Below, in pieces: positions 1 to 42,361 of a stretch of 42,361 nucleotides of DNA. The stretch is from Actinotalea fermentans ATCC 43279 = JCM 9966 = DSM 3133 (lineage in GTDB: Bacteria; Actinomycetota; Actinomycetes; Actinomycetales; Cellulomonadaceae): positions 1 through 42,361 of the forward strand of contig AXCX01000010.1 in NCBI GenBank assembly GCA_000767215.1, in the 5' to 3' direction. The first letter of the stretch is position 1, and the number at the start of each line of letters is the position of its first letter. Made by a program: the position numbers and the translations under genes. A model generated the notes under the pieces. The model made no database searches. It saw only the letters and a list, made by a program, of their open reading frames with translations, and was not told the origin of the DNA.

Positions 1-1
1 C

Positions 2-175
2 GCTCCGGCACCGCCGCCCCCGCCCGCCCCCGACGCCGACCACGACGGTCACCACCACGGCGACCGGGACCGCGACCGGGACCGAGATCGCGACGGCCGC
101 GACGGCGGTCGCAGCGGCCCGGACGGCGGCTGGGACGGCGGCTGGGGTGGCTGGGACGGTGGCTGGGGCCGCTGA
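2..175 (+). CDS. 3' end of an unidentified gene with a low-complexity Pro/Asp-Arg/Gly-Trp tail (partial)
   Basis: Reading in the frame that ends at TGA 173-175, the window opens inside a coding frame. It encodes a Pro/Ala stretch, a His/Asp patch, five Asp-Arg dipeptides in a row, and a tail of Gly-Gly-Trp and Gly-Trp units ending in GWGR. The start lies outside the window, so no domain can be assigned. The repetitive charged then glycine/tryptophan-rich end looks like a disordered C-terminus of a secreted or membrane-anchored protein, but that is inference. The stop is 9 bp from the convergent response-regulator stop. The reading frame is supported only by composition and by the stop position. 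Confidence 0.45.
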   Translation, partial: APAPPPPPAPDADHDGHHHGDRDRDRDRDRDGRDGGRSGPDGGWDGGWGGWDGGWGR

Positions 176-184
176 CCGGCCGGG

Positions 185-811
185 TCACGGCGTCGTGAGG
201 ATGCCCCGCTCGAGCGCCACGGTCACCGCGCGCGTCCGGTCGTCCACCCCGAACTTGGTGAAGATGCGCAGCAGGTGCGTCTTCACCGTCGCCTCGCTGA
301 TGAACAGCTCCGCGCCGATCTGCACGTTGCTGCCCCCGCGCGCCACCGCGCGGAGCACGTCGAGCTCGCGTTGCGTGAGGCGCTCGCCCGCCGTGCGCAC
401 CCCGCGCACCAGCCGCCGGGCCACCGACGGCGCGAGCACCGTCTCACCGCTCGCGACGGCGCGCACGGCGGCGACGAGGTCGTCGCGAGGCGTGTCCTTG
501 AGCAGGTAGCCGGTCGCGCCCGCCTCGACGGCCCGCAGGATGTCGGCATCCGTCTCGTACGTGGTCAGGACGACGACGCGCGCCGTGGGCACCTCGGCGA
601 GGATCCGCGCGGTCGCGGCCGCGCCGTCGAGCACCGGCATGCGCAGGTCCATGAGCACGACGTCCGGCGTCAGCTCGGCCGCCCTCGCGCACGCCTGCTC
701 GCCGTCACCGGCCTCGCCGACGACGTCGAGATCGGCCTCGCCCGCCAGCAGGCCGACGATGCCGGCGCGCACCACCGGGTGGTCGTCGACCACCAGCACC
801 CGAACGCTCAC
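185..811 (-). CDS. NarL/FixJ-family response regulator (LuxR-type HTH output)
   Basis: 208 residues. The receiver domain (about 1-120) shows the acidic pair D9/D10, phospho-acceptor D55 in VVLMDLRMP, T83/T84 and K105 in GYLLKDTP, so it should be phosphorylatable. The C-terminal LuxR/GerE HTH (about 145-205) has LTQRELDVLRAVARG and FISEATVKTHLLRIFTKFGVDDR. It should receive phosphate from the kinase encoded just upstream and activate transcription, plausibly of its own ABC transporter operon. The GTG start overlaps the kinase stop by 4 nt (GTGA), which argues for translational coupling and fixes the start. The target genes are not visible from sequence. Confidence 0.93.
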   Translation of the reverse strand: MSVRVLVVDDHPVVRAGIVGLLAGEADLDVVGEAGDGEQACARAAELTPDVVLMDLRMPVLDGAAATARILAEVPTARVVVLTTYETDADILRAVEAGATGYLLKDTPRDDLVAAVRAVASGETVLAPSVARRLVRGVRTAGERLTQRELDVLRAVARGGSNVQIGAELFISEATVKTHLLRIFTKFGVDDRTRAVTVALERGILTTP

Positions 812-2178
812 CGAACCTCCTCCGTGCCCCCGGCGGCGGGAGCGTCGTCGCCCTCGCCGGGCTCGGGCTCAGCCTCCTCGGCCCCCACCGGCATGGTCAC
901 CTGGACGCGTGTGCCGAGCCCGACGTCGCTCGTCACCGCGAGCGCGCCGCCCCCGGTGGTGACCCGCTCGCGCATGCCGCGCAACCCGAAGCCTTCCACG
1001 GCTGCGGGCGCCATCCCGCGCCCGTCGTCGGCGACCTCGAGGCTGACGCCGCCGTCGGGAGCCGCGCCGAGCACCAGGCTGACCCTGGTGGCGCCTGCGT
1101 GCCGCCGGACGTTCGACAGGGCCTCCTGCGCGGCGCGCAGCAGGATGACCTCGCGCTCGCGGCTGAGGTCCGCGAGGGCGGCGTGGTCGGCCACCACCCG
1201 CACCTCGACGCCGGTCTCCTCGCCGAACCGGGTCGCGAGGCGCTCGAGCGCCTCCGTGAGCGTGGACTCGGCCAGGCCGACCGGTGCAGCCGCCGCGACG
1301 AGCGCGCGCGCCTCCGCGAGGTTCTCGCGCGCGGTCCGCTCGATGAGCGCCAGGCGGGCCGCGGCGTCGTCGGGCCGCTCGCGACGCAGGTCCGCGGCGG
1401 CCGTCTGGGCGAGCATGACGACGCTGGTGAAGCCCTGGGCGAGCGTGTCGTGGATCTCCTGGGCCATGCGCTCGCGCTCGGCCAGCACGCCCGCGGCGTG
1501 GTGGGAGGCCGCGGCCTCCGCCTGCGCCTCCTCGAGCCGGGCGAGCAGCTCGGCCCTGTCCTCGCTCTGCTCGGCGACCTGGGTCACCCACAGGCCCAGC
1601 AGCACCGAGAACGCGATCGCGATGCCCGCCTGCGTGATGAGCGGCGCGGCGTCGGAGAGGTCGTCGAACGGCGACTGGGCCGCGATGGTCCCGAACACCA
1701 CGGCGGTGAGGAGGACCGTGAGCACCACGCCCTGGCGGCGGGTCTCCGCGAAGTACCAGACCTGGCTGTACGCGATGAAGAGCAGCAGGCTGCCGGTCTC
1801 CGTCGCCGAGACCACGGCGCCCACGCACACGATCATGACGACCACGTAGGTCATGGCGAGCGGGCGGCTCCCGGTCGTCGCGGCCCGCCGCCCGACGACG
1901 ACGTACGCCACGAGCAGGGTCGCGAACGTCGCCAGCGCGATGCCCAGGCCGAGGCCCGCCTCCGGGCGCTCGAACAGGTACGACGCGACGCCGAGCGCCC
2001 ACAGCGCGTAGAAGGCGACGTCCCAGCCGCGCAGCGACCGTGCCCAGAAGGCTGCGCGGTCGCTGCGCCAGTCCGGCCCGCCCGGGACCGGGGTCGTGGC
2101 CGGGCCGGGCGGCGGATAGGTGTGGAGCGTGCGGTCCATGGCCGCATCGTCCCCGACGCTGGGGCCGGGCGTCATCAT
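808..2178 (-). CDS. two-component sensor histidine kinase, HisKA_3 type
   Basis: About 456 residues. The N-terminal half (about 50-200) contains five or six hydrophobic helices and no obvious extracellular sensor domain, as in membrane-stress or intramembrane-sensing kinases. A coiled coil leads into the HisKA_3 dimerisation motif ERMAQEIHDTLAQGF with phospho-acceptor H243. The HATPase_c domain has the N-box AAQEALSNVRRHAGA, the G1 box DDGRGM and the G2 box GFGLRGMRERV. The tail is Glu/Pro/Gly-rich. ATG 2178 starts 2 nt after the permease stop. ATG 2175 or ATG 2139 (444 aa, a GGGGA upstream) are alternatives; no start has a convincing ribosome site. It partners with the adjacent response regulator. 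Confidence 0.9.
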   Translation of the reverse strand: MMTPGPSVGDDAAMDRTLHTYPPPGPATTPVPGGPDWRSDRAAFWARSLRGWDVAFYALWALGVASYLFERPEAGLGLGIALATFATLLVAYVVVGRRAATTGSRPLAMTYVVVMIVCVGAVVSATETGSLLLFIAYSQVWYFAETRRQGVVLTVLLTAVVFGTIAAQSPFDDLSDAAPLITQAGIAIAFSVLLGLWVTQVAEQSEDRAELLARLEEAQAEAAASHHAAGVLAERERMAQEIHDTLAQGFTSVVMLAQTAAADLRRERPDDAAARLALIERTARENLAEARALVAAAAPVGLAESTLTEALERLATRFGEETGVEVRVVADHAALADLSREREVILLRAAQEALSNVRRHAGATRVSLVLGAAPDGGVSLEVADDGRGMAPAAVEGFGLRGMRERVTTGGGALAVTSDVGLGTRVQVTMPVGAEEAEPEPGEGDDAPAAGGTEEVR

Positions 2179-2180
2179 GG

Positions 2181-3044
2181 TCAGCCGTCGTCGCGCCGGC
2201 GCCAGCGGAAGGTGCGCAGCGCGACGACGAGGCCGACCACCAGGTAGGCGCCCAGGACGATCGCGGTGCGCCCGTGCTCCCACGAGCCGGTGGGCTCGAT
2301 CGCCGTGGCGCCCTCGGGCAGGAACACCGACCGCATGCCCTGCGCGAGCCACTTCAGGGGGAAGGCGGCGGCGAGGTCCTGCATCCAGCCGGGCAGGGAG
2401 TCGTACTGGAAGAACACCCCCGAGACGAACTGCAGCACGAGCACGACGGGCGTCACGACGGCGCTCGCGGACCGCGCCGAGCGCGGGATCGAGGAGAACG
2501 CGACGCCGCAGATCGCGCCGGACGCCGTGCCGAGCACGAGCACCCAGGCGAACGTCCACCAGCGGCCCGGGTCCGTCGGCAGCTCGACGTCGAACATCGT
2601 GGCGGCCACCACGAGCAGCAGGCCGACCTGCACGAGGCTGGTCGTGAGCACCGAGCCGATCTTGCCGAGGAAGTACGCCGACGCGGGCATGGGCGTGCCC
2701 CGCAGGCGCTTCAGGGCGCCGTTGTCCCGCTCCTCCGCGATGCCGATGGCGAGGTTCTGGAACGTGGACAGCAGCAGGCCCGTCGCGATCATCCCGGGCA
2801 GGAAGTAGGTCGCGAAGGTGACCTCGTCGCCGGGACCGAACTCGATCGGGGTGTCCCCGAAGACCGTGGCGAAGATCGCCAGCATGATGATCGGGTAGGC
2901 GAAGATGAAGATCACGGCGTCGCGCTCGCGGAAGAACTGCTTCAGCTCCACGGACGTGCGCGCGAGGGCGACGGACACGGCCGACGGCAGCCGGACGGCC
3001 CGGGGGCCGCGGAGGTCGGTGGTGGGGTCGGCGACGGCGGTCAT
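2181..3044 (-). CDS. ABC-2 family transporter permease
   Basis: 287 residues with six predicted membrane segments: near FIFAYPIIMLAIFATVF, FLPGMIATGLLLSTF, SLVQVGLLLVVAA, FAWVLVLGTASGAI, VVTPVVLVLQFVSGVFF and IVLGAYLVVGLVVAL. The EERDNGALKRLRGTPMP segment between helices 2 and 3 is the usual conserved cytoplasmic element of ABC-2 permeases of the daunorubicin/nodulation type. Its ATG overlaps the ATPase stop by 4 nt (ATGA), so the two are translated as a unit. Substrate is unknown. With the linked kinase/regulator pair this resembles drug- or envelope-stress-responsive exporters of Gram-positive bacteria, by family knowledge only. Confidence 0.92.
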   Translation of the reverse strand: MTAVADPTTDLRGPRAVRLPSAVSVALARTSVELKQFFRERDAVIFIFAYPIIMLAIFATVFGDTPIEFGPGDEVTFATYFLPGMIATGLLLSTFQNLAIGIAEERDNGALKRLRGTPMPASAYFLGKIGSVLTTSLVQVGLLLVVAATMFDVELPTDPGRWWTFAWVLVLGTASGAICGVAFSSIPRSARSASAVVTPVVLVLQFVSGVFFQYDSLPGWMQDLAAAFPLKWLAQGMRSVFLPEGATAIEPTGSWEHGRTAIVLGAYLVVGLVVALRTFRWRRRDDG

Positions 3045-4018
3045 CGGACCTGCTCCTTCATGGTGACGGACGCCCCGGCGAGGGCGACGGCGGGGGTGCG
3101 CTCGGGGACGGCGGCGAGGGCCGCGTCGTCGGCCGCGTCCTCGGCGGCGTCGGCGTGGTCGGTGATGAGGCTGAGGTAGACCTCCTCGAGGGTCGGGCGC
3201 AGCACCTGCAGCCCGGGCACCTCCTGCGGCGCGAAGCGCGCCGCGAGCGAGCCGACGACGGCCGTCGGGGTGTCGGTCGCGTGCTCGCGCACGACGCCGT
3301 CCTCCAGCCAGCGCACGACGGCGCGGCGCGCGACCCGGTCGCCGAGGCGGGCGGGGGCGTCGAGCGCGACGACCCGGCCGTCCTTGACGACGGCGCACCG
3401 GTCGGCGAGCTGCTCGGCCTCCTCCATGTAGTGGGTGGTCAGCAGGATCGTGGTGCCGCCGTCGCGCAGGCCGGAGACGAGGTCCCAGAACGAGCGCCGG
3501 GCCTCCGGGTCGAACCCGGTGGTCGGCTCGTCGAGGAACAGCAGCTCGGGCCGCCCGACGATGCCGAGTGCCACGTCGAGCCGCCGGCGCTGGCCGCCGG
3601 AGAGCTGGCGCGTCCGCGTCCCGGCCTTCTCGGTGAGCCCGACGGCGGCGATCAGCTCGTCGGGGTCCCGCGGGTCGGGGTAGTAGCGGGCGAAGTGCCG
3701 GACGAGCTCCGCGACCGTGAGCTCGGCCTGGTCGTTCGCGGTCTGCAGCACGATGCCGATGCGGTTGCGCCAGGCGCGGCCCGCGTCGCCGGGGTCCTCG
3801 CCGAGCACCTGCACCAGGCCGCTGTCGCGACGGCGGAAGCCCTCGAGGATCTCGATGGTCGTGGTCTTGCCGGCGCCGTTCGGGCCCAGGACCGCGAAGA
3901 TCTCGCCGCGCTCGACGACGAGGTCGAGGCCGTTCACGGCGTGCTTGTCGCCGTAGCGCTTGTGCAGGTCCCGGACGTTGATGGCAGGCGCTGCGGGCTC
4001 GAGGAGGTGGCTGGTCAT
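3041..4018 (-). CDS. ABC-2 type transporter ATP-binding protein
   Basis: 325 residues, DrrA-like. It shows Walker A GPNGAGKTTT, the Q-loop region GIVLQTAN, signature LSGGQRRRLDVALG, Walker B LLFLDEPTTGFD and switch histidine TTHYMEEAEQL. The last third carries the extra domain usual in exporter ATPases of this group. It hydrolyses ATP to drive the permease encoded next. ATG 4018 was chosen because the family domain starts directly after it (INVRDLHKRYG); upstream codons in frame run into the spacer hairpin. It is the first gene of the four-gene operon reading to 185. Confidence 0.93.
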   Translation of the reverse strand: MTSHLLEPAAPAINVRDLHKRYGDKHAVNGLDLVVERGEIFAVLGPNGAGKTTTIEILEGFRRRDSGLVQVLGEDPGDAGRAWRNRIGIVLQTANDQAELTVAELVRHFARYYPDPRDPDELIAAVGLTEKAGTRTRQLSGGQRRRLDVALGIVGRPELLFLDEPTTGFDPEARRSFWDLVSGLRDGGTTILLTTHYMEEAEQLADRCAVVKDGRVVALDAPARLGDRVARRAVVRWLEDGVVREHATDTPTAVVGSLAARFAPQEVPGLQVLRPTLEEVYLSLITDHADAAEDAADDAALAAVPERTPAVALAGASVTMKEQVR

Positions 4019-4072
4019 GGCTCCAGCCTGGTCGGCGCGAGCGCCCCGCCGACAGCACCGCCCGTCGGGATC

Positions 4073-4098
4073 CGGGGTCCACCGACCGGTGGACCCCG
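4073..4098 (-). terminator. perfect 11-bp dyad between aspC and the ABC operon
   Basis: CGGGGTCCACC and its exact complement GGTGGACCCCG flank a 4-nt loop GACC, 15 nt past the aminotransferase stop on the minus strand. The position suits a terminator for the aminotransferase, but there is no T-run. It also lies 55 nt upstream of the ABC ATPase start, where an operator would sit. Confidence 0.6.
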
Positions 4099-4112
4099 AC
4101 GTCGACCGATCG

Positions 4113-5351
4113 CTAGCGCGCCTCGGCCAGCAGCCGCTGGATGCGCCCCACGCCCTCGACGATGTCCGCATCGCCCATCGCGTACGACAGCCGCAGGTAG
4201 CCGCTCGGCCCGAACGCCTCACCCGGCACGACGGCGACCTCCGCCTCCTCGAGGATGAGTGCCGCGAGCTCGGCCGACGTCGTCGGCGTGCGACCGCGGA
4301 TCGTCTTGCCGAGGATCCCCTCGACGCTCGGGTACACGTAGAACGCGCCCTGCGGCGTCGGGCAGACGACGCCCTCGATCTCGTTGAGCATCGCGACGAT
4401 CGTGCGCCGGCGCCGGTCGAAGGCCTCGCGCATCTCGGCCGCGGCGGTCAGGTCGCCGGTCACCGCCGCGAGCGCGGCGCGCTGGGAGACGTTGGCCACG
4501 TTCGAGGACAGGTGCGACTGGAGGTTCGTGGCGGCCTTGACGACGTCGGCCGGCCCGATCAGCCATCCCACGCGCCAGCCGGTCATCGCGTAGGTCTTCG
4601 CCACGCCGTTGAGGACGACGCAGGTGTCGGCCAGCTCGGGCACGACCTCGACGACGTGCGTGGCGGCCACGCCGTCGTAGGTGAGGTGCTCGTAGATCTC
4701 GTCGGTGATCACCCAGATGCCGTGCTCGAGCGCCCAGCGGCCGATGGCCTCGGTCTGCTCGCGCGAGTAGACGGCGCCCGTCGGGTTCGACGGGGAGCAG
4801 AACAGCAGCGCCTTGGTGCGCTCGGTCCGCGCGGCCTCGAGCTGCTCGACCGTGACCAGGTAGCCCTGGTCGGCGCCCGCGAACACCTCGACGGGCACAC
4901 CGCCGGCGAGGCGGATGCACTCGGGGTAGGTGGTCCAGTACGGCGCGGGCAGCAGCACCTCGTCGCCCTCGCCGACGACGGTCGCGAACGCCTCGTAGAC
5001 GGCCTGCTTGCCGCCGTTGGTCACCAGCACCTGGGCGGGGGAGACCTGGTAGCCCGAGTCGCGCAGGGTCTTCGCGGCGATCGCCTCGCGCAGCGCGGGC
5101 AGGCCGGCCGCGGGCGTGTACCGGTGGTTCGCCGGGTCGGAGCACGCGGCGATCGCGGCGTCGACGATGTACTGCGGCGTCGGGAAGTCCGGCTCGCCCG
5201 CGCCGAACCCGATGACGGGCCGGCCGGCGGCCTTCAGCTCCTTGGCCTTGCTGTCGACGGCCAGGGTGGCCGACTCCGCGATCTGCGCGATGCGCGGCGA
5301 GATGCGGGGGTGGACGGGGGCCGGGGCGCTGGCGGCGGTGGGCTGGCTCAC
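4113..5351 (-). CDS. aspC: pyridoxal-phosphate-dependent class I aminotransferase (aspartate aminotransferase type)
   Basis: 412 residues. Family marks are [14 protein letters not shown] near the N-terminus, [25 protein letters not shown] (PLP phosphate and substrate region), and [16 protein letters not shown] with K252 as the Schiff-base lysine. The last part reads [19 protein letters not shown]. It probably interconverts aspartate/2-oxoglutarate and oxaloacetate/glutamate. Aromatic or alanine aminotransferase activity cannot be excluded from sequence. GTG 5351 is chosen because the preceding codons would run back across the tRNA gene. Actinobacterial genomes commonly have this gene divergent from the tRNA-Trp-secE-nusG cluster, as here. 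Confidence 0.9.
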
Positions 5352-5447
5352 GCGGCAATCCTCGCAGAGTGGCCGCGCTGTGCCGAGGGAGTTCTCATCG
5401 TGGGCACCGGGCGTGCTGGGCGCCCGGACGCGGCGGTCGCGGGCCCG

Positions 5448-5478
5448 TTCGACCGCACGGCCCCGAACCCCGTACACT
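5448..5478 (+). promoter_or_regulatory. probable sigmaA promoter of tRNA-Trp-secE
   Basis: TTCGAC at 5448-5453 and TACACT at 5473-5478 are separated by 19 bp. The -10 box is a strong actinobacterial match. Transcription from about 5485 would run through the tRNA at 5553 and possibly on to secE. Confidence 0.5.
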
Positions 5479-5552
5479 CGACCGCTGGTGGTCCGTCCGC
5501 CATGCTTCGGCGCGCCCGCCAGGGACGTCGGGACGGGGGCGGGCTGCTGTGA

Positions 5553-5625
5553 AGGGCAGTGGCGCAATTGGCAGCGCACCGGTCTCCAAAACCGGCGGTT
5601 GTGGGTTCGAGTCCCTCCTGCCCTG
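5553..5625 (+). tRNA. trnW: tRNA-Trp (anticodon CCA)
   Basis: The cloverleaf can be folded by eye. The acceptor stem pairs AGGGCAG (5553-5559) with CTGCCCT (5618-5624) and has discriminator G5625. The anticodon stem CCGGT/ACCGG encloses loop CTCCAAA with anticodon CCA at 5586-5588. The T-loop is GTTCGAGTC-like. The 3' CCA is not encoded, as is usual in actinobacteria. It lies directly upstream of secE. Confidence 0.97.
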
Positions 5626-5704
5626 CGTTGAGCATCCGTCCACCGGACGGGGCTTCGCACCGGCGAACCCGTACGGGCGAACACTTCGACGTTGGGAACG
5701 AGAC

Positions 5705-5989
5705 GTGAGCGATTCCGCTCGGGCAGGCGCCCAGGGCGCCGACAGCACCCGGCGCCCTGCGCCACGCCCCGGCGGGAAGAAGGGCACCGCGGAGCTCGGT
5801 GTCTTCGCTCGCCTCGCCCGGTTCGTGCGCCAGGTGGTCGCCGAGCTGAAGAAGGTCGTCCGGCCGAGCCGGAACGACCTGATCGGCTACGCGACGGCCG
5901 TGCTCGTGTTCGTGGCCGCCGTGATGGCGTTCGTGACCCTCGTCGACCTCGGTGTCGGCTCGCTCACGCAGGTGGTCTTCGGAGGCTGA
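5705..5989 (+). CDS. secE: preprotein translocase subunit SecE
   Basis: 94 residues. A basic/disordered head of about 35 residues is followed by the SecE motif [21 protein letters not shown] and one transmembrane helix ([21 protein letters not shown]), ending [10 protein letters not shown]. This is the single-helix form found outside Proteobacteria. It clamps SecY in the plasma membrane to form the protein-conducting channel. GTG 5705 gives the expected actinobacterial length. nusG follows after 111 nt, the canonical pairing. Confidence 0.95.
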
Positions 5990-6100
5990 CGCCACCGGCT
6001 CGGCCCTCGGGCGCCACCGCGAGCGCGAGCCGGACCCGGGCGGACCCCGTACCCACCGCAAGAGCACCGCAGACAAGCAGACAGAAAGCAGGTTCACCTC

Positions 6101-6895
6101 GTGTCCCAGGAGTCGCTGGAGCCGCTCGAGCAGGACCCCACGCTGTCCGAGGACGGCACCGACGAGACGCTGCCCGACGAGACGCTGCCCGCCGAGGCCG
6201 CGGACGTCGAGGACGAGGCCACCGAGGTGGCGGACGACGAGGTCGAGGCCGCGGACGAGCCCGAGGCCGCCCCGCTCGCCGCCGAGGACGACTCCGACGA
6301 GATCCTGGACCCGGTCGCCGAGTTCAAGGGGAAGCTGCGTCGCCTCCCGGGTGACTGGTACGTCATCCACTCCTACGCGGGCTACGAGAACCGCGTGAAG
6401 GCGAACCTGGAGAACCGCATCCAGAGCCTCAACATGGAGGACTACATCTTCCAGGTCGAGGTGCCCATGGAAGAGGTCGTCGAGATCAAGAACGCCCAGC
6501 GCAAGGTCGTGCGCCGGGTGCGGATCCCGGGCTACGTCCTCGTCCGGATGGACCTGACCGACGAGTCGTGGGGCGCCGTCCGGCACACGCCCGGCGTGAC
6601 CGGCTTCGTCGGGCACACGCACCAGCCGGTGCCGCTGACGCTCGACGAGGTCTTCTCGATGCTCGCGCCGACCCTGGCGCCGGCGGCCGCGCCGCAGAAG
6701 GCCGCCGCCGCGCAGACGATCGACGTCGACTTCACCGTCGGCGAGTCCGTCACCGTCACCGACGGCCCCTTCGACACGCTGCCCGCGACGATCTCCGAGA
6801 TCAACGCCGAGGCGCAGAAGCTCAAGGTGCTCGTCTCGATCTTCGGCCGGGAGACCCCGGTCGAGCTGTCGTTCAACCAGGTCGCCAAGATCTGA
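6101..6895 (+). CDS. nusG: transcription termination/antitermination protein NusG
   Basis: 264 residues, longer than the roughly 180 of E. coli. Residues 1-84 form an acidic Glu/Asp/Ala-rich tail. The NGN domain starts at D85-W86 ([19 protein letters not shown]) and contains [10 protein letters not shown] linker rich in Ala/Pro leads to the KOW domain ([21 protein letters not shown]), ending [11 protein letters not shown]. It binds RNA polymerase to modulate pausing and links it to the ribosome. GTG 6101 has AAGCAGG upstream. Acidic N-terminal extensions are usual for actinobacterial NusG. Confidence 0.96.
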
Positions 6896-6986
6896 CGACG
6901 ACGTCCCGCCCGTCCGCGACCGCGGTCGGGCACTGCAACCGGGTCATCGCCCACGGCGTCGGCCCAGAGAAGGAACGGAAGGCATC

Positions 6987-7418
6987 ATGCCCCCGAAGAA
7001 GAAGGTCGCCGGCCTGATCAAGCTCCAGATCAACGCCGGTGCGGCGACGCCCGCCCCGCCGATCGGCCCCGCGCTCGGTCAGCACGGCGTGAACATCATG
7101 GAGTTCTGCAAGGCCTACAACGCGGCGACCGAGTCGCAGCGCGGCAACGTCATCCCGGTCGAGATCACGGTCTACGAGGACCGCTCGTTCACCTTCATCA
7201 CGAAGACCCCGCCGGCGGCGGAGCTCATCAAGAAGGCGGCCGGCGTGGCGAAGGGCTCGCCGACCCCGCACACCACCAAGGTCGCGTCGCTGACGCAGGA
7301 CCAGGTGCGCGAGATCGCCCAGACGAAGCTCGAGGACCTCAACGCCAACGACATCGAGGCCGCGATGAAGATCGTGGCGGGCACGGCCCGCTCGATGGGC
7401 ATCACCGTCCAGGGCTGA
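6987..7418 (+). CDS. rplK: 50S ribosomal protein L11
   Basis: 143 residues, full family length. The N-terminal domain [18 protein letters not shown], with [21 protein letters not shown], binds GTPase-associated 23S rRNA and is the thiopeptide-contact proline helix. The C-terminal domain includes [13 protein letters not shown] and [13 protein letters not shown] good ribosome site (GAAGGAACGGAAGG) precedes ATG 6987. It is the first gene of the rplKA unit. L11 supports EF-G action and the stringent response. Confidence 0.98.
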
Positions 7419-7427
7419 GGCCCGCAC

Positions 7428-7458
7428 CGTCCCGGGCCGAGGACCTCGGCCCGGGACG
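7428..7458 (+). terminator. 15-bp hairpin in the rplK-rplA spacer
   Basis: CGTCCCGGGCCGAGG (7428-7442) and its exact complement (7444-7458) surround a single A. It begins 9 nt after the rplK stop and lies 63 nt before rplA. There is no T-tract. Because rplK and rplA are normally cotranscribed, it may be a partial terminator, an mRNA end-protecting or processing stem, or part of L1 feedback control. Confidence 0.55.
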
Positions 7459-7521
7459 ACCACAGTGGCAGGGCCAGGCGCTGGCCCGGACCACGACTGC
7501 TGAGAACAAGGAGAAGAGCAG

Positions 7522-8241
7522 ATGGCACAGCGCAGCAAGGCGTACCGCGCCGCCGCGGAGAAGATCGACCGCACGCGCGTCTACGCGCCCCTCGAGGCGA
7601 TCCGGCTCGCGAAGTCGACGTCGGTGACCAAGTACGACGCGACGATCGAGGTGGCCTTCCGCCTCGGTGTCGACCCGCGCAAGGCGGACCAGATGGTCCG
7701 TGGCACGGTCAACCTCCCGCACGGCACCGGCAAGACGGCGCGCGTGCTCGTCTTCGCCGTCGGCGAGCGGGCCGAGCAGGCCATCGCCGCGGGCGCCGAC
7801 GAGGTGGGCGGCGACGAGCTGATCGAGAAGGTCGCCGCGGGCTACACCGACTTCGACGCCGCCGTCGCGACGCCGGATCTCATGGGCAAGGTCGGTCGCC
7901 TGGGCAAGGTCCTGGGCCCGCGCGGCCTCATGCCGAACCCGAAGACCGGCACCGTCACCATGGACGTCGCCAAGGCCGTGACCGACATCAAGGGCGGCAA
8001 GATCGAGTTCCGCGTCGACAAGCACGCGAACCTCCACTTCATCATCGGCAAGGCCTCGTTCGACGACCAGGCGCTGGTCGAGAACTACGCCGCCGCCCTG
8101 GAGGAGGTGCTCCGGCTCAAGCCGGCCGCGTCGAAGGGCCGGTACGTGCTCAAGGCCTTCGTGACCTCGACCATGGGCCCGAGCGTCCCGCTCGACGCGA
8201 ACCGCACCCGCAACCTCATGGCCGAGGAGGACGTCGCCTGA
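7522..8241 (+). CDS. rplA: 50S ribosomal protein L1
   Basis: 239 residues. It shows the L1 signature [11 protein letters not shown] (after [13 protein letters not shown]), the N-terminal [34 protein letters not shown] block and the C-terminal [10 protein letters not shown]. It binds 23S rRNA at the mobile stalk near the E site and in many bacteria represses its own operon by binding the leader mRNA. AAGGAGAAG lies before ATG 7522. It is the last gene before the strong hairpin at 8265-8299. Confidence 0.98.
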
Positions 8242-8264
8242 CGACGCCTCTGCCCTGAACGCAC

Positions 8265-8299
8265 CGGAGGCCCGGACCGCACGTCGGTCCGGGCCTCCG
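8265..8299 (+). terminator. terminator hairpin after rplA
   Basis: A 15-bp perfect stem (CGGAGGCCCGGACCG with its complement) encloses the 5-nt loop CACGT, 23 nt after the rplA stop. There is no T-run, as is common for actinobacterial terminators. It separates rplKA from the rplJL promoter. Confidence 0.8.
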
Positions 8300-8330
8300 C
8301 GCATCCGCACCACGCCCGCCCTACACGACC

Positions 8331-8484
8331 GTGTGGAGCGCTCCCGACCGATGTGGAGCGTTCCCGACCGACACGCCGGCGTGTCGGGTCGGGAACGCTC
8401 CACTCGTGGCCGGTGCGCTCCACTCGTGGCCGGTGCGCTCCACTCGTGGCCGGTGCGCTCCACTCGTGGCCGGTGCGCTCCACT
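8331..8484. repeat. seven-unit, 20-bp-period array around a 14-bp palindrome
   Basis: Units 1 and 2 (8331-8350, 8351-8370) are direct copies with 18/20 identity, each containing TGTGGAGCG and TCCCGACCG. A perfect palindrome ACACGCCGGCGTGT follows at 8371-8384. Unit 3 (8385-8404) is the inverted counterpart of units 1-2. Units 4-7 (8405-8484) are four identical copies of CGTGGCCGGTGCGCTCCACT, inverted relative to units 1-2. All seven share TGGAGCG on one strand. Units 2 and 3 with the palindrome form a 51-nt near-perfect inverted repeat (8353-8403, one bulge). It lies between the rplA terminator and the rplJ promoter. Short frames across it look repetitive and are not convincing genes. Confidence 0.9.
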
Positions 8485-8537
8485 CGTGTCGGCCGTGTCG
8501 GCCGCGCGGGGTCGCGGCGTGCGGTTGGCGCGCGGAT

Positions 8538-8567
8538 TTGGGGGAGTGCCCCGACGTCGCGTAGCCT
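8538..8567 (+). promoter_or_regulatory. probable sigmaA promoter of rplJ-rplL
   Basis: TTGGGG (8538-8543) and TAGCCT (8562-8567) are separated by 18 bp. It lies just downstream of the 20-bp array and upstream of the structured rplJ leader. The rest of the spacer from 8485 to 8537 shows only GC-rich sequence. Confidence 0.55.
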
Positions 8568-8569
8568 GG

Positions 8570-8764
8570 ACGACGCCCAAGACCGCAGGTCGTCCGTTCC
8601 CTCCGGGGAGCGACCGAAGTCCCGCTCCGGCGGAGGCCCGCGCAGGCGAGAGTTCACAGGTGCCCGACGACGTCGGGCCCACCGAGCCCCGTGCCTGCGC
8701 CGGGGCTCTCGTCGTGTCAGGACCCGGTAGGACGCCCAGCGGCACCATTACCGGAAGGATCGAC
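8570..8764 (+). promoter_or_regulatory. L10 leader (autoregulatory 5' UTR of rplJL)
   Basis: The roughly 190-nt untranslated leader contains AAGACCGCAGGTCGTC near its 5' end, the look of the conserved L10-leader region that binds the L10-L12 complex. It also has a 7-bp hairpin GCCCGAC/GTCGGGC (8672-8688) and a terminator-like stem GAGCCCCG (8684-8691) with CGGGGCTC (8701-8708). The last two overlap, so they may be alternative folds. Assignment to the L10 leader family is from position and recalled motif; a covariance search would settle it. Confidence 0.6.
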
Positions 8765-9292
8765 ATGGCGAGGCCTGACAAGGCAGCCGCGGTCGCCGAG
8801 CTCACCGAGCGGTTCCGTACCGCGAACGCGGTGGTGCTCACCGAGTACCGCGGACTGAGCGTCGCCCAGCTGAAGGCGCTGCGACGCGCCCTCGGCGGCG
8901 ACGCCACCTACGCCGTGGTGAAGAACACGCTGTCCGCCATCGCGGCCCGCGAGGCTGGTGTCGAGGGCTTCGACGCCCAGCTCGCCGGCCCGTCCGCGAT
9001 CGCCTTCGTCACCGGTGACCCGGTGGCGGTGGCGAAGGGCCTGCGTGACTTCGCCAAGGCCAACCCCCAGCTCGTGGTGAAGGGCGGCGTCCTCGACGGC
9101 CGGCTCGCCACCGCGGCTGACATCACGACCCTCGCCGACCTCGAGTCGCGTGAGGTCCTGCTGGCCAAGGCGGCCGGCGCCATGAAGGCGAAGCTGTTCC
9201 AGGCCGCCTACATGTTCACCGCGAAGACCGGCGAGGCCGTTCGCACCATCGACGCCCTGCGCGAGAAGCGGGCCACCGAGCAGGCGGCCTGA
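8765..9292 (+). CDS. rplJ: 50S ribosomal protein L10
   Basis: 175 residues, the usual length. The start [40 protein letters not shown] is typical of actinobacterial L10, followed by [17 protein letters not shown]. The C-terminal helix ([18 protein letters not shown] onward) is the L7/L12 dimer-binding region. GGAAGGA lies 7 nt before ATG 8765 and decides the start; upstream in-frame codons are in the leader. It anchors the L7/L12 stalk and, with it, represses rplJL translation. Confidence 0.98.
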
Positions 9293-9358
9293 CGGCCCTC
9301 TGCGTCTGCAACCACCGACACCTGCCGTCCGTGCAGGGCAACCGAAAGGACCGCCATC

Positions 9359-9745
9359 ATGGCGAAGCTCACCATCGACGAGCTGATCGACGCTTTCAAG
9401 GAGCTCACCCTCATCGAGCTCTCGGACTTCGTGAAGAAGTTCGAGGAGGTCTTCGAGGTCACCGCCGCCGCCCCCGTCGCGGCCGTGGCCGCTGCGGCCG
9501 GCCCGGCCGCCGCCGCTGAGGAGGTCGAGGAGAAGACGGAGTTCGACGTCGTCCTCGAGGCCGCCGGCGACAAGAAGATCCAGGTCATCAAGGAGGTGCG
9601 CGCCCTCACCAGCCTCGGCCTCAAGGAGGCCAAGGACCTGGTCGACGGCGCCCCGAAGCCCGTCCTCGAGGGCGTCAACAAGGAGACGGCCGACAAGGCC
9701 AAGGCGCAGCTCGAGGGCGCCGGCGCCACCGTCACCCTCAAGTGA
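9359..9745 (+). CDS. rplL: 50S ribosomal protein L7/L12
   Basis: 128 residues. The N-terminal dimerisation domain ([30 protein letters not shown]) is followed by the flexible Ala/Val-rich hinge (about 38-57). The C-terminal factor-binding domain has [38 protein letters not shown] and ends GATVTLK. It forms the ribosomal stalk that recruits IF2, EF-Tu and EF-G. It is followed after 42 nt by a 16-bp terminator. Confidence 0.98.
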
Positions 9746-9787
9746 CGTCTGCCTGACCCAGCACGACCCCGCGGCTCCGGCCGCGCG

Positions 9788-9823
9788 CCGAGGGCCCGTC
9801 CCCGTGAGGGGGCGGGCCCTCGG
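9788..9823 (+). terminator. terminator hairpin after rplL
   Basis: A 16-bp stem, CCGAGGGCCCGTCCCC (9788-9803) against 9808-9823, carries one T-G wobble and the tetraloop GTGA. It lies 42 nt beyond rplL and ends the rplJL transcript, at least partly. Confidence 0.8.
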
Positions 9824-9897
9824 GTGTCGTCGGGCGGGGATAGTGCGACGCCCGACGGCGTCCGTCAAGGCGACGCGCCCTGGTCACCTGCTGCTCG

Positions 9898-9927
9898 TTG
9901 GACAGGGGTGGCCAAGGTGAGTACGCT
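9898..9927 (+). promoter_or_regulatory. probable sigmaA promoter of rpoBC
   Basis: TTGGAC (9898-9903) and TACGCT (9922-9927) are separated by 18 bp, one of the better consensus matches in the window. Directly after the -10 box is a short hairpin, GCTAGCGC/GCGCTGGC with loop TTT (9926-9944), that would lie at or near the transcript 5' end. Confidence 0.6.
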
Positions 9928-9997
9928 AGCGCTTTGCGCTGGCTTGTGCCCGTACCCCTCATCCGCCCCTCGGTCCCGAGCGCTGCCCGGGTCTCGA

Positions 9998-10030
9998 ACC
10001 GATCGTCATGGGCTCGTGACGACCATCGGT
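9998..10030 (+). promoter_or_regulatory. hairpin in the rpoB leader
   Basis: ACCGATCGTCA (9998-10008) pairs with TGACGACCATCGGT (10017-10030) with one 3-nt bulge and an 8-nt loop. The leader from about 9934 to the TTG at 10104 is roughly 170 nt. No credible upstream gene was seen in it. Role unknown. Confidence 0.5.
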
Positions 10031-10103
10031 CTCCGCGAGGCAGATGAGCAGGGTAGGCCACAACGCTGCGCGCGTGCACACGATCCGCAGGGAAGGACCC
10101 CTC

Positions 10104-13610
<3,507 letters not shown>

Positions 13611-13614
13611 CCTC

Positions 13615-13663
13615 GCCGGCTCTCCCCGCCCGCGCCCGCCGGCGCGCGCGGGGAGGAGCCGGC
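13615..13663 (+). terminator. strong hairpin in the rpoB-rpoC spacer
   Basis: GCCGGCTCTCCCCGC (13615-13629) pairs with GCGGGGAGGAGCCGGC (13648-13663) through a 15-bp stem with one bulge. The 18-nt interior is itself GC-rich. It starts 4 nt after the rpoB stop and ends 50 nt before rpoC. No T-run is present. Since rpoBC is one operon, a processing or attenuation role is more likely than full termination. Confidence 0.55.
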
Positions 13664-13713
13664 CTCCGGCCCACCGGCCACCGGTGAACACCATTCGAAG
13701 GAAGTAGGACACC

Positions 13714-16700
13714 TTGCTCGACGTCAACGTCTTCGACGAGCTGCGTATCGGCCTCGCGACGGCTGAGGACATCCGCGCCTGGTCCCACGGCGAGGTCAAG
13801 AAGCCCGAGACCATCAACTACCGCACGCTCAAGCCGGAGAAGGACGGCCTCTTCTGCGAGAAGATCTTCGGCCCCACCCGGGACTGGGAGTGCTACTGCG
13901 GCAAGTACAAGCGCGTGCGCTTCAAGGGCATCATCTGCGAGCGCTGCGGCGTCGAGGTGACGCGCTCGAAGGTGCGCCGTGAGCGCATGGGCCACATCGA
14001 GCTCGCCGCGCCCGTCACGCACATCTGGTTCTTCAAGGGCGTGCCCTCGCGCCTCGGCTACCTGCTCGACCTCGCCCCGAAGGACCTGGAGAAGGTCATC
14101 TACTTCGCGGCCTACATGATCACCGAGGTCGACGAGGACGGCCGGACCGAGGACCTGCCGAACCTGCGCAACGAGATCGACCTCGAGAAGAAGGAGATCG
14201 CGAGCCGCCGGGACGTCGACATCGACGCCCGCGCCCGCAAGCTCGAGGAGGATCTCGCCCAGCTCGAGGCCGAGGGCGCCAAGTCCGACGCCCGTCGGAA
14301 GGTCCGCGACTCCGCCGAGCGTGAGATGGCGCAGATCCGCAAGCGGGCCGACGCCGAGATCGAGCGCCTCGAGCAGGTCTGGGACCGCTTCGTGAACCTC
14401 AAGGTCGCCGACCTCGAGGGTGACGAGGCGCTGTACCGCCAGCTCGTCGACCGCTACGGCATCTACTTCAAGGGCTCGATGGGCGCCGCCGCGATCCAGA
14501 AGCGGCTGCAGTCCTTCGACCTCGAGGCCGAGGCCGCGAACCTGCGCGACATCATCAAGAACGGCAAGGGCCAGCGGAAGACGCGCGCCCTCAAGCGGCT
14601 CAAGGTCGTCAACGCGTTCCTGACGACGAACAACAGCCCCGAGGCGATGGTGCTCGACGCCGTCCCGGTCATCCCGCCGGACCTGCGCCCGATGGTGCAG
14701 CTCGACGGTGGCCGCTTCGCGACGAGCGACCTGAACGACCTCTACCGCCGCGTCATCAACCGGAACAACCGGCTGAAGCGTCTGCTCGACCTCGGCGCGC
14801 CCGAGATCATCGTGAACAACGAGAAGCGGATGCTCCAGGAGGCCGTCGACGCGCTGTTCGACAACGGCCGCCGCGGCCGTCCGGTGACCGGCCCGGGCAA
14901 CCGCCCGCTCAAGTCGATCTCCGACATGCTCAAGGGCAAGCAGGGCCGGTTCCGCCAGAACCTGCTCGGCAAGCGCGTGGACTACTCGGGCCGCTCGGTC
15001 ATCGTCGTCGGCCCGGAGCTCAAGCTGCACCAGTGCGGCCTGCCCAAGCAGATGGCGCTCGAGCTCTTCAAGCCGTTCGTCATGAAGCGGCTGGTGGACC
15101 TCAACCACGCGCAGAACATCAAGAGCGCCAAGCGCATGGTCGAGCGCGCACGTCCGCAGGTGTGGGACGTGCTCGAGGAGGTCATCTCGGAGCACCCGGT
15201 GCTGCTCAACCGTGCACCGACGCTGCACCGTCTCGGCATCCAGGCGTTCGAGCCCGTGCTCGTCGAGGGCAAGGCGATCCACCTGCACCCGCTCGTGTGC
15301 GCCGCGTTCAACGCGGACTTCGACGGCGACCAGATGGCCGTCCACCTGCCCCTGAGCGCGGAGGCGCAGGCCGAGGCCCGCATCCTCATGCTCTCGAGCA
15401 ACAACATCCTCAAGCCGTCGGACGGCCGTCCGGTGACCATGCCCTCGCAGGACATGATCATCGGTCTGTACCACCTGACCGCGGACAAGGACGACGCCGT
15501 CGGCGCCGGCCGCGCGTTCGGGTCGGTCGCCGAGGCGATCATGGCGTACGACCAGGGCACCCTGGACCTCAACGCCGTGATCTCGCTGCGGATGTCGGAC
15601 GTCGTGCTGCCCGAGGGCTACCAGGCCCCCGAGGGCTACCAGGCCGGCGACACCCTCCTCATGGAGACGACGCTCGGTCGCGCGCTGTTCAACGAGCTGC
15701 TCCCCGTCGACTACCCGTACGTCAACACGGTGGTCGACAAGAAGCGCCTGTCCGCGATCGTCAACGACCTCGCCGAGCGGTACCCGAAGGTGGAGGTCGC
15801 GGCGAGCCTGGACGCGCTCAAGGACGGCGGCTTCCACTGGGCGACGCTGTCGGGCCTGAGCATCTCGATCAGCGACGTCGCGACGCCGGACACGAAGGCC
15901 GCGATCCTCGAGGAGTACGAGGGCCGTGCGGCGAAGATCCAGTCGCAGTACGACAAGGGTCTGATCACCGACGACGAGCGCCGCCAGGAGCTCATCGAGG
16001 TGTGGACGCAGGCGACCGACGTCGTCGCCAAGTCGATGCAGGAGTCCTTCCCGACGGGCAACCCGCTGTTCCGCATGGTCAGCTCGGGTGCGCGAGGCAA
16101 CTGGATGCAGGTCCGCCAGATCGCGGGCATGCGTGGCCTCGTGGCCAACCCGAAGGGCGAGATCATCCCGCGGCCGATCAAGTCGAACTACCGCGAGGGC
16201 CTGTCGGTGCTGGAGTACTTCATCGCCAGCCACGGCGCCCGCAAGGGTCTGGCGGACACCGCTCTGCGGACCGCCGACTCGGGCTACCTCACGCGGCGTC
16301 TCGTCGACGTGTCGCAGGACGTCATCGTGCGCGAGGACGACTGCGGGACCGAGCGCGGCCTCACGCTGCCCGTCGCGACCACCGGGCCCGACGGCAAGGT
16401 CCGTCGGCACGACCGCGTCGAGACCAGCGTGTACGCGCGGACCCTGGCGACGGACGTCGTCGGGCCGGACGGCACCGTGCTCGCCGAGGCCGGCGAGGAC
16501 GTGGGCGACGTGATCATCGACCGCGTCGTGGCCGCCGGGGTGACCGAGGTCAAGATCCGCTCGGTCCTCACGTGCGAGTCGCGCGTCGGCACGTGCGCGA
16601 AGTGCTACGGCCGCTCGCTGGCCACCGGCAAGCTCGTCGACATCGGCGAGGCGGTCGGCATCATCGCCGCCCAGTCGATCGGTGAGCCGGGCACGCAGCT

Positions 16701-17589
16701 GACGATGCGTACCTTCCACACCGGTGGTGTCGCGTCGGCCGAGGACATCACGCAGGGTCTGCCCCGCGTCCAGGAGCTCTTCGAGGCCCGTACCCCCAAG
16801 GGTGAGGCGCCGATCGCGGAGTACTCCGGCCGGGTCGCGGTGGACGACACCGAGCGGACGCGGCGGATCGTCCTCACGCCCGACGACGGCTCCGAGGAGA
16901 TCGCGTACCCGATCAGCAAGCGCTCGCGCCTGCTGGTCTCGGACGGCCAGCACGTCGAGGTCGGCACGCAGCTGGTCCAGGGCAAGGTGGACCCGAAGAA
17001 GGTCCTGCGCATCCTGGGCCCGCGCGCGGCGCAGAAGCACCTGGTGGACGAGGTCCAGGAGGCCTACTCGAGCCAGGGCGTGGACATCCACGACAAGCAC
17101 ATCGAGGTCATCGTGCGGCAGATGCTGCGTCGCGTGACCGTGCTCGACTCGGGTGACACGGACCTGCTGCCGGGCGAGCTGGCCGAGCGTGGCCGGTTCG
17201 AGGACGCGAACCGCGCGGCGATCGCCGAGGGCGTCCAGCCGGCGTCGGGTCGTCCCGAGCTGATGGGTATCACGAAGGCGTCGCTCGCGACGGACTCGTG
17301 GCTGTCGGCGGCCTCCTTCCAGGAGACCACGCGGGTGCTCACCGAGGCCGCCATGAGCGGTCGCAGCGACCCCCTGCTGGGCCTGAAGGAGAACGTGATC
17401 ATCGGCAAGCTGATCCCGGCGGGCACCGGCCTGACCCGGTACGGCAACGTCGCGGTCGAGCCGACCGAGGAGGCCAAGGCCGAGCTCTACCCGAGCTTCG
17501 GGTACGACGAGATCGACTTCCCGCCGCTCGGCATGGGCTCCGGCGAGGCGATCCCGCTCGACGAGATCGACTTCGGCGACCTGCGCTGA
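13714..17589 (+). CDS. rpoC: DNA-directed RNA polymerase subunit beta'
   Basis: 1291 residues. The first zinc site is C60/C62/C75/C78 and the second C877/C954/C961/C964. The catalytic [12 protein letters not shown] places the Mg-binding aspartates at D535, D537 and D539. [20 protein letters not shown] marks the rudder/lid area and [17 protein letters not shown] the trigger loop. A long helical insertion (about 150-230) is typical of actinobacteria. The start is TTG 13714, preceded by GAAGGAAG. Cotranscribed with rpoB. Confidence 0.98.
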
Positions 17590-17680
17590 CGAGCGTCCCG
17601 GGCTGGGCGGGCCGATACCCGCCCGCCCGGGACGACCACGGCACGCGTCCCTTGCGAGGACTGGTCGGGACGCGCGCCGG

Positions 17681-17718
17681 CGAGGAGGGGCCCACCATGC
17701 GGTGGGCCCCTCTCCTCG
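17681..17718 (+). terminator. terminator hairpin after rpoC
   Basis: CGAGGAGGGGCCCACC (17681-17696) pairs with 17701-17718 through 16 bp with one bulged T and loop ATGC. It is followed by TC-rich sequence. It lies 91 nt past the rpoC stop. The next 140 bp to the rpsL promoter hold only a few imperfect CCGGCGGGTGTCC-like direct repeats (17725-17770). Confidence 0.8.
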
Positions 17719-17865
17719 TCTCCCGGGCGTCTGCCGGGCGTCCGGCGGGTGTCCGGCGGGTCTCCGCCAGGAAGGCGCCCAGGGCCTGCCGGGAATGCCG
17801 CGGCCCGACGCGCGGTTGCCCCTGGTGGGCCCGGACGTGACGGGGCTCGCGCACGGCGGATCGCT

Positions 17866-17895
17866 TTGACGCTCCCTCGGGGGAGCAGGTAACGT
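17866..17895 (+). promoter_or_regulatory. probable sigmaA promoter of the str operon, with a dyad in the spacer
   Basis: TTGACG (17866-17871) and TAACGT (17890-17895) are separated by 18 bp. The spacer itself is a dyad, GCTCCC TCGG GGGAGC (17871-17886), an unusual place for an inverted repeat and a candidate operator. Transcription would begin near 17902, giving a leader of about 265 nt before rpsL. Confidence 0.6.
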
Positions 17896-18053
17896 GAGCC
17901 CCTGTGCCCGCGCCGTCGGGCCCTCGCGCGTGCTCCGCGTCGGATGCCGCCCCGGTCGGGGTGGGGTCGGCGAAGGCGCCGGGTGGTGAGCCACCTACCG
18001 CGCGGTCCCACCGTTCAGATCAGTCTGGCGGTCGGCGCCGCGCCCGGAGGGGA

Positions 18054-18078
18054 CGACACGCCCGGGTGCGGGGGTCGG
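18054..18078 (+). promoter_or_regulatory. rpsL leader element shared with rpsJ
   Basis: From 18055 to 18078 the leader matches 22798-22821 in the rpsJ leader at 23 of 24 positions. It can fold as CGAC / ACG / CCCG / loop GGTG / CGGG / G / GTCG. A separate hairpin CCGGGTC-AAG-GACCCGG is at 18120-18136, 33 nt before the start codon. The remainder of the 265-nt leader holds no credible gene. Confidence 0.55.
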
Positions 18079-18168
18079 TGCGGGACGAAAGGCACCAGGT
18101 CCGGTGACGGGCCTCATGACCGGGTCAAGGACCCGGCCGACCATACGACCAGCAGAAGGCGAGACGTA

Positions 18169-18543
18169 GTGCCCACGATCCAGCAGCTCGTGCGCAAGGG
18201 CCGGGCTACCAAGTCGGTGTCCTCCAAGACACCCGCCCTGAAGGGCAGCCCGCAGCGGCGCGGTGTGTGCACCCGCGTCTACACCACGACCCCGAAGAAG
18301 CCGAACTCCGCGCTGCGCAAGGTGGCACGCGTGAAGCTCTCGAGCCAGATCGAGGTCACGGCGTACATCCCCGGCGTCGGCCACAACCTGCAGGAGCACT
18401 CGATCGTGCTCGTGCGCGGCGGCCGTGTGAAGGACCTTCCCGGCGTGCGGTACAAGATCGTCCGCGGCGCGCTCGACACCCAGGGCGTGAAGAACCGCAA
18501 GCAGGCTCGCAGCCGCTACGGCGCCAAGAAGGAGAAGAGCTGA
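18169..18543 (+). CDS. rpsL: 30S ribosomal protein S12
   Basis: 124 residues, exact family length. [12 protein letters not shown] opens it, [19 protein letters not shown] contains K43, and [15 protein letters not shown] contains K88; both streptomycin-relevant lysines are wild type. It sits at the decoding centre and monitors codon-anticodon fit. The GTG start overlies the stop-like TAG just upstream (GTAGTGCCC) and is preceded by GAAGGCGAGA. It heads rpsL-rpsG-fusA-tuf, with the stop overlapping rpsG by 1 nt. Confidence 0.98.
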
Positions 18544-19013
18544 TGCCTCGCAAGGGCCCGGCCCCGAAGCGGCCGCTCATCATCGACCCGGTCTACGGTT
18601 CCCCGCTCGTCACGCAGCTCATCAACAAGGTGCTGCTCGACGGCAAGCGCTCGGTCGCCGAGGCGATCGTGTACGGCGCTCTCGAGGGCGCCCGCGAGAA
18701 GACCGGCACCGACCCCGTCGTCATCCTCAAGCGCGCGCTCGACAACGTGCGTCCCGCGCTCGAGGTCCGCTCCCGCCGCGTCGGCGGTGCCACCTACCAG
18801 GTGCCCGTCGAGGTCCGTCCCGTCCGGGCGACCACGCTGGCGCTGCGCTGGCTCGTGGACTTCTCCCGCGCGCGTCGCGAGAAGACCATGACCGAGCGCC
18901 TCATGAACGAGCTCCTCGACGCGAGCAACGGCCTCGGTGCCGCTGTGAAGCGTCGCGAGGACATGCACAAGATGGCCGAGTCGAACCGGGCATTCGCGCA
19001 CTACCGCTGGTGA
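18543..19013 (+). CDS. rpsG: 30S ribosomal protein S7
   Basis: 156 residues. It begins [23 protein letters not shown] and carries the S7 signature around [33 protein letters not shown] and [17 protein letters not shown], ending [15 protein letters not shown]. It nucleates assembly of the 30S head by binding the 3' major domain of 16S rRNA. In E. coli it represses this operon. Its ATG overlaps the rpsL TGA (TGATG), so it is translationally coupled. Confidence 0.98.
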
Positions 19014-19066
19014 TCCCGGCGCCGCGATCCTGACCGGCTCCACCCGACACCCAGAAGGGCTACCAC

Positions 19067-21169
<2,103 letters not shown>

Positions 21170-21290
21170 TCCCACAGGTCGAACCATCAGTACCGTCACA
21201 CCACTCAACCTGTAGCGACCCGCACGCCCCGCAGGGGTCACCCGGCACCTGCAAGAATGCGACAACTACCCGAGTCCGAGGAGGACACCC

Positions 21291-22481
21291 GTGGCTAAGG
21301 CCAAGTTCGAGCGGACCAAGCCGCACGTGAACATCGGGACGATCGGTCACGTCGACCACGGCAAGACGACGCTGACCGCCGCGATCTCGAAGGTGCTGCA
21401 CGACAAGTACCCCGACATCAACCCCTTCACGCCGTTCGACGAGATCGACAAGGCGCCGGAGGAGAAGCAGCGCGGTATCACGATCAACATCGCGCACGTC
21501 GAGTACCAGACCGAGAAGCGCCACTACGCTCACGTCGACGCGCCGGGTCACGCCGACTACATCAAGAACATGATCACCGGTGCCGCGCAGATGGACGGTG
21601 CGATCCTCGTGGTCGCCGCCACCGACGGCCCGATGGCCCAGACGCGTGAGCACGTCCTGCTCGCCCGTCAGGTCGGCGTCCCCTACCTGCTGGTCGCGCT
21701 GAACAAGTCCGACATGGTCGACGACGAGGAGATCCTCGAGCTCGTCGAGATGGAGGTCCGCGAGCTGCTGTCCTCGCAGGGCTTCGACGGCGACAACGCG
21801 CCGGTCGTGCGCGTGTCCGGCCTCAAGGCCCTCGAGGGTGACCCGAAGTGGACGAAGTCGGTCGAGGAGCTCCTCGAGGCCGTCGACGAGTCGATCCCCG
21901 AGCCCGTCCGCGACATGGACAAGCCGTTCCTCATGCCGATCGAGGACGTCTTCACCATCACCGGCCGCGGCACCGTCGTCACCGGCAAGGTCGACCGGGG
22001 CAAGCTCCCGATCAACTCGGAGGTCGAGATCCTCGGCATCCGCGCGCCGCAGAAGACCACGGTCACCGGCATCGAGATGTTCCACAAGCAGATGGACGAG
22101 GCGTGGGCCGGCGAGAACTGCGGTCTGCTGCTCCGTGGCATCAAGCGTGAGGAGGTCGAGCGCGGCCAGGTCGTGGCCAAGCCCGGCACCATCACCCCGC
22201 ACACCAACTTCGAGGCCCAGGTCTACGTCCTGGCCAAGGACGAGGGCGGCCGCCACAACCCGTTCTACTCGAACTACCGTCCGCAGTTCTACTTCCGGAC
22301 CACGGACGTCACCGGCGTCATCACGCTGCCCGAGGGCACCGAGATGGTCATGCCCGGCGACAACACCGAGATGACGGTCGAGCTGATCCAGCCGATCGCC
22401 ATGGAGGAGGGCCTCGGCTTCGCCATCCGTGAGGGTGGCCGGACCGTCGGCTCCGGTCGAGTGACCAAGATCCTCAAGTGA
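21291..22481 (+). CDS. tuf: elongation factor Tu
   Basis: 396 residues. [19 protein letters not shown], the P-loop [28 protein letters not shown] and NKSD are the GTPase marks. Beta-barrel domains II and III follow, ending [14 protein letters not shown]. It delivers aminoacyl-tRNA to the ribosome. GTG 21291 follows GAGGAGGACACCC. The fusA-tuf spacer contains a weak hairpin CCCC-GCA-GGGG (21227-21237) whose flanks loosely resemble the rpsL/rpsJ leader element. The gene ends just before a perfect 15-bp terminator. Confidence 0.98.
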
Positions 22482-22487
22482 GGCACT

Positions 22488-22520
22488 GCGCGGCCCGGGC
22501 TCGCTGAGCCCGGGCCGCGC
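22488..22520 (+). terminator. terminator hairpin after tuf
   Basis: A perfect 15-bp stem (GCGCGGCCCGGGCTC against 22506-22520) has a 3-nt loop GCT, starting 6 nt past the tuf stop. It is among the strongest hairpins in the window and ends the str operon. Confidence 0.88.
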
Positions 22521-22559
22521 CATGCCGGCCCGGACCCGTCCGGACCGGCGCCCCGCCCG

Positions 22560-22582
22560 CCCCGGCGCGTCGAGCGCCGGGG
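22560..22582 (+). terminator. second hairpin between tuf and rpsJ
   Basis: CCCCGGCGC and its exact complement GCGCCGGGG enclose loop GTCGA, 40 nt after the first terminator and 13 nt before the rpsJ -35 box. It may be a backup terminator that insulates the S10 promoter. Confidence 0.5.
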
Positions 22583-22595
22583 AAGGGCAGGCGGT

Positions 22596-22625
22596 TTGGT
22601 ATTGGCCCCCGACGTCTGGCACACT
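22596..22625 (+). promoter_or_regulatory. probable promoter of the S10 operon
   Basis: TTGGTA (22596-22601) and CACACT (22620-22625) are separated by 18 bp. The -10 lacks the first T but keeps A and final T. It would give a leader of about 225 nt before rpsJ. Confidence 0.5.
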
Positions 22626-22785
22626 GTTCCGGTTGCCCGGCGACCGCCGAGACCTGGACGCGCGTGCGCGTGCAGGTGGCGAACCGGCCAAGCACGACAG
22701 ACGCCAGTGGATCGCTGCGCCTCCGGGCGCGGTGCCACACAGCATCCAACGACCTCGTACCTCGCGGTGCGCAGCGCGGAGGTGC

Positions 22786-22821
22786 GTCGCGATTCGCGAC
22801 ACGCCCGAGTGCGGGGGTCGG
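22786..22821 (+). promoter_or_regulatory. rpsJ leader element with two mutually exclusive hairpins
   Basis: GTCGCG-ATT-CGCGAC (22786-22800) is a perfect hairpin. The CGAC at its 3' arm is also the 5' arm of a second fold, CGAC / CCCG / loop AGTG / CGGG / GTCG (22797-22820), whose sequence from 22798 matches the rpsL leader at 23 of 24 positions. The element ends 35 nt before the rpsJ ATG. The leader from 22632 holds no credible gene. Confidence 0.55.
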
Positions 22822-22856
22822 CCACAGCGGTTCGAGAGAGAGAGTCAGACGACGCC

Positions 22857-23165
22857 ATGGCGGGACAGAAGATCCGCATCCGGCTCAAGTCCTACGACCA
22901 CGAGGTCATCGACAGCTCGGCGCGCAAGATCGTCGACACGGTGACGCGCGCAGGCGCGACGGTCGTTGGTCCGGTGCCGCTGCCGACCGAGAAGAACGTT
23001 TTCGTCGTCATCCGGTCGCCGCACAAGTACAAGGACAGCCGCGAGCACTTCGAGATGCGCACGCACAAGCGCCTGATCGACATCATCGACCCCACGCCGA
23101 AGGCGGTGGACTCGCTCATGCGACTCGACCTGCCGGCTGACGTGAACATCGAGATCAAGCTCTGA
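22857..23165 (+). CDS. rpsJ: 30S ribosomal protein S10
   Basis: 102 residues, exact length. [33 protein letters not shown] and the signature [24 protein letters not shown]-like stretch ([17 protein letters not shown]) identify it. It is a 30S head protein and also the NusE partner of NusB/NusG in antitermination. First gene of the eleven-gene S10 operon. ATG 22857 matches the family start; the upstream frame lies in the structured leader. Confidence 0.98.
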
Positions 23166-23176
23166 GGGAGATCGAG

Positions 23177-23839
23177 ATGACGACCCTTCCCCAGAACCAG
23201 CGCGCCGTCACGGCGCTGCTGGGCACCAAGCTCGGCATGACGCAGGTGTGGGACGAGGCCGGGCGCCTCGTTCCGGTCACCGTCGTCGAGGTCGGCACCA
23301 ACGTCGTGACGCAGGTGCGCACCGGCGAGAAGGACGGCTACGCAGCGGTCCAGCTCGCCTACGGTCAGATCGACCCGCGCAAGGTCACGCAGCCCCTCAA
23401 GGGCCACTTCGAGAAGGCCGGTGTGACGCCGCGCCGCCACGTGACGGAGATCCGCACCACCGACGCCGGCGAGTACTCGCTCGGTCAGGAGCTGACCGCG
23501 GAGGCCTTCACAGCGGGCCAGGTCGTCGACGTCATCGGCACCACGAAGGGCAAGGGCTTCGCCGGTGTCATGAAGCGTCACGGCTTCGCCGGCGTGAGCG
23601 CCTCGCACGGTTCGCACCGCAACCACCGCAAGCCCGGTTCGATCGGCGCGGCGGCCACTCCGTCCCGCGTCTTCAAGGGCCTGCGCATGGCCGGTCGCAT
23701 GGGCAACGTGCGGCAGACCACCCAGAACCTGACTGTTCACGCGGTCGACGCCGAGCGGGGTCTCCTGCTCGTCAAGGGTGCCGTTCCCGGCCCCAAGGGC
23801 GGCGTCGTCCTCGTCCGCACGGCCGCGAAGGGGGCGTGA
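23177..23839 (+). CDS. rplC: 50S ribosomal protein L3
   Basis: 220 residues. [26 protein letters not shown], the signature [13 protein letters not shown] with [15 protein letters not shown], and the C-terminal [17 protein letters not shown] are diagnostic. It binds near the 3' end of 23S rRNA and its loop reaches the peptidyl transferase centre. ATG 23177 is preceded by GAGGGAG, 11 nt after rpsJ. The L3 tip residues linked to pleuromutilin resistance appear unaltered in general form. Confidence 0.98.
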
Positions 23840-23840
23840 G

Positions 23841-24551
23841 ATGACCGAGTCCACCACGCTGACCGTCGACGTCCTCGACGCCAAGGGCGAGAAGGCCGGT
23901 ACGGCCGAGCTCCCCGCTGAGGTCTTCGACGTCCAGACCAACGTGCCGCTGATCCACCAGGTCGTCGTCGCGCAGCTGGCTGCCGCCCGTCAGGGCACCG
24001 CCAAGGCGAAGACGCGCGGTGAGGTCTCCGGTGGCGGCAAGAAGCCCTTCAAGCAGAAGGGCACCGGCCGCGCCCGCCAGGGCTCGACCCGCGCGCCGCA
24101 GTTCACCGGCGGTGGCACCGTCCACGGTCCGGTCCCGCGCGACTACACCCAGCGGACGCCCAAGAAGATGAAGGCCGCCGCGCTCCGTGGTGCCCTGTCC
24201 GACCGGGCCCGTGCCGGCCGCGTGCACGTCGTCGAGGGCTTCCTCGGCGCCGACGGTGCCCCGTCCACGAAGACGGCGCTCGAGATCCTCGCCACGGTGA
24301 GCAACCGCCGCAGCGTGCTGGTGGTCCTGGAGCGCACCGACGAGCTCAGCATCAAGTCGCTGCGCAACGCGCAGCAGGTGCACGTCCTCTGGGCCGACCA
24401 GCTCAACACGTACGACGTGCTCGTGTCCGACGACGTCGTGTTCACCCGCGGTGCGCTCGAGGCCTTCCTCGCGCGGCCGACCGGGCGGGGCGCGAAGGCC
24501 GTGGCCACGTCCACCGAGGCTTCGGCCCTCGAGGCGGAGGAGAGCAAGTGA
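23841..24551 (+). CDS. rplD: 50S ribosomal protein L4
   Basis: 236 residues. The extended loop [25 protein letters not shown] is the L4 tentacle that lines the exit tunnel near the macrolide site. [21 protein letters not shown] and [16 protein letters not shown] follow. The C-terminus has an Ala/Glu-rich tail of about 20 residues. ATG 23841 lies 1 nt after the rplC stop. The stop overlaps the rplW GTG (GTGA). In E. coli L4 controls this operon; whether it does so here is unknown. Confidence 0.97.
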
Positions 24552-24850
24552 CCACGCTGAACAAGGACCCGCGGGACGTGCTCATCGCCCCCGTGGTCTC
24601 GGAGAAGAGCTACGGCCTGCTCGACGAGGGCAAGTACACCTTCGAGGTGGACCCCCGTTCGAACAAGACCGAGATCAAGATCGCCGTCGAGCAGATTTTC
24701 GGCGTGAAGGTCGCGGCAGTGAACACGATCAGCCGCAAGGGCAAGGCGCGCCGCACCCGCTTCGGCATCGGCCGTCGCAAGGACGTCAAGCGCGCGATCG
24801 TGACGCTCCGCGAGGGCACGATCGACATCTTCGGGGGCCCGGTCGGCTGA
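24548..24850 (+). CDS. rplW: 50S ribosomal protein L23
   Basis: 100 residues. [51 protein letters not shown] is the L23 core, followed by [25 protein letters not shown]. It lies at the tunnel exit and docks trigger factor and SRP. GTG 24548 overlaps the rplD stop by 4 nt. Confidence 0.97.
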
Positions 24851-24879
24851 CCGGCGACGAGACCAAGGACTGACACGTC

Positions 24880-25716
24880 ATGGGAATCCGCAAGTACAAG
24901 CCGACGACGCCGGGTCGCCGCGGCTCGAGCGTGGCCGACTTCGTCGAGATCACGCGTAGCACCCCGGAGAAGTCGCTGGTGCGTCCGCTGCCGAAGTCGG
25001 GTGGCCGCAACAGCGAGGGCCGGATCACCACGCGTCACATCGGCGGTGGCCACAAGCGCGCGTACCGCGTCATCGACTTCCGTCGCAACGACAAGGACGG
25101 CGTGCCGGCGAAGGTCGCTCACATCGAGTACGACCCGAACCGCACCGCCCGCATCGCGCTGCTGCACTACGCCGACGGCGAGAAGCGCTACATCCTCGCG
25201 CCGAACAAGCTGAGCCAGGGCGACGTGGTGGAGAACGGTCCGGGCGCCGACATCAAGCCCGGCAACAACCTCCCGCTGCGCAACATCCCGACGGGCACCG
25301 TCGTGCACGCGATCGAGCTCCGCCCGGGCGGCGGCGCGAAGATCGCCCGCTCGGCCGGCGCCTCGGTGCAGCTGGTCGCCAAGGAAGGGCGGTTCGCGCA
25401 GCTGCGCATGCCGTCCGGCGAGATCCGCAACGTCGACGTCCGCTGCCGCGCGACGGTCGGCGAGGTCGGCAACGCCGAGCAGTCGAACATCAACTGGGGC
25501 AAGGCCGGGCGCATGCGCTGGAAGGGCCGCAAGCCCACGGTGCGTGGCGTCGCCATGAACCCGATCGACCACCCGCACGGTGGTGGTGAGGGCAAGACCT
25601 CCGGTGGTCGGAACCCCGTCTCGCCGTGGGGTCAGCCTGAGGGCCGCACCCGTCACCCGAACAAGGCCAGCGACGCGATGATCGTCCGCCGCCGGCGCAC
25701 CGGCAAGAAGCGCTGA
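24880..25716 (+). CDS. rplB: 50S ribosomal protein L2
   Basis: 278 residues. [21 protein letters not shown] opens it, [27 protein letters not shown] is central, and [29 protein letters not shown] carries the conserved histidine region near the peptidyl transferase centre. Ends [12 protein letters not shown]. It helps subunit joining and peptide-bond formation. The 29-nt spacer after rplW carries AAGGA-type sequence before ATG 24880. Confidence 0.98.
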
Positions 25717-25731
25717 CAAGGAGCCAGACAG

Positions 25732-26013
25732 ATGCCACGGAGCCTCAAGAAGGGCCCCTTCGTCGACGGCCACCTGCAGAAGAAGGTGGACGCGCTGAAC
25801 GAGAAGGGCGGCAAGACGGTCATCAAGACCTGGTCTCGCCGATCGATGATCACGCCCGACTTCCTGGGCCACACGTTCGCCGTGCACGACGGTCGCAAGC
25901 ACGTCCCGGTCTTCGTGACCGAGTCGATGGTCGGCCACAAGCTCGGTGAGTTCGCCCCGACGCGGACCTTCCGCGGCCACGAGAAGGACGACCGGAAGGC
26001 CCGCCGGCGCTGA
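25732..26013 (+). CDS. rpsS: 30S ribosomal protein S19
   Basis: 93 residues. [20 protein letters not shown], then [50 protein letters not shown] with the S19 signature, ending KDDRKARRR. It sits in the 30S head with S13 and contacts the A-site finger. AAGGAG lies 10 nt before ATG 25732. Confidence 0.98.
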
Positions 26014-26048
26014 CCGGCGAGCCGTCGACACGAGAAGGCAGGACAGCA

Positions 26049-26456
26049 ATGGAAGCCAAGGCGCAGGCGCGGTTCATCCGTGTCACGCCCATGAAGGCCC
26101 GGCGCGTCGTCGACCTCATCCGCGGGCAGAAGGCGACGGACGCCGTCGCCACGCTGCGGTTCGCGCCGCAGGCCGCGAGCGAGCCGGTCCGCAAGGTCGT
26201 CGAGAGCGCGATCGCGAACGCGCGCGTCAAGGCCGACCGGGCAGGGGAGTCGTTCGACGCCGGTTCGCTGGTCGTCAGCGAGGCGTTCGTGGACGAGGGC
26301 CCGACGCTCAAGCGGTTCCGGCCGCGCGCACAGGGTCGCGCGTCCCGGATCCTCAAGCGCACCAGCCACATCACCGTGGTCGTCGCTCCGGCGCCGACCA
26401 AGGCTGCCGCCGCCACTGGTGGCGCCGCCACGACCAAGAAGGGGAGGACCCGCTAG
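26049..26456 (+). CDS. rplV: 50S ribosomal protein L22
   Basis: 135 residues. [26 protein letters not shown] and the tunnel-loop/signature region [33 protein letters not shown] are diagnostic. The C-terminus extends with an Ala/Thr/Gly tail ending KKGRTR. It lines the exit tunnel, and its loop is a site of macrolide-resistance changes elsewhere; none is evident. The TAG stop overlaps the rpsC GTG by 1 nt. Confidence 0.97.
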
Positions 26457-27283
26457 TGGGACAGAAGGTCAACCCGCACGGGTACCGCCTCGGGATCACG
26501 ACCGACCACCGGTCGCGCTGGTTCGCCGACAGCACCAAGCCCGGGCAGCGCTACCGCGACTACATCCGCGAGGACGTGCAGATCCGCAAGCTCATGGCCA
26601 CCGGCCTCGAGCGTGCCGGTATCGCCAAGGTCGAGATCGAGCGCACGCGTGACCGCGTCCGTGTGGACATCCACACGGCCCGGCCGGGCATCGTCATCGG
26701 TCGTCGTGGCGCCGAGGCCGACCGCATCCGCGGCGAGCTCGAGAAGCTCACGGGCAAGCAGGTCCAGCTGAACATCCTCGAGGTCAAGAACGCCGAGCTC
26801 GAGGCCCAGCTGGTCGCCCAGGGCATCGCCGAGCAGCTCGCGAGCCGCGTCTCGTTCCGCCGCGCGATGCGCAAGGGCATGCAGTCCGCCCAGCGCGCCG
26901 GCGCCAAGGGCGTCCGCGTCCAGTGCTCCGGCCGCCTCGGCGGCGCCGAGATGAGCCGGTCGGAGTTCTACCGCGAGGGTCGTGTGCCGCTGCACACGCT
27001 CCGCGCGAACATCGACTTCGGCACCTTCGAGGCCCGGACCACCTTCGGCCAGATCGGAGTGAAGGTCTGGATCTACAAGGGCGACATGACCGAGAAGGAG
27101 TTCGCCCGCGAGCAGGCCACGCAGGCCCCCCGCGCCCCGCGCGGTCGCGGCGACCGTCCGGACCGGCCCGCCCGCGGCCCGCGTCGCGAGCGCACCGAGG
27201 CCCCCGCCGAGGCTGCTGCCGAGGCTCCGGCCCCGGTCGCCGCTGAGGCCACGGAGACCACCACGAGCGGAACGGAGGCCTGA
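26456..27283 (+). CDS. rpsC: 30S ribosomal protein S3
   Basis: 275 residues. [23 protein letters not shown] starts it. The KH domain contains [21 protein letters not shown], and the C-terminal domain has [28 protein letters not shown]. The last 60 or so residues are a disordered Arg/Asp/Pro then Ala/Glu-rich tail, as in other actinobacteria. It forms part of the mRNA entry channel and its helicase activity. GTG 26456 overlaps the rplV stop. Confidence 0.98.
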
Positions 27284-27285
27284 CG

Positions 27286-27705
27286 ATGCTGATCCCGCGC
27301 AGGCTGAAGCACCGTAAGCAGCACCACCCCGGCCGCTCCGGCGCCGCCACCGGTGGTACCCAGATCGCCTTCGGCGACTTCGGGATCCAGGCCCTCGAGC
27401 CCGCCTACGTCACGAACCGGCAGATCGAGGCGGCCCGTATCGCCATGACCCGCCACATCAAGCGTGGCGGCAAGGTCTGGATCAACATCTACCCGGACCG
27501 TCCCATCACCAAGAAGCCGGCCGAGACCCGTATGGGATCCGGTAAGGGTTCGCCCGAGTGGTGGGTGGCCAACGTCAAGCCCGGCCGTGTCATGTTCGAG
27601 CTCGCCGGCGTCCCGGAGCCCCTGGCCCGCGAGGCCATGCGCCGTGCGATGCACAAGCTCCCGATGAAGTGCCGGTTCATCGTGCGTGAGGGGAGTGCCG
27701 TCTGA
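27286..27705 (+). CDS. rplP: 50S ribosomal protein L16
   Basis: 139 residues. [63 protein letters not shown] and the signature [27 protein letters not shown] identify it. It organises the A-site tRNA region and evernimicin/orthosomycin site. It starts 2 nt after rpsC, and its TGA overlaps the rpmC ATG. Confidence 0.98.
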
Positions 27706-27944
27706 TGGCCATCGGTTCGAAGGCTCTCCTGCCCGACCAGCTGGACGGGATGGACGACGACGCCCTGGCGGCGGAGCTGAAGAAGGCCAAGGAGGAGCTG
27801 TTCAACCTGCGGTTCCAGTCCGCGACCGGACAGCTCGAGAGCCATGGCCGGCTGAAGGCCGTGCGTCGCGACATCGCGCGGATCTACACGATCCTGCGTG
27901 AGCGCGAGCTCGGCATCCGCACTGCACCGACCCCGGCGGAGTGA
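27705..27944 (+). CDS. rpmC: 50S ribosomal protein L29
   Basis: 79 residues, the two-helix L29 fold. [54 protein letters not shown] is the family core (here with MDDDAL in front). It lies next to L23 at the tunnel exit. Translationally coupled through TGATG to rplP and followed closely by rpsQ. Confidence 0.96.
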
Positions 27945-27952
27945 AGGCAGAG

Positions 27953-28228
27953 ATGAGCGAGACGATCACCACTGAGGCCCGGCCGTACCGCAAGACGCGG
28001 CGTGGCTACGTGGTCAGCGACAAGATGGACAAGACCGTTGTGGTCGAGGTCGAGGACCGGGTCAAGCACCCGCTCTACGGCAAGGTCATGCGGCGCACGA
28101 GCAAGGTCAAGGTGCACGACGAGGCGAACGCGGCCGGCGTCGGCGACCTGATCCTGATCATGGAGACCCGCCCGCTGTCGGCGACCAAGCGCTGGCGGCT
28201 CGTGGAGATCCTGGAGAAGGCGAAGTAG
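27953..28228 (+). CDS. rpsQ: 30S ribosomal protein S17
   Basis: 91 residues. [70 protein letters not shown]-type OB fold is diagnostic of S17. ATG 27953 has AAGG at 5-nt spacing. A GTG at 27941 overlapping the rpmC stop (GTGA) is a possible start that adds four residues. Last gene of the S10 operon; 118 nt separate it from rplN, with a weak GGGCGG-ACCA-CCGCCC hairpin at 28244-28259. Confidence 0.95.
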
Positions 28229-28346
28229 TCGTCCAGCCCGGCCGGGCGGACCACCGCCCCGACCGCCAGACCACCATCCGTTCGGCAAGGCTCGCCCGGC
28301 CTGAGGGCTGCCGCGAGAACCAGCACGACGACAGGAGTTCGAGGAC

Positions 28347-28715
28347 ATGATCCAGCAGGAGACGCGACTGAAGGTCGCCGACAACACGGGTGCGAAGCAG
28401 ATCCTCTGCATCCGTGTTCTCGGTGGATCCGGGCGTCGCTACGCCGGCATCGGCGACATCATCGTCGCCACCGTCAAGGACGCGATCCCCGGCGGGAACG
28501 TCAAGAAGGGCGACGTCGTCAAGGCCGTCGTCGTGCGCACGACCAAGGAGCGGCGTCGGCCGGACGGCTCGTACATCAAGTTCGACGAGAACGCCGCCGT
28601 GATCCTCAAGGGCGACAACGAGCCCCGCGGGACGCGCATCTTCGGCCCGGTGGGCCGCGAGCTGCGGGACAAGCGCTTCATGAAGATCATCTCGCTGGCC
28701 CCGGAGGTGCTGTGA
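28347..28715 (+). CDS. rplN: 50S ribosomal protein L14
   Basis: 122 residues, exact length. [46 protein letters not shown] and the signature [37 protein letters not shown] identify it. It lies at the subunit interface (bridge B8) and near the factor-binding site. ACAGGAG precedes ATG 28347. First gene of the spc operon. Confidence 0.98.
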
Positions 28716-29059
28716 TGGCGAAGATCAAGAAGGGCGACCTCGTCGTCGTCATCGCGGGCCGGGACCGCGGCAAGCAGGGGCGCGTCCTCGAGGTGATCAC
28801 CGAGCAGGACCGCGTCGTGGTCGAGGGCGTGCAGCGGGTGACCAAGCACGTCAAGGCCGGCCGCACCAACCGCGGCACCCGCACGGGTGGCATCGAGACG
28901 GTCGAGGCCCCCATCCACGTCAGCAACGTGATGCTGGTCGACCCGGAGACCAAGAAGGGCACCCGGGTCGGCTACCGCACCGAGGAGATCGAGCGCGACG
29001 GGCGCACCCGGACTGTCCGGGTCCGCGTGGCCAAGCGTTCCGGTAAGGACATCGCATGA
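28715..29059 (+). CDS. rplX: 50S ribosomal protein L24
   Basis: 114 residues. The KOW motif is [23 protein letters not shown], followed by [15 protein letters not shown] and the [20 protein letters not shown] block. It initiates 50S assembly. ATG 28715 overlaps the rplN TGA (TGATG) with GGAGG 7 nt upstream; the GTG at 28712 would add one residue. The stop overlaps the rplE ATG by 4 nt. Confidence 0.96.
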
Positions 29060-29628
29060 GTGACACGACGGTCGCCCCGCGCACTGCGCCGCGGCTGAAG
29101 GCTCGCTACGCCGCGGAGATCCTCCCCGCGCTGCGCGAGGAGTTCGGCTACACGAACGTCAACCAGGTGCCCAAGCTGGTCAAGGTCGTCGTGAACATGG
29201 GCGTCGGCGAGGCCGCGCGCGACTCGAAGCTCATCGAGGGCGCCGTCCGCGACCTGACGACCATCACCGGCCAGAAGCCGCAGGTCACCAAGGCCCGCAA
29301 GTCCATCGCGCAGTTCAAGCTGCGCGAGGGCATGCCGATCGGCGCGCACACCACGCTGCGCGGCGACCGCATGTGGGAGTTCGTGGACCGGCTGATCACG
29401 CTGGCGCTGCCCCGGATCCGCGACTTCCGCGGCCTGTCGGCGCAGCAGTTCGACGGCCAGGGCAACTACACGTTCGGCCTCACCGAGCAGGTGATGTTCC
29501 ACGAGATCGACCCCGACCGGATCGACCGGGTGCGCGGCATGGACATCACCCTCGTGACGACGGCCACCAACGACGACGAGGGCCGCTCGCTGCTCCGCCG
29601 TCTCGGCTTCCCCTTCAAGGAGGACTGA
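29056..29628 (+). CDS. rplE: 50S ribosomal protein L5
   Basis: 190 residues. [55 protein letters not shown] contains the L5 signature. [26 protein letters not shown] and the C-terminal [26 protein letters not shown] follow. It binds 5S rRNA with L18 and forms the bridge to S13. Coupled to rplX by an ATGA overlap. Confidence 0.98.
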
Positions 29629-29629
29629 C

Positions 29630-29815
29630 ATGGCGAAGACCGCCCTGATCAACAAGGCGGCGCGGAAGCAGAAGTTCGCCGTCCGTGCCTACAGCCGGTG
29701 CCAGAAGTGCGGCCGTCCGCGCGCCGTGTACCGCAAGTTCGGCCTCTGCCGCATCTGCGTGCGCGAGATGGCGCACCGCGGCGAGCTTCCCGGCGTCACC
29801 AAGAGCAGCTGGTAA
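29630..29815 (+). CDS. rpsZ: 30S ribosomal protein S14 type Z (zinc-binding)
   Basis: 61 residues, the short zinc-binding form. The ligands are C24-x2-C27 and C40-x2-C43 ([23 protein letters not shown]), and it ends GVTKSSW. Many actinobacteria carry a second, zinc-independent S14 elsewhere under zinc control; none is visible here. It lies 1 nt after rplE with AAGGAGG before ATG 29630. Confidence 0.97.
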
Positions 29816-29870
29816 CCACTACGCCGCCGGTCCCGGGAGGGATACCACGGCGAGGAAGGGCTCAAGCCCG

Positions 29871-30269
29871 ATGACGATGACCGACCCCATCGCGGACATG
29901 CTCACGCGACTGCGGAACGCCAACTCGGCGTACCACGATTCCGTGACCATGCCGTACTCCAAGCTCAAGGCCAACATCGCGGAGATCCTCAAGTCCGAGG
30001 GTTACATCGCGAGCTGGACCGTCGAGGACGCCCCCGTGGGCAAGAACCTCACGATCCAGCTGAAGTTCGGCCCGAACCGCGAGCGTTCGCTCGCGGGCGT
30101 CCGCCGCGTGTCCAAGCCGGGCCTGCGTGTGTACGCGAAGTCCACCAACCTGCCTCGGGTCCTGGGCGGCCTCGGCGTGGCGATCCTGTCCACGTCGTCC
30201 GGCCTGCTGACCGACAAGCAGGCAGCCTCCAAGGGTGTGGGCGGGGAAGTCCTCGCCTACGTCTGGTAG
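29871..30269 (+). CDS. rpsH: 30S ribosomal protein S8
   Basis: 132 residues, the actinobacterial length. [81 protein letters not shown] and GGEVLAYVW are diagnostic. It binds the central domain of 16S rRNA and in E. coli represses spc-operon translation. ATG 29871 gives the expected length although GGAAGGG is 10-14 nt away; ATG 29877 is an alternative. Confidence 0.97.
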
Positions 30270-30292
30270 CCGAGAGAGGGAGAGGAGCAGCC

Positions 30293-30832
30293 ATGTCTCG
30301 CATCGGCAAGGTCCCCGTCCCGGTCCCGGCCGGGGTGGATGTCACGATCGACGGCGCGCAGGTGACCGTCAAGGGCCCCAAGGGGACGCTCGAGCACACC
30401 GTGCCGGCGCCCATCCAGGTCGCCCGCGACGAGAGCGGCGCGATCGTCGTCACCCGGCCCGACGACGAGCGCCTCTCGCGCTCGCTGCACGGGCTCACCC
30501 GCACGCTGATCGCCAACCTGGTGACGGGCGTGACCGAGGGCTACACCAAGCGCCTCGAGATCGTCGGCACGGGTTACCGCGTCGTCGCCAAGGGCGCCGA
30601 CCTGGAGTTCGCGCTCGGCTTCAGCCACCCGGTCGTCGTCACGGCGCCCGACGGCATCACCTTCGAGGTGACGTCGCCGACCAAGTTCGCCGTCAGCGGC
30701 ATCGACAAGCAGCAGGTGGGCGAAGTCGCCGCGAACATCCGCAAGATCCGCAAGCCCGAGCCGTACAAGGGCAAGGGTGTGCGGTACGCGGGCGAGGTCG
30801 TCCGTCGTAAGGCCGGAAAGGCTGGTAAGTGA
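30293..30832 (+). CDS. rplF: 50S ribosomal protein L6
   Basis: 179 residues with two homologous domains. [37 protein letters not shown] opens it; [18 protein letters not shown] is central and the C-terminal signature [30 protein letters not shown] is complete. It sits near the sarcin-ricin loop. AGGGAGAGGAG precedes ATG 30293. Confidence 0.98.
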
Positions 30833-30834
30833 CG

Positions 30835-31206
30835 ATGGCTATCACGATCAAGGGCAAGGGCAAGGCCATCTCGCGTGCCCGCCGCCACCTGCGCCTTCGC
30901 AAGAAGGTCGCCGGCACGGCCGCGCGGCCGCGCCTGGTGGTCACCCGCTCCAGCCGGCACATGGTCGCCCAGGTGGTGGACGACGGCGTCGGCCGCACCC
31001 TGGTCTCGGCGTCCACGCTCGAGGCAGACCTGCGCGCCTTCGACGGCGACAAGACCGCCAAGGCACGTCGTGTCGGCGAGCTCGTCGCCGAGCGAGCCAA
31101 GGCCGCCGGCATCGAGGCCGTCGTGTTCGACCGTGGTGGCAACAAGTACCACGGCCGGGTCGCGGCGGTCGCCGAGGGCGCCCGCGAAGGCGGGCTGGCC
31201 CTGTGA
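30835..31206 (+). CDS. rplR: 50S ribosomal protein L18
   Basis: 123 residues. [37 protein letters not shown], then [39 protein letters not shown] and [25 protein letters not shown], are family blocks. It binds 5S rRNA with L5. ATG 30835 gives the usual MAI- start. GTG 30829, which overlaps the rplF stop and has GGAAAGG at 7-nt spacing, may be the real initiator and would add two residues. Confidence 0.95.
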
Positions 31207-31246
31207 CCGCCCACGTCATCACCGTACGGAAGCAGAGGAAGCACTG

Positions 31247-31888
31247 ATGGCTGCACCGCAGCGCAGCAACACCGGAGCCCAGGGCGCCGGCGGGGGCGAC
31301 CGGCGCGAGCGTGGCGACCGCCGGGACAACCGTCGCGGCGGCCCCGAGCAGGCCGAGAAGAGCGCCTTCCTCGAGCGCGTGGTTGCGATCAACCGCGTCT
31401 CGAAGGTCGTCAAGGGCGGTCGTCGCTTCAGCTTCACCGCGCTCGTCGTGGTGGGTGACGGCGACGGCACCGTCGGCGTCGGCTACGGCAAGGCCAAGGA
31501 GGTGCCCGCCGCGATCGCGAAGGGCGTGGAGGAGGCCAAGAAGAGCTTCTTCCGCGTGCCCCGCATCCAGGGCACCATCCCGCACCCCGTCCAGGGTGAG
31601 GCCGCCGCAGGCGTCGTCTTCCTCCGGCCCGCGTCCCCCGGTACCGGCGTCATCGCCGGTGGCCCGGTCCGCGCGGTCCTGGAGTGCGCCGGCGTCCACG
31701 ACATCCTGTCCAAGTCGATGGGCTCGTCGAACGCGATCAACATCGTGCACGCCACGGTGGCGGCCCTGCGCGGGCTCGAGGAGCCCGAGTCGGTCGCCGC
31801 TCGCCGCGGCCTGTCCGTCGAGCACGTGACTCCCGCCGCGCTCCTGCGTGCGCGTGAGGCCGGCGTGGCCGCGAAGGCAGGTGCATGA
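31247..31888 (+). CDS. rpsE: 30S ribosomal protein S5
   Basis: 213 residues. A basic, Gly/Arg/Asp-rich head (about 1-35) precedes [59 protein letters not shown], the S5 double-stranded RNA-binding signature. [35 protein letters not shown] follows. It affects decoding fidelity and spectinomycin response. ATG 31247 has GAGGAAG upstream. The stop overlaps rpmD. Confidence 0.98.
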
Positions 31889-32070
31889 TGCCCCGGCTCA
31901 AGGTGACCCAGACCCGGTCCGTCATCGGCGGCAAGCAGAACCAGCGCGACACGCTGCGCAGTCTCGGCCTCAAGCGCATCGGCGACATCGTCGTCAAGGA
32001 GGACCGACCTGAGATCCGCGGCATGGTCGCCACGGTGGCGCACCTCGTCACCGTCGAGGAGGTCGAGTGA
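31888..32070 (+). CDS. rpmD: 50S ribosomal protein L30
   Basis: 60 residues. [60 protein letters not shown]-type sequence matches L30 over its whole length. The second of two adjacent ATGs is chosen to match the 60-residue family length; the first (31885) makes an ATGA overlap with rpsE and adds one Met. Confidence 0.96.
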
Positions 32071-32072
32071 CC

Positions 32073-32813
32073 ATGGCAGAGAACAAGAAGGACGCCGCCG
32101 CTGACGCGGAGGCGACCGAGAAGAAGCCCACGCGCAAGCCCGCGGCCAAGGCCGAGACGGCTGCCGCCGAGAAGCCTGCCAAGGCGACCAAGGCGAAGGC
32201 CGACGCGCCCAAGGCGGAGACCAAGGCTGCGGCGGACAAGCCCGCGAAGGCGGCGAAGGCCGACGCGCCCAAGGCCGAGACCAAGGCCGCGGCCGACAAG
32301 CCCGCTGCCAAGGCCACCAAGGCTGCGGCGAAGGCGGACGCCCCCAAGGCGTCCACCCCTGCCGAGGGCCTCGGCGGCACCCTGCGGGTGCACCACCTGC
32401 GGCCGGCGCCGGGCGCCCACACGCCGAAGACCCGCGTGGGTCGCGGTGAGGGCTCCAAGGGCAAGACGGCGGGTCGCGGTACCAAGGGCACGAAGGCGCG
32501 CTACCAGGTTCCGGAGCGGCGCGAGGGTGGCGGCATCCCGCTGCACATGCGCCAGCCGAAGCTGCGCGGCTTCAAGAACCCGTTCAAGACCACCTACCAG
32601 GTGGTCAACCTCGACCGTCTCGCCGAGCTGTACCCCGCCGGTGGCTCGGTGACGGCCGAGGACCTCGTGGCCAAGGGCGCCGTCCGCAAGGGCCAGCCGG
32701 TCAAGGTCCTCGGGGTCGGCGACGTCGCGGTGAAGCTGGACGTGTCCGTCACGGCCGTCTCGGCGACCGCGCGCGAGAAGATCCTCGCCGCCGGAGGATC
32801 GGTCCAGGACTGA
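32073..32813 (+). CDS. rplO: 50S ribosomal protein L15 with a long Lys/Ala-rich N-terminal extension
   Basis: 246 residues against roughly 145-155 for the family. The normal L15 core starts near residue 104 ([40 protein letters not shown]) and ends [12 protein letters not shown]. Residues 1-103 are Ala/Lys/Glu/Pro-rich and repetitive: unit [16 protein letters not shown] begins at residues 42 and 62, with a third partial copy at 87. The extension is in frame with no stop and no internal start with a good ribosome site before the core. ATG 32073 has GAGGAGG 10 nt upstream; GTG 32067 overlaps the rpmD stop. Last gene of the spc unit before a terminator. Confidence 0.95.
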
Positions 32814-32820
32814 CACCGGG

Positions 32821-32849
32821 GCGGCCCGGGCCTCGTCGGCCCGGGCCGC
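32821..32849 (+). terminator. terminator hairpin after rplO
   Basis: A perfect 12-bp stem GCGGCCCGGGCC (32821-32832) with loop TCGTC starts 7 nt past the rplO stop. It separates spc ribosomal genes from secY. Confidence 0.82.
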
Positions 32850-32871
32850 ACCGTGTCCCACCGATCTGGGC

Positions 32872-32877
32872 TAGGGT
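32872..32877 (+). promoter_or_regulatory. possible -10 box of secY-adk-map
   Basis: TAGGGT follows the terminator by 22 nt and lies 94 nt before the secY start. No convincing -35 hexamer is visible 17-18 bp upstream, so this is a weak call. Confidence 0.35.
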
Positions 32878-32970
32878 GCCCCACGGCACCGGCTCCGCGT
32901 GCGGGTCCTCCCGCACCGGCCGGTTCGCCGGCACGACGACACCGCCGACGAAGCGGAGCAGGAGGAGCAG

Positions 32971-34269
32971 GTGCTCAGCGCATTCGCCCGAGCTTTCCGG
33001 ACGCCAGACCTGCGGCGCAAGCTGCTTTTCACCATCGGGATCATGGTTGTGTTCCGGATCGGCTCGTTCCTGCCGACCCCGGGCGTCGACTACCCGAACG
33101 TCCAGCAGTGCGTGGACGAGATCGGCACGAGCAACGACCTGCTCGGCCTGGTGAACCTCTTCAGCGGCGGCGCGCTGCTGCAGCTCGCCGTCTTCGCGCT
33201 CGGCATCATGCCGTACATCACCGCGAGCATCATCATCCAGCTGCTCCGCGTGGTGATCCCGCGCTTCGAGGCGCTCCACAAGGAGGGCCAGTCGGGCACG
33301 TCGAAGCTCACGCAGTACACGCGCTACCTGACCATCGGTCTGGCGATCCTGCAGTCGACGACGATCATCACGATCGCGCGCAACGGCCAGCTGTTCCAGA
33401 GCTGCTCCGTCCCGGTCATCGCCGACGACTCGATCATGACCGTGCTCCTCATGGTCATCACCATGACCGCCGGTACCGCGATGATCATGTGGCTCGGCGA
33501 GCTCATCACCGAGCGGGGCATCGGCAACGGCATGTCCCTGCTGATCTTCACGCAGATCGCGGCGCAGTTCCCGACCGCCATGTGGTCCATCGCGACCGGC
33601 GACAACGGCGTCACCAAGTTCATCATCGTGGCGCTCGTCATCCTGCTGGTGATCGGGCTCGTGGTGTTCGTCGAGCAGTGCCAGCGGCGCATCCCGGTGC
33701 AGTACGCGAAGCGCATGGTCGGCCGGAAGATGTACGGCGGCTCGAGCACCTACATCCCGATCAAGATCAACATGGCCGGCGTCATCCCGATCATCTTCGC
33801 GTCGTCGCTCCTGGCGATCCCCGGCCTCATCACGCAGTTCGCGGACCCCACCGAGGACTGGGTGCAGTGGGTCGCGCGCAACCTCGCGGCTCAGGACGCC
33901 CCGCTCAACATCGGGCTCTACATCGTCCTGATCATCTTCTTCGCGTACTTCTACACGGCGATCACGTTCAACCCGGACGAGGTCGCGGACAACATGAAGA
34001 AGTACGGCGGCTTCATCCCGGGCATCCGGGCCGGCCGCCCGACGGCGGAGTACCTCGACTACGTCCTGTCGCGGATCATGGCACCCGGCTCGCTCTACCT
34101 GGCGTTCGTGGCGATGATCCCGCTGATCACGTTCATCCTCCTGGACCTTGGTACCAACATTCCCTTCGGCGGAACCTCGATCATCATCGTGGTCGGTGTC
34201 GGCATGGAGACGGTCAAGCAGATCGAGTCCCAGCTGCAGCAGCGTCACTACGAAGGGTTCCTCAGATGA
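32971..34269 (+). CDS. secY: preprotein translocase subunit SecY
   Basis: 432 residues with ten predicted membrane helices. It opens MLSAFARAFRTPDLRRKLLFTIGIMVVFRIGSFLPTPGVD; SecY signatures include NLFSGGALLQLAVFALGIMPYITASIIIQLL (plug region) and, in the C-terminal half, YGGFIPGIRAGRPTAEYLDYVL. It is the channel of the Sec translocon and pairs with the SecE encoded at 5705. GTG 32971 follows GGAGGAGCAG; a longer frame from 32899 lacks family similarity. The stop overlaps adk (ATGA). Confidence 0.98.
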   Translation: MLSAFARAFRTPDLRRKLLFTIGIMVVFRIGSFLPTPGVDYPNVQQCVDEIGTSNDLLGLVNLFSGGALLQLAVFALGIMPYITASIIIQLLRVVIPRFEALHKEGQSGTSKLTQYTRYLTIGLAILQSTTIITIARNGQLFQSCSVPVIADDSIMTVLLMVITMTAGTAMIMWLGELITERGIGNGMSLLIFTQIAAQFPTAMWSIATGDNGVTKFIIVALVILLVIGLVVFVEQCQRRIPVQYAKRMVGRKMYGGSSTYIPIKINMAGVIPIIFASSLLAIPGLITQFADPTEDWVQWVARNLAAQDAPLNIGLYIVLIIFFAYFYTAITFNPDEVADNMKKYGGFIPGIRAGRPTAEYLDYVLSRIMAPGSLYLAFVAMIPLITFILLDLGTNIPFGGTSIIIVVGVGMETVKQIESQLQQRHYEGFLR

Positions 34270-34841
34270 GCATTCGCCTGGTGATCATGGGTCCGCAGGG
34301 CTCCGGCAAGGGCACGCAGGCCGCCCGCATCTCGGAGCACTTCGGCATCCCGGCGATCTCCACCGGCGACATCTTCCGCGACAACATCGCGCGGGGGACG
34401 GACCTGGGCAAGCGTGCGCAGGAGTACACCTGCTGCGGCGAGCTGGTCCCCGACGAGGTGACCAACCAGATGGTGCGGGCCCGGCTCGGGCTCGCCGACG
34501 CCGCCGACGGCTTCATCCTCGACGGGTACCCCCGCAATGCGGCCCAGGTGGCCGAGCTCGACACGATCCTCAGCGACCTCGGCACGCGCCTCGACGCCGT
34601 CGTCCAGCTGACGGCCGACCGGAACGAGCTCCTCGCCCGCATGCGGCGGCGTGCCGAGATCGAGGGGCGCGACGACGACACGGCGGACGTCATCGCCCGT
34701 CGCCTGGACATCTACGAGGCCGAGACGGCCCCGCTCGCGGAGGCCTACGCGGCCCGCGCCCTGCTCGTGCCGGTCGACGGCACGGGGGAGATCGACGAGG
34801 TGACCGAGCGCGTGCTCGGCGCCCTCGGCAGCCGGGTGTGA
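34266..34841 (+). CDS. adk: adenylate kinase
   Basis: 191 residues, the short form with a brief LID and no zinc insertion, as in mycobacteria. The P-loop GPQGSGKGT spans residues 9-17. ISTGDIFRDNI and the signature FILDGYPRNAAQV follow. It interconverts ATP + AMP and 2 ADP. The stretch EYTCCGELVPDEV has two cysteines (C56, C57) where related enzymes usually have non-cysteine residues such as Met-Asp-Ala. The gene overlaps secY by 4 nt and map by 1 nt, so the three are coupled. Confidence 0.97.
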   Translation: MSIRLVIMGPQGSGKGTQAARISEHFGIPAISTGDIFRDNIARGTDLGKRAQEYTCCGELVPDEVTNQMVRARLGLADAADGFILDGYPRNAAQVAELDTILSDLGTRLDAVVQLTADRNELLARMRRRAEIEGRDDDTADVIARRLDIYEAETAPLAEAYAARALLVPVDGTGEIDEVTERVLGALGSRV

Positions 34842-35695
34842 TGTTCGGCCGGGAGCGCTTCACCCTGAAGGACGCCGACCAGGTCCGCGCCATGCGGGCC
34901 GCCGGCCTGGTGGTCGCCGACGCTCTCGCTGCCGTGCGCGCCGCGGCGCGGCCCGGCGTCACCACAGCCGAGCTGGACGCGGTCGCCGCGGCCGTCATCG
35001 CCGAGGCGGGTGCGACGCCGTCGTTCGTGGGGGTCGACGGCGGACCCGGCGTGCCCCCGTACCCCGCCACGACCTGCATCTCCGTCAACGACGAGATCGT
35101 GCACGGCATCCCGGGGGACCGGGTGCTCGAGCCGGGGGACGTGCTGTCCGTGGACTGCGGCGCGATCCTCGAGGGCTGGCACGGCGACTCCGCCTTCTCC
35201 ATGGTGCTGGACCCCGCCGACCCCGCCGACGTCGCACTCGTGGAGACGACCGAGGCAGCGATGTGGGCCGGCATCGCCGCCCTCGCCACGGGTGATCGCC
35301 TCGGCGTCGTCGGCGACGCCGTGGAGGCGACGGCGAAGGGCGCCGCGAAGGCGGCCGGGGTGCGCTACGGCGTCGTGCAGGAGTACACGGGGCACGGGAT
35401 CGGCCGCGAGATGCACGAACCGCCCACGGTGCTCAACTACCGCTCGCGCGAGCGCGGACCCCGCGTGCAGCCGGGCCTGTGCGTCGCGATCGAGCCGATG
35501 CTGACCCGGGGGACGCGGGCCACCGACGAGCTCGACGACGGCTGGACCGTCGTGACGTTCGACGGCTCCCGGGCCGCGCACTGGGAGCACTCCGTCGCGG
35601 TCACGCCGGGTGGCGTGTGGGTGCTCACCGCGCACGACGGCGGTGCGGAGCGGCTCGGCGCCCTCGGCGTCCCCGTCGCGCCCTGGACGGAGTGA
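34841..35695 (+). CDS. map: type I methionine aminopeptidase
   Basis: 284 residues. The five metal ligands are visible: D105 (VDCGAI), D116 (HGDSAF), H185 (GHGIGREMHEPP), E218 (AIEPML) and E249 (HWEHSVAV). TCISVNDEIVHGIP is the substrate-side motif. It removes initiator Met from nascent proteins. ATG 34841 overlaps the adk TGA (TGATG). No N-terminal SH3-binding extension is present. Confidence 0.97.
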   Translation: MFGRERFTLKDADQVRAMRAAGLVVADALAAVRAAARPGVTTAELDAVAAAVIAEAGATPSFVGVDGGPGVPPYPATTCISVNDEIVHGIPGDRVLEPGDVLSVDCGAILEGWHGDSAFSMVLDPADPADVALVETTEAAMWAGIAALATGDRLGVVGDAVEATAKGAAKAAGVRYGVVQEYTGHGIGREMHEPPTVLNYRSRERGPRVQPGLCVAIEPMLTRGTRATDELDDGWTVVTFDGSRAAHWEHSVAVTPGGVWVLTAHDGGAERLGALGVPVAPWTE

Positions 35696-35769
35696 CCGGT
35701 CCGACGGCGGTCGTCAACGCGCCACGCCGGGAGAACCACCGGCAAGGCGCCCGCGCGGGCCGGCCTGGT

Positions 35770-35799
35770 TTCGCCGATGGCGGTCCCGTGCCGTAGGAT
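35770..35799 (+). promoter_or_regulatory. probable promoter of infA-rpmJ-rpsM-rpsK
   Basis: TTCGCC (35770-35775) and TAGGAT (35794-35799) are separated by 18 bp. The -10 is good, the -35 moderate. The leader to infA would be about 187 nt. Confidence 0.5.
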
Positions 35800-35922
35800 G
35801 GCCCGTTGGGTGCGGTGCACTCCGCTCGTCGCTGCCTCTGGCGGCGCCCGCGGGTCACGCTCCTTCCCCCGATGGTCGTGCCGCCACCCGGCGGGGCGTC
35901 GTCGTGGGACGGCACGGCAGTG

Positions 35923-35982
35923 CCCATGCAGGCAGTACCCATACAGGCAGTACCACCAGATGCAGTACCCCTACACGCAGTG
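35923..35982 (+). repeat. four 15-bp tandem repeats immediately upstream of infA
   Basis: Consecutive units are CCCATGCAGGCAGTA, CCCATACAGGCAGTA, CCACCAGATGCAGTA and CCCCTACACGCAGTG. All end in GCAGT(A/G). A degenerate fifth copy ending GGCAGTG may precede at 35908. Units 1 and 2 differ at one base. A minimal frame ATG CAG TAC CCC TAC ACG CAG TGA (35960-35983) ends 9 nt before the infA ATG. Confidence 0.85.
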
Positions 35983-35992
35983 AGCGGAGGAC

Positions 35993-36214
35993 ATGGCCAA
36001 GAAGGACGGCGTCATCGAGATCGAGGGCAGCGTGGTCGAAGCCCTGCCGAACGCGATGTTCCGCGTAGAGCTGGCGAACGGTCACCGGGTGCTCGCCCAC
36101 ATCTCGGGCAAGATGCGGCAGCACTACATCCGGATCCTCCCCGAGGACCGTGTGGTGGTCGAGTTGAGCCCGTACGACCTGTCCCGCGGTCGGATCGTCT
36201 ACCGCTACAAGTAA
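35993..36214 (+). CDS. infA: translation initiation factor IF-1
   Basis: 73 residues. [73 protein letters not shown]-type S1/OB fold matches bacterial IF1 over its length. It binds the 30S A site during initiation. GCGGAGGAC precedes ATG 35993. Confidence 0.98.
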
Positions 36215-36299
36215 TCCCACCTCGGCGCCTCGCCCGGGGTGTCCGACGAGCAACCGTCGCCGCGAGTGGTCCGCGCGCGCGGCGGCGGAGGAAAGCACG

Positions 36300-36413
36300 A
36301 TGAAGGTCAAGCCCAGCGTCAAGACGATCTGCGACAAGTGCAAGGTGATCCGCCGGCACGGTCGCGTCATGGTCATCTGCGAGAACCCGCGGCACAAGCA
36401 GCGCCAGGGCTGA
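36300..36413 (+). CDS. rpmJ: 50S ribosomal protein L36 (zinc-binding form)
   Basis: 37 residues. [20 protein letters not shown] and then [15 protein letters not shown] give zinc ligands C11, C14, C27 and H32. The CxxC form is the one subject to zinc-dependent replacement in many actinobacteria. GGAGGAAAG lies 5 nt before ATG 36300. Confidence 0.97.
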
Positions 36414-36431
36414 GCAGGGACCAGCAGTAGC

Positions 36432-36499
36432 CCGCCCCTCGCGGGGCGGACCAGCGCACGTCAGCGTGGAGACACGCAACCCCCGGTCGGAGGCCGGGG
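36432..36499 (+). terminator. two successive hairpins in the rpmJ-rpsM spacer
   Basis: CCGCCCC-TCGC-GGGGCGG (36432-36449) and CCCCGG-7 nt-CCGGGG (36481-36499) lie in the 143-nt spacer. They could attenuate or mark a processing site; rpsM probably remains linked to infA. No T-run follows either. Confidence 0.4.
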
Positions 36500-36556
36500 C
36501 CCGCAGCAGCGGGACGGCGTGCGGAGGACCTCCGACGGCAGTACAGGAGCACGACG

Positions 36557-36934
36557 ATGGCACGTCTCGTCGGCGTCGACCTCCCGCGCGACAAGCGCAT
36601 CGAGGTGGCGCTCACCTACATCTACGGCGTGGGGCGCACGCGCGCCCAGCAGACGCTCGCGGCGACCGGTGTGAACCCGGACCAGCGAGTGCGCGACCTC
36701 GGCGACGCCGAGCTGGTCGCTCTGCGTGACTACCTCGAGGGCAACTTCAAGCTCGAGGGCGACCTGCGGCGCGAGGTCGCCGCGGACATCCGTCGCAAGG
36801 TCGAGATCGGCAGCTACCAGGGTCTTCGGCACCGCCGCGGGCTGCCGGTGCGCGGTCAGCGGACCAAGACGAACGCGCGCACCCGCAAGGGCCCGAAGCG
36901 CACCGTGGCCGGCAAGAAGAAGGCCCGGAAGTAG
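36557..36934 (+). CDS. rpsM: 30S ribosomal protein S13
   Basis: 125 residues. [31 protein letters not shown] and the signature [25 protein letters not shown] are diagnostic. It forms the S13-S19 head and inter-subunit bridges. CAGGAG precedes ATG 36557. Gene order rpmJ-rpsM-rpsK-rpoA-rplQ is the standard alpha operon with rpsD missing. Confidence 0.98.
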
Positions 36935-36980
36935 CCCACTGGGCCTCCCGCCACCCCGCCGAGACTGACGAAGGACTCCC

Positions 36981-37388
36981 ATGCCTCCCAAGACCCGCAC
37001 CTCCAGCGGCGCCCGCAAGCCGCGGCGCAAGGAGAAGAAGAACATCGCTGTGGGCGTCGCCCACATCAAGAGCACGTTCAACAACACGATCGTGTCGATC
37101 ACCGACCCCTCGGGCGCCGTGATCGCGTGGGCCTCCTCGGGCCAGGTCGGCTACAAGGGCTCGCGCAAGTCGACGCCCTTCGCCGCCCAGCTCGCCGCCG
37201 AGGCCGCCGCGCGTCGCGCTCAGGAGCACGGCATGAAGAAGGTCGACGTCCTGGTCAAGGGCCCGGGTTCCGGTCGTGAGGCCGCGATCCGCTCCCTGCA
37301 GGCGACCGGCCTCGAGGTCGGCTCGATCCAGGACGTGACGCCCCAGGCGCACAACGGCTGCCGTCCGCCGAAGCGGCGCCGCGTCTGA
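36981..37388 (+). CDS. rpsK: 30S ribosomal protein S11
   Basis: 135 residues. [58 protein letters not shown] and [45 protein letters not shown] are full family blocks. It forms the platform near the E site and contacts the SD helix. GAAGGA is close to ATG 36981. Confidence 0.98.
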
Positions 37389-37396
37389 CCCGCGAG

Positions 37397-37431
37397 GGCG
37401 CCCGGCCACCGCACGCGGCCGGTCGGGCGCC
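37397..37431 (+). terminator. hairpin after rpsK
   Basis: GGCGCCCGGCC (37397-37407) pairs with GGCC (37417-37420) and GGGCGCC (37425-37431) with a 4-nt bulge GGTC. It starts 8 nt past the rpsK stop, so rpoA may have its own promoter in the following 93 nt, though no clear one was found. Confidence 0.45.
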
Positions 37432-37524
37432 GTCGTCACCACCGCAGGACCCTGCCGGGTGGACCGAGTCCCGGCAGACCCGTGATGCGTCATATGGCGG
37501 ACGCACACCGAAAGGACACCACCC

Positions 37525-38523
37525 GTGCTCATCGCACAGCGCCCCACCCTGACCGAAGAGGTCGTCACCGAGAGCCGCTCCCGGTTCGTCATCGAGCCGC
37601 TCGAGCCCGGCTTCGGCTACACGCTCGGCAACTCCCTGCGCCGGACGCTGCTCTCGTCGATCCCCGGCGCAGCCGTCACGTCGATCCGCATCGACGGCGT
37701 GCTGCACGAGTTCTCGACGATCCCGGGCGTCAAGGAGGACGTCACCGAGATCATCCTGAACATCAAGGACCTGGTCGTGTCCTCGGAGAACGACGAGCCG
37801 GTCGTGATGTACCTGCGCAAGCAGGGCCCGGGCACCGTCACGGCGGCGGACATCACCCCGCCCGCCGGCGTCGAGGTGCACAACCCGGACCTGCACATCG
37901 CCACGCTGAACGGCAAGGGCAAGCTCGAGATCGAGCTCACGGTCGAGCGCGGCCGCGGCTACGTCTCCGCCCAGCAGAACAAGGCGTACGACGCCGAGAT
38001 CGGCCGCATCCCGGTCGACTCGATCTACTCGCCGGTCCTCAAGGTGACCTACAAGGTCGAGGCCACCCGCGTCGAGCAGCGCACCGACTTCGACAAGCTC
38101 ATCGTCGACGTCGAGACCAAGTCGGCGATCAGCCCGCGGGACGCTCTCGCGTCCGCCGGCAAGACGCTCGTCGAGCTCTTCGGCCTGGCCCGCGAGCTCA
38201 ACGTCGAGGCGGAGGGCATCGAGATCGGCCCGTCGCCGACCGACGCCGCGCTCGCCGCCGACCTCGCCCTGCCGATCGAGGAGCTGCAGCTGACCATCCG
38301 GTCCTACAACTGCCTCAAGCGCGAGGGCATCCACACGGTGGGCGAGCTCGTCGCCCGCAGCGAGGCCGACCTCCTGGACATCCGCAACTTCGGTGCCAAG
38401 TCGATCACCGAGGTCAAGGAGAAGCTGGCCGGGCTGGGTCTGAACCTCAAGGACAGCCCCCTGGAGTACGACCCGTCCGCCTACTACGACGACGCGGACT
38501 ACGGCGACGACGAGCTGGCCTGA
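37525..38523 (+). CDS. rpoA: DNA-directed RNA polymerase subunit alpha
   Basis: 332 residues. The N-terminal domain carries the dimerisation motif [24 protein letters not shown]. The C-terminal domain (about 245-310) has [21 protein letters not shown] and [15 protein letters not shown], which bind UP elements and activators. The tail is acidic ([13 protein letters not shown]). It scaffolds polymerase assembly. GTG 37525 follows GAAAGGACACCACCC. Confidence 0.98.
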
Positions 38524-38578
38524 GCCCACGAGCCGGCCGCTCGCGACCGGCTCCCCGACCTGCACGAGGAGTTAAGAG

Positions 38579-39154
38579 ATGCCCACGCCAACCAAGGGTC
38601 CGCGGCTCGGCGGCGGCCCGGCGCACGAGCGGCTCATGCTCGCCAACCTGGCGACGAGCCTGTTCGAGCACCGGCGCATCACCACGACCGAGACGCGCGC
38701 GAAGCGGCTCCGCCCGCTCGCTGAGCGGCTCATCACGTTCGCCAAGCGCGGCGACCTGCACGCGCGTCGTCGCGTGCTCACGGTCGTGCGCGACAAGAGC
38801 GTCGTGCACGAGCTGTTCACCGAGATCGCGCCGATGATGGCCGAGCGCAACGGTGGCTACACCCGCATCACCAAGATCGGTCCGCGCAAGGGCGACAACG
38901 CCCAGATGGCGGTCATCGAGCTGGTGCAGGAGCCCGTCAGCCCCAAGCAGGCGACGGTGCGCGAGGCGGAGAAGGCGACGAAGCGCGCCGCGACGAAGAA
39001 GGCCGAGCCGAAGGCCGCTCCCGTCGAGGAGCCTGTGGCCGACGAGGCCGTCGTCGAGGACGGCCCGGTCGAGGAGACCGCCACCGAGGCTCCGGCCGAG
39101 GAGACCGCCGAGGCGACCGAGGCTCCGGCCGAGGACGAGGCCGAGAAGGCCTGA
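38579..39154 (+). CDS. rplQ: 50S ribosomal protein L17 with acidic C-terminal tail
   Basis: 191 residues. [58 protein letters not shown] is the L17 core with its signature. The core ends around residue 120 ([11 protein letters not shown]). The last 65-70 residues are Ala/Glu/Pro-rich and repeat [11 protein letters not shown]-like units; an extended L17 tail is common in actinobacteria. Close to the tunnel exit. AGGAGTTAAGAG precedes ATG 38579. Last gene of the ribosomal block; truA is not next. Confidence 0.97.
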
Positions 39155-39172
39155 GCGCCCCAGCACGCACGA

Positions 39173-39209
39173 ACGAAGGGCCCGGACCGTGACGGTCCGG
39201 GCCCTTCGT
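39173..39209. terminator. bidirectional terminator after rplQ
   Basis: An 18-bp palindromic arm pair around G39191 (inner GAAGGGCCCGGACCGT and its complement) lies between the convergent rplQ and the minus-strand DUF1295 gene. It is 19 nt past rplQ and 17 nt past the opposing stop, so it can serve both. Confidence 0.85.
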
Positions 39210-39225
39210 CGTCGGCTGGTCGTGC

Positions 39226-40107
39226 TCAGCCGCGCCCGCGCGTCAGGCGGGGCACCAGCACGGGCGTCGTGCGCTTGTACTCCTCGTAGTCGGGCTGGCC
39301 GCCCCACCGGGCGTCGGCCTTCTTCTCCAGCAGCGGGACCCCGCTGACCCGCGTGAGAAGGAGCGTGACGAACACCGGCGACGCGAGCGCGACCCACTGC
39401 CAGCCGGTGAGGACGGGCGCCGCGACGACGGCGACGCCGATCCACAGCAGGATCTCGCCGGCGTAGTTGGGGTGCCGCGACCGCGACCAGAGCCCCGTCG
39501 TGATGAACCGGCCGGCGTTCGCCGGGTCGGCGCGGAACCGCGACTTCTGCGCGTCCGCGACGGTCTCCATCGCGAACCCGAGCACCCACAGCACCACTCC
39601 GACGACGGCCAGGGCGTCGAGCCCGGCGCGCGAGGTGGAGGAGATCCCGACCCAGGCGGCCATCGCGGTGAAGGTCACCCACAGGCCCTGCACGGTCCAT
39701 ACGAGCAGGAACCGCGGGAACGAGGGCTTGATCTCGTCGAACCGGTCGTCGGAACCCGCGCGGCGGATCCGGCGGAACAGGAACGGGCCCAGCCGCAGGG
39801 TCCAGACGATGACCAGGCCCGCGAGCAGCACGGCCCGCGCGTCCCGCTCCGGTGCGAGCGCCAGCAGGCCGGCGGTCACGGTGACGTAGGTGATGCTGCC
39901 GGTGATGTCGTAGTAGACCTCGGTCTGCCGCCAGAACGCGGGGACGAAGGCGACCCACTGCACGACGAAGGCGGCGAGCACGGCGAGCGCGAACAGCGGG
40001 ACGTCCCCGACCTTCGCTCCGGCGTGGCTCCCGGCGAGTGCCAGCAGCGCGCCCAGAACCAGGGCCAGGGGGATGCCCACGAGGGCGCGGCGTCGTCCTT
40101 CGTCCAT
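39226..40107 (-). CDS. DUF1295 / steroid 5-alpha-reductase-like membrane protein
   Basis: 293 residues with seven or eight hydrophobic segments. The C-terminal third has RSRHPNYAGEILLWIGVAVVAAP (R211, H212, P213, N214, Y215), the DUF1295 and isoprenylcysteine methyltransferase-like signature, then PLLEKKADARWGGQPDYEEYKRTTPVLVP, also typical of the family. Family members include putative steroid reductases; substrate unknown. Start 40107 (MDEGRRR) has GAAAGG 7 nt upstream, better than ATG 40125. It faces the acyl-CoA synthetase across a 130-nt divergent spacer. Confidence 0.85.
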   Translation of the reverse strand: MDEGRRRALVGIPLALVLGALLALAGSHAGAKVGDVPLFALAVLAAFVVQWVAFVPAFWRQTEVYYDITGSITYVTVTAGLLALAPERDARAVLLAGLVIVWTLRLGPFLFRRIRRAGSDDRFDEIKPSFPRFLLVWTVQGLWVTFTAMAAWVGISSTSRAGLDALAVVGVVLWVLGFAMETVADAQKSRFRADPANAGRFITTGLWSRSRHPNYAGEILLWIGVAVVAAPVLTGWQWVALASPVFVTLLLTRVSGVPLLEKKADARWGGQPDYEEYKRTTPVLVPRLTRGRG

Positions 40108-40153
40108 CTCGAGACCTTTCGTCATGGTGTCCGGGCGGTGCGCCCTCCGGTTC

Positions 40154-40184
40154 GGGAACACTCGGGGTTGACCTTGGTGTTCCC
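40154..40184. promoter_or_regulatory. inverted repeat in the divergent spacer
   Basis: GGGAACAC (40154-40161) and GTGTTCCC (40177-40184) flank 15 nt that includes TTGACC (40168-40173), a possible -35 for the rightward gene. No clear -10 follows at 17-18 bp. It could be an operator for one or both divergent genes. Confidence 0.4.
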
Positions 40185-40237
40185 TGGACGAGCAACCAGC
40201 CGCGCGCCGAGCGCGCCCGTACGGAAGACGGACGACA

Positions 40238-42166
40238 GTGCGAGAGATGTCCAGCCCGCCCCTGGCTGACCTCACGGGCGTGCGCAACACCACCGACCTC
40301 CTGGCCGGTCGGGTGGCCGGTCATCCCGACGCCGTCGCGTTCGACGTGCGCGAGCCGGGTGCCCCGGTCGACGCCCCCTGGCGTCCCGTCACGACGGCCG
40401 CGTTCGAGGCGCACGTCCGCGCGATCGCGAAGGGGCTGGTCGCCGCCGGCCTGGCGCCCGGCGACGCCGTCGCCGTGATGGCGCCGACCCGGTACGAGTG
40501 GGCGCTGGTCGACATGGCCGTCTGGTACGCGGGCGGCGTCGTCGTGCCCGTGTACGAGACGTCCGCGCAGGTCCAGGTGTCCGCGGTGGTGCTCGACGCC
40601 GACGTCCGCCTCGCCGTGGGCGGAGGGCCGCGGCACGTGGAGCTGCTCACGCATGCGCTCGCGGAGGCCGGGCGCCCCGCGCCCGTGTGGTCGATGGACG
40701 CCGCTCCCGGCCACGACCTCACCGCGCTGGTCGCGCTCGGCGCGGACCTGCTGGACGACGTCGTCGACGCGCGCCGCACGGGCGCCGACCTGGACGACGT
40801 CGCGACGATCGTCTACACGTCGGGCACGACGTCGGCGCCGCGCGGGGCGCTCATCACGCACCGCAACCTCGTGGGCCAGGTGCTCAGCGTCGCCGCCGCG
40901 TACACCGACGTCGTGCGCGAGGGCGGCAGCACCGTCATCTTCCTGCCGCTGGCGCACGTGCTCGCGCGCGGCCTCCAGCTCGTCTGCCTCGCGGGCGGGA
41001 TGCGGATCGCGCACCTGGGTGACCCCCGGGAGGTCGTGCCGGCCCTGGCCGTGCTGAAGCCCACGTTCCTGGTGGTCGTGCCGCGCGTCCTGCAGAAGGT
41101 GCACGCCGCCGCCACCGCGGCCGCGGCGGACAAGCACCTGGGGCGGGTCTGGGCGTCGGCGCAGCGGACCGCGATCGCATGGGGTCGCCTCGCCGAGGCC
41201 GCCGACGAGGCGCCCGCGGCGGCCCCCGGCACGGCAGCCCCCGGCACGGCAGCTCCCGCTGCGAGAGGCTCCGACGTCGTGCCCGCGCGCCCGTCGGTCG
41301 GCCTCCGGCTGCGCCACGCCGTCTACGAGCGGCTCTTCTACCGGCGTCTGCGGGCCCGCCTGGGCGGGCGGGTCGACTACCTGCTCTCCGGGGCGGCGGC
41401 GCTCGACGCCGACCTGTCGCTGTTCTTCCGCGGCATCGGCGTGCCGGTGATCGAGGGCTACGGCCTGACCGAGACGACGGCGCCCCTGACGGGCAACCTG
41501 CCGGGCTCGATCCGCTCGGGCTCGGTCGGCGTCCCGATGCCGGGCACGACGGTGCGCATCGCGGACGACGGCGAGGTCCTCGCCCGGGGCGTCGGCGTCT
41601 TCCGCGGGTACCGCAACCCGGAGGCCCACGCGGAGGCCTTCGTCGACGGCTTCTTCCGCACGGGGGACCTCGGCTCGCTGGACGAGCGCGGCCGGCTCGT
41701 CCTGCACGGGCGCGTGAAGGACGTCATCGTGACGTCCGGCGGCAAGACCGTGTCCCCGGCGGACTGGGAGCGGTACGTCGAGCGTGAGCCGATGGTCGCG
41801 CACGCGATGGTCGTGGGCGAGGGAAAGCCCTACCTCGGCGGCGTGCTGCTGCTCGACCCGGAGTCCGTCGCGGCGTGGGCGCACCGGCACGGCATCGCGG
41901 ACCTGGGCCCGCTCCAGCTGCCGAGCGGCGGCGCGGTGGAGGTGCACGACTCGCGGCTGGTGGCCGCGATCGGCGCGGTGGTCGCCGCGGCGAACGCACG
42001 GTTGTCCGCGCCGGAGCAGGTGCGCCGCTTCGCGCTCGTCCTCGCCGACCTGAGCGAGGCGAGCGGCACGGTCACCCCGACGATGAAGCTCAAGCGCGCG
42101 GCGATCGCCGAACGCGTCCGCGACATCGTCGACCGGCTGTACCACGGGGCGCCCAGCCCGGCCTGA
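40238..42166 (+). CDS. AMP-dependent synthetase, long-chain acyl-CoA ligase type
   Basis: 642 residues. Adenylation-domain motifs: A3 YTSGTTSAPRG (193-203), A5 GYGLTETTAPLTGN (Y408), A8 FFRTGDLGSLDERGRLVLHGRVKDVIVTSGGKTVSPADWE and A10 region PTMKLKR (K617). The A3 loop has Ser and Arg where YTSGTTGxPKG normally has Gly and Lys. It should activate a carboxylic, likely fatty, acid with ATP and transfer it to CoA. A linker near 325-345 repeats APGTA. GTG 40238 has GACGGA 5 nt upstream; ATG 40247 is an alternative. 54 nt separate it from the next gene. Confidence 0.88.
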   Translation: MREMSSPPLADLTGVRNTTDLLAGRVAGHPDAVAFDVREPGAPVDAPWRPVTTAAFEAHVRAIAKGLVAAGLAPGDAVAVMAPTRYEWALVDMAVWYAGGVVVPVYETSAQVQVSAVVLDADVRLAVGGGPRHVELLTHALAEAGRPAPVWSMDAAPGHDLTALVALGADLLDDVVDARRTGADLDDVATIVYTSGTTSAPRGALITHRNLVGQVLSVAAAYTDVVREGGSTVIFLPLAHVLARGLQLVCLAGGMRIAHLGDPREVVPALAVLKPTFLVVVPRVLQKVHAAATAAAADKHLGRVWASAQRTAIAWGRLAEAADEAPAAAPGTAAPGTAAPAARGSDVVPARPSVGLRLRHAVYERLFYRRLRARLGGRVDYLLSGAAALDADLSLFFRGIGVPVIEGYGLTETTAPLTGNLPGSIRSGSVGVPMPGTTVRIADDGEVLARGVGVFRGYRNPEAHAEAFVDGFFRTGDLGSLDERGRLVLHGRVKDVIVTSGGKTVSPADWERYVEREPMVAHAMVVGEGKPYLGGVLLLDPESVAAWAHRHGIADLGPLQLPSGGAVEVHDSRLVAAIGAVVAAANARLSAPEQVRRFALVLADLSEASGTVTPTMKLKRAAIAERVRDIVDRLYHGAPSPA

Positions 42167-42220
42167 CCCGGGGACCGGTCGCCGCCCGGCCCGGGCCGAC
42201 GCGCGGCTAGCGTGGTCGCC

Positions 42221-42361
42221 ATGACCCGCGCTGCCGACGTTCCCCGGGTGCCGGTCGTGCTCCTGCACGGTGCGCGGGCCTCGCGGACGATGTGGCGTGC
42301 CCAGCTGGACGCGCTGGCGCGCGCGGGGCGCCCGGCGGTCGCGATCGACCTGCCCGGGCAC
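42221..42361 (+). CDS. alpha/beta hydrolase, N-terminal fragment (runs off the window)
   Basis: The first 47 codons read MTRAADVPRVPVVLLHGARA, then SRTMWRAQLDALARAGRPAVAIDLPGH. VLLHGARASRTMW is the oxyanion-hole strand-turn of alpha/beta hydrolases, and AIDLPGH the next conserved strand. The catalytic Ser, Asp and His lie beyond the window. It follows the acyl-CoA synthetase in the same direction and may be cotranscribed. Confidence 0.75.
   Translation, partial: MTRAADVPRVPVVLLHGARASRTMWRAQLDALARAGRPAVAIDLPGH

Follow-up and report, generated by a model that had tools for sequence, protein, structure and literature searches.

The ribosomal protein uL15 (L15) of Actinotalea fermentans begins with a tail of 103 residues, which precedes a normal L15 core. 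The tail is maintained at the protein level by purifying selection, and its composition is held while its length is nearly free. It is a real but lineage-specific addition, of a type known from other ribosomal proteins. The reading favoured here, at a probability of roughly 0.6, is that the tail is a tolerated, unstructured and weakly cationic bristle on the ribosome surface, which has grown by repeats, is filtered for composition and stays on the ribosome.

The L15 gene is located on the forward strand of the window, which is the whole stretch of DNA analysed (42,361 nucleotides). It belongs to the spc operon and lies between rpmD (uL30, an ORF at 31885-32070, forward strand) and an ORF that ends at 34269 and was named SecY-like by reading. 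The start codon is the ATG at 32073. The stop codon of rpmD (32068-32070), which serves as the anchor for the L15 start, is two bases upstream, and a Shine-Dalgarno sequence, GAGGAGGT (32056-32063), is placed inside the 3' end of rpmD with a gap of 9 nt to the ATG. The 103 codons of the extension (32073-32381), rich in Ala, Lys, Pro, Thr, Glu and Asp, are followed by the core, which begins at Leu104 (from 32382) and, together with the stop codon, ends at 32813. A Pfam profile search matched residues 177-244 to PF00828 with 62 bits against a cut-off of 21.5, the single match of this family in the A. fermentans genome, and the best PDB match of the core is the uL15 of entry 9qt5. A long N-terminal extension ahead of a normal L15 core had been proposed in a sequence-only reading of this DNA, and the ORF, the Shine-Dalgarno sequence, the 103 residues and the PF00828 core bear it out. 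The same reading considered a frame error in 32073-32380; the tail is not a frame artefact, because all 19 genomes of the genus carry such a tail in frame. Among the 74 long tails (at least 30 residues) in the genomes compared, a Shine-Dalgarno sequence is present at the upstream start in 72, and frame 0 is the best or tied for the best in 1049 of 1051 ten-codon windows.

The tail was delimited in the relatives by one rule: the rpmD stop codon is the anchor, the next ATG or GTG is the start (an ATG shortly after a GTG being taken in preference) and the first leucine of the core is the end. One locus per genome was counted in 278 genomes, 208 from the order and 70 from the rest of the class. 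The rpmD gene is next to L15 in all 278, adjacency being a condition of counting. The count leaves out G067 (no start by the rule), G052 (no rpmD, contig edge) and G112 (gene split over contigs), as well as the genomes without an L15 match, namely 2 of 61 in the family, 2 of 149 in the order and 9 of 148 in the class. The class sample consists of the best 30 loci and 43 chosen regions, which are a part of all class matches.

All 19 genomes of the genus possess the tail, at lengths of 38-153 residues, and the tail of one of them (G004) is identical to that of Actinotalea ferrariae. Within the order, tails of at least 30 residues occur in 72 of the 208 genomes with a usable locus, nearly all of them in four families: f1 (45 of 73 genomes, a family over-sampled at 73 of the 208), f9 (10 of 10), f19 (8 of 9, with 49-81 residues) and f20 (8 of 8). 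Family f13 has one such tail in 10 genomes, and the other 15 families have none among the 208 genomes. The length varies from 6 to 153 residues within f1 and from 34 to 256 within f20. Tails of at least 30 residues are found in 2 of the 70 genomes from the rest of the class, both of them Lys-poor (6 and 10%), and 59 of the 70 have 6 or fewer residues. Family f1 appears to take in Cellulomonas and Promicromonospora, and f19 is probably Microbacterium. A separate list of 80 named best-hit loci, which is outside these counts and in which the groups were picked by record title, contains long tails in 9 of 9 Cellulomonas isolates (51-103 residues) and 8 of 8 Microbacterium (36-61 residues), and short ones in 23 of 23 Streptomyces (5-6 residues) and 6 of 6 Nocardioides (2 residues).

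A leader of at least 5 residues is present in 205 of the 208 genomes of the order, and 144 of the 208 start with MAE or MAD. The short leader is therefore general in the order, and the long tails are added on top of it. A FastTree tree of the 278 genomes, weak in that it is built from about 350 columns of S5, L30 and the L15 core, requires at least 15 changes between long and short (30 residues), as compared with about 65 when the labels are shuffled. Collapsing the branches with a support below 95 leaves at least 8 changes versus about 44 with shuffled labels, the count being blind to gain versus loss.

The A. fermentans tail without the methionine is composed mainly of 40 Ala, 22 Lys, 9 Pro, 9 Thr, 8 Glu and 7 Asp. 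The richness in Lys, Ala, Pro and Asp noticed in the sequence-only reading is correct for all four, with the amendment that Thr and Glu are as frequent as Asp. The tail has 15 acidic and 23 basic residues and a net charge of +8 over 103 residues. Pooled, the long tails (5938 residues) contain 35.9% Ala, 20.5% Lys, 9.7% Glu, 8.9% Pro, 7.5% Thr and 0.9% Arg, and Phe, Trp, Tyr and Cys each amount to 0.0%. The ratio Lys/(Lys+Arg) is 0.96 in the long tails versus 0.59 in the cores that these genes encode; arginine codons should come easily in these GC-rich genes, yet arginine is rare in the tails. The median net charge of a long tail is +6 (range -6 to +17; 69 of 74 are positive and 5 are zero or negative), the median charge per residue is +0.083, and the tails of family f20 have a net charge near zero on average.

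Two 60-bp units of 20 residues each, detected by TRF and by sequence comparison, occupy 32196-32255 and 32256-32315 on the forward strand, and a partial third unit, KADAPKAS, was recognised by sequence comparison at 32331-32354 on the same strand. This confirms the repeat structure described earlier, two units and a partial copy at 32331. TRF reports a period of 60 with 94% matches over 32192-32305. Over their first 54 nt the two units are separated by four synonymous codon differences and one Lys/Ala change, a pattern in keeping with a duplication maintained at the protein level. The exact number of 60-bp copies is the least certain item, because the assembly is split into 841 contigs, of which the window is one, in full length. 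Tandem repeats were detected by TRF in 55 of the 74 long tails, in none of the 74 cores and in 18 of the 74 codon-shuffled tails, so that low complexity alone explains a part of the repeats and not most of them. The best period is divisible by 3 in all 55 repeat-bearing tails. The longest L15 tails, those of three f20 loci (L069, L259 and L324; 256, 186 and 152 residues), hold large internal repeats, 183-bp x1.9, 102-bp x3.5 and 54-bp x4.9. The window has further repeats outside the L15 gene: overlapping tandem repeats of 15-30 bp at 6159-6270, which read as acidic units within an ORF and possibly belong to the N-terminal region of NusG, and a perfect 20-bp tandem repeat of 4.7 copies at 8396-8488, which is adjoined by a 2.3-copy 20-bp repeat at 8326-8371.

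Selection on the tail was analysed in all 28 pairs with a core identity of at least 95%, which share genomes and are non-independent. The codons of one partner were shuffled as a control, giving the aligner equal freedom. The pN/pS ratio is 0.41 for the tail, 0.80 for the codon-shuffled control and 0.09 for the core, and the tail lies under its own control in 28 of 28 pairs. An earlier set of 15 hand-picked pairs (0.31 for the tail versus 0.11 for the core) is superseded by these values. When residues are aligned in the tails, Lys is retained in 85%, Ala and Pro in 81%, Glu in 71%, Asp in 68%, Thr in 57% and Ser in 52%, which makes Lys the best retained of the commonest tail residues; Gly, which is rarer, is retained in 92%. 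Six ungapped pairs of equal length have a core identity of at least 90%. Four of these are close pairs with a low pN, and the remaining two are far pairs with a pN of 0.44-0.51, about equal to pS; the tail therefore soon becomes unalignable.

The composition of the tail is consistent with disorder. AlphaFold2 assigns a pLDDT of 43-51 and no secondary structure to residues 1-100, which is weak evidence because the model scores poorly throughout (mean 56.4). Among the best 60 of 63 PDB sequences matched there is no uL15 with such a tail; the listed bacterial matches begin at the core, and the nearest among these 60 (9qt5) has 151 residues. Pro8 of uL15 contacts Trp34 of uL4 in bacterial 50S structures (PMC4881015), and the C-terminal tail of uL4 in C. 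acnes, 100 residues longer than that of E. coli, is exposed to solvent and lacks density (PMC10085706). By analogy with these other species, the uL15 tail would exit on the solvent side near uL4.

The sequence-only reading had called the extension histone-H1-like and likened it to actinobacterial nucleoid proteins. The likeness to H1 stands for composition and general look; a relationship is not supported. No Pfam family matches L15 residues 1-100 at E up to 1, the globular winged-helix domain of linker histones is absent from the tail in the Pfam search, and the net charge of the tail falls short of the strongly cationic values generally ascribed to H1. A relation to nucleoid proteins fares no better, for neither a Pfam match in the tail nor an HU domain (PF00216) in the L15 protein was obtained by the Pfam search, and the A. 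fermentans genome has no PF00216 match. HupB as the source of the tail was rejected, HU not being found in this genome. HU is matched in 56 of 61 genomes of the family; A. fermentans and four more have no match, and one HU-less genome of the same genus (G011) is a single-contig genome. The idea of a copied cassette was also rejected, since the genome holds no convincing second copy (five other matches, E 0.07-0.19). HupB-type actinobacterial nucleoid proteins have tails rich in Lys, Ala and Pro (AKP-rich). The L15 tail has a similar make-up; it differs in the lack of an HU domain and in a charge weaker than that commonly attributed to HupB-type tails.

According to the favoured reading, an ordinary L15 start codon would lead to a 103-residue unstructured tail before the uL15 core. 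The tail would grow and shrink by in-frame duplication of units of Ala and Lys codons at the 5' end of the gene, and this expansion would be tolerated because the N-terminus of uL15, next to uL4, most likely faces the solvent. Selection would act on the composition, favouring Lys over Arg together with Ala, Pro and acidic residues and avoiding aromatics, and would constrain the length very little. With disorder and solubility as the filter, the product would be a soluble, disordered, weakly cationic bristle. It would probably stay on the 50S subunit, where it may contact RNA or neighbouring ribosomes weakly and non-specifically. The retention of Lys and the near absence of Arg count against a plain bristle, as they hint at a charge-specific role that it would not need. 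A bolder reading, less likely than the bristle, is that at this site on the ribosome surface the uL15 N-terminus became, independently in several actinobacterial families, a long disordered tail that is functional, Lys-selected and nearly Arg-free. The function, put forward just as tentatively, might be weak multivalent contacts that set the spacing, clustering or storage of ribosomes, which would make the tail a bacterial counterpart of the H1-like tails on insect ribosomal proteins.

Several other explanations bear on the same observations. The Lys-rich tail might bind 23S or precursor rRNA and thereby aid the assembly or stability of the 50S subunit. Selection on Lys and the net positive charge of 69 of 74 long tails speak for this, and disordered extensions act in 50S assembly (PMC2672003, the accessible text of which does not mention L15). 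It is nevertheless rather unlikely, given that tail length and residue order are free, that the charge per residue is small, with zero or negative values in 5 of 74 tails and an average near zero in f20, and that the majority of genomes in the order and class lack such a tail. As to the added rRNA contact suggested in the sequence-only reading, the weak charge (+8 over 103 residues) speaks against a strong clamp and is still compatible with a weak contact. Unlikely to a higher degree is a tether, whose weak multivalent contacts, made among ribosomes or to mRNA or DNA, would influence where ribosomes cluster or localise: the 15 acidic residues of the A. fermentans tail offset its 23 basic ones, even if the composition resembles that of the H1-like tails on ribosomal proteins of insects (PMC548281, PMC11883427) and a link to nucleic-acid binding has been described for low-complexity stretches rich in lysine (PMC6821194).

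Removal of the tail after translation, which would leave mature ribosomes with the core only, is very improbable in view of the selection on tail composition and of the comparable mosquito RPS6 tail, which stays on the ribosome (PMC548281). Still less probable is a handle for pupylation and degradation, in which the lysines and the floppy end would help the Pup-proteasome to dismantle L15 or ribosomes. The A. fermentans genome does have a Pup match and the tail offers 22 lysines, but all nine sampled f19 genomes are without a Pup match, yet eight of the nine are long-tailed (49-81 residues), and pupylation was rejected as a general cause on this ground. Pup (PF05639) was found in 138 of 149 genomes of the order; besides the nine of f19, it is missing in two f4 genomes. 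The chance that the tail is untranslated, with initiation near the core and the stretch a leader RNA or an annotation artefact, is close to negligible. Some in-frame ATG, GTG or TTG precedes the core in 47 of the 74 long tails, and an in-frame start with Shine-Dalgarno-like letters lies within 15 codons of the core in 15 of the 74. The 103-residue A. fermentans tail, however, contains no in-frame ATG, GTG or TTG, which disfavours initiation near the core at this locus, a possibility that the sequence-only reading had kept in view. The first later in-frame starts are the GTG codons at Val106 and Val122, both within the core and both without a Shine-Dalgarno sequence by the rule used. Across the long tails, moreover, the frame and codon-level selection are kept and the Shine-Dalgarno sequence is at the upstream start in nearly all.

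With this tail, uL15 probably joins the ribosomal proteins that have large disordered tails. The tail lengths, which range from almost nothing in some relatives to 256 residues, form a natural series for measuring the cost and use of a tail. The case also cautions that such parts are missing from the ribosome structures now available. For mass-based typing, the calculated mass of L15 is about 25.0 kDa with the tail and about 15.1 kDa for the core alone.

Other ribosomal proteins encoded in the window have tails of their own. bL17 (38579-39154) ends in an acidic Ala/Glu tail, 73 residues long and with a net charge of -11, and such C-terminal tails, of 48-90 residues and a net charge of -1 to -16, are present in all 28 genomes of the family compared. 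Tail length in bL17 and L15 is not significantly correlated in these 28 genomes (rho 0.36, p 0.06), nor is charge (rho -0.17, p 0.38). bL21, a reported neighbour of uL15 (PMC4881015), ends 1-2 residues past its core in 28 of 28 family genomes. Both comparisons started from 30 loci each, less G039 and G067, which have no L15 value. An ORF read as S3 has an Arg-rich and then Ala/Glu-rich C-terminal tail (approximately 27100-27283), and one read as S5 has a Gly/Arg-rich N-terminal tail (approximately 31200-31370), both names being given by reading.

Lineage-specific disordered extensions of ribosomal proteins combine a conserved core with a variable low-complexity terminus, and L15 has this organisation. 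Low-complexity tails occur on numerous ribosomal proteins of bacteria, for example S2, S16, L25, S3, L17 and L21 (PMC6821194), and uL4, uL5 and bS16 of C. acnes have disordered extensions (PMC10085706). As far as these sources were accessible, such tails are disordered and, like that of L15, lineage-specific and terminal, many are rich in Ala, Glu and Lys, and they often lack density in cryo-EM maps. The L15 tail is N-terminal and Lys-rich, whereas the known bacterial tails are mainly Ala/Glu. L15 does not figure among the proteins for which the accessible part of PMC6821194 lists at least 20 low-complexity orthologs. A description of an L15 tail in actinobacteria was not recognised in the accessible open-licence literature; the available text of PMC10039652, PMC2672003 and PMC5071890 contains nothing on it, and that of PMC11764897 contains only the insect H1-like cases again.

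These insect cases are the C-terminus of mosquito RPS6 and the N-termini of Drosophila L22 and L23a (PMC548281, PMC11883427). The resemblance of RPS6 to H1 was judged convergent, and its tail is retained on the mosquito ribosome (PMC548281). The tail described here is the N-terminus of a bacterial uL15, that is, it belongs to another protein and another domain of life, and its retention on the ribosome is a prediction. It nevertheless resembles the insect tails, as far as the accessible text describes them, in its size (about 100 residues in Aedes), in its Lys/Ala-rich, low-complexity sequence attached to a ribosomal protein that is normal elsewhere, and in being fast-evolving and lineage-specific.
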